Origin: Methanobacteriota archaeon
Lineage (GTDB): Archaea > Thermoplasmatota > Thermoplasmata > SG8-5 > JACRNV01
Assembly (NCBI GenBank): GCA_016214785.1
Contig: JACRNV010000059.1
Coordinates: 17,924 to 81,923, forward strand
Reading direction: 5' to 3'
Length of the DNA stretch: 64,000 bases
The notes beneath the pieces are model-generated. The model worked only from the letters and a program-made list of their open reading frames with translations. It searched no databases and was not told the DNA's origin. The position numbers and the translations under genes are program-made. Positions 1 through 64,000 of the stretch are shown here, in pieces (positions within the stretch are counted from its first letter, which is position 1; each line of letters begins with the position of its first letter).

Positions 1-1
1 C

Positions 2-325
2 CTCGCGCTGGAGGACGGCACGATGCTCCAGCTCACGAACATCAGCTCCCTGCCAGTGAGCGCGGAACTGACGGCGCAGGCGCCCCTGCCGTTCTACTGG
101 CTCATAGTTCTCGTGGCAGCGAACATAGCCCTCATCGCCATCGGCGCCTGGCAAGCTTTTAACGCAAGGAAGGATATTCGGGCGCGTGCTATACAACGCG
201 GACCTCCACATCCACAGCAAGCACTCGATGGGGACGAGCGGAGCGATGGACATGGAGACCCTGGCCAGGGAGAGCCCCAGGAAAGGAATCAGCCTCCTGG
301 GAACCGGGGACTGCCTCCACCCTGA
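2..325 (+). CDS. C-terminal part of a membrane protein (truncated by window edge)
   Basis: Open frame from window start; hydrophobic segment FYWLIVLVAANIALIAIGAW near its end. The last ~45 codons overlap the EndoQ gene out of frame, so the true C-terminus is uncertain. Confidence 0.4.
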   Translation, partial: LALEDGTMLQLTNISSLPVSAELTAQAPLPFYWLIVLVAANIALIAIGAWQAFNARKDIRARAIQRGPPHPQQALDGDERSDGHGDPGQGEPQERNQPPGNRGLPPP

Positions 326-1406
326 GTGGCTCCGGGAGATTCGAGAATCGTGCGAGGAGAGCGACGGAATCTTCTCGATGGGCAAAGTCCACTTCCTCCT
401 CCAGACCGAGGTCGAGGACAACCACCGCGTCCACCACATCATCTTCTTCCCCGAGTTCTCGAGCGTCGAGGGCTTCATAGAGGCATTGAAAGGCAGGCAC
501 TCGCCGCTGAGTTCGGACGGCAGGCCGAAGATGCACATGGGCGGGGCGGAGATAGCCCAGGCCGCGCTCGACAACGGAGCCATGATAGGGCCGTCGCACG
601 CCTTCACCCCCTGGACGGGCATGTACGCCCACCACGACTCCCTCGCATCGTGCTACGGCGACCAGGCCGGCAAAGTCCATTTCGCCGAGCTGGGTCTCAG
701 CGCCGACTCGGACTACGCGGACCGCATCCCCGAGATGCGCAGGCTCGCATTCCTCACGAATTCGGACGCGCATTCGCCGTACCCGACGAGGATTGCGCGC
801 GAGTTCAACAGGATTGAGATGAAGGCCCCGTCGTTCGCGGAGCTGAGGAAGGCCATACTGCACGAGGGCGGCAGGAAGTTCGTGCTGAACGTGGGGCTGC
901 CGCCGCAGGAGGGGAAGTACAACGAGAGCGCGTGCATCAAGTGTTTGACGCACTATGCGCTGGATCAAGCGAAGGCCCTGCGCTGGCGCTGCCGCTGCGG
1001 CGGGGTGATAAAGAAGGGCGTGCGCGACCGCGTCGAGGAGCTGTCCGATTCCAGGGAGCCGAAGCACCCGGCGCACAGGCCGCCGTACCTCCACCTCATC
1101 CCCCTCGGGGAGATAATAACGAAGGCGCTGGGCGTCGCGAACCCCAACTCCAAGGAGGTCGACGAGGCATGGTCGGCAATCGTGGGGAAGTTCGGCAGCG
1201 AGGTCGCCGCGCTCGTCGATGCGCCAATCAATGAGATTCAGCCAAAGGAGGTCGCGGAGGCCATCGCAATGTTCCGCGAGGGCAGGGTGCGCCTCATCCC
1301 GGGCGGCGGGGGGCAGTACGGGCAGGTCGTGCTCGGGGACGAGAAGATAGAGCCACCGAAGGCTCCAGCGCCGAAGGGGCAGAGAGGTTTGTTCGATTTC
1401 AGGTAG
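186..1406 (+). CDS. Endonuclease Q-like PHP-domain phosphoesterase
   Basis: GTG start; PHP motif NADLHIHSKHS, GTGDCLHPEW, NSDAHSPYP, cysteine cluster CIKCLTHY...CRCGG as in archaeal EndoQ. Confidence 0.85.
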   Translation: MLYNADLHIHSKHSMGTSGAMDMETLARESPRKGISLLGTGDCLHPEWLREIRESCEESDGIFSMGKVHFLLQTEVEDNHRVHHIIFFPEFSSVEGFIEALKGRHSPLSSDGRPKMHMGGAEIAQAALDNGAMIGPSHAFTPWTGMYAHHDSLASCYGDQAGKVHFAELGLSADSDYADRIPEMRRLAFLTNSDAHSPYPTRIAREFNRIEMKAPSFAELRKAILHEGGRKFVLNVGLPPQEGKYNESACIKCLTHYALDQAKALRWRCRCGGVIKKGVRDRVEELSDSREPKHPAHRPPYLHLIPLGEIITKALGVANPNSKEVDEAWSAIVGKFGSEVAALVDAPINEIQPKEVAEAIAMFREGRVRLIPGGGGQYGQVVLGDEKIEPPKAPAPKGQRGLFDFR

Positions 1407-1485
1407 GGGAACAGAAATCCTATAACAGGAAATGAATTTTGATTAAAGCGAATGTTTATACCGACATACAGACATAGTAGAATCC

Positions 1486-2136
1486 ATGAGTCCGTTGGCG
1501 CATGGATTGATTGCTTGGCTCATCGCTCTCCTTCTGGTCAAGAATATCAATGACAGGCGCTTGCTTGTTATTGTTGGGGTTGCCGCCGACCTCGACGGAA
1601 TTTTTATCTTCTTCGACCAAAACTCTTACTTCGCCTTGCATCATACTTTCGGACATTCGTACGTATTCGGGATTTTAATTGTTTTGATTGCGGCTCTTCT
1701 CGCAAAGGAGAAGCTGATGGTGGGCTTGGGGGCATTCCTTGCGTTCAGCGCGCACCTGTTTTGCGACGTCATTGGCTCCAATTGGAGTATCACTCCTCTG
1801 TTTCCTCTCTCAGATATGGCCATCGGGTCGACTGGGTATCTGCCTAGTGAGGTCATTTACAGCCTTATCAATCCTTTGGCATTGCTCATTCTAGTTTTAG
1901 TCGTTATAGCAGTTGGATATCGTAAGGAAATCTCACCATTTGAATTTATCTCTGCGAAGTTAGACAAGATGGCTCTAGGCGCGTTCATTTATCCGTTCAA
2001 ATACAAATGCGAGTATTGCGGGAAGTGGGCCTTTGGAGAGTGCGAGCAATGCAAAAAGAAGATATGCGCCCAACATCTGCCGTCGTTTTATAATTCAAAA
2101 TGCTCGATATGCAGTGATTCGCAACTTAGGAATTGA
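1486..2136 (+). CDS. YdjM/LexA-binding-type membrane metal-dependent hydrolase-like protein with C-terminal zinc-ribbon-like domain
   Basis: Multiple TM segments, HHTFGHS and HLFCD motifs; C-terminal CEYCGKWAFGECEQCKKKICAQH...CSIC. Confidence 0.65.
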   Translation: MSPLAHGLIAWLIALLLVKNINDRRLLVIVGVAADLDGIFIFFDQNSYFALHHTFGHSYVFGILIVLIAALLAKEKLMVGLGAFLAFSAHLFCDVIGSNWSITPLFPLSDMAIGSTGYLPSEVIYSLINPLALLILVLVVIAVGYRKEISPFEFISAKLDKMALGAFIYPFKYKCEYCGKWAFGECEQCKKKICAQHLPSFYNSKCSICSDSQLRN

Positions 2137-2249
2137 TTCTATGGGAAGCACCTTGGGGCAGCGGGGGCTGCACAGATTCGAGCAGAGCACGGTAGTTATC
2201 CATTACAGAGCAAAGCATTTAAAGCGTTAATCCTCCTCTCCCTGATGAG

Positions 2250-3014
2250 ATGGCGATGAAGCACAAACTATTACCATCCGGCGATTTGAATGCCAATGAC
2301 GGCACACTCGCTCCAGCCACTCGTCGGTCCTTGGATAAGTTCATCAAAAGATATCAATATGACATCGTTGGCTGGACAGAATTCTGCGTTACGAACGTAG
2401 AGAGCACTAAACGGATGCCGCCGGAAGATAGCCAGGGCGCTTTGGAATTTCTGCGCACTCAAGAGAGATTTAACGATTTAACTTGCGCTCCACCTGTTGA
2501 AAAGATATACAGCGACAAGGAAAGTTACATTCAATGGCACGATGAGGAATACGAGAGAGACCGCGCCTTCTACCAATGCGTTCTTCGAAGATCCAAGGAA
2601 ATCATGGTCGCATTGGGATTGAGGACAGATGTCGTTGACGAAATAAAGCTCGAAGTGGATCGCGATGCATTGAATTATTTAGACACATTAGAACAAAAGA
2701 AATCTGAAGAAATTTCGCGCATAATGACAATGCCTGAAAGCGATTGGTCTATCGTGAGGAGCGCGCGATACCCAAAGGTTCAGCTCGGGTGTTTGTTGGG
2801 CGCCGATCCCGAGGCCATTGTGGTCAACTTTGGGATTTACCTGGTGTGTGGGCTTCAAGGTGAATTCCACGGTAGCAAGTCCGCCTTCCTTTCTGCATCG
2901 GGACCAACGCTGTGGCAAATGCTGGGCGCGTCCAAGGCGGAGCTGGCGTATTTTAAAGAAAACGTTTTAAGCCCTTCGATAACGCCAACTCAACTGCCCG
3001 AAAAACAAGATTAG
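2250..3014 (+). CDS. Hypothetical protein (254 aa)
   Basis: Long ORF in an intergenic AT-richer stretch; no family recognised. Confidence 0.55.
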   Translation: MAMKHKLLPSGDLNANDGTLAPATRRSLDKFIKRYQYDIVGWTEFCVTNVESTKRMPPEDSQGALEFLRTQERFNDLTCAPPVEKIYSDKESYIQWHDEEYERDRAFYQCVLRRSKEIMVALGLRTDVVDEIKLEVDRDALNYLDTLEQKKSEEISRIMTMPESDWSIVRSARYPKVQLGCLLGADPEAIVVNFGIYLVCGLQGEFHGSKSAFLSASGPTLWQMLGASKAELAYFKENVLSPSITPTQLPEKQD

Positions 3015-3135
3015 CAGATCAACTACCCGAATCGAAGGATTGCTCTTCGAACTCATAAGAGCAAAAGGCAGGGAGATCCGGATGATTTTTTTTAAAAACA
3101 TTAAACTTATAAGGTTACAGATACATTGATGATAC

Positions 3136-3663
3136 GTGACTGAACAGAATAACGGTCGCACGGAAAAGGTTAAAATGACTTTGCCCAAGGGACTTTGGGC
3201 AATACTTCTCCTATATGGCTTGCCACTCATTCTTGCTGCGTACATAATTTTTGATTTTTATACGAGGACGATCAGTGCTGATTATCAACCTGCAATCGAT
3301 TATACCAGAGCCGTTTTACTATCCTCGATTCCGTTGGTTCCAGGAATAATATTGACATGCTGCGGCGTATTGATCTATAGGATGGAGCGTAAGAAATCGA
3401 TACAGCTACGACCGATGCCGGAGTATAAATTGCTTGGACCGCTGTCAATGGTGTTGGCATTTCTCGCGGTTGGCCCTTATTTTTTATTCATTCAAGAATG
3501 GATATTTCCATTCGCTTTTTGTTCTTCGATGGCGATGATAACAGGAGTTTTGTCATACAGTTATGATAGAGATAAAACTGGGGTCTTGGGTGCGATTTGG
3601 GGAGGTTTTGAATTTATTACCTTATTGTATTTTATTTATTTATCTTATCAGTTGTCTGGTTAA
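3136..3663 (+). CDS. Hypothetical membrane protein
   Basis: GTG start; about four or more hydrophobic segments; no family recognised. Confidence 0.55.
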   Translation: MTEQNNGRTEKVKMTLPKGLWAILLLYGLPLILAAYIIFDFYTRTISADYQPAIDYTRAVLLSSIPLVPGIILTCCGVLIYRMERKKSIQLRPMPEYKLLGPLSMVLAFLAVGPYFLFIQEWIFPFAFCSSMAMITGVLSYSYDRDKTGVLGAIWGGFEFITLLYFIYLSYQLSG

Positions 3664-3714
3664 ACGGTCGTAAGCGCCCTCAGCAACCTTTATAGTCCGG
3701 TCGCCCTTCATCCC

Positions 3715-5181
3715 ATGAGAGCCTTTATCATTGGTTGTTCGGCTCTGGGAGGGGTCTCGTTGGACGAATCTCTGGCGGACTACGCCATCGAACGCATGGG
3801 GGCGCTCGGCGCATCGTACGCCGAGGCGAGGATGGAGCTGTCTTACGTCGAATCGTACATCGTCAGGAACGGCAATCCCGACGCGGCGGACTCGAGCCAG
3901 GGCATGGGGATAGGCATGCGCGCGCTCGTCGGCGGCGCGCTATCCTTCGCATCCGTGGACACGCTCACGAAGCCCAGGGTCAAGGAGCAGGCCGAGCGCT
4001 GCGTGCGCCTGGCAAAGGCTGCGGCGAAGCGGGCGAAGAAGAAGATCAGGCTCTGCGACGAGAAGGCCCATGTGGAGAAGTACTCGGTCTTCCAGAAGGA
4101 GCGGATAGCCGACGTCCCGCAGGAGGAGAAGATGGGGCTCCTCTTCGACATCGAGAAGGCCGTTCCAAAGGATATGGTAGTCCCGGGCAGGTACTTCTTC
4201 CTCCAGCTCTCTCAGAGCAACAAGTACGTGGCCAACTCCGACGGCTCGAAGATACACTCCGAGATTCCGCGCGTATTCGCGATGTGCGTGCCCACGGTGG
4301 TAGCGTACGACCGCAGCGCGCAGGCCATCCTCTACTACGCCGCATCAGCCGGCTGGGAGTGGATGAAGAACGAGGACGTACCAAATAAATTCGCCAGCGA
4401 GGTCAGGATGCTCCACAGGAGCCTCACGGAGGGGAAGTCCCCGCCGAAAGGGAACGTCGACCTCATCGTCGGCCCGGAGGTCGCGGGCATAGCCGCGCAC
4501 GAGAGCTGCGGGCACCCGTACGAGGCGGACCGCATACTCGGGAGGGAGGCGGCGCAGGCGGGCGAGTCGTTCGTCAAGCCCGACATGATTGGCGAGAGGA
4601 TAGGGAGCAAGGTCCCGACGATAATCGAGGACCCGACCCTTCCGAACAGCTACGGCTTCTACCTATACGATGACGAGGGCGTGAAGGCCGGCCCGCGCAT
4701 CCTGATGAAGGACGGGGTCGTCAACGGCTTCCTGCACAACAGGGAGACGGCGGCCAAATTCAAGCTCGCGCGCAGCAACGGCTCGGCGCGCAGCGCGGCC
4801 TACAACCGCGAGCCCATCGTCAGGATGGCCAATACCTACGTTAAGCCCGGCGACATGAAGTTCGAGGAGCTTCTCGAGGGCGTCAAGCTCGGAGTCTACA
4901 TCAAGTCCTTCAACGAGTGGAACATCGACGACACGAGGTACAACCAGAAGTACGTCGGCCGCGAGGCGTACCTCATAGAGAACGGCGAGGTCAAGGGGCC
5001 GGTGGGCGCTCCCATCATCGAGATAACCACTCCAGGTTTCTGGTCCGCCGTCGACGCGGTCGGGAACGACATGACGTTCGCAATCGGCACCTGCGGCAAG
5101 GGTGAGCCCGCGCAGGGCGTACCGGTGGGGATGGGCGGCCCGCACATGCGCCTCAGGGGCGTCAGGCTTGGGGGTGGATGA
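3715..5181 (+). CDS. tldD: TldD family metalloprotease
   Basis: EVAGIAAHESCGHPYEADRILG (HExxxH-like), GAPIIEITTPGFWSAVDAVG, CGKGEPAQGVPVGMGGPHMRL. Start may be downstream of 3715. Confidence 0.9.
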   Translation: MRAFIIGCSALGGVSLDESLADYAIERMGALGASYAEARMELSYVESYIVRNGNPDAADSSQGMGIGMRALVGGALSFASVDTLTKPRVKEQAERCVRLAKAAAKRAKKKIRLCDEKAHVEKYSVFQKERIADVPQEEKMGLLFDIEKAVPKDMVVPGRYFFLQLSQSNKYVANSDGSKIHSEIPRVFAMCVPTVVAYDRSAQAILYYAASAGWEWMKNEDVPNKFASEVRMLHRSLTEGKSPPKGNVDLIVGPEVAGIAAHESCGHPYEADRILGREAAQAGESFVKPDMIGERIGSKVPTIIEDPTLPNSYGFYLYDDEGVKAGPRILMKDGVVNGFLHNRETAAKFKLARSNGSARSAAYNREPIVRMANTYVKPGDMKFEELLEGVKLGVYIKSFNEWNIDDTRYNQKYVGREAYLIENGEVKGPVGAPIIEITTPGFWSAVDAVGNDMTFAIGTCGKGEPAQGVPVGMGGPHMRLRGVRLGGG

Positions 5182-5182
5182 G

Positions 5183-6514
5183 ATGGCGAAGAGCGAGGAT
5201 GCCGGAATAGTCGAAGCGGCCGTGAAGAAGGCGCTGGGGGCCGGCGCCACGGACGCCATCGCAATAGTCAACCGCTCGTCCAGCAACCAGGTCAAGTTCG
5301 CCAACAGCGAGATTGCCACGCTGCAGTCGTGGCTCGACACCTCGCTGGACATCTACATGGTCTTCGGGAAGAGGGTGCTGAGCTCGAGCATCACCGACCC
5401 CACGCGGATAGACGCAACTATAGAGCTCCTGCGCAGGAACTCGGCGCGCGCCCCCGAGAACGAGGACTACAAGGGCATCGCCGAGGGGAAGTTCAAGTAC
5501 AGGAAGAACCCGCCGGACAAGAAGATAATCGACGCCGAGGGGAAGCTCGTCGACCTGACGTGGAAGGGCATCCTCGCGGCGGAGAAGGCGGGCGCCGACC
5601 GGACCGCCGGCACCCTACATCGGTATCATACCTGGAGCACGATGCGCTCGTCGCGCGGGCCGTCCTTCGAGGAGGAGGGCGCGTCCGTCGCATTCTCTAT
5701 AAGGGCGTTCAACAAGGATGGCGGCTCGGGACACATGTCCGGCTGCTCAACCAAACTCGCCGACTTCAACCCCGCGGAGCCGGGGAAGGAGGCCGGGGAG
5801 CTGTGCAAGCTCGTGCGCAAGCCCCAGACCGGGCCCGAGGGGAAGCTGAAGGTGCTGTTCACGCCCATGTCCGCCGCTGACATCGCCATACACGTCGTTG
5901 GCTTCGCGTCCGCGGCGAGGGTCGAATCGGGCATGTCGTTCCTGAGAGATAAGATAGGCAAGGACGTCGGCAGCCCCATGGTGAACTTGTACGACGACGG
6001 CACGCTCGAGGACGGTTTGGGAAGCAGGTGCGCCGACGACGAGGGCATACCGACGCAGAGGACTCAGGTCGTCAAGGAGGGGAGGCTCCTCAGTTACCTG
6101 CACAACACCTCGACGGGCGCCAAGTTCGGCGCGAAGTCCACGGGCAACGCCGGGCTGATGTTCCCACATCCCTGGAACTGCGTCATGGAGCCCGGGGACA
6201 TGAAGCACGACGAGTTGCTGGAGGAGATGGGGGACGGCCTCATCGTCACCAACGTCTGGTACACGCGGTTCCAGAACTACTTCACCGGCGACTATTCCAC
6301 CATCCCGAGGGACGCCATCCTGAAGGTCGAGAAGGGCGAGGTCGTCGGCGCCGTCAAGGGCATCAGGGTCACGGACAACATGGGCCGCATCCTGAAGGGG
6401 GTGTGCGGCCTCGGCAAGGAGCTGAGGCAGATTTACTGGTGGGAGATAGAGACCCCGACCTTCGTCCCGCACGTGCTCATAAAGGACGTCGGCATAACCA
6501 AATCGACGATGTAG
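5183..6514 (+). CDS. TldE/PmbA family protein
   Basis: Follows tldD directly; SYLHNTSTGAKFG, GDYSTIPRDAILKVEKGEVVGAVKGIRVTDNM. ATG at 5183 in frame with listed ORF. Confidence 0.88.
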   Translation: MAKSEDAGIVEAAVKKALGAGATDAIAIVNRSSSNQVKFANSEIATLQSWLDTSLDIYMVFGKRVLSSSITDPTRIDATIELLRRNSARAPENEDYKGIAEGKFKYRKNPPDKKIIDAEGKLVDLTWKGILAAEKAGADRTAGTLHRYHTWSTMRSSRGPSFEEEGASVAFSIRAFNKDGGSGHMSGCSTKLADFNPAEPGKEAGELCKLVRKPQTGPEGKLKVLFTPMSAADIAIHVVGFASAARVESGMSFLRDKIGKDVGSPMVNLYDDGTLEDGLGSRCADDEGIPTQRTQVVKEGRLLSYLHNTSTGAKFGAKSTGNAGLMFPHPWNCVMEPGDMKHDELLEEMGDGLIVTNVWYTRFQNYFTGDYSTIPRDAILKVEKGEVVGAVKGIRVTDNMGRILKGVCGLGKELRQIYWWEIETPTFVPHVLIKDVGITKSTM

Positions 6515-6577
6515 ACAAAAACGCTTGACGAATTGCGAATGGCCCTGGGAATTAACGACAAGGCGCTTTACGCCACT

Positions 6578-7273
6578 CTACGGCTTCGCCCTTCCCAGCT
6601 TCTTCGCCCACATGTACCTGAGGTTGCCTATGCCGTCGCGCCAGGTGTTGAGCTTGACCTCGCCCTCCCTCGGTCGATATTCTATTGGCACCTCGCGCAT
6701 CCTGAGCCCTTTTATCCTGACCTCTATTTTAATCTCCTCGGACAGGGCCATCCTGTCGCTGACGACGTCGAGCTTCGGGATTATGGAGCGCCTGAAGACC
6801 CACATGCCGCTCTGCGAGTCCTTGATATTCGTGCCGTAGAGGAGGTTCGAGGTCTTTGTGAGCACCCAGTTGCCGAACTTGTGCTTCGCGCTCATGACCC
6901 CCCTCTTCATCCGGCTGATGCGGTCGCCGGTGATGAAGTCCAGCCGGTCCTTCTCCAGCATCGCAAGGAATTTCGGGATGTCCTCGGCCGGGTACGTGCA
7001 GTCCGCGTCGAGCGTGGCCACGAACTCGCCGCTGGCCTTCTCGAAGCCGGTCTTGTAGGCGCGGCCGTAGCCCCTGCGCGGCTCGTCGATGACGATAGCG
7101 CCCTTGGACTTCGCGATCTCCCTCGTCCTGTCTTTCGAGTTCGTATCGACTATGAGGACCTCGTATGCAATGCCCGTGGGCTTGAGGGCCGAGTGGACGG
7201 CGTCCATGACCGCGCCTATGGCCTTCTCCTCGTTCATCGTGGGGATGACGACCGACACTTTGGGCTGAGCCAT
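6578..7273 (-). CDS. Glycosyltransferase family 2 (dolichyl-phosphate mannosyltransferase-like)
   Basis: KVSVVIPTMNEEKAIGAV, IVDTNSKDRT, ATLDADCTYPAEDIPKF. Confidence 0.88.
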   Translation of the reverse strand: MAQPKVSVVIPTMNEEKAIGAVMDAVHSALKPTGIAYEVLIVDTNSKDRTREIAKSKGAIVIDEPRRGYGRAYKTGFEKASGEFVATLDADCTYPAEDIPKFLAMLEKDRLDFITGDRISRMKRGVMSAKHKFGNWVLTKTSNLLYGTNIKDSQSGMWVFRRSIIPKLDVVSDRMALSEEIKIEVRIKGLRMREVPIEYRPREGEVKLNTWRDGIGNLRYMWAKKLGRAKP

Positions 7274-7371
7274 CGTAAGCGGAGAAAGGGGGAGGGAATA
7301 AAAGGGTTTGGATTTGGGCAGACAGGGACCTGCCCAGGGGCCATTTCATATGTGACTCAGCGCAGGCCAGC

Positions 7372-7388
7372 GGCCCCTCGAAGGGGCC
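7372..7388. terminator. Compact GC-rich hairpin between two minus-strand genes
   Basis: GGCCCCT-CGA-AGGGGCC perfect 7-bp stem just downstream of the methyltransferase stop. Confidence 0.4.
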
Positions 7389-7394
7389 AACCGG

Positions 7395-8123
7395 TCACTT
7401 TCTCTTCAGCACGTAAATGACCCAGGGGGATATCTCCATCTCGTTGACCCATTTGTAAGGCTCGCTCTTATGTCCCAGGGGCAAGGCCTTCTCGAGCAGT
7501 TCCAGCCCCGCGGCCTCGAACGACTCCAGGTAATCCGTATCGAACCAAAGGATGTCCTCGACCGGAGTCCTATCCTCGATGTCTGTCGTTATTATTCTCA
7601 CACGCTCGCCGCTCCTTGCGTGTGCGTTCTCGGGGAAATCCTTCGTGGAGAACGACGCCCACTCGCGCGTGTACATCTCGGGCGTGGAGTCAAGGAGCAC
7701 CATGCGCCCCTCTGGATTGAGCAAAGCGCCGAGCCCGGACATCAGCTTGGCGCGGTTCTCCCGGCCCGGGACGTTGTCGAAGGTGAATGCCGAAAAAACG
7801 AGGTCGAAATGCCGCTTCGCGAGCCGGCTGAAGTCCCCGTCGTGTATCAATTGGTAGTCCCCTCCCGGGTCGATTCCCCTCGCCTTGGCGATCATGTCCG
7901 CGGAGATGTCAATTCCAACGGTTTCGAAGCCCAGCCTCCTGAGAAACCTGGTGGACCTCCCTGCCCCGCACCCGAAATCGACCGCCCCCCTCCCCTTCAC
8001 ATGCTTTGATATGAGCCCGGGCAAATCGCGGTAGGCCAGATAGTACGAGTTGGGGAATTCGAGCTTCGAATATGCGTCTGCCTTGACCTTGTCCTCGTAG
8101 GCGTTCCTGAAGGGCTCGCTCAT
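7395..8123 (-). CDS. Class I SAM-dependent methyltransferase
   Basis: GAVDFGCGAGRSTRFLRRLGFETVGIDISADMI motif I/II. Confidence 0.88.
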   Translation of the reverse strand: MSEPFRNAYEDKVKADAYSKLEFPNSYYLAYRDLPGLISKHVKGRGAVDFGCGAGRSTRFLRRLGFETVGIDISADMIAKARGIDPGGDYQLIHDGDFSRLAKRHFDLVFSAFTFDNVPGRENRAKLMSGLGALLNPEGRMVLLDSTPEMYTREWASFSTKDFPENAHARSGERVRIITTDIEDRTPVEDILWFDTDYLESFEAAGLELLEKALPLGHKSEPYKWVNEMEISPWVIYVLKRK

Positions 8124-8225
8124 TCAGCGAGAGGTACGGGCGCCCCCTCGTAAAAGGTTTTTGTTACAGCCCAGTCCATCGCCCGTCTTTTACTATATAT
8201 CTATATTTTTACACACTAGGGTTAG

Positions 8226-8236
8226 GTTTATATAGG
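8226..8236 (+). promoter_or_regulatory. Candidate TATA box of the 8315 gene
   Basis: TTTATATAGG about 80 nt upstream of the ATG in an AT-rich intergenic region. Confidence 0.45.
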
Positions 8237-8314
8237 GACGATACTCTACGACCAAATGGAAATATTGAACCTCGCTGCTTTTTTAGGTAAAAAGCAGAAG
8301 TGGAGGAGTAAGAC

Positions 8315-11300
8315 ATGAATGCAAAAACAACTAAAGCGCTAAGCATACTGGCCATAGGGCTAATGATAGTTTCCCTCGTGCCAGCGAAGACCGCTGCGGC
8401 AGCGCCGCAGGACACGTTGATACTTGGATTGCAGCAGGACTGCAAGAACCTCAATTTCTTCGACCCAAAGACAAACGATGTCTGGAAATCATATATGGTC
8501 GGCTGGAACTTCGAGACCCTGATGGCATTCACACCGGCGTTCAACCTATACCCCGTGCTGGCCACCCCCAAGGCTACAGGCGGCCTCAACGGCGCGGACG
8601 CGACGGTTGATGCATCGGGGCTGAACATAACGATTGCGATTAGGTCCGGCGTGACATTCACAGACGGCTCTACGATGAACGCGACGGACGTCGCTTTCAC
8701 GTACCAGACCCTTGGGTGGGGGCTTTACCAGACAACGGCCCTCAAACCACTCTTGAATACAACGCAGACTTACACGAGCTGGAACGGCAGCACGACCCAC
8801 GTTGGCGTAGTGGCCACCGACAGCACTCACGTCACGTTTTACTTGAACGGTAACTTCGCGATGTTCTGGTACGGGACACTGAACATACCGATCATACCGT
8901 CCCACATCTGGAAGAACCACCTCAAGCAACTGACGGCGAGCGAGCTCACCATTTTCAAGCTATCGACTGCTGAAATAGAGTTCCAGCTGGACTACTCGTT
9001 CGGCAGCAGCAGCTTCAGCTACGGGTCGGGGGAGTCCATATACCAGGCGACCATCGGGACCGGGCCGTGGATGATGAGCAAGTGGACCCCGAACTCCGAA
9101 GCCCAGATCGACGTCTACGGGAGCTACTGGGGGAAGGCCGAGAAAGTCAACTGGGCGAACAAGGACTACCCCTTCTACCCGGATTACCTGAGGCACATCC
9201 AGTTCAAGCAGTACGGAACGCTTGATGTGGCGATACTCGCGCTTCAGAAAGGGGATATCGATTATATCCCATGGAACATCGGCGCGAGCTTCTACAACTC
9301 GCTGAAGACCGACCCTAAAATTGGATTCGAGATATCGAACGACCAGGGTTACTTCTACATGGCGTTCAACATGCGGAAGGAGCCCATGGCAAACCTTTCG
9401 TTCAGGCAGGCGGTCGCGTACTGCATAGACAAAGAGTACATCGTCAACAGGCTCCTGGGCGGCTACGGAGTTAAGGGAGCCAACCCGATATCTATAACGA
9501 ACCCGACTTACCTGAACGACCAGCACCCAGACTACATCGACAACCTGAACCTCGACAAGGCAAAGGCGACGCTCGATGCGGCTGGTTACACGGACAAGAA
9601 CAGCGACGGCTGGAGGGAGAAGCCCGATGGGTCGCCTTTGAAGGTGACGATGCTGACGCCGCCGAAGGACTACGACCCGACGAGGGCCGATGCGGGCATC
9701 ATGATATCGAAGAACCTGAAGTCGATAGGCCTGAACGTCGAATCGGTGCCAACGAGCTTCGACGCGATCGTTGCGGCCGCGTACGTCTCTGTCGATTTCG
9801 ACATCTACGTCCTCGGGTGGTCGCTGGGCGCGTTCCCGGAGACCTACCTCAGGGACATCTTCCACAGCGAGAGCGACTCGAAGATAAACCCGGCAGGGCA
9901 GAACGCCATGGGTTACCACAACCCCACCGTGGACGCAAAGATCGACGCCATGTTGACGGAGATGAACACGGGTGCCAGACAGACGCTCATCAAGGAGATA
10001 TGCGGCATCTTGATGACCGAGCTGCCGTACGACGTCCTGTACTACAGGCAGAACATCGAGGCCTTCCGCAAGGTGAGCTGGGAGGGCTGGGTGTCCGCTT
10101 TCGGCAACGTCTACAACGGCTTCTCGCTGAACACCCTGCACCCGCCAGGGGCGGCGCAGGGCGCAGCAGGCGGCGGCGGAGGCGGGGCTGTGACGGGCGT
10201 GTCATACGGGACGCCGGACCACTTCTCGTTCTCCGGCAACCTGACGCTCGAGGCCGCGATGAACCTGCCGGACTACGGGCAGGCAGGCGGCTCCATGACC
10301 GGGAAGGTCCTGGTGACCGAAGTGTACCAGACCACGACGCCCGCTTTCAGGGCCGTTAGGCCGTGCGCCAATGCGACGGTGAACATCACGAGCAGCTACG
10401 GCGGATACTTCAACACGACGACGGATGCCAGTGGCGAGGCGACCTTCGTGACGACGCTACCGTACATGAAGCTCTACGATGTCTGGTTCCAGGCCACGGC
10501 GTCTAAAACAGGCAACTGGGCCAATACCAGCGGTAACGTCAAGCTCTCGTTCCCGTCCTTCTTTGCCCAGCTGACTCTCTCGACGACGAAGGGGGTCGTG
10601 GCGCCGAGCGGCGCAACGACGGTCAAGGCCAAGGTCACGAACTACCTGGGCCAGCCGATGCCCAATATCACAGTGTACATCGACCAGGCCAAGCTGTTTG
10701 GGTCCATGGACCGGTACAACAACACGACCGACGCTTCCGGGATAGCCAGCTTCATCTACACCGCGCCGAACGCGACCACGATGACCAACCAGAACCTTTA
10801 CGCGATTATAGGTGCCAACATCAGCGTTCCGAACACGGTCATACCTGAGATACAGAGCGCTAGCCTGACGATCGGCGTCGAGAACCCGGTGTACGACTGG
10901 ACGGACCTGGACATCGCCAAAGTCAACGACTACATATTGGAGGCCGTAGACGCCTCGCCAGCCCCCAACTCGACAACAATCGACGTCAAGTTGAAGGACA
11001 TCAACGGAACGGCGATAAGCGGTCAGTTAGTCTCAGTCAACATATCTGACCCGAACGTGCTGGTGCCAAACGCGACGATGCTGGCGACGAATGCCAGCGG
11101 CGGCGCGCAATTCACGATATGGACCAACCCGGCCTTCGCGGGCGCGAAGGCCGTCCTGGTCTCGTTCAACACCTCCAAGACCTTCGGCACCAAGGACAGC
11201 GTCGCGCTCTACGTCAGGAACGACCCGACCTACAACGTGCCTACCTACCACGTCAACATCATGAACCAGCCCAATGATAGGATAGACAACGTCTCGGGCC

Positions 11301-14300
11301 CGGGCAACACTAGCACAATAAATGTCAAGGTGCTCGACGGCGCGGGTGCGAATGTCAGCGGCGCCACGGTGAACATGGCAATGTCAAACAGCGTACTGGT
11401 CCAAGCTGACGCGGCGACCAAGACGACCAACGCAACCGGCGACGCGAACTTCACCGTCACATGCATTGCGAACGGCAGCGCAGACCTCGCACTCGGATTC
11501 AGCATAGCCAACAGCATCGGCATCTCGCAGGGCTACAACCTGAAGGTCAACAAGACCGTATCTCCGATACCGTACTCGATCATCGACGAGCTGGTCTACG
11601 GGCCTGCGGTCGGAGGCAGCAAGTACTGGCACAACCTGGCGAGCACGCCGGTAGTCAACGCGACGGTCTGGAAGTGGAACGCGGGGACATGGACGGCCCT
11701 CGTCGCAGCCACCGACTACACCATCAACCTCGGAACGGGCAACATATCGTACATCAACGAGCTTGCGACAGGGGACAGCGTCTATGCGTGGTACAACTAC
11801 TCGACTGTAGTGACGAATGAAACCGTCTTTGACACCCCTGCTGGTGGAGACCAGAATGGGGCACTCGATCACACGATGATTCTGGATGCAACCATATACA
11901 GAGAAAATAACGGCTCTGCCACTTGGGCACTGCTCACATCCCCCGCAGATTACACCATTGTCCCTGAAACGGGAGCTATCTCATTGACCGCACCAACGGC
12001 AGCAGGCGATGTCATCTACGCATACTACAACTACTCGACACCGGTCAACAACGAATCTGTCTTCGCCGGCCCCGCGGTGGGCGGCGAGACGGGCAACGTT
12101 GGCAGCCTCGACCACGTGCCAGTCGTCAACGCGACAGTCACGAAGCAGAACGGCGTCGCGAGGTTGCCAATGGCATCACCAGCAGACTACGGGCTCAACC
12201 TGACAACCGGTGCCTTAAATGTCGTCAACCCGCTCGTGTCGGGCGACAACATCATGGCCAACTACACCTACAACATCGCCCACCACAGGCTCAACGTGAC
12301 GGGCGTCACATCCTACTACGTTGACTCCGATCCCTGGAGCACGACTCCGACAACCTCCACGATAACCGTCAGGCTGAACGACACAGAGGGACACGCGCAG
12401 GCCTTTAAGACGGTCAGCGCCGTAACAACCGCCACGAACATCGGCATCGAGCCAAGCAACACCACAGATGTAACTGGGGTAGCAACATTCCACGTGACAT
12501 CCGCCTCCGACACTCCAGGGACAGCCTTCGTCTACTTCAAGGTGGAAAACACCTCAGGACTGACAAACAGCGTCGCAATCTACAACGGCGGCCCGATTAG
12601 GGGATACGCGGCGGACATCGACTTCGCGTTCATCTCGGAGCACTTGAGCGCCGGGACTGTCAACGTCACAGTCTACGACGAGACAGGCCAGCCGGCGGCC
12701 AACACCTTCGTCAACATGTATATCCCGCTGACCCCATATGGACAGCCAGCCAACTTCGACAACGGCAACTGGAGGACATTACCAAGCACAGCAAACCCCG
12801 ATTTGCCTACATACTATGGCGCGCCTGAATTGGACTTGTCCGAGGAATACGATGGCTTTGGAAGCTGGATTGATGAGTATACCGATGTCAACGGGGTTGT
12901 AAGCACGCCCATCTCGCTGGCTTCCTTCGTCGGCGACTCGGTCATCGAGCTCAACGTGGCAATAAACAGCGACGTCCCGAAGTTCGCGACCGGCGCCATA
13001 AACTACTGGTCAGGGCAGGGGATGACCGATTGGGAGGAGCAATTCTGGATACTGGCGCCTAACTCCCTGACGGAGAACATCTCAAGCGACTTCAACCCAT
13101 CTGCAGACCCCGTCATAGTCGATACTTCAATTGTAAAGCGCGGCCCCGTTGCCGTGCTGACCGAGGCCACGATGAACCTGACCTACCTGTCGATGGCGAA
13201 CCCGCTCGGTACCTTGAACCTGACTTACCAGGACGCTAACGGGCCATTGGCCAAAAAAACTGTTCTCAACGAATCACTGATAATCAATGCTGGTAGCGGA
13301 ATAAAGACACTTAAGACAAAACACCACGATATACTCGACTTAACATTGCTCATTCAGAACACAAGCGGTTGGACACAATTGACCAACCCAGTAGGCTATT
13401 CATTCAACGATGCAACTGGCGCAATAACATTAGTGGCCAACCTTACAGTGGGGGACAATGTCTACGCCCACTATAATTACACCACGAACATTATGCTGTC
13501 GAAGTACACATCCAAGCCGAAGAGGCTGACGCGCATGGTGTTACCAGCTTCCGGTGTCATGACATATGTCTACAATGACACGGCCAAATTCGCGTGGTGG
13601 ACCGACCCGGAGCCATTGACCATCTTGAACTATCCGGGCGCCTCGGCATGGACTACTGGCATAGGAGAGCAGGACTCGGTCCTGCCGTTCACGGCAATAT
13701 TGACCGACCGGAGCTACCCGTCAGGATATTGGACTGACTACGCCACATTCCCGTCGACATTCTTATTCCCGTACATCGCCCAGGGCACCGCGGGCAAGAA
13801 CATCCTCGCATCCATCGGCGCAGGCACGCCCACAAGAGCGCCAGTAGCGCCTTGCGTCGTCGCGGGCGACAACGCAACGCTGACCGTGAGCCTTAAGGAC
13901 GAGTACGGTCTGCCGGTCAGCGGGGCGAATGTATCCTACGAGGGAAAAGTGCTCAATTCCACCAATGCTAGTGGGGTTTCGGTCGTCTCAGTGCCAACCC
14001 CCTATCCGGCATACGTTGGAGCCTACGAGATACAGCTGACCATACAGAAGGGGACGATGGCGTCCACCGAGAGCTACTTCGTCAACCTCGTGGACCCGGA
14101 GCTCTTCCTGTCGGTCGAGTACTACAACCTCAATGCCACAGCGCCAACTGTGAACAAGCCGTTCAACGTAACCTTCACGGCACTCAACAACTGGTCATAC
14201 CACGGCTTCGCGTACTTCGACCTGATAGTCGACGGCGCGGTCGTCAACACGCAGAGGGTCAACCTGACTGGCATGGAGACGAAGAACGTCACCTTCGCCC

Positions 14301-14923
14301 ACACGCTCGCGGACACGCAGAACCACAATGTCACTGTAGCCCAAAATGGCAGGCGCTCGCTGGCGAACTGGACGGTGAAGGCCGGCGATGCGGCGGCAGC
14401 CAACCTACTCTACAGCAACCTCGTGATACCCACCAATATAACTGCAGGCACGCAATTCACGATGACCGTCGACGTGCAGAACAACGGGACTCTGAACGGC
14501 ACGTTCAACATACCGTTCATCATCGACGACATCGTGTACAATATCTCGGCGACGATCAACTCCGGGCAGACGGTGACCGTCTCGATGCCGTTCACCTTCG
14601 CGACGTCGGGCTCGCACACCATCAGGGTGGGCTCCTTGGCGCAGCAGACCGTGACGGTGAACGCGGCAGCCACAACGACCGCCCAGACGGGATACGACCT
14701 CATGACCCTTGCCATCGTTGGCATAGTCCTGATGGTGGTCGGCCTGCTCGTGGGATTCCTCATCGCGAAGAGCATGGCGAAGAAGGGCGAAGAGCCCGAG
14801 GCAATGCCGGAGGCGACCCCGACCGAGCAGCCGCCGGAGGAGCCGAAGGCCGAGGAAGCGAAACCCGAGGCGCCGGAGCCGGAGAAGGCCGAGCCCGCGA
14901 AGGAAGAGGAGAAGCCGCAGTAG
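8315..14923 (+). CDS. Giant ABC transporter substrate-binding protein (family 5) with long tail of Ig-like/beta-sandwich domains, C-terminal TM anchor and acidic cytoplasmic tail
   Basis: Signal peptide; SBP_bac_5-like text (NFETLMAF, FTDGSTMNATDVAFTYQTL, FRQAVAYCIDKEYIV, LDAAGYTDKNSDGWREKPDGSPLKVTML). Then many NTTDASG(E/I)A.F repeats, TM LMTLAIVGIVLMVVGLLVGFLIA and E/P/A-rich tail; followed by permease/ATPase genes. Confidence 0.9.
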   Translation: MNAKTTKALSILAIGLMIVSLVPAKTAAAAPQDTLILGLQQDCKNLNFFDPKTNDVWKSYMVGWNFETLMAFTPAFNLYPVLATPKATGGLNGADATVDASGLNITIAIRSGVTFTDGSTMNATDVAFTYQTLGWGLYQTTALKPLLNTTQTYTSWNGSTTHVGVVATDSTHVTFYLNGNFAMFWYGTLNIPIIPSHIWKNHLKQLTASELTIFKLSTAEIEFQLDYSFGSSSFSYGSGESIYQATIGTGPWMMSKWTPNSEAQIDVYGSYWGKAEKVNWANKDYPFYPDYLRHIQFKQYGTLDVAILALQKGDIDYIPWNIGASFYNSLKTDPKIGFEISNDQGYFYMAFNMRKEPMANLSFRQAVAYCIDKEYIVNRLLGGYGVKGANPISITNPTYLNDQHPDYIDNLNLDKAKATLDAAGYTDKNSDGWREKPDGSPLKVTMLTPPKDYDPTRADAGIMISKNLKSIGLNVESVPTSFDAIVAAAYVSVDFDIYVLGWSLGAFPETYLRDIFHSESDSKINPAGQNAMGYHNPTVDAKIDAMLTEMNTGARQTLIKEICGILMTELPYDVLYYRQNIEAFRKVSWEGWVSAFGNVYNGFSLNTLHPPGAAQGAAGGGGGGAVTGVSYGTPDHFSFSGNLTLEAAMNLPDYGQAGGSMTGKVLVTEVYQTTTPAFRAVRPCANATVNITSSYGGYFNTTTDASGEATFVTTLPYMKLYDVWFQATASKTGNWANTSGNVKLSFPSFFAQLTLSTTKGVVAPSGATTVKAKVTNYLGQPMPNITVYIDQAKLFGSMDRYNNTTDASGIASFIYTAPNATTMTNQNLYAIIGANISVPNTVIPEIQSASLTIGVENPVYDWTDLDIAKVNDYILEAVDASPAPNSTTIDVKLKDINGTAISGQLVSVNISDPNVLVPNATMLATNASGGAQFTIWTNPAFAGAKAVLVSFNTSKTFGTKDSVALYVRNDPTYNVPTYHVNIMNQPNDRIDNVSGPGNTSTINVKVLDGAGANVSGATVNMAMSNSVLVQADAATKTTNATGDANFTVTCIANGSADLALGFSIANSIGISQGYNLKVNKTVSPIPYSIIDELVYGPAVGGSKYWHNLASTPVVNATVWKWNAGTWTALVAATDYTINLGTGNISYINELATGDSVYAWYNYSTVVTNETVFDTPAGGDQNGALDHTMILDATIYRENNGSATWALLTSPADYTIVPETGAISLTAPTAAGDVIYAYYNYSTPVNNESVFAGPAVGGETGNVGSLDHVPVVNATVTKQNGVARLPMASPADYGLNLTTGALNVVNPLVSGDNIMANYTYNIAHHRLNVTGVTSYYVDSDPWSTTPTTSTITVRLNDTEGHAQAFKTVSAVTTATNIGIEPSNTTDVTGVATFHVTSASDTPGTAFVYFKVENTSGLTNSVAIYNGGPIRGYAADIDFAFISEHLSAGTVNVTVYDETGQPAANTFVNMYIPLTPYGQPANFDNGNWRTLPSTANPDLPTYYGAPELDLSEEYDGFGSWIDEYTDVNGVVSTPISLASFVGDSVIELNVAINSDVPKFATGAINYWSGQGMTDWEEQFWILAPNSLTENISSDFNPSADPVIVDTSIVKRGPVAVLTEATMNLTYLSMANPLGTLNLTYQDANGPLAKKTVLNESLIINAGSGIKTLKTKHHDILDLTLLIQNTSGWTQLTNPVGYSFNDATGAITLVANLTVGDNVYAHYNYTTNIMLSKYTSKPKRLTRMVLPASGVMTYVYNDTAKFAWWTDPEPLTILNYPGASAWTTGIGEQDSVLPFTAILTDRSYPSGYWTDYATFPSTFLFPYIAQGTAGKNILASIGAGTPTRAPVAPCVVAGDNATLTVSLKDEYGLPVSGANVSYEGKVLNSTNASGVSVVSVPTPYPAYVGAYEIQLTIQKGTMASTESYFVNLVDPELFLSVEYYNLNATAPTVNKPFNVTFTALNNWSYHGFAYFDLIVDGAVVNTQRVNLTGMETKNVTFAHTLADTQNHNVTVAQNGRRSLANWTVKAGDAAAANLLYSNLVIPTNITAGTQFTMTVDVQNNGTLNGTFNIPFIIDDIVYNISATINSGQTVTVSMPFTFATSGSHTIRVGSLAQQTVTVNAAATTTAQTGYDLMTLAIVGIVLMVVGLLVGFLIAKSMAKKGEEPEAMPEATPTEQPPEEPKAEEAKPEAPEPEKAEPAKEEEKPQ

Positions 14924-14931
14924 GACAGCCA

Positions 14932-14985
14932 GGCTGGGCCTCTGGGTCCAGCTTCTAAAACCTTTCCTTTTACAATTTTTCAAGC
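14932..14985 (+). terminator. Possible intra-operon hairpin/T-rich attenuator
   Basis: GCTGGGCC..GGGTCCAGC imperfect stem followed by CTTTCCTTTTACAATTTTT between the binding-protein and permease genes. Confidence 0.35.
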
Positions 14986-15082
14986 AACCAGCGGCGCTTC
15001 ACATTGAAATTCCGAGGATGCTACCACAACGCTAAAATAGAAAGGAGGCGGTATTGGGCAGAGAGCCGCGAGGTTTACCGCT

Positions 15083-16078
15083 TTGGCGAGCATGGCAAAG
15101 TACCTGGCCAACAGGATTCTTCAGGGCGTGGTGACGGTGTTCATCGTCACGAGCCTTATATTCGTGCTCTTCGAGGCGATGCCCGGCGATCCGCTATCTA
15201 GGTTCAGGGCCGACCCCACGATCACGAAGGAAAGGATAGCGCAGCTGGAGCAGGAGTTCGGCCTCAACAAGCCCTACCATGAGCGTTACGTCATATTCAT
15301 GACGAACATGTTCACGGGGAAGTTCGGGCAGTCGTATTCCGAGGGCCGGCCTGTAATGGACGTGATAGCGGACCGCCTCCCCAGAACGCTCCTGCTCTTC
15401 GGGGCGGAGACGATAGTCGTATATCTTTTCGGCGTCATGATAGGCTCGTTCATAGGCTGGAAGAGGGGCGGCGCAATAGAGGGCGCGACGGTCGTCACGT
15501 CCCTGGTATTCTACAACATGCCGTCCTTCTGGATAGGCCTCATCTGCATCTGGGTGTTCTCCTTCCAGCTGGGATGGTTCCCCCTTGGTCGGTTCAGCGG
15601 TCCGGCAGAGACGGCCCAGCATTTCGGCATCTCCGAGAACGCCTGGTACTTCACCGGCGTCGATTACCTGTGGCACATGGCCCTCCCGCTCATCGTCCTG
15701 GTGCTGATAGGCATCGCGGGCGTCATCCTGCTCATGAGGACATCGCTCCTGGAGGTCATGGGGGAGGACTACATACTCACGGCAAAGGCCAAGGGCTTGA
15801 CAGAGCGCCAGGTGCGCACCCGCCACGCGAACAGGAACGCATACCTCCCGATTGTAACGTCGTTTACGATATCCCTTGCGCTGGCGATAGGAGGGGCGCT
15901 GATACTCGAGCAGATTTTCACGTACTACGGTTTAGGTTACACTTATCTCAGCGCCCTCCTGAGGCAGGACCATTTCCTCGCGGGCGCGATACTATACATC
16001 ATTTCCATATTGGTAATACTCGCGAACATCATGGCCGATATACTCTATGGCTGGCTCGACCCCCGAGTCAGGATGTGA
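15083..16078 (+). CDS. dppB: Oligopeptide-type ABC transporter permease (DppB-like)
   Basis: MAKYLANRILQGVVTVFIVTSLIFVLFEAMPGDPL; EDYILTAKAKGLTERQVRTRHANRNAYLPIVT EAA loop. Confidence 0.92.
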   Translation: MASMAKYLANRILQGVVTVFIVTSLIFVLFEAMPGDPLSRFRADPTITKERIAQLEQEFGLNKPYHERYVIFMTNMFTGKFGQSYSEGRPVMDVIADRLPRTLLLFGAETIVVYLFGVMIGSFIGWKRGGAIEGATVVTSLVFYNMPSFWIGLICIWVFSFQLGWFPLGRFSGPAETAQHFGISENAWYFTGVDYLWHMALPLIVLVLIGIAGVILLMRTSLLEVMGEDYILTAKAKGLTERQVRTRHANRNAYLPIVTSFTISLALAIGGALILEQIFTYYGLGYTYLSALLRQDHFLAGAILYIISILVILANIMADILYGWLDPRVRM

Positions 16079-16082
16079 TGCC

Positions 16083-18362
16083 ATGCCTCTCAGGGACAAG
16101 TCCATGAAAATCGCCAAGCGCTACTGGCTCCTCCTCAGGGTCAGCTGGAAGGCCCTGCGGCAGAGCAAGCTCGGGCTCGCGGGCGTCGCGATAATAGTGG
16201 CTTTCGGCCTTATGGCTGTCCTGGCCCCGGTAATCTCCCCCTTTACTCCTGACTACCTCGCCCCGGAGCAGGACGTCTTCCAGAAGCTGGAGTTCCAAGA
16301 ACAGTATCCGGCAGGCACGTACCTGCCGACTCTCGTGGGCCCGACAACACCCACATACTCGGGCGTCGATGGCGGTATATGGTACATCGTCCCATCTTCC
16401 GAAGGCTACATCGATATGAAGCTCATGAAGTCGAGCGCGGAGAACGCCTCGGACCCGTTCGATGTCGGGAACATCTCCATCAGGCTCGATGTCAGGGCCG
16501 TGAGAATGGCCGCGCCGCTAGTATCGGTGGCGTACGTCTGCCCCGGCGTGAACGGGAACGGCCAGCTCGGGGAGAGGACGCGCGCGGGTCTTTTGGCGGT
16601 CGTGGCAGACCAGACATTCGCCCTCATAGACCCCTTCAAGTACCCGGACCCGGGCTGTGTACTGTTCAGCGCCCCGCTCGGGTTCAGGCCCAAATGGTCG
16701 GGCATCGACCCTCTTTCCGCGGGAGAGATGTACGGCATTCCATCGGAGAACAGGCAGGACACGCTCTTCGGGACGGTGTACTCCGGGCCTTACAGGTACT
16801 TCTTCGCAGCGAGCGATGGGCAAATCATTCTGTACAGGTTCAAGTACCTCACGAACCTCTACGGCCTGGGCGGGAGCGACGGCATTGCCGAACCCCCCCT
16901 CCAGGCGCTCGATATCGCCATCAACATTTCAGGCGAGCCTCTGGTGTATGTCAATCAGGGAAACGGCTCATATTCGGGCATCGTGGTGCCGTCCGATAAC
17001 CAGCTCGTGGTCTACAATCTCGACGGCTCGCCGAGGGTCACGCTGGATCTCCCGGTATCGAGCTCCCCGGCCACCGTGACCGCGCCGATGGGCTACTCGC
17101 GCTCCATGCCTTTCCCCGCTTTTGTGTTCGTGCCGCTGCATGGCGCGAGCCGGGACAGCGTGGGCGTCCTGTCGATGGAGAACAACTCCTTCTCCACGGT
17201 CTTCACGCCCAACGTGGACGGACACATCGACATAGCTCCCAGCCCATCGAGGGAGCAGGCCCTGCATGTGGCCTATAACCTCAACGCTCCCGCGAACGGC
17301 ATCGGCGCGATAATCTACAGGATGTCTTACGGCGGCGTTCTGGACGAGAGCTTCGAGGGGGAACTGCCGAAGAAGTGCGCGGAGATGTTCTACGTCACCG
17401 AGTCCACCAAGATATTCGTCAGGTGCGAGGACGGCTCCACGTACTCGGGCGTCGCCACCGTCGGCGGCGGCACGGCCCAGGGGATGCGCCTCCTTGCAAA
17501 AACGGGGCCGGGCACGAAGTACCTGCAGGCCATCGGCACCCTGAGCGGCTCGAAGTACGGTTCCATGTCGAGCAACGAGATGTACGGCAGCTACTTCGAC
17601 ACGTCCACCGGGGCAGTGACCATATTCCAGCTCATAGGCTCGACGGTCGCGCCCCTGCCGCCGGGCAAGTACGCGTCCGGGAACACGTACTACCTGGGCA
17701 CCGACCACGTCGGGCACGACATCCTCACCTGGCTGATATACGGCAGCAGGATTGCATTCATCGTGGGCATACTCTCGGCCTTCTTCTCCGTCGTCATCGG
17801 CACGCTGGTGGGGCTCGTTTCCGGCTACTATGGCGGGATAGTGGACATGCTTCTGATGAGAGTGACCGACATCGTTCTCGTGCTCCCCGTCCTCCCCATA
17901 GTCCTGATATGGAGCGCCATCTGGGGGCCGAGCATATGGACCATCATCATCATCATCGCGGTCCTGGGATGGGCGGGCATTGCGAGGGTCATCAGGGCCC
18001 AGACCCTCTCGCTCAAGGAGAGGCCGTTCATAGACGCGGCGCACGTCGGGGGATCGAGCGACTCGCGCATCATCCTCAAGCACCTGGCGCCGAACGTCCT
18101 GCCTTTCGCGTTCCTGTACATGACGCTGCTGGTCGCCGGCGCAATCATAACCGAGGCGGCGCTGAGCTTCCTCGGCCTCGGCGACCCCAAGGCAATCAGT
18201 TGGGGCATCATGCTCTCCACCATCCAGACCTCGGGGAGCACGCTCCACGCATGGTGGTGGCTCCTGCCGCCCGGAATCGCGATAACGGTGCTCTCGCTTG
18301 GCTTCTACCTAGTCGGAAGGGCCGTGGACGAGATAGTCAACCCGCGGCTCAGGGGGCGCTGA
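16083..18362 (+). CDS. dppC: Oligopeptide-type ABC transporter permease (DppC-like) with very large extracytoplasmic insertion
   Basis: TM1 LGLAGVAIIVAFGLMAVLAPVISPF, then ~450-480 aa beta-rich insert, then YYLGTDHVGHDILTWLIYGSRIAFIVGIL and EAA loop RPFIDAAHVGGSSDSRIILKHLAPN. Confidence 0.9.
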   Translation: MPLRDKSMKIAKRYWLLLRVSWKALRQSKLGLAGVAIIVAFGLMAVLAPVISPFTPDYLAPEQDVFQKLEFQEQYPAGTYLPTLVGPTTPTYSGVDGGIWYIVPSSEGYIDMKLMKSSAENASDPFDVGNISIRLDVRAVRMAAPLVSVAYVCPGVNGNGQLGERTRAGLLAVVADQTFALIDPFKYPDPGCVLFSAPLGFRPKWSGIDPLSAGEMYGIPSENRQDTLFGTVYSGPYRYFFAASDGQIILYRFKYLTNLYGLGGSDGIAEPPLQALDIAINISGEPLVYVNQGNGSYSGIVVPSDNQLVVYNLDGSPRVTLDLPVSSSPATVTAPMGYSRSMPFPAFVFVPLHGASRDSVGVLSMENNSFSTVFTPNVDGHIDIAPSPSREQALHVAYNLNAPANGIGAIIYRMSYGGVLDESFEGELPKKCAEMFYVTESTKIFVRCEDGSTYSGVATVGGGTAQGMRLLAKTGPGTKYLQAIGTLSGSKYGSMSSNEMYGSYFDTSTGAVTIFQLIGSTVAPLPPGKYASGNTYYLGTDHVGHDILTWLIYGSRIAFIVGILSAFFSVVIGTLVGLVSGYYGGIVDMLLMRVTDIVLVLPVLPIVLIWSAIWGPSIWTIIIIIAVLGWAGIARVIRAQTLSLKERPFIDAAHVGGSSDSRIILKHLAPNVLPFAFLYMTLLVAGAIITEAALSFLGLGDPKAISWGIMLSTIQTSGSTLHAWWWLLPPGIAITVLSLGFYLVGRAVDEIVNPRLRGR

Positions 18363-18363
18363 G

Positions 18364-19839
18364 ATGCCGCTGCTCGAGGTCAAGGGGCTGGTCACTCACT
18401 TCAAGGTCAGGGACGGCTGGGTCAGGGCCGTGGACGATGTCTCCATCTCGCTCGAGGAGGGACGGACCCTCGGGCTCGTGGGGGAGTCCGGCTGCGGCAA
18501 GACGACGCTGGGCTACAGCATCACGCAGCTCCTGCCTTCCAACGCTGTCGTCAAGCAGGGCTCGATAATATTCAACGGCAAGGACCTGCTCGCAATCACC
18601 CGCAAGAAGGACGGCACCCTGCGCGAGTACCACCCGGACATTACCAAGATCAGGTGGAAGCAGATATCGATGATATTCCAGGGCGCGATGAACGCCTTCA
18701 ACCCCGTATACAGGGTCGGGGACCAGATAATCGAGGCGATAAAGATACACGAGCCCGACGTGCCAAAGGACTACCCGTCGGGGCTGAAGCTCCACCAGAT
18801 AGAGCTCGTCGAGCTGGCACGCAAGGCCGTACGCTCGAGCCTCCCGTACGGCAAGACCATAGAGAGCTCGGATCACAAGGAGATACGGCAGAAGGGCACC
18901 GAGATGATCCTCGCCTATGCGCAGATAGCCGAGCAGGCCGCGCAGGCACTCCTGGACAAGTATGGCGGCCAGTTCCTCAAGGACGGCAAGAAGATACCCG
19001 CCCACGTCCTGGTCGAGGATGCGCTCCCCCTGGTCAAGGCCAAGGCCCGTTCGATCCCGTTCCCGCCCGTGGGCCCGAACCACACGCCATCGGCCGTGGC
19101 CCACGACATAGCCACGTTGATAACGCGCTATCTAACAGACGAGGACCGGGCACTCCTCGGGGAGGGCGGGGCGGCGCGCAGGATGGCCGAGAACCTCGCC
19201 AACATGATAATCCGCTTCCCGAACGGGGCCGCCAAGCAGCGCGTGCGAGAGTTATACCGCTTCGTCGGAATACCCCTCGATAGAATCGACAACTACCCGC
19301 ACGAGTACAGCGGCGGGATGAAGCAGCGCGCGATGATAGCCATGGCCCTGGTGCTTAACCCCAAGTTCATCATCGCCGACGAGCCCACGACCGCCCTGGA
19401 CGTCATCATGCAGCGCAGGATACTCAAGGAGATGCAGAAGCTCCAGCGCGAGTTCCACATGTCTATGATAATCATCTCCCACGATGTGTCGGTGGTCGCG
19501 GAGATAGCCAACCACATCGCCGTCATGTACGCCGGAAAAGTGGTGGAGTACGGCGCCGCGCGGCAGATATTCAAGGAGACGGCGCACCCGTACGCGGAGG
19601 CCCTCCTCGGGGCGTTCCCGAGCATCAGGGGAGCGAAGAAGCGCCTTGCAACAATCCCTGGCAACCCGCCTAGCCTGCTCAACCCCCCCAAGGGCTGCAG
19701 GTTCCACCCGCGCTGCAGGTACGCGGGGGAGATTTGCGCGGCCAAGGAGCCGACGATGGTCGAGGTCGGCCCCGGGCACTTCTCCCATTGCCACTTCGCG
19801 AGGGAGTTCGCGGCCAAGACCCTGGAGGTGAGGCGGTGA
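18364..19839 (+). CDS. dppD: Oligopeptide-type ABC transporter ATPase (DppD-like) with internal insertion
   Basis: Walker A GESGCGKTTLG, signature YSGGMKQRAMIAMALV, Walker B FIIADEPTTALD, C-terminal CRFHPRCRYAGEIC; ~150-aa insert between Q-loop and signature. Confidence 0.92.
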   Translation: MPLLEVKGLVTHFKVRDGWVRAVDDVSISLEEGRTLGLVGESGCGKTTLGYSITQLLPSNAVVKQGSIIFNGKDLLAITRKKDGTLREYHPDITKIRWKQISMIFQGAMNAFNPVYRVGDQIIEAIKIHEPDVPKDYPSGLKLHQIELVELARKAVRSSLPYGKTIESSDHKEIRQKGTEMILAYAQIAEQAAQALLDKYGGQFLKDGKKIPAHVLVEDALPLVKAKARSIPFPPVGPNHTPSAVAHDIATLITRYLTDEDRALLGEGGAARRMAENLANMIIRFPNGAAKQRVRELYRFVGIPLDRIDNYPHEYSGGMKQRAMIAMALVLNPKFIIADEPTTALDVIMQRRILKEMQKLQREFHMSMIIISHDVSVVAEIANHIAVMYAGKVVEYGAARQIFKETAHPYAEALLGAFPSIRGAKKRLATIPGNPPSLLNPPKGCRFHPRCRYAGEICAAKEPTMVEVGPGHFSHCHFAREFAAKTLEVRR

Positions 19840-20885
19840 AGGAACTCGTGCTCAGGGTCGAGAACCTCACGAAGCTCTTCCCGCTGAAGAAGAGCCTTCT
19901 CTCGCGCGGGCCGGACAGCTTCGTGCACGCCGTCGAGGACGTGAGCCTCGATGTCTACCACGGCGAAGTGCTGGGCGTCGTCGGCGAGTCGGGCTGCGGC
20001 AAGACAACGGTCGGCCGGCTCCTCACGAGGCTCGAGACGCCGACGCGCGGCTCCATACGGTTCATGGACGTCGACATAGCCACCCTTCGGAAAAAGAACC
20101 TCAGGCAGTTCAGGCGAAGGATGCAGATGATTTTCCAGGACCCGTACGAGTCGCTGAATCCGCGCTTCACGGTCGAGCAGGCCGTCGGCGACCCGCTGAT
20201 AGTGCACGAGCCCGACCAGTCGGACGAGGAGCGCAGGGCGCGCATCGTGAAAGCCCTCGAGGACGCAGGGCTTAGGCCGGCCGAGGACATAATGGACAGG
20301 TACCCGCACGAGATGAGCGGGGGGCAGAGGCAGCGCGCGGCCATCGCGCGCGCGCTGGTCGTCGACCCGAAGTTCATCGTCGCCGACGAGCCCGTCTCCA
20401 TGCTCGACGTTTCCATCAGGGCCGGCGTCATGAACCTCATGCTCGACCTCCGCGACAAGTACGGCATCCCGTACATCTTCATCACGCACGATGTGGCCGT
20501 CGCCCGGTACATGTCCGACCGCATCGCGGTCATGTACCTGGGCAACATCGTGGAGGTGGGGGAGACCGAGGAGATCATCTTCAAGCCCGCGCACCCGTAC
20601 ACGAGGGCGCTGCTCTCCGCCGTCCCCGTGCCGGACCCGGACTACGAGCACAGGGACGTGCCCATCAAGGGGGACATACCGAGCCCAATCAACCTCCCGA
20701 AGGGCTGCAGGTTCAGGCAGCGCTGCCCCTACGCGCAGGAGGCGTGCTCCAAGCCGGACCTGGGCCCGGTCGAGGTGTCCAAAGGCCACTTCGTGCTCTG
20801 CTGGTTCGCGCAGAAGTTCCACGAGAACCCGCCCGACATAGAGATGCCGAGCATGGACATGGGCGACGAGGGCGAGGGGAATTGA
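19836..20885 (+). CDS. dppF: Oligopeptide-type ABC transporter ATPase (DppF-like)
   Basis: GTG start overlapping dppD stop; GESGCGKTTVGRLL, MSGGQRQRAAIARALVVDPKFIVADEPVSMLD. Confidence 0.92.
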   Translation: MKELVLRVENLTKLFPLKKSLLSRGPDSFVHAVEDVSLDVYHGEVLGVVGESGCGKTTVGRLLTRLETPTRGSIRFMDVDIATLRKKNLRQFRRRMQMIFQDPYESLNPRFTVEQAVGDPLIVHEPDQSDEERRARIVKALEDAGLRPAEDIMDRYPHEMSGGQRQRAAIARALVVDPKFIVADEPVSMLDVSIRAGVMNLMLDLRDKYGIPYIFITHDVAVARYMSDRIAVMYLGNIVEVGETEEIIFKPAHPYTRALLSAVPVPDPDYEHRDVPIKGDIPSPINLPKGCRFRQRCPYAQEACSKPDLGPVEVSKGHFVLCWFAQKFHENPPDIEMPSMDMGDEGEGN

Positions 20886-21556
20886 ACGCCCGCGGAATCA
20901 CTCGCACGCGCGCTGTCTGGCTCGCGCTCGTCTGCCTCTCTATTGCGTTCCTTGTATTCAGCGCCGGCACGGCCTACCAGTACACGCAGGTGTCAGAGAC
21001 CAAGGTCATGCTGGAGATGGGCGCCGTGCCGCAGTTCGTTCTTCTCAGAAACTCTACAGGCGCGCTGGAGAGGCTCATCCTCGACCTGGGCATTACAGTA
21101 GTGAACATCGGCCCCAGGGACGTGAATCTCTGGGTCGTCGCTTACAAGGCCTGGCTCAGGGACTACGAGGCCGAGGCGTTCCCGCAGATGCCCAGGGCAT
21201 TGGATGACGCCAAGGTCGAGGGACAGAACGGCACGACCTACTGGGCGAGGGCATTCTCCGCGTCATTCACCATCGATGACGCTGTCCTGGCCCGTGGCGA
21301 GCGCTCGTTCGCCCTCTCGATAAATGCATCGAGGCCGGGGAACGAGACGCTCTTCAAAACCGTCGAGGACATCGCGCGCTACGCCGCACGAAGCCGCTAC
21401 CTGAACGACAGCTCGCTCGAATGGCTCCAGTTCGCCAACGCCGTGCTTTTTGTATCTGGCGTGCCGCGCGACCCGTCGAGCTTCACGGGCGCGCAGAACT
21501 GGGTCCCGCTCATCCAGCGCACGGTCGGCTACGACATTGGGCCGGGGGGGAGTTGA
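20882..21556 (+). CDS. Hypothetical membrane-anchored extracytoplasmic protein
   Basis: TTG start overlapping dppF stop; N-terminal TM VWLALVCLSIAFLVFSAGTA then soluble domain. Confidence 0.7.
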   Translation: MNARGITRTRAVWLALVCLSIAFLVFSAGTAYQYTQVSETKVMLEMGAVPQFVLLRNSTGALERLILDLGITVVNIGPRDVNLWVVAYKAWLRDYEAEAFPQMPRALDDAKVEGQNGTTYWARAFSASFTIDDAVLARGERSFALSINASRPGNETLFKTVEDIARYAARSRYLNDSSLEWLQFANAVLFVSGVPRDPSSFTGAQNWVPLIQRTVGYDIGPGGS

Positions 21557-21996
21557 TGGCCGCCAAGGTCTTTCTGAGGAGGGCGTGGCTGGTGACCGCC
21601 TCTTCGCTCCTTTGTGCGCCCGCGCTCGCCTACCTCTACTTCGCGGCATTCCTGCCGACGCTCTGCTGGCCGTTCCAGCAGGCCATCCACCCGCTCTTCC
21701 CGATTTTCGTGGCGGGGCTCTTCGGCCTATTCCTCGGCATACTCACCGATTGCCTCGAGGACGCCATCTACGCCACTTTCCTCTCGGTCGCGCTCGGGGC
21801 GGTCTTCGCCGTCGTGATAGCCATCTCGCCCATTTCCAGCCCCTACCTCTCGAACGCCATACCCGGCGATCTGATCGGGCAGGCGCTGAAGGCGATGATC
21901 CCCGTGATACTCGCTTCGCTTCTCTCGGTGTTCATCGCGGCGTTCCTCGGCAACCTCGCGCAGGAGAAGTGGTTCCCCGACGAGGGGGAGGGGTGA
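21556..21996 (+). CDS. Hypothetical membrane protein (about 4 TM)
   Basis: TGATG overlap with the preceding gene; hydrophobic segments FVAGLFGLFLGIL, ATFLSVALGAVFAVVIAI, ILASLLSVFIAAFLG. Confidence 0.7.
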   Translation: MAAKVFLRRAWLVTASSLLCAPALAYLYFAAFLPTLCWPFQQAIHPLFPIFVAGLFGLFLGILTDCLEDAIYATFLSVALGAVFAVVIAISPISSPYLSNAIPGDLIGQALKAMIPVILASLLSVFIAAFLGNLAQEKWFPDEGEG

Positions 21997-21997
21997 T

Positions 21998-22741
21998 ATG
22001 CGCGTCCCCAAGAGACATCCCCGTTACAAGTCGTTGAGGACGCGCGAGATCCTCTCGGAGATGATGGAGAGGGGCATCGTCGCGCGGACGGGCCTCATAG
22101 CCCACGGGCGGGGCGAGGCGTTCGACTACTTCCTCGGGGAGCGCACGCCGCCGGAGGCGTCGCTAGCCGCCTCCGTCGCTGCCTTCAAACTGGCGAATGC
22201 CCGGTCTCCGGTCATCTCCGTGAACGGCAACGTCGCCGCGCTCGCGGGGAAGGAGATAATCAAATTATCCAGGGAGATACCAGCGAAGCTCGAGGTCAAC
22301 CTCTTCCACAGGAGCGAGGGGCGCATCGACCTCGTGGTCGATTTCATGGAGTCGCTGGGCGCGAGGGGCGTCCTGGGCCGGAGTGCGAGGCGACGCATAC
22401 CGGGGCTCGAGCAGCCGCGCGGGAGGTGCTCCGAGGGCATCTACGGCGCGGACGTGGTGCTCGTTCCGCTGGAGGACGGCGACCGGGCGCAGGCCTTGAA
22501 GGCGTTCGGCAAGCTCGTCATCGCCATCGATCTGAATCCGATGTCCAGGACGGCGCTGGTCGCGGACGTAACAATCGTCGATGAGCTGACAAGGTCCATA
22601 CCCATGCTCGAGCGCCATGTGCGCGGGGCCAAGGCCGAGCCCGCGCGTTACGCCAAATTGGTCAAGGGCTTCGACAACCATCAGAATCTTCTCGCCGTGC
22701 GGGACAGGATGGCGCGTAGGCTGATGGAGGAATCGAGATGA
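21998..22741 (+). CDS. Archaeal 4-phosphopantoate--beta-alanine ligase (phosphopantothenate synthetase)
   Basis: RHPRYKSLRTREILSEMMERGIVARTGLIAHGRGEAFDYFLGE; PVISVNGNVAALAG; IAIDLNPMSRTAL. Confidence 0.85.
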   Translation: MRVPKRHPRYKSLRTREILSEMMERGIVARTGLIAHGRGEAFDYFLGERTPPEASLAASVAAFKLANARSPVISVNGNVAALAGKEIIKLSREIPAKLEVNLFHRSEGRIDLVVDFMESLGARGVLGRSARRRIPGLEQPRGRCSEGIYGADVVLVPLEDGDRAQALKAFGKLVIAIDLNPMSRTALVADVTIVDELTRSIPMLERHVRGAKAEPARYAKLVKGFDNHQNLLAVRDRMARRLMEESR

Positions 22742-24130
22742 AAGAATACGATGCGATAGCCATAGGCACGGGCTCGGCGTTGATAGTCATCGACGCTATG
22801 GCGAGCAGGAACCCGGGAAGAAATACGCCATCATAGACAAGGACGAGCCCGGCGGCATCTGCCTCACGCGCGGGTGCATCCCGAGCAAGCTTCTGCTCTA
22901 TCCGGCCGACCTCGTGCGGACGATACAGGGCGCGGGGGAGATCGGCATTGATGCTGAGATACGGAAGGTGGATTTCGCGAAGGTCATGGCGCGCATGCGC
23001 ACCATCATCGACGGCGACATCGCGGAGATACGAAAGGCATTGTCGAGTTCGGCGAACACAGATTATTACAGTTCCGCGGCGGAGTTCGCCGCGCCGTACA
23101 CCCTTAAGGTCGGCAGCGAGACGATAAAATCGAAGACGATCATCCTCGGCACAGGCTCCAGAACGGCCATCCCCAACGTCCCGGGCCTGTCCGAGGCCGG
23201 CCACCTCACGAGCGATTCCATCCTTCACCTCAAGAAGCTCCCCGAGAGCGTGGCCATCATCGGCGGGGGCTACATCGCGGCCGAGTACGGCCACTTCCTA
23301 TCGGCGATGGGCGCGAAGGTGACGATAATCGGCAGGAACGCCCAGTTCATCCCCGAGGAGGAGCCCGAGGTCTCGTGGGCGGCAAAGTCGGAGATGTCGA
23401 GGCGCATGGCAATCTTCACCTATCACGAAGCAATCAGGATAGAAAAGGCGATGATGGGCGGAAAGTCCATCATCGCCCGCGACAGGGCGACGGGGAAGGA
23501 AGTCAAGGTCTCCGCCAGCGAGGTATTGGTGGCATCGGGCCGCATTTCCAACTCTGACATATTGCACCCCGAGCGCGCGGGCGTCGCCGTGGATGCAAAG
23601 GGCTGGATAGTCGTGAACGAGAGGCTCGAAACGTCCCAGCCCGGCATCTACGCGCTCGGCGACGCCACCGGCAAATGGCTCTTCAGACACAAGGCCAACC
23701 ACGACGCCAAGGTGCTCTACGAGAACATCGTGCTCGGCAAACATGCGACCGTCGATTACCGCGCCGTCCCGCACGCCGTCTTCTGCCACCCGGAGATTGC
23801 GAGCTTCGGCATGCGCGAGGCCGAGGCGGCGAAGGCGCTGGGGCAGAGCAACATCGGCATCGGCTTCGAGAGCTACGCCAACACCGGCAAGGGCATGGCC
23901 ATGAACGTCAAGCTCGGCTTCTGCAAGGTCATCGTCGAGCACAAGACCGGCAAGCTGTTGGGCGCGCACATCGTCGGCCCGCAGGCGGGATATCGGAGAT
24001 AAACAGCGCCATGCACATCCACCCGGCGCTCAGCGAGGTCGTGTCGCGCGCCTGCAGGAACCTCGTCCCCATCGAACATTACCACCACACGCTCGGACAC
24101 TTGTTCGGAACGGCGGGGCACGGACATTGA
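22738..24130 (+). pseudogene. Dihydrolipoyl dehydrogenase-like flavoprotein, interrupted by two apparent frameshifts
   Basis: N-term MKEYDAIAIGTGSA in frame of 22738; KKYAIIDKDEPGGICLTRGCIPSKLLLYP and the bulk in frame of 22914; C-term ISEINSAMHIHPALSEVVSRACRNL in frame of 23675. Confidence 0.85.
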
Positions 24131-24257
24131 TTGTTTGAATCCATTGAACGAAAATAAGTTGGAGGGGATGGAACCACCCCTCAAAGAAGTCTCTCCAGTG
24201 AATCCTATCAATGGTAAGCTATTTACCCTACCTCCCTAATCGTATCGGCGGTGCACG

Positions 24258-25712
24258 ATGCCGTGGAACGGACCTTTGCGCAAGCTCGACGAGTTCAGGC
24301 AGGAGCTGTCCAGGGACTACAAGAGCGGGATGCGCACGACGGGCCTGATATTCGCCGACGACGCCATGATGGCGCAGATCCGCAAGGACGACGCCCCCGA
24401 GCAGGTGGCTAACGTAGCCACGCTTCCGGGCATCGTCGGCAGCTCGATGGCCATGCCCGACATCCACTGGGGCTACGGCTTCCCCATCGGCGGCGTCGCT
24501 GCCATGGACTCCGAGAAGGGGGTCGTCTCCCCGGGCGGGGTAGGGTTTGACATCAACTGCGGCGTCAGGCTCGTGCGCACCAATCTCCGCGTCAAGGACG
24601 TCCAGAGCAAGGTCAAGGACCTCATAGATTCCATTTTCGTCAACGTGCCGTCGGGCCTGGGCTCGCACGGCAAGGTTCGCCTCTCCCGCTCCGACATCGA
24701 CAAAGTGCTGGACACGGGCATGGAGTGGGCAGTGGAGAAAGGATATGGATGGGCGGAAGACCTGCAGAACTGCGAGGACGGCGGCAGGATGCCCACGGCC
24801 GATTCCTCGAAGGTGAGCCAGAAGGCCAAGGAGCGGGGGATGCCCCAGTTAGGGAGCCTGGGCGCAGGCAACCACTTCCTGGAAGTTCAGAAGGTCGCCG
24901 AGATTTACGAGCCTGAAATCGCGAAGGCCTTTGGCATAAACGAGGTCGACCAGGTCATGGTCATGATCCACACCGGCTCCAGGGGCGCGGGCCATCAGAT
25001 CGCCACGGACTACCTGAGCGAGATGGAGCACGCGCTCCGAAGGTACAACTTCAACCTCCCCGACCGGCAGTTAGCTTGCGCGCCGGTGAATTCCAAGGAG
25101 GCGGACGACTACTTCAAGGCCATGTCCGCGGGCGCCAACTACGCCTGGGCGAACAGGCAGCTCATCCTCCACTGGGTGCGCGAGTCTTTTGAAAATGTGA
25201 TGAGGCAGAAGGCCGACGCCCTCGGCATGCAGATGGTCTACGACGTCTGCCACAACATCGCCAAGCTCGAGGAGCACACTGTGGACGGCAAGCGCCAGAA
25301 GCTCTACGTGCACAGGAAGGGCGCGACGCGGGCGTTCGCCGCCGGGCGGAACGAGGTGAACGCCAAGTACAGGGACATCGGCCAGCCAGTGCTGATACCC
25401 GGCGACATGGGAACGGCCAGCTACGTCCTCGTGGGCACGGAGCTCGCCATGAAGGAGACCTTCGGCTCGACGTGCCACGGCGCCGGGCGCATAATGTCGC
25501 GCAACGAGGCCATCCGCAGGTTCACTTCGAGCGGCATCACGCAGGAGCTGGCGGCGAAAGGCATCTACGTGCGCGCGGCGAGCAAGGATGTCCTGACGGA
25601 GGAGGCGCCGTCGGCGTACAAGCGCGTCGGGGATGTTGTGAGGGTCGCGCACGGCGCGGGCATATCGAGGATGGTTGCGAAGATGGTGCCGATGGGTGTC
25701 ATGAAAGGGTGA
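24258..25712 (+). CDS. rtcB: RNA-splicing ligase RtcB
   Basis: MAMPDIHWGYGFPIGGVAAMD, GGVGFDINCGVRLVRTNL, GSLGAGNHFLEVQ, GSTCHGAGRIMSRNEA. Confidence 0.95.
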   Translation: MPWNGPLRKLDEFRQELSRDYKSGMRTTGLIFADDAMMAQIRKDDAPEQVANVATLPGIVGSSMAMPDIHWGYGFPIGGVAAMDSEKGVVSPGGVGFDINCGVRLVRTNLRVKDVQSKVKDLIDSIFVNVPSGLGSHGKVRLSRSDIDKVLDTGMEWAVEKGYGWAEDLQNCEDGGRMPTADSSKVSQKAKERGMPQLGSLGAGNHFLEVQKVAEIYEPEIAKAFGINEVDQVMVMIHTGSRGAGHQIATDYLSEMEHALRRYNFNLPDRQLACAPVNSKEADDYFKAMSAGANYAWANRQLILHWVRESFENVMRQKADALGMQMVYDVCHNIAKLEEHTVDGKRQKLYVHRKGATRAFAAGRNEVNAKYRDIGQPVLIPGDMGTASYVLVGTELAMKETFGSTCHGAGRIMSRNEAIRRFTSSGITQELAAKGIYVRAASKDVLTEEAPSAYKRVGDVVRVAHGAGISRMVAKMVPMGVMKG

Positions 25713-25813
25713 ATGCGTTACCTTTCATCAGGCGATTGAAGGCTGAAGAGGTCTCCAACCGGATTATAGAGCTAAAAACAGAAAAGTGAAAGGGTTTTGA
25801 GCGCAGAGTGTCC

Positions 25814-26338
25814 TCAGGTCGGTCCGCCGCCGCCGCTCAACGGCCAGACAGAGTTCACGTATGTACCGACGAGATTCATCGTGTATGGCCTGCGGTCGAT
25901 CCTCAGATGCCCGGTCAGGGTTATGTCCGCGGTGGTGTAGTAGTAGAACGGCGCAGGGGATACGGACGTGTAGTTGGTGACTGTTCCAGATAGTATCTCG
26001 CCCGAGAAGAACGTCACGACAATCGTGCCAGCAGTCACGTTGATGGCATAACCCGTTATGTTCTTCTGGTACTCGACACCGTCGATTATCACGTACGCCG
26101 GAAATCCTTCTTCCGGTACCGGGGTGGGTATGCTGGTGTGCCACGTGAAGTGGAACTCCGCTGGGACTTTCCTTCCACCTCCACCTCCGTTGCCAAAGCC
26201 GAATTTGGCCGTTCCGGTCGCATTTATGCTGGTAGTCACGTTCTGGTCCGCCGCCGCCGGCATCGCGGCCAGCGAGAGCATCGCAATCGCCACGAGTATG
26301 GTGGCAACAGTCAGGTACACCTTACGTATATTGCTCAT
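25814..26338 (-). CDS. Secreted hypothetical protein with signal peptide
   Basis: MSNIRKVYLTVATILVAIAMLSLAAMPAAADQN; Gly-rich segments. Confidence 0.65.
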   Translation of the reverse strand: MSNIRKVYLTVATILVAIAMLSLAAMPAAADQNVTTSINATGTAKFGFGNGGGGGRKVPAEFHFTWHTSIPTPVPEEGFPAYVIIDGVEYQKNITGYAINVTAGTIVVTFFSGEILSGTVTNYTSVSPAPFYYYTTADITLTGHLRIDRRPYTMNLVGTYVNSVWPLSGGGGPT

Positions 26339-26608
26339 ATTGTTTTCCTCCCATTCTCCGTACCGACACTATTTGCCGTCAGTGTCCGACGCGGGCATTG
26401 TCTCAGGATTGTAGTATTCATAGGTTAAATGCCCCGTAAGGCGATAGGTAAAGACATATTTAAGAATAACTATATCGATTTATTTTTATGTAATGCACAT
26501 ACCTAAAAAAATGAACTTTTCAATAAAAAACATGTATGATTCTTTATAAACAATCGCTTAATCTTCGCGTAAGCCAGCACCGCGAAGCCGGAGAAGAACA
26601 TCGGCCAC

Positions 26609-29287
26609 ATGACCGGCCGCGCCGAAGAGCCATATGCCGACCGCTTCCCCTGCCGCGACCCAACAATTTTATCCTCCGCTTCGATACACCTCCTCATCGG
26701 GGGGCAAGCAACGGCGCAGGATCTTCCGCTGATGCGGCAGTACGAGAGGCTCAAGGCAGAGTACCCAGACGCCCTGCTCCTCTTCCGGCTCGGCGACTTC
26801 TACGAGACCTTCGGCGCCGACGCCGAGCTGGCGGCCAGGGAGCTGGGCATCGCGCTCACCACAAGGGACAGGGGGAAGGAGCACCCCATGCCGCTCGCCG
26901 GCGTTCCGCACCACGCGCTCGACACATACCTCGCGCGACTGATAAAGAACGGGCACAAGGTCGCCATCTGCGAGCAGATGGGCGCGCCGTCGAAGAAGGG
27001 CCTGGTCGACAGGAAAATCGTGCGCGTCGTCACGCCAGGCAGCATAATCGAGGAGGCGCTCCTCGACGGGAAGCTCACGAACTACCTCATGGCCCTACAC
27101 ATCGAAAAAGGCGTGGCAGGCATAGCGCTGGCCGACACCTCGACCGGCGAGCTGCGCGTGTCGGAAGTGCCGGAGAAGGAGCTGGACGCCGAGATTGCCA
27201 GGATACGGCCCTCGGAAATCCTCATGGCCGACGGGGAGAGATTCTCGATTCCCCAGAGCGCCGACTCAGTCATATCTCGCTACAAGAGCGAAGCCTTTGA
27301 TGGAACGCGAAGCATCGAAGCGCTTCGCAATCAGTTTCCGCACATGGCCGAGCGCCTGGCCGCGCCCTCGCCAGGGCTCGTGGCCGCCGGGGCGTGCCTC
27401 GCATACGTGAGCGAGATGCAGAAGGGACCGGCGTCGCAGTTCACGTCCCTGTCGTTCTCCGACGCAGGGAGGCGCATGACCCTCGACCATGTCACGCTCC
27501 GCAACCTGGAAATCCTGGAGAACGTCCGCGACAGGGGCGAGGAACACACGCTCGTCTCGGTCCTCGATTACACTTCGTCGAAGGCAGGAAAACGCACGCT
27601 GCGCCGCTGGCTCGCCGAGCCGCTCATGGACGCGCGGGAGATATCCGAGCGCCACGACGCCGTCGAGGAGCTCCTGGCCAGGCACGACGCGAGGGCGGAC
27701 GCGCAAGCCCTCGCAGGGGGGGTGAGGGACATCGAGCGCCTGATGAGCCGGGCGTCCTACGGCAACGCGAGCCCGAGGGAGACGGGGCAGCTGGCCGAGT
27801 CGCTGGAGAGCGCAGGGAAATTGAAGGCAAGCATCGAGGAGTGGAAGCCCGGCGCAAAGCTGCTCGCGGAGCTGGCAGGGGAGATTGACCCATGCGTCGA
27901 CGTATCGGCGGAGATAAGGCGCACGCTCGTCGACGAGCCGCCCCTGGCGACGGACTCGGGCGGCATCGTGCGCCCGGGCTTCTCACCCGGGCTAGACGCC
28001 CTGCGCGAGGCTCGCCGCTCGGGTAAGGAGTGGATCGCCAGGTTCGAAGCCTCCGAGCGGGCGCGCACGGGCATCAAATCCCTCAAGGTCGGTTACACCA
28101 GGGTCTTCGGATATTACATCGAAGTTTCGAAGACTAACCTGGACAAAGTGCCGCCGGAGTACGGGCGCAAGCAGACCGTCGCAACGGGCGAGCGCTTCAC
28201 GACGCCCGAGCTAAAGGAGCAAGAGTCCCTTGTGATGAACGCCGAGGAGCGGGGTTTGGAAATGGAGCGGCAGATTTTCAGGGAGCTCTGCGCATCGATC
28301 GGCAAGCATGCAGCGCGCGTGCAAAAAACAGCCAGTGCCATCGGCAACCTGGACGCCCTGGCGTCGTTCGCCGAGGCCGCGGAGCGCAACAGGTACTCGC
28401 GCCCCAAAGTGGACAGCGGTCATGAGATTAGGATCGTGGAAGGGAGACACCCCGTCGTCGAACAGGCGCTAAGGGAGCGCTTCGTGCCCAACGACGCGCA
28501 GCTTGACGGCGACAGAAACAGGCTCATAGTCATCACCGGCCCGAACATGGCCGGCAAGTCGACGTACATGCGCCAGGTCGCGCTCATCGTCGCGATGGCG
28601 CAGGCCGGCTCCTTCGTGCCCGCGAAGTTCGCCAAGCTCGGCGTCGTGGACCGCATCTTCACAAGGGTCGGTGCTTACGACGACCTGGCGCGAGGCCAGA
28701 GCACATTCATGGTCGAGATGCTCGAAGTGTCGTCGATACTCAAGGCCGCTACGCCTCGCAGCCTCATACTCCTTGACGAGATTGGGCGCGGCACGAGCAC
28801 CTACGATGGCATGAGCATCGCATGGGCCGTTGCGGAATACATCCACAGCAGGCGCGTGGGCGCAAAGGCTCTCTTCGCCACGCACTACCACGACCTGACG
28901 GCGCTCGCCGACATACTGCAGGGCGTTCAGAACTGCCACATCGCAGTGAAGGAAGAGAAGGACGAGATCGTCTTCCTGCGCAAGGTCGTGCCCGGCAGCA
29001 CGAACCGCAGCTACGGCATACAGGTGGCCGCGCTGGCCGGCATGCCGCCCGACGTTGTGGCGAGAGCCAAGGAAGTGCTCAAGCGCCTGGAGGAGGGCGC
29101 GGGCTCGGGCAAGGCGCCGCGCGCCCCAAAAAGGGTTCATACCCAGCTTGTTCTATATGAGCCGATGCAAAAGGATGATAGGGTGAAGGCGCATCTCCGC
29201 GAGATAAAGCTGGAGAACATGACGCCACTGGAGGCGCTGAACAAGCTCCAGGAGCTGAAGAGGATGGCGGAGGAAGATGGCAAGTAA
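26609..29287 (+). CDS. mutS: DNA mismatch repair protein MutS
   Basis: MRQYERLKAEYPDALLLFRLGDFYETF; TGPNMAGKSTYMRQVALI; LDEIGRGTSTYDGMSIAWA. Exact start uncertain. Confidence 0.96.
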   Translation: MTGRAEEPYADRFPCRDPTILSSASIHLLIGGQATAQDLPLMRQYERLKAEYPDALLLFRLGDFYETFGADAELAARELGIALTTRDRGKEHPMPLAGVPHHALDTYLARLIKNGHKVAICEQMGAPSKKGLVDRKIVRVVTPGSIIEEALLDGKLTNYLMALHIEKGVAGIALADTSTGELRVSEVPEKELDAEIARIRPSEILMADGERFSIPQSADSVISRYKSEAFDGTRSIEALRNQFPHMAERLAAPSPGLVAAGACLAYVSEMQKGPASQFTSLSFSDAGRRMTLDHVTLRNLEILENVRDRGEEHTLVSVLDYTSSKAGKRTLRRWLAEPLMDAREISERHDAVEELLARHDARADAQALAGGVRDIERLMSRASYGNASPRETGQLAESLESAGKLKASIEEWKPGAKLLAELAGEIDPCVDVSAEIRRTLVDEPPLATDSGGIVRPGFSPGLDALREARRSGKEWIARFEASERARTGIKSLKVGYTRVFGYYIEVSKTNLDKVPPEYGRKQTVATGERFTTPELKEQESLVMNAEERGLEMERQIFRELCASIGKHAARVQKTASAIGNLDALASFAEAAERNRYSRPKVDSGHEIRIVEGRHPVVEQALRERFVPNDAQLDGDRNRLIVITGPNMAGKSTYMRQVALIVAMAQAGSFVPAKFAKLGVVDRIFTRVGAYDDLARGQSTFMVEMLEVSSILKAATPRSLILLDEIGRGTSTYDGMSIAWAVAEYIHSRRVGAKALFATHYHDLTALADILQGVQNCHIAVKEEKDEIVFLRKVVPGSTNRSYGIQVAALAGMPPDVVARAKEVLKRLEEGAGSGKAPRAPKRVHTQLVLYEPMQKDDRVKAHLREIKLENMTPLEALNKLQELKRMAEEDGK

Positions 29288-30998
29288 GATAATCCTGCTC
29301 GACGAAGCCACGATAAACCGCATCGCCGCCGGCGAGGTCATCGAGCGCCCGGCCTCTGTCGTCAAGGAACTGGTGGAGAATTCCCTAGATGCGGGCGCGA
29401 CGCGAATAGAGATATCGGTCAGCGGCGGCGGTCTCGAATCCATCAAGGTCACGGACGACGGCAGCGGCATGGGCGCGGCCGATGCTGAAAGAGCGTTCGA
29501 GCGGCATGCTACGAGTAAGATTCGCAAGTTCGACGACCTCATGTCCTTGGGCACCCTGGGCTTCCGAGGGGAGGCGCTGGCTAGCGTCGCCGCGGTCTCC
29601 GATGTGGAACTCCTCACGCGTAGCAGGGACGACGATGTCGGCACAGCCATCGTCGTCCACGGCGGCAAGGTAACAAAGAAGGGGAGCGCCGCCCGCGAGC
29701 CCGGGACGACTATCACGGTCCGCAAGCTCTTCGCCAACGTGCCGGCGCGCCTGAAATACATGCGCACAGAGCGGACGGAGACGTCGAACATCGTCGACGT
29801 CGTGACGCGGATGGCGCTGGCGCGCCCGGGCGTGTCCTTCGCCCTGGGCTCCGCGACAAGGGAGATCATCAGGACGAACGGCGACGGCAACCTGCTCCGC
29901 GCGATATCGGGCATCTTCGGGCGCGCTTACGCCCAGCAGATGGTCCCCGTCTCTTTCAGGCAGGGGGCAATCGAAGTCTCGGGGTTCGCGGCGAAGCCGT
30001 CCCTCACCCGCTCGGACGCCGCGCACCAGTCCTTCTTCGTCAACGCCAGGCACTTCTCCTCCCAGATGGTGTCGGGCGCCGTCCAGGAGGGCTACGGCTC
30101 GCTGGTGATGAAGGGGCGGCATCCGGCGGTGGTGCTGGCTCTCTCCATGCCCCCTTCCGAGGTCGATGTGAACGTCCACCCGACCAAGCGCGAGGTGCGC
30201 TTCAGGGACGACGTGGCCGTCTACGACGCCGTCCGAGAGGCGATAAGGAGCGCGATGGCGTTGGTGGACAAGACTCCAGCTCCTTCAATCTCATCGAAAG
30301 CAGCACCCGGGGCTCGTGGCACAAGAGCCCCGGCGCTGACGACGTCGGGCAAAGCCTCATCATCGGGAGCACAGGCCGCGCTCCCCGTCAGGGTGGAGGC
30401 TGTTGGAAAGCCTTCCTTGGCAAAGGGCAGGGCCGTCCTGGGCCAGATAATGGGAACGTACATCCTCGTGCAGGACGGCGACTCGCTCCTAATCGTCGAC
30501 CAGCACGCCGCTCACGAGCGCATAGTCTTCGAGGGCTTGAAAAAGGGCGCGCTCTCCGGAAAGCTGGAGCAGAAGCTGCTCGATGCCAGGGCCATAGAGG
30601 CAGACCCGCGCACGATGGAGCTCGTCGCCGAGGCCGTGCCAGCCCTGAGGGCGATGGGCTTCGACATCGAGCCCTTCGGCGGCAACGCCATACTCGTGAG
30701 GGGCGTGCCCGTCCTCGCGGGGGCGCTCGAGGACCCGAGGCGCCTTTCGGAGCTAGTCACGGAGATGGGGCGCATAGGAAGGGCCAAGTCAGCAGACGAG
30801 CGCAGGGACGAGCTGCTGCACATGGTGGCCTGCCACTCCGCCATCCGTGCGGGGGAGAGGCTGAGCCAGGCGACTATGGAGCGCGTGGTGGTCGATATCG
30901 AGGCGCTGGAGGCCGGGAGCACCTGCCCCCACGGCCGCCCCACCAGGATTTCCATCACCAGGGCGGAGCTCGATCGCCTCTTCGGAAGGCGGGGGTAA
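29277..30998 (+). CDS. mutL: DNA mismatch repair protein MutL
   Basis: INRIAAGEVIERPASVVKELVENSLDAGAT; TLGFRGEALASVAAVS; overlaps mutS end. Confidence 0.96.
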   Translation: MASKIILLDEATINRIAAGEVIERPASVVKELVENSLDAGATRIEISVSGGGLESIKVTDDGSGMGAADAERAFERHATSKIRKFDDLMSLGTLGFRGEALASVAAVSDVELLTRSRDDDVGTAIVVHGGKVTKKGSAAREPGTTITVRKLFANVPARLKYMRTERTETSNIVDVVTRMALARPGVSFALGSATREIIRTNGDGNLLRAISGIFGRAYAQQMVPVSFRQGAIEVSGFAAKPSLTRSDAAHQSFFVNARHFSSQMVSGAVQEGYGSLVMKGRHPAVVLALSMPPSEVDVNVHPTKREVRFRDDVAVYDAVREAIRSAMALVDKTPAPSISSKAAPGARGTRAPALTTSGKASSSGAQAALPVRVEAVGKPSLAKGRAVLGQIMGTYILVQDGDSLLIVDQHAAHERIVFEGLKKGALSGKLEQKLLDARAIEADPRTMELVAEAVPALRAMGFDIEPFGGNAILVRGVPVLAGALEDPRRLSELVTEMGRIGRAKSADERRDELLHMVACHSAIRAGERLSQATMERVVVDIEALEAGSTCPHGRPTRISITRAELDRLFGRRG

Positions 30999-31013
30999 AG
31001 CTTTTTTACAGCG

Positions 31014-31808
31014 ATGCAATGGAGCCCCGTGCATGACGGGGCATTGAGCGCGACAGTGGAAGAGCGAATATTGATTTACCTCTCGGACTACAAGACCGAG
31101 GAGAGGTACGAGTACCCCCCGACCCTTACCCAACGGGCAATTGCCGACGGCGCAGGCATCCAGCAGAAGCACCTCTCGCGCCACCTGAAGGAGCTCATGG
31201 GGCAGGGCCTCATCGAGGAGCGGGCCGCCAAGGTCGAGGGTATGAAGCAGCGCATGAAGGTCTATGTCCCGACGCCGCAGGGGTTCGAGCGCGCCAGGGA
31301 GCTGCGCGAGAACTTCGGAAAGAAGGTAGTCACGATCGAGCTCGACGGGAAGCGCATCGAGATGATGATATCCCAGATAGACAAGGCGACCTCGAGGCAC
31401 CTGAAGCTCTCCGACATAGTCAGGCACGCGCTGGAGAGCCACATCCTCGACCTGAAGGCCCTCGAGGAGGTCGAGGAGAGCAGGAGGCGCCAGGAGGACG
31501 AGAAGGAGCGCAAGGTCGAGCTCTACAAGGAAGCTCTGGAGACGGCATGGCGCAGCGGCATCCTCACCCCCTCGGAGCGCGTGCTCATCAACGCACTGAG
31601 CGAGCACATCGGGATGACGGCCGAGGAGTGCACGAGGATAGAGGAGGAGTTCATGAAGGGCGCGGACTTCGTCAGCCCCGACAAGCGCGAGCTGTACGAC
31701 GAGCTGCGAGCGATCGCCTACAGCATGGGGGAGCCGCCGAAAGTCGCGAAGGAGATGCTCGCGGCGCTGAGGAAGAGGATGGGAATCCCGGAAGACACAG
31801 TCTGCTAA
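31014..31808 (+). CDS. Winged-helix/MarR-like DNA-binding protein
   Basis: LTQRAIADGAGIQQKHLSRHLKELMGQGLIEERAAKVEGMKQRMKVYVPTPQGFERA helix-turn-helix and wing. Confidence 0.65.
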   Translation: MQWSPVHDGALSATVEERILIYLSDYKTEERYEYPPTLTQRAIADGAGIQQKHLSRHLKELMGQGLIEERAAKVEGMKQRMKVYVPTPQGFERARELRENFGKKVVTIELDGKRIEMMISQIDKATSRHLKLSDIVRHALESHILDLKALEEVEESRRRQEDEKERKVELYKEALETAWRSGILTPSERVLINALSEHIGMTAEECTRIEEEFMKGADFVSPDKRELYDELRAIAYSMGEPPKVAKEMLAALRKRMGIPEDTVC

Positions 31809-31924
31809 ATAAGGGCATTCTTCGCCGTTGATTGCTTAAAATCGAATTCCCTTATCAACCCTGACGATGTCTGTTTTTCAGGGCATCCTTCGTCGATATA
31901 CGCTATGAGTCGAATGCCCTTATT
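31808..31924. repeat. 117-bp inverted-repeat element, copy A
   Basis: Terminal AATAAGGGCATTC (31808-31820) / GAATGCCCTTATT (31912-31924); internal CGAATTCCCTTAT and CAGGGCATCCTTCG; same architecture as 50656-50771. Confidence 0.8.
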
Positions 31925-31926
31925 CC

Positions 31927-33600
31927 TTACTGAAATCGTAAATGCTTCATCAACGACTGCACTATAGAAGGGTCGTCCAGCGCCGCCTTCATCTCATCAA
32001 TATCCTTGAACGGCCTCCTGCGCGCAAGCCTCACCGCCCTCTTCCTCCCTATCCCGGGCAGTGCTTCGAGCGCTCCCATGGGAGCATGGTTGACGTCGAG
32101 CGGCGTCTCGACCGCCGTGACGCTTCGCGGCCCGTGCCCGACGACGAGCGCGTCCGAGAACCTGTTCAGCCCCGCCCTGTACGGGAACGAAACGAGGATT
32201 GGATAGGAGCCTATCTGGCGCCCGTACGCGCAGCCGCCGATTTGCACCTCCATATAGACGTCCCTCAGCACCCCTCCACTCGGCGCGACCCTGGCCAGCA
32301 TCGGCGCGTCTATCTCCGTGCGCACGCGCTCCTTGAACCTCCTGAAGGCTCCGTAGTTCCTGTCCCCCGTGGCGAACTCGCGCACGGTGGGCGCGACCTG
32401 CCTGACGTTGATGCGCCGCAGGAGGAGGCCTTCGTCCAGGACGCCCTTCAGGAAGCGGTAGTTCAGGTCGAACGTCCGTGCCGTCTCGCCGTCCAGCCCG
32501 GCGAGAATGTTGATGCCCGGCAGCAGCTTAGGCAGGCCGTTCTCGCCTCGTTCCGTCCCGGCCTCGTTGACGATGCGCACCGCCGCGAGGACCTGCTCCG
32601 GCGTAGCATTAAGATTGTTCGCCACGATGACGGCGGGGTCGGCGCTCTCCATGCCGAAGGCGACGACGTTGCCGGACGTGCAGTGCCCGACCATGATGCG
32701 CGTGGCCTCCGCGGCCTCCTCCGGGTGCTCGGCTATGACCGCCGGGTTGGCGTTGTCCAGGTGCAGGACCTTGAGATTGGGCGCCGCTCTCCGCACGCCT
32801 GCGAGCAGCGCCTTCAAGGCCTTCACGTTTGGCCTCGGCGTCTCGGTCTTTCCCACGCCCCCTGCCATGTAGCTGTAGATGCAGGCCTGCCCGCCGAGGC
32901 GGAAGTTCACCACGCCCTGCGCGTGAAGGGCTTTCACCTCCCCCGCAACTTCCTCGGGCGGCCTGAAGTATGGCTTCCCGTGCGAGGGCTCGATGCAGAA
33001 GCCGCAGCCGCCGGCGAAGTACCGCACACAGCCCCTCGAGGTGTCGAGCTCGGCGATGAGCGGCTCGGGGAAGTCGGGGTGATGGCGCACGGCCTCGGCG
33101 CCAGAGACAGACCAGTCCCTCCATTCCTCGGGCGTGCGCGCCCGGTTCCGGGCCTCGCCATTCTTCATGAAGTCAAAGATGTAGGCATCCAAGTCGCTTC
33201 GAGCAATATGCTGGAAGTGGGATTGTATTTCGTCGCTTTGGCCGAATTTGACACCCGCCCCTCCTATGACGGTCACCCATCTGCGGATGCGCGCGATTTC
33301 GCACAGCTCGCGCGCGCTCGCCGGCATCCCCCGGAGGTACTTTCCGGGCACGACGGCGCCCATGAGGGCCACAAGCAGGTCCGCCTCCGGGATGGCAGTG
33401 CCGCTGCGCAACTGGTCTATCGTGATGTATCTCGCCTCCGCCCCGGCGGCCCTCAGCGCGCCGTAGGCGTACCTGGCCTGCGGCGAGACGTATGGCGGCA
33501 CCCCCAGGGACGCGGGCTCGTCCACGTAGCCGTCCAGCAGCAGCGCGGTCGTCTCTCCCTTCTTTTTATTCAACGCCTGGGCATGCAGCGCGCGGTACAT
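31927..33600 (-). CDS. Radical SAM protein with C-terminal helix-hairpin-helix (COG1031-like)
   Basis: ELDTSRGCVRYFAGGCGFCIEPSHGKPYFR (CxxxxxxxCxxC-like cluster), LPGINILAGLDGET, C-terminal LEALPGIGRKRAVRLARRRPF. Confidence 0.8.
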   Translation of the reverse strand: MYRALHAQALNKKKGETTALLLDGYVDEPASLGVPPYVSPQARYAYGALRAAGAEARYITIDQLRSGTAIPEADLLVALMGAVVPGKYLRGMPASARELCEIARIRRWVTVIGGAGVKFGQSDEIQSHFQHIARSDLDAYIFDFMKNGEARNRARTPEEWRDWSVSGAEAVRHHPDFPEPLIAELDTSRGCVRYFAGGCGFCIEPSHGKPYFRPPEEVAGEVKALHAQGVVNFRLGGQACIYSYMAGGVGKTETPRPNVKALKALLAGVRRAAPNLKVLHLDNANPAVIAEHPEEAAEATRIMVGHCTSGNVVAFGMESADPAVIVANNLNATPEQVLAAVRIVNEAGTERGENGLPKLLPGINILAGLDGETARTFDLNYRFLKGVLDEGLLLRRINVRQVAPTVREFATGDRNYGAFRRFKERVRTEIDAPMLARVAPSGGVLRDVYMEVQIGGCAYGRQIGSYPILVSFPYRAGLNRFSDALVVGHGPRSVTAVETPLDVNHAPMGALEALPGIGRKRAVRLARRRPFKDIDEMKAALDDPSIVQSLMKHLRFQ

Positions 33601-33675
33601 GATGGTTTCGAAACCGCCCGACGTATTTATGCGCTATGCAACTGGTTTAAATATCGCCTTTCCCATCCTCCTTCC

Positions 33676-34818
33676 ATGGCGACCTCCGCCGTCGAGGCGC
33701 TGGAGAGGGCGCGCTCGGCATTCGAGAAGCGATCCTACGAGACGGCCATATCGTTCTGCAAGGAAGCCCTGGCCATGGTGGACACCGACATGTCCGGCAG
33801 CGCCGCCATGCGCCTTAGGGCCGACATCCTCCTCCTCCTTTCGGAGATAAACGACGTCACGGGCCTCTGGGTCGACTCGCTCCTCTATCTCGACGGCGTG
33901 ACGCAGATATCCACTGCACTGAGCGACACGAAGATGCGCGTCGAGTCCCTCATCCGGGCCGGGAACATCATCTCCAAGAAGGGCCGGTGGGACGACGCCC
34001 TGAAGAAGTTCGAGAAGGCCGAGGAGGCGGCAACGAAGAACGGCATCCACAAGCTCCTTGGCAGGGCCCTCATAGGCAAAGGCACGATACTATGGAGGAT
34101 GGGCCGGTACGCCGAGGCCGTTCGCGAGGCCGACCGGACCTCGAAGATAAGCGGCAACATCCACGACCTCCAGCTCGTAGGAACGGCGCATGCGCTAACC
34201 GCGAGCGTGAGGTTCGACCAGGGGAACTACGCCGCTTCCATTGAGGCTAACAGGAAGGCCCTCGAATGCTTCGAGGGCGTCGAGGACGTCTACCAGATTG
34301 CCAGAGTGCTGAACAACATCGGCGAGACCTACAAGGTGATTGGCGACTACCCGCAGGCCATAGAGAACCTGGAGCGCTGCCTCAAGGTGGCCGAGGAGTC
34401 GGGCAACAGGCGCAACATGGGCTACGCGCTCATGAACATCGCCGAGTGCAAGGTCAGGGGCGGGGACCCGGCAGCGGCGAAGAACGCTGCCGCGCGGGCA
34501 GAGTCGGCCTTAGCCGGCATGGAGGACAGGTACGCGCACGCCAACCTCGCGACGGTCTGGGCGCTCATCCACGTCGCGAAGAAGGAGGCGAAGGAGTCGT
34601 TCGCGTACTTCGACCGGGCGCTTGCGCAGATGAAGGAGCTGAAGATACCCTACGACACTGGCGTCGTGCAGCTCGAATACGGCCTGGCCGCGCTGCACTT
34701 CAAGGACAGGGAGAGGGCGAAGGAGATGCTGTCCGACGCCATCGATTCGTTCCAGGACGCTGGCAACAAGGCGATGATGGCGAAGGTGGAGGAGGCATTC
34801 GCGTCTATTAAAGAATAG
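33676..34818 (+). CDS. Tetratricopeptide repeat protein
   Basis: Repeated TPR-like helices (NNIGETYKVIGDYPQAIENLERCLKVAEESG). ATG 33676 is in frame with the longer listed ORF. Confidence 0.82.
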   Translation: MATSAVEALERARSAFEKRSYETAISFCKEALAMVDTDMSGSAAMRLRADILLLLSEINDVTGLWVDSLLYLDGVTQISTALSDTKMRVESLIRAGNIISKKGRWDDALKKFEKAEEAATKNGIHKLLGRALIGKGTILWRMGRYAEAVREADRTSKISGNIHDLQLVGTAHALTASVRFDQGNYAASIEANRKALECFEGVEDVYQIARVLNNIGETYKVIGDYPQAIENLERCLKVAEESGNRRNMGYALMNIAECKVRGGDPAAAKNAAARAESALAGMEDRYAHANLATVWALIHVAKKEAKESFAYFDRALAQMKELKIPYDTGVVQLEYGLAALHFKDRERAKEMLSDAIDSFQDAGNKAMMAKVEEAFASIKE

Positions 34819-34850
34819 GTGTTTTATTTATTGAGTGGCAGAGCCTGTGG

Positions 34851-35303
34851 TTATGTCGTGCGAATCTTGCAATAGCCGACTCTCGCACCCGTTTGTTTCC
34901 AGAAAATATAGAGCTCGTAGTTCGTCCCTGGCAGGGCGGTTATATTGAACACATCGCCAGTTGTGAGTCTGCCGCCACCGTCTCCGTCGATGAATGTCAG
35001 ATTTCCAGCAGTGCCCGGTGTAAGAGTCTCCAACGAACTTGCATTATCTTTCGTATTGTTGATAAAGAGATAGACTTTGTACGAGCTTAATGGCTCATCT
35101 CTGTTTACGGCTACATTTATCTTGCTCATCTCAGCGGAATTGGAGGTCAACATAACATATGGCTCTCCGCCTCCGGCACCGCTCATGTAGCCGCTTACCA
35201 TCACGTACAGTACGGCGGCCAGAACGACAGTTATCGCGACCATAAGGATGGTTGCGATGACCGGCGATACCCCCTCCCGCTCCTTAATCCACTTGAGCCT
35301 CAT
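34851..35303 (-). CDS. Archaeal type IV pilin-like protein
   Basis: REGVSPVIATILMVAITVVLAAVLYVMVSGYMSG class III signal/hydrophobic N-terminus. Confidence 0.85.
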   Translation of the reverse strand: MRLKWIKEREGVSPVIATILMVAITVVLAAVLYVMVSGYMSGAGGGEPYVMLTSNSAEMSKINVAVNRDEPLSSYKVYLFINNTKDNASSLETLTPGTAGNLTFIDGDGGGRLTTGDVFNITALPGTNYELYIFWKQTGARVGYCKIRTT

Positions 35304-35423
35304 GCCACCTATATCACAGATTTGATATATAACTATTCTGATGTCGGGAAAAAAGATTCTCGTCGAAACGTAAAAAATGAAAAGATAGAAAGGGATTTAA
35401 TGTCTTGGGCAGTAGTCGGTTCT

Positions 35424-35873
35424 CTAGGTCGTCCACTTGACGGTACCGACCTTGGCGCCGCTCGCTACCCAGTAGATATTCAACTCGTATGTTGTTCCAG
35501 GTACGCACGTGATGTAAACTTTATCGCCAGTGGTTAGCTTGCCGCCTGTGTCGACGTCAACGAATTTCAGACTGCCACTCGTTCCATCCGCAATCGGGTT
35601 CATCGTGCTTTGGGTCGTTGTGTTCGCCAGCAAGATTAGCTTGTAGCTGGACAGCGCTTCTGCCCTGCTGGGGGCGCTCTCAACTGACCAAGTCGTTGCG
35701 TTGACCGAAGTCGCAGCCGTAAACGTGACGTACGGCTCTCCGCCTCCGCCACCGCTCATGTAGCCGCTTACCATCACGTACAGCACTGCGGCCAACACTA
35801 CGGTAATCGCCACCATCAGGATGGTTGCGATAACTGGCGAGACACCATCGTTCTTTTTCCATATTCTCTTCAT
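35424..35873 (-). CDS. Archaeal type IV pilin-like protein (paralog)
   Basis: KNDGVSPVIATILMVAITVVLAAVLYVMVSGYMSG; ATG at 35873 preceded by AAGGAGG. Confidence 0.85.
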   Translation of the reverse strand: MKRIWKKNDGVSPVIATILMVAITVVLAAVLYVMVSGYMSGGGGGEPYVTFTAATSVNATTWSVESAPSRAEALSSYKLILLANTTTQSTMNPIADGTSGSLKFVDVDTGGKLTTGDKVYITCVPGTTYELNIYWVASGAKVGTVKWTT

Positions 35874-35887
35874 GTTGTGTCCTCCTT

Positions 35888-35938
35888 GTAGGCGTTTGCC
35901 TACTGAATGTGCATGCACTTTCCACCTTTATATATCTT
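35888..35938 (-). promoter_or_regulatory. Pilin promoter/leader: TATA box, palindrome and 5' UTR hairpin
   Basis: Minus strand: ATATATAAAGG, then GTGCATGCAC palindrome (35909-35918), then GTAGGC-AAAC-GCCTAC hairpin just before the AAGGAGG ribosome-binding site. Confidence 0.5.
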
Positions 35939-35990
35939 CCGATGCTGTTTTCACACCGCGCCGTAGTCCGTTTCGGCAAAAGCCGTGCGC

Positions 35991-36734
35991 TCAATCGCTG
36001 GGCACGAACCCCTTGTGCGTTATCTTCACGGGGATTATGCCGGCCATCTCCGGGTGGTTGCGCACTTTCCTGATTATGAGGTTCCTGGAGAAGTCCATGC
36101 CGCTGCGCAGCCTCTCTATCTCCAGGACGATGTCGACGACCTCCTCTATGCCGCTCTCGGTGCGCGAATCGTAGACGCCCTGCAGCATCGTCACGAGCGC
36201 GAGGCTCTTCGTGTGCTGGGAGTGCGCCCTCGTCGTGCGTAGGGCGGAGAGCACGCCGGCGTGGTCGTAGTACTCGAGGAAGAAGTCGAGCGAGTCCAGG
36301 ACGAGCCGATACGGCGGCTGGAGCTTCGAGACCTCGTACGTGAGCATGGTGAGGAAGTTCACCCTCTCATCGGTGATGCTCGCAGCCCCGTCCGAGCGCA
36401 TGATGTCGCGCATCTTGAGCCCCTCGAGCCTGTACTTGCTGACCTCGAGCTTCTTGGCCAGCACGCTCTCGTAGTAGAGGCTGCCTATGTTGACAATTCG
36501 TGGCTCGACCTTGGTGCCGAGGCGCTTCATCGTGTCCATGACGTCCTCGTCCCTCTCCGACGTGGCGAAGTACACGACGTTCTCGCCCTCGGAGGCCGCG
36601 GCCGCGAACTGCTTTGCGAAGAGGTCTATGCCGGTGCCAGGCGTCCCGCATATCAGGACCGTGCCCCCGCGCGGGAGGCCTCCCTCGAGCGCCTTGTCCA
36701 GTATGGCCACTCCGGTCTTGGCGTACTCGGCCAT
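35991..36734 (-). CDS. KaiC/RecA-like ATPase-fold protein with degenerate Walker A
   Basis: GVAILDKALEGGLPRGGTVLICGTPGTGIDLFAKQF (I in place of the P-loop K); RLVLDSLDFFLEYY. Confidence 0.75.
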   Translation of the reverse strand: MAEYAKTGVAILDKALEGGLPRGGTVLICGTPGTGIDLFAKQFAAAASEGENVVYFATSERDEDVMDTMKRLGTKVEPRIVNIGSLYYESVLAKKLEVSKYRLEGLKMRDIMRSDGAASITDERVNFLTMLTYEVSKLQPPYRLVLDSLDFFLEYYDHAGVLSALRTTRAHSQHTKSLALVTMLQGVYDSRTESGIEEVVDIVLEIERLRSGMDFSRNLIIRKVRNHPEMAGIIPVKITHKGFVPSD

Positions 36735-36735
36735 C

Positions 36736-37314
36736 TCAGCCCTCCCCCTTGCCGCTCATGGATATGACGTTCTCGCAGATGAGGCTCATCATCCCCTTCA
36801 GCTCCTCGGAGCTGAAGTCCTCCATCGAGAAGATGATCGTGTAGGCGTTCTTGGCCCTCAGGCTGTTGATGAGGATGTGGAAGAACTCGCTCAGGATCTT
36901 GGTGTTGTTGTGGATGGCCAGCGAGTTGATGGCGTCGAGGATGACGACGCTGTCCTTCCCCTTGTTCTTGCGCATGAGGTACTCGACCTTGAGCATGATG
37001 TTCTCGAGCATCGTCGGGCTCTCGACGAAGTAGACGTTGTCCGGGCGCGCAACGGCTCCGCCCATGACCTGCGAGACGCAGTCTATGAAGTGGATGCGCT
37101 TCATGTCAATCTCGAGGAGCGTGAGAACGTCGATGATGGAGTTCGAGGGCATCTGCGAGGTGATGTATATGGTCTCTAGGTTCTTCTTCGACGCGAAGAT
37201 GTCCACGACGCCCCGTATCGCATCGAAATAAGATTCGGTCGTGAAGCCTATCGAGACCGCCGAGGGCATCGGCATCTCTACGAGCACGTCCGCGAGCTCT
37301 GTGGGGGTCATCAT
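36736..37314 (-). CDS. KaiC/RecA-like fold protein lacking the P-loop region
   Basis: DSVVILDAINSLAIHNNTKILSEFFHILINSLRAKNAYTIIFSMED resembles the Walker B half of KaiC-like proteins; no Walker A in N-terminus. Confidence 0.6.
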   Translation of the reverse strand: MMTPTELADVLVEMPMPSAVSIGFTTESYFDAIRGVVDIFASKKNLETIYITSQMPSNSIIDVLTLLEIDMKRIHFIDCVSQVMGGAVARPDNVYFVESPTMLENIMLKVEYLMRKNKGKDSVVILDAINSLAIHNNTKILSEFFHILINSLRAKNAYTIIFSMEDFSSEELKGMMSLICENVISMSGKGEG

Positions 37315-37316
37315 TG

Positions 37317-38096
37317 CTATCCGCCTCCGCTCGACACGCTTCCGCCCTTGAGTAGCGGCACGAGAAGCACGCCACACGGTGTGAGGTCCAGCACGTACTT
37401 GGCCCTGGAGTGCTGCGTGCCCCTCATCTTCACGACCTGCAGGGTCCTGAGCAGGTCGCCCCTGCGCTCCAGGTTGCCCATCAGTACTATGCCGTCGGCG
37501 ATGGCCTCTTCCACGCCATAGAGGGAATAGCGCTCGGCAGTCGGAGAAATCTCCGATACGAGTATGGTCGTGCACCCCAGCTCCGACAGCGTCTTGCCGA
37601 GCTTGAGTATGAACTCGCGGATCTTCTCCTCGGTCTTCAGCCTGTAGCAGACCGAGGTGATGGAGTCTATGACGAGCCTCTTGATGTCGAGCTCCTTGAC
37701 GATGCTGCCGATGGCCTTCACGAGCGTGTCGACGTCCTCGAGCGTGAACTCGACGGTCACGAGCCCGAGCTTGTTGTAGATGACGGGCATGTCAACGAAG
37801 ACGAGCTTCCCCTTTTTGATGAGGGAGTCGTCGAAGAACTCGTACGGGATGATGTTCTCCAGCAGCTTCACGGACGCCTCCGTCACCGATATGAAGAGGC
37901 AGTTCTCGCCGTCGATGGCGCCGTGCACGAGGTACTCGAGGCTGATGGAAGTCTTGCCCGTGCCGCAGCTCCCGGTGAAGAGGACGGTGTTGCCGCGCGG
38001 GATCCCTCCATTGAGGATGTTGTCCAGCCCCTCGACGCCCGTGACGCACCTGTTGCGCTCTTCCCCTGCTCTCCGCACAATGGGCTTCGTAACCAT
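37317..38096 (-). CDS. KaiC-like ATPase with intact Walker A
   Basis: TGVEGLDNILNGGIPRGNTVLFTGSCGTGKTSISLEYLVHGA; KRLVIDSITSVCY. Confidence 0.82.
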   Translation of the reverse strand: MVTKPIVRRAGEERNRCVTGVEGLDNILNGGIPRGNTVLFTGSCGTGKTSISLEYLVHGAIDGENCLFISVTEASVKLLENIIPYEFFDDSLIKKGKLVFVDMPVIYNKLGLVTVEFTLEDVDTLVKAIGSIVKELDIKRLVIDSITSVCYRLKTEEKIREFILKLGKTLSELGCTTILVSEISPTAERYSLYGVEEAIADGIVLMGNLERRGDLLRTLQVVKMRGTQHSRAKYVLDLTPCGVLLVPLLKGGSVSSGGG

Positions 38097-38152
38097 AGTC
38101 AGCACGGCAATGATTCGCACTCTATAAACCCTTTCGGTCTGGACTGAAAGGC

Positions 38153-38163
38153 TAATATATAGA
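38153..38163 (+). promoter_or_regulatory. Candidate TATA box for leuS
   Basis: TAATATATAGAG about 25-30 nt upstream of the LeuRS ATG. Confidence 0.45.
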
Positions 38164-38182
38164 GTCCATCAATCACCGCGCA

Positions 38183-41122
38183 ATGCCTTCGGACGATAGC
38201 AGGGCGCTCGACTTCGCCGCCATCGAGGCGAGGTGGCAGGGGCGCTGGTACGGCGACAGGGTATTCGACTCCGAGCCCGTCGAGGGGGCGCCAAAGTACT
38301 TCATCATCTTCGCCTACCCGGGGACGAGCGGCTATCTTCACGTCGGGCACATGCGCGCCTACACCTACACGGACATCATGGCGCGGTTCATGCGCATGAA
38401 GGGTTTCAACGTCCTCTTCCCGGTGGGCGCGCACGCCACCGGCAACGTTTCCATCACGCCGGCGAAGAAGGTCGAGCGCGGGGACACGGAGACGCTGGCT
38501 TACTTCCGCGCGAACGGCTGCACGGAGGATGAGTTGAGGAAGCTCTCCGACCCGCTCGAGGTCGTGCGATTCTTCTCGAAGGTTTACGTCGACGATTACT
38601 GGAAGAGGTTCGGCTTCTCGGCGGACTTCCGCAGGTTCTGCACGACGATAGACCCGGGCTACATGAGGTTCATAGAGTGGCAGTTCCTCAAGCTCAAGGA
38701 GAGGGGGTTGCTCTTCCAGAAGCCGTACATGGGGACGGCGTGCCTGAAATGCGGGCCCGTCGCCGTCGACCCGTCGGAGACTGACATCTCGTCGGGCGGC
38801 AACGCCGAAAAGCAGGAGTACACCCTTTTGAAATGCAGGAGCGGCGACCGGTACCTGGTCGCCGCGACGCTTCGCCCGGAGACGGTCTACGGCCAGACGA
38901 ACTTCTGGGCGAACCCCGGCACCGAATATGTTGAAATCGATGTCGAGGGTGAGAAATGGGTCGTCAGCCCCGAGTGCGCGGAGAAGCTCTCCCACCAGAT
39001 AGATGGCGTCAGAATCACGGGGAATATCCCAGGTCGCGCACTCATCGGGACGGGGTGCAAGCCCCCCGTCATAGACCGCGAGATTCTCGTGCTGCCGGCG
39101 TCGTTCTGCGACCCGAACGTCGGCACGGGACTGGTCACGAGCGTGCCGTCGGACGCGCCGTACGATTGGATAGCGCTCAGGGAGCTTCAGGAGGACGAGG
39201 CGCGGTGCAAATCCCTCGGCCTCGACCCCGCGCAGGTCAGAGCCATCGAGGCAATCCCCATAATCAGGACGCCGGGCTTCGGGCCGCTCCCGGCGAAGGA
39301 GATATGCGAAAGGATGGGCATCTCCAAGCTCGGCGACCCCAGGCTGGAGGAGGCGACGAAGGAGATTTACAGCACCGGCTTCCACACCGGCGTGATGAAC
39401 GACCTCTGCGGCGAGTTCGCCGGCCTGAACGTCTCGAAGGCCAAGGACAGGATGAAGGCGGCGATGTTCGACAGGGGCGAGGCCGCGCTCTTCTACGACA
39501 TGTCCGAACCTGTGACGTGCCGCTGCGGCGGCAAGGTCATAGTAAAAAAGATCCCCGACCAGTGGTTCATCGACTACGGCAACCGTGAGATCACCGACCT
39601 CTCGAAGGAGCACGCCGCATCGATGCGCATAATGCCGCCAGAATACCACGCAAACCTCCCCGGAATCCTGGAGTGGTTCCAGGAGAGGTCGTGCGCGCGC
39701 CTGGGGAACTGGCTCGGGACGCCGCTGCCGTTCGACAGGCGCTGGATTGTCGAGGCGATATCCGATTCGACGCTCTATCCGGCATATTACCTGATATCGA
39801 AGTACGTCACCTCCGGCGAGCTCAGGCCGGAGGAAATGGACGAATCCTTCTTCGATTACATATTCTTGGACAAGGGCACACAAGCGGATCGCGATGGTGT
39901 AAGTGTAAGAGCAGAAATAGTGACACGGAAATATCGCAAAGGCAAATGGGAACACATCCCTAAAATTGCAGATAGGATAAGGCGCGACGTAGAATACTGG
40001 TACCCCCTCGACGTCAATCTCGGAGGCAAGGAGCACATGACCGTGCACTTCCCCGTCTTCCTGATGAACCACGTCGCAATCCTGCCGGTGAAGATGTGGC
40101 CCAAGGGCATACTGGTCAACTGGTACATCGTCATGAAGGGCGGCAAAATTTCCAAGTCCAAGGGCGGCGCGGAGCCCATCCCGGACGCGGTGAAGCTCTA
40201 CTCCGTCGACGGCATGCGCCTCTACTACGCGCACTCGGCCAGCCCGTTCGTCGACGTGGAATGGGACGACGGCATCGTGCGCGGCTACAGGCAGCGCGTC
40301 GAGAGGATATACTGGCAATATCTGGATGCAATCGCAGCTATAAGAGATGCATCGCCACCGGAGAGCCGAATGGACCGGTGGCTCGAGGCGGAGTTTACAA
40401 GCTCTATCGACCGCATGCAGTCTTTCATGGACGCATTCGACCTCCGCGCAGCAGCCGGCGAAATATTCTTCACAATCCCCGACAGGATACGCTGGTACGA
40501 GAGGCGCGGCGGCCAGGGCGCGGCGATGAAGCGCATCCTTCCGCTCTGGGCGCAGGCCATGGCCCCGTTCGTCCCGCACGTTGCCGAGGAGCTGTGGGAG
40601 AGGCTCGGGCACAAGGATTTCGTCTCGACATCTCTGTACCCGGCGGAGGCCCCTGAAACTGATAGGGAGGTGGCCGCCGAGGAGGATTACATCGTCCGGC
40701 TCATGGGCGACCTCGCGCAGGTGCGCAAGGTCACGGGCATCGAGAAGGGGAAAGTGTGGCTCTACGTCGCCGAGGAATGGAAATGCGAGGTGATGGCGAA
40801 GGTCTCCGGGCTCCATGCGTCGGGCACGCGCGACACCTCCGGCCTCATCAAGGCCGTGATGCAGATGCCGTCCGCGAAGGCGCACGCCAAGGAGGCGGCG
40901 GCGTTCGTGCAGAAGGCTGCCAAGGACATCGCCGCCGGGCAGGCGCCCTCGCCGCCGAAAGACGAGCACGCGCTCCTCTCAGACAGCACCCAGTTCCTCT
41001 CCCGCGAGACGGGCTTCGAGATTGTCGTTCAGAAGGCCGGCGAGAAGGGCATCCACGACCCGAAGGGCAAGGCCAGAGCAGCAGCGCCGGGAAGGCCGGC
41101 GATATACGCCGAAGCGATTTAG
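38183..41122 (+). CDS. leuS: Leucyl-tRNA synthetase (archaeal type)
   Basis: FAYPGTSGYLHVGHMRAYT (HIGH region), WYPLDVNLGGKEHM, MKGGKISKSKGG (KMSKS). Confidence 0.93.
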   Translation: MPSDDSRALDFAAIEARWQGRWYGDRVFDSEPVEGAPKYFIIFAYPGTSGYLHVGHMRAYTYTDIMARFMRMKGFNVLFPVGAHATGNVSITPAKKVERGDTETLAYFRANGCTEDELRKLSDPLEVVRFFSKVYVDDYWKRFGFSADFRRFCTTIDPGYMRFIEWQFLKLKERGLLFQKPYMGTACLKCGPVAVDPSETDISSGGNAEKQEYTLLKCRSGDRYLVAATLRPETVYGQTNFWANPGTEYVEIDVEGEKWVVSPECAEKLSHQIDGVRITGNIPGRALIGTGCKPPVIDREILVLPASFCDPNVGTGLVTSVPSDAPYDWIALRELQEDEARCKSLGLDPAQVRAIEAIPIIRTPGFGPLPAKEICERMGISKLGDPRLEEATKEIYSTGFHTGVMNDLCGEFAGLNVSKAKDRMKAAMFDRGEAALFYDMSEPVTCRCGGKVIVKKIPDQWFIDYGNREITDLSKEHAASMRIMPPEYHANLPGILEWFQERSCARLGNWLGTPLPFDRRWIVEAISDSTLYPAYYLISKYVTSGELRPEEMDESFFDYIFLDKGTQADRDGVSVRAEIVTRKYRKGKWEHIPKIADRIRRDVEYWYPLDVNLGGKEHMTVHFPVFLMNHVAILPVKMWPKGILVNWYIVMKGGKISKSKGGAEPIPDAVKLYSVDGMRLYYAHSASPFVDVEWDDGIVRGYRQRVERIYWQYLDAIAAIRDASPPESRMDRWLEAEFTSSIDRMQSFMDAFDLRAAAGEIFFTIPDRIRWYERRGGQGAAMKRILPLWAQAMAPFVPHVAEELWERLGHKDFVSTSLYPAEAPETDREVAAEEDYIVRLMGDLAQVRKVTGIEKGKVWLYVAEEWKCEVMAKVSGLHASGTRDTSGLIKAVMQMPSAKAHAKEAAAFVQKAAKDIAAGQAPSPPKDEHALLSDSTQFLSRETGFEIVVQKAGEKGIHDPKGKARAAAPGRPAIYAEAI

Positions 41123-41197
41123 ATTGAAAATGTGGAAAATTGCCAGCGATAGATTGAATTCGAGCGTTTTTTATCTCAGCAGTTCGATAAAATTATC

Positions 41198-41890
41198 CTA
41201 TGGCTTGCGCACCACTATCGCCGCATGGTCCTTCTCGAACCTGTCGAGCGCGACCATCTCCATTAGTTTTAGACCGCCGTTCCGCAGCGTCTCCAGCTCG
41301 CCTTTATAAACCTCAGAGGGGGCGCTCCCGACGTCGACGCTACGCGCCTTTACTATCAGGAATGCCGTTCCCCTATCTCTGAGGAACGCATTAGTGTTCC
41401 GCAGTAGGATGCGCGCCTGGTCGCGCTGCGCGATGTCCTGGTAGACGATGTCGACCTTGCCGACCATCTGCGCGTACGACTCGGGCTTAGTGGCATCGGC
41501 AAGAATTGGGAACATGTTCTTCCTCCTGCCACAGAGCTCCATCAGTTTCCTGAAGGGCTTGGGAGAGAATTCGACACAGTATACAGTCCCAGAGGGGCAC
41601 AGGTCCGATACATGGCTGGCCGTCGTTCCGCTGGCCGCGCCGAGGTAGAGTACGTGGCTCTTCTCTTCGAAGGGGAAGGCGCTCCCTCCGCATCTGTAGT
41701 AGGCGGCGAGCTTGCTCCTCGTCGGGTCCCAGTGCCTGTATTCGGTGCCGCCGCGCGCCACGAGCCTCTCGCCGTAGACGCTCTCGCCAGGCGCGAGGTT
41801 TTTCGTCAGGACGTCCCTGCCGTCGAAATAGAGCCCCCTGAACTGCGTCGGTTCGACCTTCACGGCACTGGCACCCCTCATCTCTCCCAT
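41198..41890 (-). CDS. flpA: Fibrillarin-like rRNA/tRNA 2'-O-methyltransferase
   Basis: EYRHWDPTRSKLAAYY, VLYLGAASGTTASHVSDLCPSGTVYCVEFSP, VDIVYQDIAQRDQARIL. Confidence 0.92.
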   Translation of the reverse strand: MGEMRGASAVKVEPTQFRGLYFDGRDVLTKNLAPGESVYGERLVARGGTEYRHWDPTRSKLAAYYRCGGSAFPFEEKSHVLYLGAASGTTASHVSDLCPSGTVYCVEFSPKPFRKLMELCGRRKNMFPILADATKPESYAQMVGKVDIVYQDIAQRDQARILLRNTNAFLRDRGTAFLIVKARSVDVGSAPSEVYKGELETLRNGGLKLMEMVALDRFEKDHAAIVVRKP

Positions 41891-41949
41891 AAAGTTTTGC
41901 TAGACCCCCGCGAAGACTTTTATATATCATTCTGTGTTTTGTTCTCCGC

Positions 41950-42690
41950 ATGAAGGGCGTGATAAAAAGGGAAATAAGGAAAATCAATCCCTCAAAGTTG
42001 GGTCTACGCTCAATGACAGTGGAGTCCTTTTCAGAGTTGGGTGTCGGAGAGGGCAATATGAATTACCTTTGTAAAATAAATAATAAGAAATTCATTTGTA
42101 GAGTCAACATTGACAGGAAAATGCCCAGCAAGGCCAGGGACGAGTACAGGGCTCTGAAAGCAGTCGAACATCTGGGCATCGCGCCGAAGGCTTTTTATTT
42201 GCACAAAGCCAGCACTACTTGCCTTTTTGACTTCATCATTCTTGAATACATAGAGGGGAAAGCGTTCCGCATGAAGAAAAGGACCTACTTAAAAGAACAA
42301 ATAAAGGAGATGGCCAAAATCCTTGCAGGGCTTCATAACATAAAAGATGACAAGCTGGCCAGGAGTAACTATTCCTACAAGCATTACTTGGACGGAGGAT
42401 TGGCATACATCGAATTGATTAACAAGCGCACTAACATGGGCTTTGAATCCGAACTAAAGAACCTTCACAATAAAATAAAGGGCCGCATTCCCCTTAGAGA
42501 GGCTCATGAATTCGGCCTAATCCATGGAGACATCTGCCCGCAAAACATCATCGAAACAAGAAACGGTCTCAGATTGATTGACTGGGAATCCCTGCAGTTC
42601 TCAGACCCCGCCAGAGACATTGCCAATATCATCATTGACATGGGACTGAAAGATAAAAATCTGGAGCTTTTTTTTGACAGAATACGCTAA
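41950..42690 (+). CDS. Aminoglycoside/choline kinase-family phosphotransferase (in-frame part)
   Basis: LIHGDICPQNIIETRNGLRLIDWESLQFSDPARDIANIII; ends prematurely after a T8 run. Confidence 0.7.
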   Translation: MKGVIKREIRKINPSKLGLRSMTVESFSELGVGEGNMNYLCKINNKKFICRVNIDRKMPSKARDEYRALKAVEHLGIAPKAFYLHKASTTCLFDFIILEYIEGKAFRMKKRTYLKEQIKEMAKILAGLHNIKDDKLARSNYSYKHYLDGGLAYIELINKRTNMGFESELKNLHNKIKGRIPLREAHEFGLIHGDICPQNIIETRNGLRLIDWESLQFSDPARDIANIIIDMGLKDKNLELFFDRIR

Positions 42691-42952
42691 AATCCGAGCG
42701 GATCACAACATCTTAGAAAGGGCGGAAACCTATGCCATTCTATTAAGATACCATAACACGCTTTGGGAGATTGTCCGCTCGTTTGAAATATTGAGCAGGG
42801 AGCTTCCTAAAGAATATCTGAAAAAAACCTCAGTGCAATGTCATATCAATGAGGCGAAATATCAGTACAGGAAATTGAACGAATTATTGGATGTTCCAGA
42901 GTTGGAAATCGACATGTTGCTTGCAAAGAGCCAAAAATCATTTCGAGATTAG
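42674..42952 (+). pseudogene. Frameshifted C-terminal continuation of the phosphotransferase
   Basis: Frame opens in the T8 tract as LTEYAKIRADHNILERAETYAILLRYHNTLWEIVRSFEIL; removing one T joins the two frames. Confidence 0.6.
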
Positions 42953-43020
42953 GATTAGATTCATGGCATCACGGGAAGTTTATATACTCTGGAACGGATT
43001 AAGGGATTGGAAGCAGGCTC

Positions 43021-44151
43021 ATGAAAACTCTGGTCCTCTGCATCGACAGGGACAACGACATCGGGCGCAAGACGGGCATCGAGGGCCCGATTATAGGCAG
43101 GGAGGAGAACCTCAGGGCAGCGGTCGCGCTGGGCGTGGCCGACCCCGAGGACGCCGACACCAACACTGTCCTAGCGGCGATAAAGATGTTCGACGATCTC
43201 CTGAAGAACGGCGAGGACGCCGAGGTGGCGACGATATGCGGCGACGTTGAGGTGGGCACGCGCTCCGACCGCGCGCTGATGCGCCAGCTCGAGGAGGTCG
43301 TCGAGGTCATAGAGCCCACGAGCGCGATCCTGGTCAGCAACGGCGCCGAGGACGAGTACATCGTCCCGATGATATGCGCGCGGGTGAAGGTCGACTCGGT
43401 GAAGAGCGTCTTCGTGCGCCAGAGCGCTAGGATTGAGAGCACCTATTATTACATCGTCAAGAACCTCAAGGACCCCAAGATGCGCATGAAGTTCGTGCTC
43501 CCCGTCGGGCTGGCGCTCATCCTCTTGGGCATCGTGTACTTGATACAGTTCCTGTCCGAGCTCTCGGGCAATTTCGCGCTCATCCTGGAGCCGACGAGGT
43601 ACATTTTGCAGGTCATTTCCATCCTCCTGGGTAGCATAATCCTCTGGCGTGCCTACAACGTCAGCGACACCATCTCCCAGGGGTTCAGGGACTGGAGGGA
43701 CGCGACCTATGCCGGGGACGTTTCCGTCATCCACGTGGTGGGGGCGCTGTTAGTCGCCGCGATAGGCGCTGGCCTGGGCTACTACGACGCCGCTGCGGCG
43801 GGCGCGTGGAACTGGTTCGAGCGCTCCCTGCTTTTCTTTTCGACCTCGATACCTTGGTTCGTCGCCGCGTACATCATCCTGGAGGCCAGGAAGGTCGTGA
43901 ACGCGCTGCTGCACCACGACTACATCCCGAGCGAGAACTGGACCCTGATGGTCTCCTCGGCGGCCATAGGCTTCCTGCTCCTGGCCGCGGTGCACTTCCT
44001 GATGTTCGTCATCAACATGCCCGACAGCCTCGAGATGTTCTACATCCTCGTCGAGGGCGGCATAGGCGTCGGCCTGATGGTCGCTTCCCTCCTCTACCAG
44101 CGCAGGAAGAGGGGCGAGGTGGTGGCAGTTCGTGATCGATGGCGTAGATAG
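43021..44151 (+). CDS. DUF373 family membrane protein
   Basis: MKTLVLCIDRDNDIGRKTGIEGPIIGREENLRAAVALGVADPEDADTN; multiple TM segments. Confidence 0.88.
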   Translation: MKTLVLCIDRDNDIGRKTGIEGPIIGREENLRAAVALGVADPEDADTNTVLAAIKMFDDLLKNGEDAEVATICGDVEVGTRSDRALMRQLEEVVEVIEPTSAILVSNGAEDEYIVPMICARVKVDSVKSVFVRQSARIESTYYYIVKNLKDPKMRMKFVLPVGLALILLGIVYLIQFLSELSGNFALILEPTRYILQVISILLGSIILWRAYNVSDTISQGFRDWRDATYAGDVSVIHVVGALLVAAIGAGLGYYDAAAAGAWNWFERSLLFFSTSIPWFVAAYIILEARKVVNALLHHDYIPSENWTLMVSSAAIGFLLLAAVHFLMFVINMPDSLEMFYILVEGGIGVGLMVASLLYQRRKRGEVVAVRDRWRR

Positions 44152-44174
44152 GACGGCTCAGACCCATACCAACA

Positions 44175-44216
44175 ATGAAAGGGGTCGCGGCAGTGAGAGA
44201 CAGGTGGCGCAGGTAA
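44175..44216 (+). other. 13-codon micro-ORF MKGVAAVRDRWRR* repeating the DUF373 C-terminal peptide
   Basis: DUF373 protein ends ...GEVVAVRDRWRR*; micro-ORF ends AVRDRWRR* in another frame. Confidence 0.5.
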
Positions 44217-44229
44217 GTAGAAAAAGATA

Positions 44230-44373
44230 GCACGAGGAGGGGGCACGGTCCCCCTATGCACGTTTGGGTGAGGCATATCCCCTTCTCTCTTGCTGTGAAA
44301 ATAGATGTAGCGCGAGGAGGGGGACACGGCCCTCCGATACACGTTTGTGCAAGGCCTATCCCCCTCCTCTCTT
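44230..44373. repeat. Two tandem ~80-bp hairpin repeats adjoining tRNA-Ser 3' end
   Basis: Starts at GCACGAGGAGGGGG (44230) and GCGCGAGGAGGGGG (44310); third occurrence (44395) is the tRNA end. Stems GAGGAGGGG/CCCCTTCTC (one G-U) and GAGGAGGGGGA/TCCCCCTCCTC. Confidence 0.75.
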
Positions 44374-44395
44374 CGTTGTAAAAATAAATTTAAGC

Positions 44396-44478
44396 GCGAG
44401 GAGGGGGATTTGAACCCCCGAGCTCAAAAGAGCACAGGATTAGCAATCCTGCGCCTTACCGGGCTGGGCCATCCCCGC
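44396..44478 (-). tRNA. tRNA-Ser(GCU)
   Basis: Minus strand: acceptor GCGGGGA/TCCTCGC, anticodon arm CAGGA-TTGCTAA-TCCTG (GCT), variable arm TGCTCTTTTGAGC, T arm GGGGG-TTCAAAT-CCCCC. Confidence 0.92.
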
Positions 44479-44570
44479 ACTGGGAGGTATGGCGCTCCTG
44501 GCAATCCGGCGCCTCCGAAGGCGAGCCCGCAGGTTCGCCGAGGCCGAGCCTTCCCGAAGGGAAGTGCCGG

Positions 44571-44592
44571 TACCGGGCTGGGCCATCCCCGC
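44571..44592 (-). repeat. 22-bp copy of the tRNA-Ser 5' end (GCGGGGATGGCCCAGCCCGGTA)
   Basis: Identical to tRNA nucleotides at 44457-44478, 114 bp upstream on the minus strand. Confidence 0.85.
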
Positions 44593-44696
44593 CTAATGGT
44601 TTGAATACGAAAGCCATAGATAATCCTTTCTCAGATGGTCCCCGCCGATTTCACTGAGACCGAAACCCTCATTTCCATCCTCGCAATCCATGCGTC

Positions 44697-45212
44697 ATGG
44701 ACGTTTTCGACGCCATTGAGGGTAGGCGCAGCGTGCGCGCATTCAAAGACGAGCCGGTGGGCGACGATGTCGTGAAGAAGATTATCGGCGCGGGGCTCGA
44801 CGCCCCATCGGCGGGGAATCTGCAAGCGAGGCGTTTCTGGATCGTCCGGAAACACGCCAAGAAGGAGTCCCTCGCGAAGGCCGCGCTGGGCCAGTCGTTC
44901 ATCGCCGAGGCCCCCGTCTCCATCGTGGTATGCGCCGACCTCGCGAGGATAAAGCCCTACGGCGAGCGCGGAAGGGACCTCTACTGCATCCAGGACTCTG
45001 CCGCATCGGTACAGAACATGCTCCTGGCCATTCACGCGCTCGGGCTGGCGAGCTGCTGGGTCGGGGCGTTCGAGGAGTCCGAGGTCTCAAGTGCCCTGGC
45101 ACTCCCGGGCAAATACAGGCCCCTTGCTATCCTTCCAATCGGCGTCCCCGCGCGGAACCCGAAGCGCCCCAAGAGACACCCTCCCGAGGAAGAGGCGGAA
45201 TGGGTCCTGTAG
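44697..45212 (+). CDS. Nitroreductase family protein
   Basis: MDVFDAIEGRRSVRAFKDEPV; APSAGNLQARRFWIV; QNMLLAIHALGLASCWVGAFEE. Confidence 0.9.
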   Translation: MDVFDAIEGRRSVRAFKDEPVGDDVVKKIIGAGLDAPSAGNLQARRFWIVRKHAKKESLAKAALGQSFIAEAPVSIVVCADLARIKPYGERGRDLYCIQDSAASVQNMLLAIHALGLASCWVGAFEESEVSSALALPGKYRPLAILPIGVPARNPKRPKRHPPEEEAEWVL

Positions 45213-45239
45213 GGCAAGCCTTTTAACACGGTCGATGAT

Positions 45240-45881
45240 GTGGAAACGGAGAGACAGATGCCTGAAAGGCAGCCTTTGAGCGAAACGACGGGGAACTGGC
45301 GCCTCTACGCCAAGGTCAGCAACGTCGAGGTGATCGCGCGCCGGTACTTCGTCATGAACGCCTTCGACGGGGCGCTGACGACGCTGGGAGTGGTCATAGG
45401 CGCGTACCTGGCGGGGCGGCTCGACCCGACCGTCATCATCCTCGCCGGCATGTCGGGGGCAATCGCCATGGCCATATCTGGCTTCTCGGGAGCGTACCTG
45501 ACGGAAACGGCAGAGCGCAGCCGGAAGCTCAAGAGGCTCGAGCGCGCGATGCTGAACCCCATGGACGACACTGTCCAAGGGCAAGCAGCGAGGTTCGCGA
45601 CCACGATAACGGCGCTCGTGGACGCAATATCGCCGCTCCTGGCCTCGCTGTGCATCCTCATCCCGTTCGTACTGGCCGAGTACGGCTTAGTCCAGGTCTT
45701 CCTCGCCTTCTACCTCTCGATTGTCATCACGCTCGTCCTGCTGCTCCTGCTGGGCGCATATCTGGCCTATATAAGCGACGAGAGCGTCCTGAAGTACGGC
45801 TCGCGGATGCTCTTCGTCGGGATGGTCACGGCCTTCGCGTGCATCCTCCTCGCCCTAATCCTCGGCGGCGGGGGCATATGA
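45240..45881 (+). CDS. VIT1/CCC1-family membrane transporter-like protein
   Basis: VMNAFDGALTTLGVVIGAYLAG...GMSGAIAMAISGFSGAYLTETAER, further TM segments. Confidence 0.75.
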   Translation: METERQMPERQPLSETTGNWRLYAKVSNVEVIARRYFVMNAFDGALTTLGVVIGAYLAGRLDPTVIILAGMSGAIAMAISGFSGAYLTETAERSRKLKRLERAMLNPMDDTVQGQAARFATTITALVDAISPLLASLCILIPFVLAEYGLVQVFLAFYLSIVITLVLLLLLGAYLAYISDESVLKYGSRMLFVGMVTAFACILLALILGGGGI

Positions 45882-45979
45882 GACATGAGAGTTCGAAGCT
45901 TGTACCAAATGCCATATTAATACCTACTAGCTATATCCGTTCAGAGGCTTTTATCTATTATTCTGCCCACATAATAGAA

Positions 45980-46001
45980 CCCCCTCCCGCAAGGGAGGGG
46001 G
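45980..46001. terminator. Perfect intergenic hairpin
   Basis: CCCCCTCCC-GCAA-GGGAGGGGG 9-bp stem with GNRA-type loop downstream of the VIT1-like gene. Confidence 0.5.
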
Positions 46002-46047
46002 AAAGCCTCCTCCATTCTTCATTTATTTCATTAGCCGGTGACTCCAC

Positions 46048-47112
46048 ATGAAACGGACGGCTGTCGTCCTGGCAGCGCTCATTCTCCTCGCGCCAGCCTG
46101 GACGCTCATCCCGTTCTTCACGACGCCGGGCATAGGGGCGGCAAGCGACGGCCCGGTCTTCTCGCGCGACTACACCAGCTACGCGCTCGACATGCAGGCC
46201 GGCCCATCGCAGCCCGACCAGGTGTCTTATATATTAAACGGTTACAGCATCACGAACGGCGGGTCGAGCGTGCTTGTCTTTGACCGGCTGGGCGTCCAAG
46301 GCTTCCAGGGCAGCGGAACGCCCGTCGATTCCGAGACCATGGTGCGGTACGCCGACAGCGCGCTGGACTTCAGGCTCCACAACACGCCGACCGCGGCAAT
46401 AGAGATAGCCCTCGCTGCCGGGGGAAAGGTGTACGTGGACATGGCCGGTGGCATGAGCGCACTGAAGTCCGGCAGCGGCGTAATCGTCGGCGGCAACAAC
46501 GTCTCCGGGGTCATAGTCGTCTCCGGCTCTGGCGTGTTCAGCGTCGCCAACGACTTCGTCATCGTCCAGCTCGCCCCTGCGTCCAAGATGGTCTTCAGGG
46601 CCACCCCGCCCGGTGAGGCCCAGGTCTCCGAGGGCATCCTGTCCTCCAGGATATCGGGAGAGATGTACGTCTCCTCCACGCCAGGAAAAGTCCTCCAGGG
46701 GGGCATCGCCTACGGCGGCGCAGGCATGGAGGCGCTTCTGACCTCCAACAACTCGTTCTCGGCGTCCGTGAACGGCTCCATCGGGGGTAAGGTCATGGTC
46801 ATCAACCTCGACAGGGGCATGATGCCTGACATCGACTCGCGCAAGATAGCCGTCAGCGTCTCTGGCGCGGATGCGCAGAAGTCCGAGAACGCGGCGGCCA
46901 TCGTATGGGAGACCGGGGGCGAGGCGAAGTACTTCGTGTCGATTGATGGCGAGATCCTCCAGATCCTGGTCTACGTCCCGGCAGACACTGGCACCGGCGT
47001 GATTTCGATATCAGAGCATGTGGACCAGGGCCCCGGGCTCGACACGGTAATGTCGGCCATAGCCGCGACCCTGGTCGTGGTTGTGGCCGCGGCTGCGCTC
47101 TACAAAAGATAG
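46048..47112 (+). CDS. Secreted/cell-surface hypothetical protein with signal peptide and C-terminal TM
   Basis: MKRTAVVLAALILLAPAWTLIPFF...; C-term TVMSAIAATLVVVVAAAALYKR. Confidence 0.7.
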   Translation: MKRTAVVLAALILLAPAWTLIPFFTTPGIGAASDGPVFSRDYTSYALDMQAGPSQPDQVSYILNGYSITNGGSSVLVFDRLGVQGFQGSGTPVDSETMVRYADSALDFRLHNTPTAAIEIALAAGGKVYVDMAGGMSALKSGSGVIVGGNNVSGVIVVSGSGVFSVANDFVIVQLAPASKMVFRATPPGEAQVSEGILSSRISGEMYVSSTPGKVLQGGIAYGGAGMEALLTSNNSFSASVNGSIGGKVMVINLDRGMMPDIDSRKIAVSVSGADAQKSENAAAIVWETGGEAKYFVSIDGEILQILVYVPADTGTGVISISEHVDQGPGLDTVMSAIAATLVVVVAAAALYKR

Positions 47113-47173
47113 GAATACAGCATCACGCTCAAAATCCTTCGCGATGCGAGTTAGTATGTGTCATGTCGAGAGC

Positions 47174-47773
47174 CTAGTGGCTGCGCTCCCTGACAATCCG
47201 GCCGTAAACGCGCACGATGTCCCTGGCGAGCGCGACGCCGTGGTAGAGGAGCGATTCTTGAGTCTTTATCCTGTGGATGACTATCCTCTTCCCACCGACG
47301 TCGGTTATCTGCCCTATCTCGAACTCCTCGTCGGGGTGGGCGTCGACCGACGCCGAGACCGTCCTGGAGCCTCGGGCTATCGAGAAATTGACCTCGACGG
47401 TATCGAACCTCTTCGTCCATAGAGTGGTGATGTCCCTGGCCATCGACGCCGGCACCCTCTTGGGGCCGGCGTCGATGGCCGTGACCAGGAGGTTGGTGTC
47501 GTGCTGTATCTCGTCGCCGACGCAGACCTCGTCCGCGGGCAGGAGGTCTATCCTTATCTTCTCCGAGCCCCCCTTCCAGCTCACGACGGTGGGAATGGCA
47601 ATGGGCGCCTCCTCCGTGATGTTGACGTTGTGGACCAGCCCGCACTCGGCGCACTTTGTCGTCGCCTCGACCCTGACATCCTTTCCCTTCCACATCTTGC
47701 CCTTCAGCACGCGGTGGTTCGTCTCGGTGCCGCACCCGGGGCAGAGGTATGTTATCGATGACGGGGCGTCCAT
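47174..47773 (-). CDS. HVO_0476-type zinc-finger protein
   Basis: YLCPGCGTETNHRVLKGKMWKGKDVRVEATTKCAECGLVHNV. ATG at 47773 in frame with the listed ORF. Confidence 0.72.
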   Translation of the reverse strand: MDAPSSITYLCPGCGTETNHRVLKGKMWKGKDVRVEATTKCAECGLVHNVNITEEAPIAIPTVVSWKGGSEKIRIDLLPADEVCVGDEIQHDTNLLVTAIDAGPKRVPASMARDITTLWTKRFDTVEVNFSIARGSRTVSASVDAHPDEEFEIGQITDVGGKRIVIHRIKTQESLLYHGVALARDIVRVYGRIVRERSH

Positions 47774-47796
47774 GTCGGCTGGTAGTGCGCCCGAGC

Positions 47797-48441
47797 CTAA
47801 AACTGTTTCTGCGCCTCTTCGACCAGATGCTTGGCCACCTTCGCGGGGTCCGACGCTTCGTAGATGCTCCTTCCGACGATGATGTGGTCGGCGCCCGCCT
47901 TCAAGGCATCGGACGCGCTCCCGCCCTGCGCGCCCACGCCTGGGCTGAGTATCTCCAGCTTGCCGATTATCTTGCGGATGTGTGCTATCCTGTCCGGCCT
48001 CGTGGCGGGGGCGATGACGCCCTTGGCGCCAGCTTCGACGGCGACCTTGGCCAGCTCGTCGGCCAGCCGCCCTGTGAACTGCTGGCCTCCGGGGTGGCTC
48101 ATCTCCGTGACGACGAATATCTCGCGCCCCTTCGCGGCGTCGACGCAGGCCTTGACCGAGTCCGAGCCGGCGAAGGCGTGGCAGACGACGCCGCTCGCGC
48201 CCGACGCTATGGCCCTTTCGACAATGAGCCTGTTGGTGTTCGGGATGTCGGCGACCTTGAAGTCGCATAGAACATAGGCATCCTTGGCCAGGTCTCGCAC
48301 TATCTCCATCCCGCACGCCAGGGCGAGGGGGTAGTTGACCTTGATGGCGTCCAGGTGCCCTGCCGTCGCCTTGGCGATGTTCAGCGCGCGCCCCCTGTCC
48401 GTTACGTCGAGAGCCAGTATCAGGCCGGTCTTGCGCTCCAT
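47797..48441 (-). CDS. pyrF: Orotidine 5'-phosphate decarboxylase
   Basis: LILALDVTDRGRALNI, IKVNYPLAL, VLCDFKVADIPNTNRL, GADHIIVGRSIY. Confidence 0.92.
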   Translation of the reverse strand: MERKTGLILALDVTDRGRALNIAKATAGHLDAIKVNYPLALACGMEIVRDLAKDAYVLCDFKVADIPNTNRLIVERAIASGASGVVCHAFAGSDSVKACVDAAKGREIFVVTEMSHPGGQQFTGRLADELAKVAVEAGAKGVIAPATRPDRIAHIRKIIGKLEILSPGVGAQGGSASDALKAGADHIIVGRSIYEASDPAKVAKHLVEEAQKQF

Positions 48442-48516
48442 GCACCCCCATTGGCGACCGATTAGAAAAGCGTTGCCAGCGCAACCCTTATTAGGCCTTG
48501 GGGCATTGGCGCGCAC

Positions 48517-49188
48517 ATGGCAGAGAAAGTGGCGGTGCCCCCGCCGAAGAAGCCGGCCGGGGGAAGCTCGATGTTCATCATGATGTTCATGATGCTCTTC
48601 ATGCTCATCATAACCATGGACCCGACGCTGAGGACGGGCATAGGCACCATAGCGGGCTTCGGGCTCACCCCCGTCCTGGGGTTCGAAGGCGCCTTCCCGG
48701 TTTGGACCATCGTGCTGGCCGCCTTCCTGGTGTCGCTCATATCCTCGCTCGTGCGCCAGTTCGTCGTCGACTGGGAGTCCGTGGCGCGGTTCCAGAAGAA
48801 GAACGCCTACATTGCCAAGCTCAGCAGCGCGGCTTTCAAGAAGCGCGACATGGAGAAGGTGGCGAGGATAGGCAAGCTCCGCCAGGAGATGATGGGGGAT
48901 TCGATGGCCGTCCAGTCGAGCCAGATGAAGCCCACGGCGATAACGGGCATACTCTTCTTCGCGATACTGATGTGGATGTGGCTCTTCATGTCCAGCGTGC
49001 CCCACCCGTTCATGTCGATACCGTGGGCGAGCGGCTTCATGACCGGCCTCAACGTCTCGCACGTCTTCCCGGACTGGATGCTCCTCTACTCCCTGGTATC
49101 CATCGTCCTGGGCCAAATACTCGGGCGCGCTCTCAAGCTAGTCTATTTCGCGAGGGAGCTGAGGAAGCTCGCGCCCTCAGAGGGCTGA
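48517..49188 (+). CDS. DUF106 (EMC3/TMCO1, YidC-like) membrane insertase
   Basis: TM segments plus coiled-coil KLRQEMMGDSMAVQSSQMKPTAITGILFFAILMWMWLFM. Confidence 0.85.
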   Translation: MAEKVAVPPPKKPAGGSSMFIMMFMMLFMLIITMDPTLRTGIGTIAGFGLTPVLGFEGAFPVWTIVLAAFLVSLISSLVRQFVVDWESVARFQKKNAYIAKLSSAAFKKRDMEKVARIGKLRQEMMGDSMAVQSSQMKPTAITGILFFAILMWMWLFMSSVPHPFMSIPWASGFMTGLNVSHVFPDWMLLYSLVSIVLGQILGRALKLVYFARELRKLAPSEG

Positions 49189-49192
49189 TGGG

Positions 49193-49714
49193 ATGATAGT
49201 GACGATCGGCGGTCCTCCGGGAAGCGGGAAGACGACCGTGGGGCGCCTCCTCGCCGAGAGGCTGGGCGGCAAGTTCCAATCCGTGGGCGAGATATTCAGG
49301 CAGATGGCTTCCGAGCGGGGCATGAGCCTCGCGGACTTCGGGGCGCTGGCCGAGCACGACCACACGATTGATAAAGAGCTCGACGAGCGAGTCGTTGCCA
49401 TGGCCAAGGGGGCGATGGTCCTCGAGGGGAGGCTCGCGGCGCAGATGCTCACCAGGCACAAGGTGAAGGCGTTCCGCGTATGGATCGATGCCCCCATCGA
49501 AATCAGGGCGCAGCGCATCGCCCGGCGCGAGGGCGGCGATGCCGCGAAGCTTCTGAAGGACATCAAGGACCGCGAGCGCTCGGAGAAGAAGCGCTACAAG
49601 GCCATTTACGGCATCGACTTCGGCAGCACGAGGGAATACGACCTCGTGCTCGATTCTTCGACGGAAATCCCGGAGCAGATCGTGGGCCGCATTGTGAAAG
49701 CGATGGGGGTCTGA
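49193..49714 (+). CDS. cmk: Cytidylate kinase (archaeal type)
   Basis: IVTIGGPPGSGKTTVGRLLAERLGGKFQSVGEIFRQMASERGMSLADF. Confidence 0.9.
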   Translation: MIVTIGGPPGSGKTTVGRLLAERLGGKFQSVGEIFRQMASERGMSLADFGALAEHDHTIDKELDERVVAMAKGAMVLEGRLAAQMLTRHKVKAFRVWIDAPIEIRAQRIARREGGDAAKLLKDIKDRERSEKKRYKAIYGIDFGSTREYDLVLDSSTEIPEQIVGRIVKAMGV

Positions 49715-49715
49715 G

Positions 49716-50678
49716 ATGGGCAAGGCTCCCATCGTAGGCCACCACGGCGTCGCGCCGGGCGAGAGGGCCATCGAGCAGCTTCTGGACGCCGGAATAGTCA
49801 ACGTCGACAAGCCAAAGGGGCCGTCGAGCCATCAGGTCACGGCGTGGACGCGCGACATCTTCGGCGCCGAGAAGGCGGGCCACCTCGGCACGCTGGACCC
49901 GGGCGTCACCGGCGTGCTGCTTGTTGGGCTCGGCCGCGCGGTCCGGGGGCTGGACGCGCTCCTGCTCAGCGACAAAGAATACGTGTGCCTCATGCACCTG
50001 CACCAGGAAGTGCCGAAGCAGAAGCTCCATGACACCTTCAAAATATTCGTCGGGGAGATCTTCCAGACGCCGCCGCTGCGCTCGGCCGTCAAGCGCCAGC
50101 GGCGCTCGCGAACGATATACGAGATCGAGGTCCTCGAGATTGCTGGCAGGAGTGTCCTCTTCCGCGTCCGGTGCGAGTCCGGCACTTACATTCGTACCTT
50201 ATGCGTCGACGTCGGGGAGGCGCTGGGAGTGGGCGCGAACATGCGCGAGCTCCGGCGCACTATGTCGGCCGGGTTTTCCGAGAAGGACTCCCATCCGCTT
50301 CAGGAGGTCAAGGACGCCTGGCAGGCCTGGAAGCAGTCCGGTGACGACAAGGCGCTGCGCAACATCCTCCTGCCGATGGAGACGCTCTTCGAGCGCATGC
50401 CCAAGGTGACGATAAAGGACAGCGCCGTCGACGCCATCTGCCACGGCGCGAGCCTGGCCGTCGTCGGCGTCACGCGCGCCGACGCCAGCATCGCGTCGGG
50501 GGGCATGGTCGCGATGCTGACGGCGAAGGGCGAGGCGATAGCCCTCGGGCGCGCGATGATGAACGCCGAGGGGATGGCCAAGACGGAAGAGGGGATTGCA
50601 GTCAAAGTCGAGCGCGTGCTGATGCAGCCGGGCACTTACCCTCGTATGTGGAAGGATAAGGGCATTCTCCCGAAGTAA
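49716..50678 (+). CDS. cbf5: Archaeal Cbf5 / TruB-family tRNA/rRNA pseudouridine synthase
   Basis: NVDKPKGPSSHQVTAW, GHLGTLDPGVTGVLLVGLGRA, RVRCESGTYIRTLCVDVGEALG. Confidence 0.95.
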   Translation: MGKAPIVGHHGVAPGERAIEQLLDAGIVNVDKPKGPSSHQVTAWTRDIFGAEKAGHLGTLDPGVTGVLLVGLGRAVRGLDALLLSDKEYVCLMHLHQEVPKQKLHDTFKIFVGEIFQTPPLRSAVKRQRRSRTIYEIEVLEIAGRSVLFRVRCESGTYIRTLCVDVGEALGVGANMRELRRTMSAGFSEKDSHPLQEVKDAWQAWKQSGDDKALRNILLPMETLFERMPKVTIKDSAVDAICHGASLAVVGVTRADASIASGGMVAMLTAKGEAIALGRAMMNAEGMAKTEEGIAVKVERVLMQPGTYPRMWKDKGILPK

Positions 50679-50771
50679 AATACTGGGAATCGAATTCCCT
50701 TATCAACCCGGACAGTGTTCGTTAATCGGGCATTCTCTATTGTGTATCTACTTCAAGTCGAACGCCCTTAC
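50656..50771. repeat. 116-bp inverted-repeat element, copy B
   Basis: ATAAGGGCATTC at left end (inside cbf5 3' coding end), GAACGCCCTTACT at right end; 22-bp block AATCGAATTCCCTTATCAACCC identical to copy A. Confidence 0.8.
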
Positions 50772-50814
50772 TTCGAGTATAAATATCTCCCTCACTTTAG
50801 GTGTTTAGGTCATC

Positions 50815-51453
50815 ATGCCAAAAATACCAACCAGGCGCGAGGTCGCCGAGTCCTACGACGCCATGGCCGACGATTTCGACGCCACGCGCAGGAAGCCCTG
50901 GCCGGAGACGAAGGATTTCATAGACTCGCTTCCGAAAAATTCTCTCATTCTGGACGTGGGCTGCGGGAATGGTCGTAACGCAGCCCACGCGCTCAGGACC
51001 GGTCACCGGGTCGTCGGCATCGACATCTCCAAGCGCATGCTCGCAATCGCCCGCGCGAAATGCCCCGACAGGGATTTCATCCTCGCGGACGCCGTCCAAT
51101 TGCCTTTCAAGGATGACACCTTCGGAGGGGCGATGTGCGTCGCGGTCCTGCCGCACATCGCCAGCCCTGCGGAGAGGGGTTTAGCTCTTAATGAGATGTG
51201 GAGAATTTTAAGGGTCAGAGGGGCGGCGCTCCTCGGCGTCTGGGCCGTCGAGCAGGAGCGGCTTGCCGGGAAATGCGACGGCGAGAACAACCTGTGGATG
51301 GAGTGGGCTCTGAAGGACGGCGCGAAGGCCAAGCGCTTCTACCATCTCTTCACAGAGGCTGAGTTCAAGTCCCTTGTAGCATCGTCTGGGATGACGCTCT
51401 CCCGCTACTTCTTCAGGTGCGACAACCACTATGCCTTGCTGGGCAAGGCCTGA
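50815..51453 (+). CDS. Class I SAM methyltransferase (Trm9/UbiE-like)
   Basis: SLILDVGCGNGRNAAHALRTGHRVVGIDISKRML. Confidence 0.85.
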   Translation: MPKIPTRREVAESYDAMADDFDATRRKPWPETKDFIDSLPKNSLILDVGCGNGRNAAHALRTGHRVVGIDISKRMLAIARAKCPDRDFILADAVQLPFKDDTFGGAMCVAVLPHIASPAERGLALNEMWRILRVRGAALLGVWAVEQERLAGKCDGENNLWMEWALKDGAKAKRFYHLFTEAEFKSLVASSGMTLSRYFFRCDNHYALLGKA

Positions 51454-51728
51454 CGCCTCGCATTGGCGACCTTGACGCGCGCCTTGCGAAGGGTGCCCGA
51501 AGTCACGAGGCTCTCCAGCCCAGGTATCTTCCCGATGACGTCGAGCGCCCTCTGCTTGTCCAGGTGCCACACTCGGACGACGGCCACTCCCTTCTCCGAT
51601 TCGATGAGCTTGATGGGGAAGGGCGCGCGCCCGAGCTCGCGGAGGGCGGAGTCGCTGCGGTATCTCACGACGATGTACCTCGCTCGCGCTCTGTCCCTGC
51701 GCTTGTCATCGGGCCCGCCGCTGCGCAA
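51429..51728 (-). CDS. Probable RNase P protein subunit Pop5/Rnp2
   Basis: RYIVVRYRSD...; VWHLDKQRALDVIGKIPGLESLVTSGTLRKARVKV resembles the Pop5 C-terminal SGT(L/I)xKAR motif; minus strand downstream of ftsZ. Confidence 0.55.
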   Translation of the reverse strand: MRSGGPDDKRRDRARARYIVVRYRSDSALRELGRAPFPIKLIESEKGVAVVRVWHLDKQRALDVIGKIPGLESLVTSGTLRKARVKVANARRQALPSKA

Positions 51729-51750
51729 AGCACTCCCACGGGAGAGCCGC

Positions 51751-52884
51751 TCAGCGCACCACGTCGAAGCCCTTGCCGCTGTCGTCGCTGACCATCGGCA
51801 GGTCAGACAGTCCCTTGAACTTGACTCCTGTGAGCACGAGGAGTATCTTGACGGTCTTGTCGAGCGTCGGGTCGAGCGAGCAGCCCCAGATTATCCTCGC
51901 CTGCGGCGAGATGCGCTGGCCGACCATCTCCGGGGCGTGCTGCGCCTCCTGGACGGTCATGTCGCCGCTGCCGACTATGCGCACGAGCGCGCCCTTGGCC
52001 TGGCTGATGTCCACGTCGCCGAGGAGCGGGGACTGCAGCGCCTCGTTCACGGCGTTGTCCACTCGCTCCCGGTCCTCGTCCGATTCCCCGAGCCCTATCA
52101 TGGCCACGCCGCCGTTCTTCATGACGGTCATGAGGTCGCTGTAGTCCAGGTTGACCAGCCCCGGCTTTGTGATGATCTCGGTGATCCCCTTTATGGAGTT
52201 CATGAGCAGCTCGTCCGCGACTTTGAAGGCGGCGTCGAGCGGCAGCCTTGGCACGAGCTCGAGAAGCTTGTCGTTGGCAATGACGATGGTAGTGTCGCAG
52301 AACTTGCGCAGCCTGTCCAGGCCCTTCAGCGCGTTCTCCATCCTGAGATGCCCCTCTGCCTTGAAGGGGAGAGTGACTACGGCCATTACCAGGGCTCCGG
52401 ACTCCTTGGACATCCTGGCAACGTACGGTGCTACGCCGGTGCCTGTGCCTCCGCCCATGCCGGCGGTGATGAATACGATGTTGGAGCCGGTGAGGAACTT
52501 CTTGATGTCGTCCTCGTTCTCCTTCGCGGCCTGCTCGCCCACCTCTGGCAGCGCGCCCGCGCCCAGGCCCTTGGTAATCTTCCTGCCGATGAGCATCTTC
52601 CTCGGTGAATGGAGGGACAGCAGGTGAGCGGCGTCGGTGTTGAGTGCCATGAGCTCCGCGCCCACTACGCCGGACTTTGTGAGCCGGTCCACGGTGTTGC
52701 AGCCGCCTCCGCCGCATCCGATGATCTTGATGCTGACCTTCAGGGTATCGACGATGCTCTTCAGCTCCTCGTCGTCGGGGCTCGTTGAGACCCATTGTTC
52801 AGTGTCCTTCAAGACTTCCTCTTTCTTCTTGTCCACCTCGTGTTTCGCAAGCGCGCTCTCTATTATCGATTTCATGTGCAGCAC
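51751..52884 (-). CDS. ftsZ: Cell division GTPase FtsZ
   Basis: KIIGCGGGGCNTVDRL, MALNTDAAHLL, FITAGMGGGTGTGVAPYVA. Confidence 0.96.
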   Translation of the reverse strand: MLHMKSIIESALAKHEVDKKKEEVLKDTEQWVSTSPDDEELKSIVDTLKVSIKIIGCGGGGCNTVDRLTKSGVVGAELMALNTDAAHLLSLHSPRKMLIGRKITKGLGAGALPEVGEQAAKENEDDIKKFLTGSNIVFITAGMGGGTGTGVAPYVARMSKESGALVMAVVTLPFKAEGHLRMENALKGLDRLRKFCDTTIVIANDKLLELVPRLPLDAAFKVADELLMNSIKGITEIITKPGLVNLDYSDLMTVMKNGGVAMIGLGESDEDRERVDNAVNEALQSPLLGDVDISQAKGALVRIVGSGDMTVQEAQHAPEMVGQRISPQARIIWGCSLDPTLDKTVKILLVLTGVKFKGLSDLPMVSDDSGKGFDVVR

Positions 52885-52946
52885 TCATCCCTTTGTTTGT
52901 GTAGGGTAAGGTAAATCCGGTATATATAATTTAAGAAGGCGGCGGC

Positions 52947-53942
52947 TCAGTCCATTTGGTCGAGTTCGTAGTCGTCCCATTTCCGGGCCGAGAGGGCTAT
53001 CTCCAGCTCTGCTGGCGTGAGCACAGGCATACCGAACATCCCATCCTCGTCTATGGCCAGGCGCGGGCATGCGGTGGAAACGATGGCGTCGAGCCCGAAC
53101 CCGGCGATGTGCCCGGGGCTGGCCTCGTCGACCTCAAGCAGTATCGCGTCCCTTTTTTTATCCTCTAGGAGGCGCATCATGCGCTTCGCCTCAGCCTCCC
53201 TGCGCTGGCCGGACTTGGTGCAAAGGAGGACACCGAAGCGCTTTGCCGCCGAGGTTCTCTCAATCGCGCCATGCCTCCGGCGCAGGAAGCGGTCCGCGAC
53301 CGGCTCGACGTCCTGCGCCTCCAGGGCGAACGGGTCGACGGCTATGACCGGCTTGCCGACCGACAGGCGCACCGCGAGCGGGTGGAACATCCCGCCTCCG
53401 ATGTATAGGAACTGCTCGACCTTGCTGGCAATCTTCCGCGCCGCGCTGGCATTGCAGCCCAGGACCTGCCCCGGGTACTTCGTCCTCCCTCCGCCATCGC
53501 CGATCAGAGCGGTTATTCCTTTTTCTCTCAGAAATGGGAGGACCTCGTGCAGCCTGTGCGCGTGCTGGACGGTCGTCACGAGCCCGATGTTCTTCTTGAG
53601 CAGGGGGAGCGCCGCCTCCGCCGCTGGGAGGAGGGCGCAGTACGACCTCGCCTCGACGTAAATTGTATTTTCGTCGTCGTCCACGGGGGCGTGCCCGAAA
53701 TGCACTAATATGGTGCCGTCGTCGACGAAGCAGAGGTCGCAGCTGCCGAAGCAAGAATCCCCGGAGACCCGGACGTCAAGCCCGGTCTGCTTGGCGATCT
53801 CCCTCGACACCCAGAGCGCGCTGCGCCTCAGCCCCTCGGGAAACTGGAGCATCACTTTCCGAGCGCCCGACTTCTTAATCTCATCGACCACCCTCGGTAT
53901 CTCGAAGTCGAAGCCCTGCGAGCACTCGCGCTCCTCGCTCAA
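52947..53942 (-). CDS. dph2: Diphthamide biosynthesis enzyme Dph2
   Basis: KVMLQFPEGLRRSALWVSREIAKQTGLDVRVSGDSCFGSCDLC, VHFGHAP, STACPRLAIDEDGMFGMPVLTPAE; TTG start overlapping the upstream gene stop. Confidence 0.88.
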   Translation of the reverse strand: MSEERECSQGFDFEIPRVVDEIKKSGARKVMLQFPEGLRRSALWVSREIAKQTGLDVRVSGDSCFGSCDLCFVDDGTILVHFGHAPVDDDENTIYVEARSYCALLPAAEAALPLLKKNIGLVTTVQHAHRLHEVLPFLREKGITALIGDGGGRTKYPGQVLGCNASAARKIASKVEQFLYIGGGMFHPLAVRLSVGKPVIAVDPFALEAQDVEPVADRFLRRRHGAIERTSAAKRFGVLLCTKSGQRREAEAKRMMRLLEDKKRDAILLEVDEASPGHIAGFGLDAIVSTACPRLAIDEDGMFGMPVLTPAELEIALSARKWDDYELDQMD

Positions 53943-55174
53943 AGGGCCTTCAACTCCTTCGCCGCCTTCCGGAGCGCCTCGATGAAATTGTCCGCGACCT
54001 GCTTTGTGACGTGGGGCATCACGACGACGCGCAGGGAGTTCGGCTCCCTGGCCACGGACAGATGCCACCCTTCCCTCAGGAGCGCGGCCTGAACCCGTCT
54101 CGGGTCGTCGAAGGCGATGTTCAGTATCGTCAGTGGGGGTTCGATGCAGAGATGGAATCCCTCCCTCTGCAGTGATTTGGAAAGATGCCTAGTCACGTCG
54201 AACGCCCCCTTCACTATCCTCGCGTAGCCATCGAAGCCGATGCGCCTGATGGCCGCATACGTGGCCGCGACGGCCGCGCTGCACCTCGTCCCCGAGAGCG
54301 CGGTCTGCCTGTGCTGCGTGAGATAGGGCGCATCCACGGATATGGAGTCGAGCCAGCGCTCGTCCCTGAGCATGAGTGCGCCCGACGGGATGGTGGAGAG
54401 CCCCATCTTGTGCGGGTCCGTGCCGAGGGTGCTCACGCCGTCGATGGAGAAATCGAACGCCGGCGCCCCCATGCCGAGCGCGGGCATGAACGGCAGGATG
54501 AAGCCGCCGAAAGCGGCGTCGACGTGCAGGAAGGCTCCGTCCGCGGCTTCTGCCAGGGCCGGAATGTCGTCGATGGCGCCTACCTCGGTCGTCCCGGCAA
54601 TGCCGACGACGGCTGCCGTGTCCTTCGAGATGGCTCTCCTCGCCATGTCAATGTCAATCGTGAAATCGTCGCCCATCGGGATTTCCACGGGCCTCATGGC
54701 CAGGAGGTCGCAGGCCTTCCTCAGCGAGAAGTGGGCGCTCCTTGGGAAGACCACCTCTCGCTTTCCCGGGCTCATGTTGCGCGCGAGCCAGAGCGCGGTG
54801 ATGTTTGCCTCCGTGCCACCTCCTACGACCTGGCCGGAGCAACCTTTACAATGGTATAGGGCCGAAAGCCATATGATGACCTTATCCTCGAGCTTGCGCG
54901 TCCCCGGATAGAGGCCGGGGTTGCCCAGGTTCGCCTCTATGAACTTCGAATGAGCTTCTATCGCGATGTCATGCGGCGCCGTGCACATGGAGCCCAGAAT
55001 CCGCCCGTCACCGAACCAGAAGTCCTCGTCGTATGCGTCATCGAGCTCGGATAGGACGCGCTGCCGGCTCGCGCCCTTCGCTGGAAAAATGCTTCTATCC
55101 GATACGATGGCCTCTGATCTTCGGGGCCTTTCATCTTTCTTGTGCGGCGTTTTCCCAGCCCTATCTCTCGCCAT
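53939..55174 (-). CDS. mfnA: L-tyrosine/L-aspartate decarboxylase MfnA
   Basis: GSMCTAPHDIAIEAHSKFIEANLGNPGLYPGTRKLE; VGGGTEANITAL; GTDPHKMGLSTIPSGALMLRD (PLP Lys). Confidence 0.88.
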   Translation of the reverse strand: MARDRAGKTPHKKDERPRRSEAIVSDRSIFPAKGASRQRVLSELDDAYDEDFWFGDGRILGSMCTAPHDIAIEAHSKFIEANLGNPGLYPGTRKLEDKVIIWLSALYHCKGCSGQVVGGGTEANITALWLARNMSPGKREVVFPRSAHFSLRKACDLLAMRPVEIPMGDDFTIDIDMARRAISKDTAAVVGIAGTTEVGAIDDIPALAEAADGAFLHVDAAFGGFILPFMPALGMGAPAFDFSIDGVSTLGTDPHKMGLSTIPSGALMLRDERWLDSISVDAPYLTQHRQTALSGTRCSAAVAATYAAIRRIGFDGYARIVKGAFDVTRHLSKSLQREGFHLCIEPPLTILNIAFDDPRRVQAALLREGWHLSVAREPNSLRVVVMPHVTKQVADNFIEALRKAAKELKAL

Positions 55175-57002
55175 GGCTCCGCGACACCCCCTCGAGAAGT
55201 ATCTTCTGCTCGACGCTGGCGACGGTCCGCGCCAGGTCCAGCAGGTGGGGATAGGGCGCGGAGACGCCGTCGACGCGGCACCTGATGCAGGCATCGAGGA
55301 GCGCCCGCGACGCGTGCAGCCCCTCGCCCTCGAGTATGACGGGCCTGCCCTGCGCCCTAGTCCTGCCCACGAGCTCCAGGACCGCCCGTCTCAGCGCCTC
55401 GTCGGCGGGCTGCGGATAGCCCGCGTCCCTGAGCGTCGGGGAGCCGGGGTCTATGGCCGAGATGAGGTTGCGCAGCCTGTCTATGTTGGCGACTATGCCG
55501 TCGCACAGCCTGGCGTAGTCCTCGGCCAGGAAGACGCTCCCCGCCACGTCGGCCGACAGCCATATCCCGAAGCTCTGCGCGCGCTCCAGGCCCAGCGCCT
55601 TCGCCCGCGACACGAGCCCGTGCGCCTCGTCGAGGCTGCGCACGAACGGCAGCAGGAGCGACAGGTTCCTCGCGCCGGAGGCGCGCGCGTCCGCGAGCGC
55701 GCCAAGCTCCGCGTCCAGAAGCATCGAGTACGCCGGCGAGAGATGCCTCCCCGTGCCTCTCATGCCTATGTAGGGATTTGCCTCGGCCTGCTCGTACCTT
55801 TCGCCACCCTGCACGGGACGGAGGTCGTGGCTGCCGAAGTCTGATAGAGAAACAAGGACGGTCCGGTCGCCGAAATTCTTACCCATCCGGGCGAGTTCCT
55901 CGGCCAGGCGCGCCCTCATCCCCGCGTACGCCTGTCCATTGGCGGCGAGCGGGTGGCCGCCGAGCTGCGAGAGCACGAACTTCTCCACCCTCACGGGCAC
56001 GATGCCCTGCACGGCCGACGGAAGGGCGAAATCGACAGTGCCCAGCTCGCCCGACATGTAAAGCGACGTGGCAATGACCGGCCAGCGGTCGTCGGGCGCC
56101 ATCGCTGGCATCGGAGCGGCATGCGCCGCCTGTGCCTTCGCCGGATGGTCCATGACGTCCATGACCCACAGCGCCGCGGGCCTGTCGCCGACCATGGCCC
56201 ACACGAGCGCGGGCTCGGCGCCGAGCGCATCCCGGGCGGCGAGCATGAACGAGCACAGTTCCTTTATATCGTCGTCGTCAAGCTTCCTCTCGCCGCGCAG
56301 GCCCTCCGAGACATTGACACGCGAAACGCCCTTCTCGGTGAGGGTGAACTGCCACGCCTGTTGGGCCAAGTGCGCCTTCTGGACGGCCATGCCCGGCAAT
56401 GCCACGACGTATCTGTCCCTCTCGATGCGCTTGTCCAGGAGCCCGTGCGGCAGTCCGTATACAGCTTCGATTTCGATGCCCTTGCCATCGAGGCCGATGC
56501 TCGCCGTGCCCGATGTCTCGCACTCGCAAGCCTGGAGCGCGGCAATCGGCGCCTTGAGAGAGTCCATGGAAGGGTCCAGCGAGGCGAGCCACAGCTCCCT
56601 CACGCGCTGCACGAGTTCCCCCTTGCTCACGGCCGGCGCGAGGACGGGCAGGCCCTTGCCCAGGCTCGGCGACAGCCACAGCGCCTTGCGGGCGTCCATC
56701 TCCTTCGCCAGCGCGACCTCCAGCTCCCAGGGCATCGAGAGTCCAGCGAGTGCCTCCCTGAAGCGCTTCGCGCCCTCCTCCCTCTCCCTGTCGCTGGTTT
56801 CCTTCTTTGTCCTAGCACGGGACAGTGCCTCGGCCGCGCCGGGGGCGCCCACGAACTCGTCCAGCGCCTCCTGCGTGACGCAGAATCCCTTCGCGGAGGC
56901 TAGGCCGCGCTGCGAGAGCGCCGCCAAGTGCGCGAACGGGGCGCCGAGCAGATCAACGTCCTTGGTTGGAGCGTCCTCGATCCTCGCCAAACGCCGCTTC
57001 AT
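55161..57002 (-). CDS. PEP synthase/PEP-utilising enzyme-like protein lacking the canonical phosphohistidine motif
   Basis: N-term VDLLGAPFAHLAALSQRGLASAKGFCVTQEAL resembles PEP synthase N-terminus; C-term EANPYIGMRGTGRHLSP resembles NPxxGxRGxxR of the PEP-binding barrel; no GGxTCHAAI seen. Confidence 0.65.
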   Translation of the reverse strand: MKRRLARIEDAPTKDVDLLGAPFAHLAALSQRGLASAKGFCVTQEALDEFVGAPGAAEALSRARTKKETSDREREEGAKRFREALAGLSMPWELEVALAKEMDARKALWLSPSLGKGLPVLAPAVSKGELVQRVRELWLASLDPSMDSLKAPIAALQACECETSGTASIGLDGKGIEIEAVYGLPHGLLDKRIERDRYVVALPGMAVQKAHLAQQAWQFTLTEKGVSRVNVSEGLRGERKLDDDDIKELCSFMLAARDALGAEPALVWAMVGDRPAALWVMDVMDHPAKAQAAHAAPMPAMAPDDRWPVIATSLYMSGELGTVDFALPSAVQGIVPVRVEKFVLSQLGGHPLAANGQAYAGMRARLAEELARMGKNFGDRTVLVSLSDFGSHDLRPVQGGERYEQAEANPYIGMRGTGRHLSPAYSMLLDAELGALADARASGARNLSLLLPFVRSLDEAHGLVSRAKALGLERAQSFGIWLSADVAGSVFLAEDYARLCDGIVANIDRLRNLISAIDPGSPTLRDAGYPQPADEALRRAVLELVGRTRAQGRPVILEGEGLHASRALLDACIRCRVDGVSAPYPHLLDLARTVASVEQKILLEGVSRSHGER

Positions 57003-57160
57003 CGGATTGGGAATCGTTCACGGGTAGAAAAGCCTTCGCCACTCATGGGGCCTCTGCTGCGAATTGCTTCTTTTCGACCCCATGGGGACATCTTTCACAG
57101 ATGCAAAGGATTTGGCTCGCATCCGAAAGCGCAATCACCCGTTGCCCGGTCGGCAGTCCA

Positions 57161-60100
57161 TCACCAGGCGACGGTCCATACCGAATCGGTCGGGACGTGT
57201 ATCCAGTATCCTTCGCCGGGCTTGAGGACATAGTTCGGCCCTATGGACTTGGTCTTGTACGGCGCAGTGGGATCGAAGGCCTCGACGATGTCGGCCCCCG
57301 TCCCCCAGAACGCGATAGACGCCGTCATCGTATCGTTCTGGGTTGGGTAGCCGACCATGTTCCAGCCCTTGTGGAGCGGGACGGAGGTCGAGTTCGCCCA
57401 GAGGCCCTTGACGGTCAGGGTGATGTTCGACGATACATTGAGCCAGAAGCCCATCGTGTGGTTCAACGGTGGCATGTCGTTCAGCGAAGGAGCCCATCCA
57501 GTGTAGTACTGCTTCCACGGGTTCGCAGGGTCGAGGGGGTCGTACCACTGCACCCTGTCCCAGCGGCCGCTGGTCGAGCCGAGCGCCTTCTCGAGTGAGG
57601 GGTCGACCTGCATCATCGGGAGCGATATCAGGTTCCAGCCCGCGGAGAGGTTCCTTGTCCACGAGCAGAGGACCGTGAAGTTCCATGTGAAATCGAGGTC
57701 GTTTCCCAGAGTATCGACGGCGACGATCCTGCAGCCCACCACCTGCCCCTCGGAGAACCCTTCTTCGTGCCAGTAGGAGACGATATAACCCCCTCCCACG
57801 GGCTCGAGCACGCGGACGACCTTGGAGCCGTTGACGTAGAGGTCTATGCTCGATTCCACGACCCCGGATGCGTCGGTCACGCGCACGCTGACGACCGGGG
57901 TGGTGTTGTAGGCATAGCCGCTTACCGATGGCGCTTCGTCCGAGTGCATCGGGGGCTGCGTGTCGCCGAGCACTATCGTTACATAGAGGCTCGCGTCCAT
58001 GTCGGCGCTGTAATTGACCGTGTCGTAGCCGGGCTTGGTAACAGTCAGCTCGTACGGCGAATATTCGACCATGCCGGTCGAGTTCCACGAACGGGCGACC
58101 AGGCGCGTCCAGTTCACATAGCCGTTCGCGTCGGTCGGGTATTTCTCATTGTAGGTGCCGTTCCCGTTGTCCACCGCTCGGACATCGGCGCCCTCGATTG
58201 GCGCGCCCGAGGTATTCACCACCCTGACGTGGAGGAAGTAAAACTCAGTAGAGACTGAGGCCCCGTCCTCGAAGATGTACCCTGCCGAGCCGAGGGTGCA
58301 GTTCACCATCGCCAGCTCCGACGCACCGGCCAGCCGCGCGGGCGCATCCTCATCGGCGAACGATGCATTCTCCAGGGTGATGCTCGCGCCCTCGCAGAAG
58401 ACGCTGTACTGCGACGAGCCCGAGAACTCGCTGCTTGCCACGACCGAGTCCAGGTCATACACGAGCGAGAGGTTCGCGGCGATGACCGTGCCGGTGGCGC
58501 TGCTAGCGATCTCCATCGGCACGTATGCAAGCGTTCCGTTCACGATGGCGTGGGCGCTCACCTCGCTCGCGAGGGCGTCCCGGCCGAGATGGGTGACGCC
58601 GGCGTACGTCCCAGGGGCTAAGAACTCGTCAGCACCGTCCGCGCCCACGTCCAGCGTCACATCAGATGGATAGCCGACGTAGCGCGAATCGTAGAGGTAG
58701 ATGTCGGGCACGCCGCGACTCTGGTTCACGAAGACGACGCGAGGCCCCCATATAGCCGGGCGGCCGTCTATCTTGGCGTTCTCCTCGATGACCGTGTGCT
58801 CGCCGGTCGTGATGTTCTGCACGTGCACGCCCCAGTGATAGTTGCTGTAGTCGACCGAGTACCACGTCACCATGTCCCCCCAGAGCTCGGGGCAGAAGTG
58901 CGAAATCTTGTCGTTGGTCACGAGCGTCTCATTGCCCGTCGCGCGGTCCATAGCGTATATGTCCCAGTCGGCGACGCCGTCGCCGTTCCTGTCCCCGTTC
59001 CGGTTGTCCTGCCATGCCACCCAGCGCTCGTCCACAGCCGGTAGATGCTGGAGCGCCCCATCGGGCTTGCCAGTGATGTCTGAGGCATCGCCCGAGCTCA
59101 GGTTTCCCTTCCAGATGTCGGCGAATATGGGGCTCCACGGCCCCTCGCTCGAGAAGTTCCACCAGACAACCGCATCCCCCCACACGTCCGGGGAGAGGTC
59201 GTCGCCGTCTGCGTTCCTGTTGAATGGATAGTACGTGGAGTTGGCCAGCGAGAGCGCCCAGATGTCCGCATCCCCCGCGTCGTCGGCCGACCATACGACA
59301 TAGTCCTCGCCCACGCACGGCTCCCACTCCTGCTGTGCCGGGTCGTCCGAGACGCACCACTCCGTGCGGTTCGCGAGCGAGTAGAGGCACGCCTTCGAGA
59401 GGCCAGAACCGAGGTCGGTCCACGCGGCCAAGTCCCCCCAGATGGATGGATTGTACTGGTTTGCCGCCGTGCGCGAGAGCCGGGTCAGGGCCGGGTCATC
59501 GTCGCTCTTGGGCCATTCCATGTAGTTCGGGACGCCGTCGCCGTCCGAGTCGACGCTTAGGTTATACGTGTAGATGTCCCAGTCGCCGCCCCTCTTGTCC
59601 ATCCATACGACGCGGTCCTGCCATATCGCTGGCTTGAGCTGCGGCGCGTCGTCATAAGTCAGGGGCACGTTCTTCATCAGCGCGCCCTCGAGGTCGAGAG
59701 ATATGTTCGTGAGCCTCGCCCGCGCCGGGTAGGATATCCCGCCCTTCTGCCACGCACCGCCATCGATGAACGAAGCCCTGATGTCGCCGGTCCCGGTGGA
59801 GAAGAGGGTCTCCTCGACCCCCCTCAGGTTCCCCGTGGCATAGATGCCGTAGTCGTTCCCTCCGAACGTGCAGTTCGAGACGAGCGGTCCGGAGCTTGAC
59901 GAGAGCATGCCATATGTATTACCCCAGAATTCGGTGCCGTTGAAGACCGGGCCCGCGTCGCTCAGGTATGCGCCAACGCCGTTGAAGGAAAGGTTGGAAC
60001 CCAGTACCTCGGGGTAGCAGTCTGTGATGAGGATGCCCGCGTTGATGTTGTCGTGCGCCCAGAGCCCGCTGACGGGCACTGTCGTGCCAGTGAGGCCCAG

Positions 60101-63100
60101 TCCGTCATAGCAGGAACTCAGGAGGGCGTTCAAGAGCGCGCCTGCGCACCCGGTGAACCGCGCGCCCGTTGTCGAGCGCGACACCGTGAGGTCTTCGATG
60201 AAGACATTGCTGTCGTAGGCGTTCAGGCCCGCATTGCTCGCATGGCGCGCATCGAGGCCGTTCACATCGAGAACGCTCTTGCCGTCGGCGTAAATGCCGT
60301 CCGAGCACCAGTCTATTGACAGGTTGGTCGCGTTCGCCCAGCTCGAGGAAATGGACACGGCCCGCTGGCCGGGCCAGAGGACGCTCGAGTTCGCGAGCGA
60401 AAGCGTTGACCTGTCAGAGATTAACGAGTAAGGCGCGTTGACAAGGGTCTCGTTCATCGTCGCCCTCGCCCCGTCCTCCACCTTGAACTGGAACCGCTTC
60501 GGGTTGCCGGGGGCATAAGCTCCGCAGGCCGAGACATTGCTCCGGTCCAGCGTCAGGTTGCCCTGCGCGACGCTTACAAATTTCTCCATGCCGTCTCCGG
60601 GCGCGAGGAAGAGGCTGACGTTGCGGAGCGCGAGGTCGCCGCCCTTCACGACGGTGACGTTGCCGTTCGTGTAGATTGTCTGGTTCGAGTATGATTCATT
60701 GGAATCTACGTAAATGCCGCCGTCCCACCAGTACGCCGAGGAGTTGGTCATGTTCAGCTCGACGTAATCGCCTTGCGAGAGTTTTGTGGCCATGCTCCCT
60801 GCCATGAACTCCGCGCCGTGGTAGAACCCCCTCAGCGTCGCGGGCTGTGCGCTCACAGCCCCCTCGGTGGTGAGGACGTGGTCCCTGAAGCCCATCCACG
60901 CCGGGCCGACGCAGACCCTCTCGTCTACTGGGTTGCCCGGGGCGTCGAAGAGGAACGCGCGCGCGCCGTCCAGGGGCGCGGGCGTCTGGTCGAATGCGCG
61001 CACGGAGACGTAGCCGCCGACCGCCAGGTACGACGAGTCCGAGACGCTCACTTTCCCCTCCGAGAACGAGGAGTTGAGCGCCGTCGGGAACGAGCGCGGC
61101 CCGACGTAGAAATGGGTGCCGCCAGAGAGAGTGCTGTTCGACACGACCGGGGAGGCGCTGTCCGCGTATACGGCGAAGGAATTCCCGGCCACCGTGCAAT
61201 TGTCAATCGTCCCGCCGCCGTACCCGACGTAGACGCCCGTGTAAGGCGAGGAGAGGGAGGAATCGCGCGCGTCGAGCTCACCGCCCCATCCGAAGGCGGC
61301 GAAGCTTGCTGCGCCGCTGACGCTCGCCCTGTCCATCCTCCCGGTGCCGAACACGGAGTAAACGCCGTAGGTGGAATTGGTGATGCTCGCGCCCGATGCC
61401 GACCAGTCCGAGCCGTAGGCGTAGATGCCGTAGGGGGACTTGTCGATGGAGATGTCGTTCAGCTCGTTCGCGCCCCCGGTCAGCAGCACCGCCGCCGAGA
61501 TGCTCCTGCTCACGCCCACGTTGTCCGCGGCCATCGAGCAATAGTAGGCGTTGATGCCCGTCTTGCAGTACGTGAAGCTCGCTCCGGACAGATTCAGGAC
61601 GGTGTTCATCCCAGCGGACACGCCGTTTTGCGAGGCGAACGAGACGCCCCCGCCGCTCCACCATGTCTGCGGTGCGAGGAGCATGACGTCCCTGGACCAC
61701 CTGATGTCCGGGTTCGTGAAGTACCCCGTCGAGGACTGGGAGACCGTGACCGCGAACGGCACGGGCGTCAATGGCCTGCGCGCCCCCGCGGAGCAGAGGA
61801 GCGAGCCCTCCACGGCCAGCATGCCACCGTCGGTGTAGAGGCCGATGGTCTTGTCCGGAGGCGGGGCGAAGAGCATCGTCGAGTTCCTGAGGGTTATCTT
61901 GGAGCCGGCCTGCACGTAGACGCCGCCCCTGGCCACGACTGTCATGTTCTCGTACGTCGCCTCGCCGCCGGGGAGGTAGGTGTCGCCGTCGAAATATCGC
62001 CAGTCAGTCCTATTTGCGACTCTGACCTCGACCTGCGGCATTGGAGCGCTCGCGTTCAACCCTGTCATCGCGACACCCGCCGACATTCCGTAGGCGTATG
62101 CGTGCATCGGGAGCCGCACCTCCTCCCTGTCACTGAATATCATCGAGCTGCGATAGGCCAGGCCGACGGCCAGGCCAGTCGCGTCGGTCGAGCCTTCGGA
62201 CGCCGTCGCCATCTCCGAGTCGAGGATGGACACCTTCAAGCCGCCCACAGGAAGCCCCGTGGCTTCGTCCACGACGAGCGCGGACGTGTGCTCCCCCACC
62301 GAGACATAGGCACAGCTATCCATTGACAGTGCCGAGTGATTGAACGATACGTTCACCAGGCACGGGTACGAGTCCCCGACCGAGACGAACGCCGACGCCC
62401 CTTCGAGCGTGCCGTCGCATACGAGCGGCGAGGAGTACTGGGCGTAGACGGCCGCGACGGCCGCGCCCGCGACGGCCGCGCCGTAGATGCTTGGGGACGA
62501 AGACTGGAGGTAGATGCCGTATAAGCCGCCGCTCACCGACACCCTGGCGATGTCCGGCAGCGACGACGAGACGCCGAGCCCGATTGCGCATCCCGTGACA
62601 TTCAAGTCCCGTATGAACGCGTCTGTCTGTATGAGCTGCACGCCCACCGAACAGTTCGAGACAGCCACGTTCGACAGGCTCGCCGACGAGGATATCAGCC
62701 TCAGCCCGGTTGTGGAGTCGGAGAGCGCTGCGTGGCTCATACTCACGGTCGTGTCGCGCGCCTCCAGGCCGTCGGCGCCGTTCCACAGGCCCGCACCGCT
62801 GACCTCGCTGTTCGTCACCTCGAGGCTCCCGCCCGAGGCTATCGAGAACCCGTAAGAGAAGGTTGAGTCGTTGCCCGCCACCATGGACATGTCGCCGTCG
62901 GTGGCGGGATCGCTGTCGAAGTCAGCGAGCCTCATCGAGCCGTTAACGAGGATGTGGTATTGCGCATCCGCCGAACAGTTCATCCGCAGTGTGGTGTTGA
63001 TGAGGGCAAGCGAGCCCGTCGCGTTCACCGTCAGGTTGCCGGTCAGGTAGAATACGCTGTTGAAGTAGCTCAAAGGGCCATCGACGTACCAGTCGCCGTC

Positions 63101-63229
63101 GATGACGTATACGTCGCCGCCCGGTGGCCCGAGCACGGCGCCAAAGGGGCGGTCGCCTCCTATGGTCATCGGGAAGGCCGTCAGCAAAACCGACACGGCC
63201 AGCGCGAGAGCGAGCGCCCCTTTCTTCAC
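57161..63229 (-). CDS. Giant secreted surface protein: NosD-like beta-helix modules, TolB-like beta-propeller, carboxypeptidase-regulatory-like domain, C-terminal GWNLISLP/GWNMVGYP module
   Basis: Signal peptide MKKGALALALAVSVLLTAFPMTIGG; repeated parallel-beta-helix text; repeated P.IWGD.(V/A).W.D propeller motifs. Confidence 0.85.
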   Translation of the reverse strand: MKKGALALALAVSVLLTAFPMTIGGDRPFGAVLGPPGGDVYVIDGDWYVDGPLSYFNSVFYLTGNLTVNATGSLALINTTLRMNCSADAQYHILVNGSMRLADFDSDPATDGDMSMVAGNDSTFSYGFSIASGGSLEVTNSEVSGAGLWNGADGLEARDTTVSMSHAALSDSTTGLRLISSSASLSNVAVSNCSVGVQLIQTDAFIRDLNVTGCAIGLGVSSSLPDIARVSVSGGLYGIYLQSSSPSIYGAAVAGAAVAAVYAQYSSPLVCDGTLEGASAFVSVGDSYPCLVNVSFNHSALSMDSCAYVSVGEHTSALVVDEATGLPVGGLKVSILDSEMATASEGSTDATGLAVGLAYRSSMIFSDREEVRLPMHAYAYGMSAGVAMTGLNASAPMPQVEVRVANRTDWRYFDGDTYLPGGEATYENMTVVARGGVYVQAGSKITLRNSTMLFAPPPDKTIGLYTDGGMLAVEGSLLCSAGARRPLTPVPFAVTVSQSSTGYFTNPDIRWSRDVMLLAPQTWWSGGGVSFASQNGVSAGMNTVLNLSGASFTYCKTGINAYYCSMAADNVGVSRSISAAVLLTGGANELNDISIDKSPYGIYAYGSDWSASGASITNSTYGVYSVFGTGRMDRASVSGAASFAAFGWGGELDARDSSLSSPYTGVYVGYGGGTIDNCTVAGNSFAVYADSASPVVSNSTLSGGTHFYVGPRSFPTALNSSFSEGKVSVSDSSYLAVGGYVSVRAFDQTPAPLDGARAFLFDAPGNPVDERVCVGPAWMGFRDHVLTTEGAVSAQPATLRGFYHGAEFMAGSMATKLSQGDYVELNMTNSSAYWWDGGIYVDSNESYSNQTIYTNGNVTVVKGGDLALRNVSLFLAPGDGMEKFVSVAQGNLTLDRSNVSACGAYAPGNPKRFQFKVEDGARATMNETLVNAPYSLISDRSTLSLANSSVLWPGQRAVSISSSWANATNLSIDWCSDGIYADGKSVLDVNGLDARHASNAGLNAYDSNVFIEDLTVSRSTTGARFTGCAGALLNALLSSCYDGLGLTGTTVPVSGLWAHDNINAGILITDCYPEVLGSNLSFNGVGAYLSDAGPVFNGTEFWGNTYGMLSSSSGPLVSNCTFGGNDYGIYATGNLRGVEETLFSTGTGDIRASFIDGGAWQKGGISYPARARLTNISLDLEGALMKNVPLTYDDAPQLKPAIWQDRVVWMDKRGGDWDIYTYNLSVDSDGDGVPNYMEWPKSDDDPALTRLSRTAANQYNPSIWGDLAAWTDLGSGLSKACLYSLANRTEWCVSDDPAQQEWEPCVGEDYVVWSADDAGDADIWALSLANSTYYPFNRNADGDDLSPDVWGDAVVWWNFSSEGPWSPIFADIWKGNLSSGDASDITGKPDGALQHLPAVDERWVAWQDNRNGDRNGDGVADWDIYAMDRATGNETLVTNDKISHFCPELWGDMVTWYSVDYSNYHWGVHVQNITTGEHTVIEENAKIDGRPAIWGPRVVFVNQSRGVPDIYLYDSRYVGYPSDVTLDVGADGADEFLAPGTYAGVTHLGRDALASEVSAHAIVNGTLAYVPMEIASSATGTVIAANLSLVYDLDSVVASSEFSGSSQYSVFCEGASITLENASFADEDAPARLAGASELAMVNCTLGSAGYIFEDGASVSTEFYFLHVRVVNTSGAPIEGADVRAVDNGNGTYNEKYPTDANGYVNWTRLVARSWNSTGMVEYSPYELTVTKPGYDTVNYSADMDASLYVTIVLGDTQPPMHSDEAPSVSGYAYNTTPVVSVRVTDASGVVESSIDLYVNGSKVVRVLEPVGGGYIVSYWHEEGFSEGQVVGCRIVAVDTLGNDLDFTWNFTVLCSWTRNLSAGWNLISLPMMQVDPSLEKALGSTSGRWDRVQWYDPLDPANPWKQYYTGWAPSLNDMPPLNHTMGFWLNVSSNITLTVKGLWANSTSVPLHKGWNMVGYPTQNDTMTASIAFWGTGADIVEAFDPTAPYKTKSIGPNYVLKPGEGYWIHVPTDSVWTVAW

Positions 63230-63277
63230 GCCGGTAGTATTCGCTTGGGTGATAGATAAAGCTTGCCACTCCGGCGC

Positions 63278-63793
63278 CTAGAGCTCCTTGCTCCCCTGTT
63301 CCACGACGACGTGTATGGGCGACGGCAGTTTCATCCCCGCGCGCCACAGCGCCTCCTTGGCGTCGTCGTAGAAGGCCGTGTTGGTCCTCAGCATCATGAG
63401 CTTCTGCCCCGACTTGACGCGCACGGCGGTGCCGACGGGCTTGCCGAACGCGCCCCTCATCCCGCTAGAGACACGGTCCGCGCCCGCGCCCGTCGCCATC
63501 TTGTTCTCCCTTATGACGAAGTGCGGGTAAAGCAGAAGCTTGAGATGGTAGCCCATGGCCCCGGCCTTCTTCTGTATGAACCTGTTCGCGGCGATACGCG
63601 CGGCCTCGAGGGAGATGTCCCTTATCTGGCACGGCTCCTCGATGACGAGGCTCATCACTATCGGGAAGTCGAACCTCATGTTGCCCAGGTCGAACTGGCT
63701 GATCCTGCCGCCTGGAACCCCTCCCATGTATTCGCGCCTGCAATAGGCCTGTCCCTTTATCTGCCTGTACATTCGGGCCGGTTTTCGCACCAT
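63278..63793 (-). CDS. rpl10e: Ribosomal protein L10e (uL16)
   Basis: [72 protein letters not shown]-like. Confidence 0.95.
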   Translation of the reverse strand: [171 protein letters not shown]

Positions 63794-63829
63794 GCTGTCG
63801 CCCCCGGTGCAGGGTCGGATAGAGAGTCG

Positions 63830-63843
63830 CTATATAAATATTG
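63830..63843 (-). promoter_or_regulatory. Candidate TATA box of rpl10e
   Basis: Minus strand AATATTTATATAG about 37 nt upstream of the ATG. Confidence 0.5.
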
Positions 63844-63895
63844 GTAATATCAATTGCAATTGTACTATCCCGAAATAACTTCCGCTTCGGGATGC

Positions 63896-63924
63896 GGGGT
63901 CATAATGACCGACGAGATGACCCC
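63896..63924. promoter_or_regulatory. Perfect hairpin just upstream of transposase ORF
   Basis: GGGGTCAT (63896-63903) / ATGACCCC (63917-63924), 8-bp perfect stem. Confidence 0.55.
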
Positions 63925-63930
63925 GAAGGC

Positions 63931-64000
63931 ATGCGGAAGCTGAACAAGCGGAAGGTTCGGTGGATCGTCAAGGAGATGGGTAAACGCGAACTGACGGCCC
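63931..64000 (+). mobile_element. N-terminus of an IS481/integrase-type transposase (truncated by window edge)
   Basis: MRKLNKRKVRWIVKEMGKRELTA resembles the start of archaeal integrase-catalytic-region transposases as I recall them; only 23 codons visible. Confidence 0.5.

Follow-up and report, generated by a model that had tools for sequence, protein, structure and literature searches.

A family of imperfect two-hairpin repeats, often abutting stop codons, in a single archaeal genome: a probable analogue of REP/BIME

Introduction

To our knowledge, nearly all descriptions of REP/BIME systems come from bacteria, where RAYT transposases are thought to spread them. The repeat family presented here, found in an archaeal genome, resembles the bacterial REP/BIME of the GTAG and CGTC super-families in consisting of short imperfect intergenic palindromes, present many times per genome, associated in head-to-head pairs and mosaics, confined to a single lineage and often lying just downstream of genes (PMC3733652). 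It differs from them by longer hairpins, namely 46-50 nt with loops of about 20 nt, by a fixed C.T mismatch, by an archaeal host without RAYT and by hairpin feet that coincide with stop codons. Besides, the unpaired GTAG or CGTC tag is absent from the foot, where the 5' flank is variable or a stop codon and the 3' flank reads TCAACCC, TCACCCC or GGACCCC.

Regarding REPINs and their RAYT (PMC3116915, PMC2817692, PMC6006769), the likeness lies in an inverted-hairpin doublet with a linker, about 115 bp in all, which resembles a non-autonomous replicating unit, whereas no RAYT-class transposase flanked by repeats is present here and the single Y1 gene is IS200-like. Intergenic palindromic elements of archaeal genomes have also been collected by RepRanger, where stem-loop criteria give about 1,000-2,000 'REPs' per archaeal genome (PMC12306157); in contrast, homology, covariation and mosaic structure are what define the family described here. 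MITEs are likewise small intergenic repeats, and inverted ends do occur in some of the copies, but terminal repeats are not kept as a pair here, target duplication is not consistent and no parent transposon was found.

An archaeal family devoid of RAYT and locked to stop codons raises the questions of which enzyme spreads such repeats and of whether gene ends are targeted as such or selection has produced the pattern. With half of the clusters on or near a stop codon, the family bears on how such repeats spread or act.

The locus and copies A and B

The host genome amounts to 2.18 Mb in 67 contigs and is about 92% complete. The window, i.e. the whole stretch of 64,000 nucleotides that was analysed, carries genes for archaeal type IV pilins and for a Cbf5-type TruB/PUA/DKCLD protein, by which the host is recognised as an archaeon, together with copies A and B of the repeat, whose features are as follows (HP1 and HP2 being the two hairpins of the unit, CM the covariance model).

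31806..31808, + strand: TAA stop of the wHTH gene; its last base is also the first of copy A
31808..31924, + strand: copy A, repeat unit HP1 - linker - inverted HP2 (CM score 113.6 bits)
31809..31855, + strand: HP1 of copy A, ATAAGGG-(C.T mismatch)-ATTC ... GAAT-CCCTTAT, a covarying stem
31856..31879, + strand: linker of copy A with the second C tract, CAACCCTGACGATGTCTGTTTTTC; the proposed CCCTGA/TCAGGG stem is unsupported across copies
31880..31920, + strand: HP2 of copy A, AGGGCAT ... ATGCCCT, inverted with respect to HP1; its outer arm runs on to 31924
31927..31929, - strand: radical-SAM stop codon (convergent gene), separated by 2 nt from the far end of copy A
50655..50772, + strand: copy B, repeat unit at the 3' end of the cbf5/truB-like gene (106.3 bits)
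50655..50704, + strand: HP1 of copy B, GATAAGGG-(C.T)-ATTCTCCC ... GGGAATCGAAT-CCCTTATC (z -4.7)
50676..50678, + strand: TAA in the HP1 loop of copy B, present stop of the cbf5/truB-like gene, whose native end seems lost

At 31808-31924, the first-pass annotation had described a 117-bp element with a perfect 13-bp terminal inverted repeat, and the sequence reads exactly so, from AATAAGGGCATTC to GAATGCCCTTATT. Its location between the convergent ends of the wHTH and radical-SAM genes, beginning in the stop codon of the former, is likewise confirmed from the coordinates, the 5' end being the last base of the TAA and the 3' end falling 2 nt short of the radical-SAM gene end. Allowing up to 2 mismatches, the window contains AATAAGGGCATTC 7 times, where 0.67 would be expected (0/100 shuffles). 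Matches to Rfam models were to tRNA and 5S rRNA, plus one below threshold, none of them on the element, and the U-tract pattern of a terminator is absent at copy A.

Structure of the repeat unit

The unit is made of two inverted hairpins and a linker, rather than of one long stem. Across 13 full copies, 99.0% of the stem cells of HP1 (10 pairs) and HP2 (6 pairs) are paired against 91.4% in shuffles, and covariation supports the stems, both partners having changed in 5 pairs, a number that is 0 or 1 in slid controls. Among 28 matches, with an alignment fitted to the structure, 36 double-changed cells were counted against 9.4 in shuffles; the number of pairs with a double change, 5 against 3.9 in shuffles, is not unusual. 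The related inner arms pointed out in the first-pass annotation are present in the sequence and, of the two folds offered there, it is the pair of tandem hairpins that this 13-copy covariation backs. The other fold, one long stem closed by the 13-bp ends, does not stand, as it is 82.1% paired in the 13 copies against 80.8% in shuffles and shows no covariation. Minimum-energy folding of copy A alone favours this outer stem. Because the outer stem pairs no better than shuffles, the perfect terminal repeat of copy A is best read as the coincidence of two similar arms. As for a third stem said to pass from CCCTGA/TCAGGG in copy A to CCCG/CGGG in copy B, both forms are indeed there, but the T-A to G-C change that they suggested fails across the 13 copies, in which this stem, though true of A and B, is 78.9% paired against 79.3% in shuffles.

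In a mechanical scan, hairpins of the HP1 type measure 46-50 nt, with an outer stem of 7-8 bp, one mismatch and an inner stem of 4-5 bp. The mismatch is fixed as C.T or T.C (A.G or G.A on the other strand), lies 7-8 bp above the foot in nearly all hairpins of the family and stays constant while the arms vary (TAAGGG, TAGGGG, CAAGGGG, CTAGGGG, CTAAGGA); in some CAAGGGG hairpins, C.C or a one-base bulge takes its place. Wobble pairs are few, and deviating pairs were too few for a strand comparison of G.U with A.C to measure a bias, so that pairing is unable to separate RNA from DNA. Nor does the covariation of the hairpins decide for the repeated structured RNA that the first-pass annotation also considered, because a DNA palindrome would covary too.

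Mosaics and subtypes

Related hairpins with other arms join head-to-head into intergenic mosaics of alternating orientation, some of them with multiple hairpins (e.g. 23104-23419 on contig C1 and 7136-7603 on contig C41). After a forward hairpin, the second C tract matches the arm, as in CCCTTA-TCAACCC, CCCCTA-TCACCCC, CCCCTTG-GACCCC and TCCTTAG-CACCTCCC, while hairpins of opposite orientation join tail to tail via linkers, e.g. GACCCC...AAAGGATTT or CACCTCCCAAAGTTGAACACATCCGC. The ends of the copies vary between TAGGGG, CAAGGGG and GTGGAATTC.

A second module, found at L077:1320-1620 and in its relatives, associates a CTAAGGATAATC hairpin with CACCTCCCAAAGTTGAACACATCCGCTTTCCGTGATGAAATCC and contains GTGATGA, which resembles a C box. 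Its conservation is much higher, reaching 95% over 190 bp, and it is possibly a younger and more active subtype.

Family size and distribution

When copy A was searched against the host genome with blastn, 18 matches were obtained at E<=0.003, and the covariance model R1, built from the 13 full copies, gave 46 matches at E<=0.01 with stricter filters and a few more with laxer ones; the search for further copies suggested in the first-pass annotation thus returned many of them in the host. The full copies are 72-80% alike in blastn, which gives no sign of recent movement for this subtype. A neighbouring mosaic used as blastn query gave 60 overlapping matches. Once merged, all matches fall into at least 46 clusters between genes of the 2.18-Mb genome, and no called gene contains one. 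Within about 446 kb sampled without bias, the family was the sole repeat component with more than 2 intergenic members, and it links 17 intergenic regions.

Outside the host, R1 had no match in 60 relatives, 12 genomes of the order included, nor in 299 other genomes of the class, and the mosaic module was likewise not found in relatives. A degenerate pattern had no occurrence in GTDB or IMG/VR contigs and blastn gave no match in phages and plasmids, in collections that may omit the host's own records. Around three neighbouring copies on contig C41, only housekeeping genes were seen and no gene-carrying element.

Position relative to genes

With flanking genes called by a simple codon-usage gene finder, a hairpin foot falls within -5 to +4 nt of a gene 3' end at 25 of the 51 facing ends, in 23 of 46 clusters, with a median of 1 nt. 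The share expected for that range is 3.7% under a uniform intergenic model (p about 6e-21) and 4.6% if the 50 nt before starts are forbidden (p about 5e-19), both p-values presuming that insertions are independent and that genes were called correctly. In about a dozen cases, the TAA or TAG of the foot is itself the stop codon; for CAAGGGG feet, which have no stop inside, the stop typically lies 0-3 nt ahead. On the 5' side of genes, the median distance is 56 nt and no copy touches a start codon. Convergent gaps are enriched, accounting for 14 of 37 clusters but for 49 of the 302 gaps (Fisher p=0.003), and the unit can have either end turned to a gene.

Hairpins at stops were also considered as general terminators in this genome and rejected as such, being found for 16 of 303 genes, a number equal to that at control offsets.

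At two genes, the coding sequence runs into the repeat. The Cbf5 protein ends here in YPRMWK-DKGILPK*, the stop lying in the loop of copy B, against YPKMWKTKQ*, YPKLWKRKN* or YPKLWKRKV* in relatives, so that copy B contributes DKGILPK to the C-terminal end of the cbf5/truB-like protein. A cysteine-synthase-like gene also runs into an element (...STDLFQ-NKGHSSLQSSL*), as read from what we take to be its native end. The native stop has seemingly been lost from both genes. Docking would reflect either a target preference or selection at the RNA level, and the balance leans to the former because native stops were lost and a small fraction of genes is affected.

Insertion footprints and candidate mobilisers

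At C42:13892-14005, a 58-bp imperfect direct repeat, 19/19 identical in its 3' part, abuts both ends of the unit exactly and is a repeat of the start of the downstream gene (locus about 13834-14063), which indicates that the 114-bp unit is there a discrete thing, inserted or duplicated into place. In the other 45 of 46 clusters, no significant flanking duplication was detected. Empty sites could not be compared with the radical-SAM gene as anchor, since orthologues in relatives are only about 50% identical and no relative is thus close enough.

The sole Y1 transposase gene of the genome is IS200-like, intact-looking and encodes 152 aa (C18:16371-16718; L026:1429-1887); it lacks a TnpB partner, and hairpins are not obvious at its flanks. 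No hairpin of the family was found in its flanks, an absence that is not final in a genome about 92% complete, and no TnpB zinc-ribbon match was obtained in the genome. Since the IS200-type subclass of Y1 transposases is the only one reported for Archaea (PMC6006769), a RAYT would have come as a surprise. A RAYT-type REPtron was considered and discarded, given that the sole Y1 gene lacks flanking family repeats. Three DDE_Tnp_1 genes are also present, and the ends of the repeat family are absent at the two examined; the full-length IS sharing the ends of the element, which the first-pass annotation proposed to look for, did not appear among the transposases examined, i.e. the Y1 gene and two of the three DDE genes.

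Nature of the family and alternative explanations

The family is probably a genome-specific archaeal set of REP/BIME-like, non-autonomous, imperfect DNA palindromes. The analogy with REP/BIME, which was among the early suggestions for this element, is borne out by the many intergenic copies, the fixed mismatch, the head-to-head mosaics and the restriction to one genome. The family works like REP but is not taken for a proven member, since neither the tag nor a flanking RAYT was found when tested for. Copies would have arisen via duplicative spread of the non-autonomous unit, which may be recognised through its hairpin, the mismatch supplying polarity. The likeliest guess for the mobiliser, and a tentative one, is a HuH nuclease of the Y1 type, acting in trans or now lost. 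Copies sit at the stop codon of the preceding gene, presumably by preference for that target; the transcript's 3' UTR would then start as a hairpin, with possible side effects on termination, on the release of ribosomes or on mRNA decay. It is conceivable, if doubtful, that a mobile hairpin has its insertion directed to stop codons, with a foot (TAA/TAG+GGG) that serves as the new stop or abuts it; the element would thereby spread in the genome by landing exactly where genes end. If true, REP-like DNA would have a mode of targeting not described before, possibly tied to the mRNA 3' end.

Against a reading in terms of DNA insertion, the precise position at stops could reflect RNA-level selection instead of insertion preference. 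A selected RNA element of the 3' UTR, i.e. a stop-codon hairpin that would serve to terminate transcription, to release or stall ribosomes or to protect the 3' end of the mRNA, and that spread by gene conversion, would account for feet at stops in 25/51 facing gene ends, for copies keeping off starts, for the over-representation of convergent gaps and for hairpins that covary, and REPs of E. coli are reported to stall ribosomes when a stop lies within 15 nt (PMC12306157). Yet a small share of genes has a copy, stop hairpins are not general in the genome, the family is missing from relatives, some insertions ruined the original end of a gene, as where Cbf5 runs on into copy B, the unit can face a gene with either of its ends, and copy A is without the U-tract pattern; such an RNA element is rather unlikely.

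As for mobile DNA of other kinds, a MITE, that is a non-autonomous derivative of a cut-and-paste DDE transposon with 13-bp terminal inverted repeats, had also been put forward early on; the perfect inverted repeat of copy A, the three DDE_Tnp_1 genes and the one 58-bp flanking duplication speak for it. However, the stem that these repeats would form pairs as in shuffles and without covariation, the ends differ between copies, the other 45 clusters have no significant flanking duplication and no transposase examined, the two DDE genes included, is bounded by such ends, which leaves a MITE highly improbable. Y1 TnpA enzymes recognise imperfect ssDNA hairpins with a mismatch, and in IS605 the hairpins of the two ends are on the same strand. 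The fixed-mismatch hairpins of the family would suit the former property, and the intact-looking IS200-like TnpA gene and the lack of general target duplication also fit a PATE-like miniature element derived from IS200/IS605 and mobilised by the Y1 TnpA of this genome; against this, HP1 and HP2 are inverted, unlike those ends, and neither a family hairpin beside tnpA nor a TnpB zinc ribbon was found, so such an origin is very unlikely. A REP/BIME-like palindrome thus remains the preferred reading.

Other observations in the genome

The tRNA gene at L018:287-444 spans 158 bases, exceeding the model by about 87, and probably contains an intron. In the window, two tandem archaeal type IV pilin genes at 34851-35918 share 85% identical DNA over 131 bp and are, judging from this identity, a recent duplication.

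Follow-up and report, generated by a model that had tools for sequence, protein, structure and literature searches.

The window analyzed here, 64,000 nucleotides of an archaeal contig of the phylum Thermoplasmatota (JACRNV010000059.1), carries on its minus strand three consecutive genes for an intact KaiC-like ATPase, a predicted KaiC-fold protein without a P-loop, and a KaiC homolog with a degenerate P-loop, and the next two genes on the same strand encode type IV pilins. Our best reading of this triad, at a probability of roughly 0.45, is an ATP-dependent, hetero-oligomeric KaiC-type switch that acts on type IV pili. Its main supports are a gene order shared across the phylum, the tight spacing of the genes, the P-loop and finger states of genes 1 and 3, the invariant residues of gene 2, the KaiC/FlaH-like predicted folds, and the frequency with which a pilin lies downstream; the portions of two earlier papers considered here also supply precedents (PMC4858521, PMC13286277).

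Architecture and conservation of the KaiC-type triad

Gene 1 (37317..38096, minus strand; 259 aa) has the Walker A motif GSCGTGKTS and passes the PF06745 profile with 187.4 bits (E 3e-55; curated cut-off 26.6). The Walker A lysine of its P-loop, Lys48, is kept in 98/98 phylum-wide orthologs that have a residue at this position, and its C-terminal trans finger contains Lys223/Arg225 (KMRGT). The protein can be aligned to KaiC, and the Lys-x-Arg of the C-terminal hairpin then falls on the KLRGT/KMRG segment of KaiC. In KaiC, this Lys-x-Arg hairpin segment contacts the nucleotide of the adjoining subunit.

Gene 3 (35991..36734, minus strand; 247 aa) is likewise a KaiC homolog that passes PF06745 (89.1 bits, E 4e-25), and its predicted model (pLDDT 83) is nearest to KaiC (E 4e-15) and FlaH (E 7e-13). 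Its P-loop reads GTPGTGIDL, without the lysine. Among phylum-wide sequences, the Walker A lysine is absent from gene 3 in 74/78, and the Mg-coordinating Thr/Ser position is Asp or Glu in 66/78. The four exceptions, from families f34 and f40, have the lysine but carry Glu at the Thr/Ser position; since the acidic residue is present even where the lysine remains, the alignment suggests that the acidic substitution preceded the loss of the lysine. The KaiC-type trans finger, in contrast to the P-loop, is retained, with Lys223/Arg225 in the window protein, Lys in 71 of 76 sequences and Arg or Lys in 73 of 76. A subunit with a purely trans role would be expected to lose its own P-loop lysine but keep the finger lysine, as gene 3 does, and this pattern strengthens the idea of a hetero-oligomer. 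Family f39 (L191, L194, L195, L196) has a strongly diverged triad, in which gene 1 keeps its P-loop with an altered KMRGT finger segment, and gene 3 has neither the lysine nor the finger.

Gene 2 (36736..37314, minus strand; 192 aa) has no Walker A motif and no C-terminal finger, as the protein stops short of the finger hairpin. Its match to PF06745 (24.5 bits, profile positions 45-187) lies under the curated cut-off of 26.6. An AlphaFold2 model built from the window protein and seven relatives (pLDDT 77, pTM 0.79) has a RecA-type alternating fold, in which strand 1 and helix 1 are present and the P-loop between them is replaced. When this model was compared with the PDB by Foldseek, the best matches were FlaH/ArlH (4yds, E 3e-6, probability 1.0), the KaiC CI domain, and PH0284 (TM 0.61). 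A search with the gene 2 sequence against all PDB sequences returned nothing meaningful, so only the fold comparison gave a relation, and an hhalign comparison of gene 2 with gene 3 was not significant. Kinship with solved structures and with gene 3 thus rests on the fold and the sub-threshold Pfam match, from which gene 2 is predicted to be related to the KaiC family. The initial annotation had described gene 2 as RecA-like with a recognizable second half; the RecA-type fold is borne out by the model, but the likeness extends beyond the second half to strand 1 and helix 1. Despite the missing P-loop, eight residues of gene 2 are invariant (Y29, D78, E98, L103, E104, D127, N136 and F144). Its nearest relative in the contig collection, at 60% identity, comes from a "Thermoplasmata archaeon" (JAUSPR010000180.1).

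The states of the three P-loops given in the initial annotation were thus confirmed from the sequence and PF06745, as was the statement that the genes abut, with gaps of 2 nt between genes 1 and 2 and 1 nt between genes 2 and 3. A putative TATA-like box, TTTATAGA (38121..38128, minus strand), was read from the sequence with its center about 28 nt before the ATG of gene 1, a position that suggests a leaderless triad mRNA. Divergent from the triad, at 38183-41122, lies a leucyl-tRNA-synthetase-like gene with class I synthetase and anticodon domains. KaiC-like genes as such are not rare in this genome, which has about 30 KaiC-like matches; the PF06745 matches number 36, including several KaiC genes with two domains and some that cluster locally on contigs C19, C26 and C35. 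A search of viral contigs with gene 1 gave a single partial match, while among plasmids gene 2 found no match and gene 3 matched only generic bacterial KaiC; taken together, these searches give no sign of a mobile origin.

In the class Thermoplasmata, 158 of 250 genomes have gene 2; in a phylum-wide sample of 116 genomes, 63 do. We compared 68 loci of the class, 61 of them from 27 families found by whole-genome search and seven from a contig collection that possibly overlaps with these. Gene 2 has gene 1 as its immediate upstream neighbor at all 68 loci and gene 3 as its immediate downstream neighbor at 50; the other 18 show genes 1 and 2 alone. Gene 3 is therefore dispensable, with a dyad of genes 1 and 2 as the core, and its absence from these loci counts against the switch reading. 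In the other classes of the phylum, genes 1 and 2 are adjacent at 30 loci, and gene 3 follows in the same order at 27 of these; at a few of them, gene 3 is as much as ~1 kb away from gene 2. Four loci (L168, L169, L188 and L197) deviate from the usual triad pattern. L188 (6485-14372; G329, family f44) holds an array of four gene-2-like proteins around a KaiC-containing protein of 1064 aa, along with another KaiC gene. Both checks put forward in the initial annotation, namely co-occurrence of the three genes in relatives and folding of gene 2 as a RecA domain, gave positive outcomes: the gene order is conserved phylum-wide, and a KaiC/FlaH-like fold is predicted for gene 2. A chance origin of the gene order was rejected, as the order and the P-loop states recur phylum-wide.

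Linkage to type IV pilins and the pilin leader hairpin

The two genes that follow the triad on the same strand had been annotated as type IV pilins, and both pass the PF07790 profile (cut-off 25.2 bits; E ~2e-9 each) and have the pilin N-terminal domain with its GVSPVIATILMVAI segment. Pilin 1 (MKRIWKKNDGVSPVIATILMVAI...; 35424..35873, minus strand) scores 38.7 bits, and pilin 2 (34851..35303, minus strand) 38.5 bits. Convergent with the pilins is a TPR-repeat protein (PF13424, E 8e-33) that occupies the C-terminal part of a listed open reading frame (31942-34818, plus strand), whose given start lies far upstream of that of the likely true gene.

In Thermoplasmata, a same-strand pilin is found at most 1.5 kb downstream at 34 of the 61 loci, in 16 of the 27 families. 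By our own estimate, a pilin neighbor would be expected by chance at ~0.2% of loci, given the 1-6 PF07790 matches per ~2 Mb in most genomes with pilins, and the observed linkage is thus far beyond chance. At loci without gene 3, gene 2 is often immediately followed by the pilin, and three families from other classes (L168, L172, L179) likewise have a downstream pilin. Across the 250 genomes, 152 have both gene 2 and a PF07790 pilin, 6 gene 2 only, 41 a pilin only, and 51 neither (Fisher p 4e-21, a statistic that ignores phylogeny). The link to surface filaments proposed in the initial annotation is supported both by this linkage and by the presence of pilins in 152 of 158 gene-2 genomes. In family f8, G124 (locus L202) is the sole sampled genome with PF07790 pilins and also the sole one with a match to gene 2, a weak one (E 1.5e-14). 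The pilin N-terminal domain was also seen on open frames of at least 2000 residues (G000:C10, G012:C28, G063:C78 and others), possibly encoding giant pilin-anchored surface proteins.

The link between triad and pilins is strong but not universal. Families f11, f12, f15 and others hold the triad away from pilins, a distribution that speaks against the switch reading, as do the disregard of phylogeny in the co-occurrence statistics and the insignificant alignment of gene 2 with gene 3. With no adjoining pilin in 11 of 27 class families or at most loci of other classes, the triad could instead be part of a general KaiC signaling hub of Thermoplasmatota, for which pilins would be one of several outputs. 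The ~30 KaiC-like matches in this genome fit such a role, and a hub function for KaiC has been proposed in the literature (cited in the part of PMC5847659 considered here). We nevertheless hold a hub to be rather unlikely in view of the 34 linked loci in 16 families and of the near-constant presence of pilins in genomes with gene 2.

Alternatively, the triad may work with the ATPase that assembles the pilus, in the manner of ArlH, so that its target would be a T2SSE-type motor and not the expression of pilins. The models of genes 2 and 3 do match FlaH/ArlH, and a T2SSE ATPase was found in 17/17 genomes tested. In this genome, however, the T2SSE-type ATPase matches lie on contigs C1 and C10, whereas the triad lies on C50, so that there is no linkage between the two; this separation also weighs against the switch reading. 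Moreover, gene 1 scores only 35.6 bits and gene 3 only 51.1 bits against the NCBIfam ArlH cut-off of 215 bits, with no match for gene 2. Such a motor partner is therefore unlikely, more so than a hub.

A further feature of the locus is a hairpin in the leader of pilin 1 (GUAGGC-AAAC-GCCUAC, 6 bp; 35888..35903, minus strand), identified by its fold (-9.9 kcal/mol, z -5.1), a covariance-model match (R1) and covariation. The Shine-Dalgarno sequence AGGAGG (35881..35886, minus strand) begins two nucleotides past the hairpin, and a putative TATA-like box, TATATAAA (35927..35934, minus strand), is centered 27 nt before it. All 34 triad-linked pilins have such a hairpin, with a stem of 5-10 bp adjoining AGGAGGACA and a loop that is often GNRA-like or A-rich, directly before the Shine-Dalgarno sequence, as does L204 (1501-1527); in shuffled upstream sequence, a stem of 5 bp or more arises at the same place in ~24%. 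When 57 distinct sequences were aligned with a covariance model, 99.2% of cells paired (81.8% when shuffled) and double changes occurred in 4/5 pairs, values that are biased toward the structure to which the model was fitted. MAFFT alignments of the leaders placed the stem arms wrongly and were left out of the covariation analysis. The best TATA-like box is centered 24-32 nt before the hairpin in 24 of the 34 linked pilins, a spacing from which the pilin mRNA 5' end is predicted to lie usually at the hairpin. Pilin 1 is likewise predicted to have its own mRNA, separate from that of the triad and starting at the hairpin.

Confident hits of this hairpin precede pilins only. The only two strong matches in this genome both precede pilins, and the one on contig C24 does not belong to the triad. 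Among the 29 further loci returned by a class-wide search (L210-L238), the match lies before a pilin start at 28 (including L219, on inspection); the remaining locus, L227, ends at a contig edge. Three loci of family f6 that were inspected (E ~1e-5 to 2e-5) all precede pilins, and weaker matches (E ~4e-5 to 1e-3; f8, f18 and others) were judged on inspection to be due to chance. Confident hairpins occur in 67 genomes; every one of these has pilins, and gene 2 is present in 63. A search of Rfam gave no match for the hairpin, a scan for sigma-70 promoters and terminators stayed at chance level, and a limited check of the literature turned up no description of the element. A simple reading is that of a 5' element that may protect abundant pilin mRNAs or tune their translation, and a functional tie to the KaiC module is possible.

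It could be proposed from the 34/34 hairpins beside the Shine-Dalgarno sequence, and from the frequency of gene 2 among hairpin genomes, that the triad acts post-transcriptionally through the hairpin, for example by binding it. We regard this as highly improbable, as genes 1-3 have no known RNA-binding motif, the hairpin also precedes pilins away from the triad (C24 here, and the f6 genomes), and a generic mRNA-stabilizing role explains it equally well. Decay of genes 2 and 3 into paralogs without function, as the loss of canonical ATPase motifs might suggest, has a vanishingly small probability and is refuted by their phylum-wide fixed order and many invariant residues.

A candidate switch and its relation to known KaiC systems

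Returning to the KaiC-type switch for type IV pili, we postulate that the three genes would form a dedicated regulatory module, with a KaiC-type ATPase at its core, that controls type IV pilus production. From the P-loop and finger states of the three proteins, we infer that gene 1 provides the nucleotide site, that gene 3 acts in trans only, and that gene 2 is an adaptor. Gene 1 would bind ATP, and probably hydrolyze it, within a full or partial ring of the KaiC type. Gene 3, as a pseudo-ATPase with no normal ATP binding, would sit beside gene 1 and lend its Lys/Arg finger to the nucleotide of gene 1, while gene 2, the constant companion of gene 1, would serve as an adaptor of KaiC fold that holds no nucleotide. 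A change of ATP state would then alter the assembly and thereby act on the pilins or on the motor that assembles them, much as ArlH does in the archaellum. The sequences, predicted folds, gene order, P-loop and finger states and pilin linkage are what the analysis establishes; complex formation, its stoichiometry, its dependence on ATP and the pilus as its output are what we infer here. It is improbable, in our judgment, that a phylum-wide hetero-oligomeric KaiC ring of ATP-binding subunit, finger-only pseudo-ATPase and adaptor controls pilin output via the mRNA 5' hairpin.

Several known systems share features with the triad. ArlH/FlaH shares its fold with genes 2 and 3 (FlaH being the best Foldseek match of gene 2), and like the triad it is tied to a filament of the type IV pilus kind and has a proposed switch role; the triad, however, is not beside arlI/arlJ, two of its three subunits lack a usable P-loop, and its identity with ArlH was rejected on the cut-off given above. 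The CI domain of cyanobacterial KaiC has in common with gene 1 the fold, Walker A and B motifs, and the trans Lys/Arg finger, whereas here there is a single domain, with 114 bits against the 546-bit cut-off of clock KaiC (TIGR02655), on which the triad was rejected as clock KaiC. Gene 3 passes DUF7504 (PF24336; 30.0 bits, cut-off 27), and gene 2 comes just below the cut-off for DUF7090 (PF23365; 26.2 bits, cut-off 27). Both families are found in Haloferax, one of our controls, which offers a lead to a possible haloarchaeal counterpart of the triad. For CirA, the KaiC homolog of Haloferax volcanii, we know of no triad. CirA affects motility as a single KaiC protein, and both ArlH and CirA are described as KaiC homologs acting on motility in the portion of PMC13286277 considered here.

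KaiC ATPases at archaeal type IV pilus loci were noted in 2016 (arCOG01171, 01174 and 01175), one of them with a predicted partner, a DEATH-like helical protein (PMC4858521). These ATPases resemble the triad in lying beside pilus genes, sometimes with such a partner, but the part of that paper considered here describes no triad with two inactivated KaiC subunits. Inactivated KaiC domains (iKaiC/DUF835) are likewise known from archaeal signaling, fused to receiver or PAS domains (part of PMC5847659). Like genes 2 and 3, they are KaiC-fold domains without a working ATPase, and gene 2 has a weak match to DUF835 (E 2e-3); the inactivated domains of the triad differ in standing alone, in an operon with an active KaiC. 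In a limited check of the literature, we found no description of a triad with two inactivated KaiC subunits. The suggestion of an undescribed module is only partly right, as the literature already contains both KaiC ATPases beside type IV pilus loci and KaiC domains that have been inactivated.

The hairpin is a separate candidate in its own right, as a structured 5' element of the mRNA whose stem covaries and which accompanies a single gene family. To our knowledge, little is known about the regulation of type IV pili in archaea, and we know of no assigned task for most KaiC-like proteins. A conserved, pilin-linked operon of one active and two inactivated KaiC subunits makes the proposed role of KaiC as an archaeal switch directly testable, and it yields a concrete prediction of which residues act in cis and which in trans. 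The conservation of the triad and its linkage to pilins point to a dedicated candidate switch for surface filaments.
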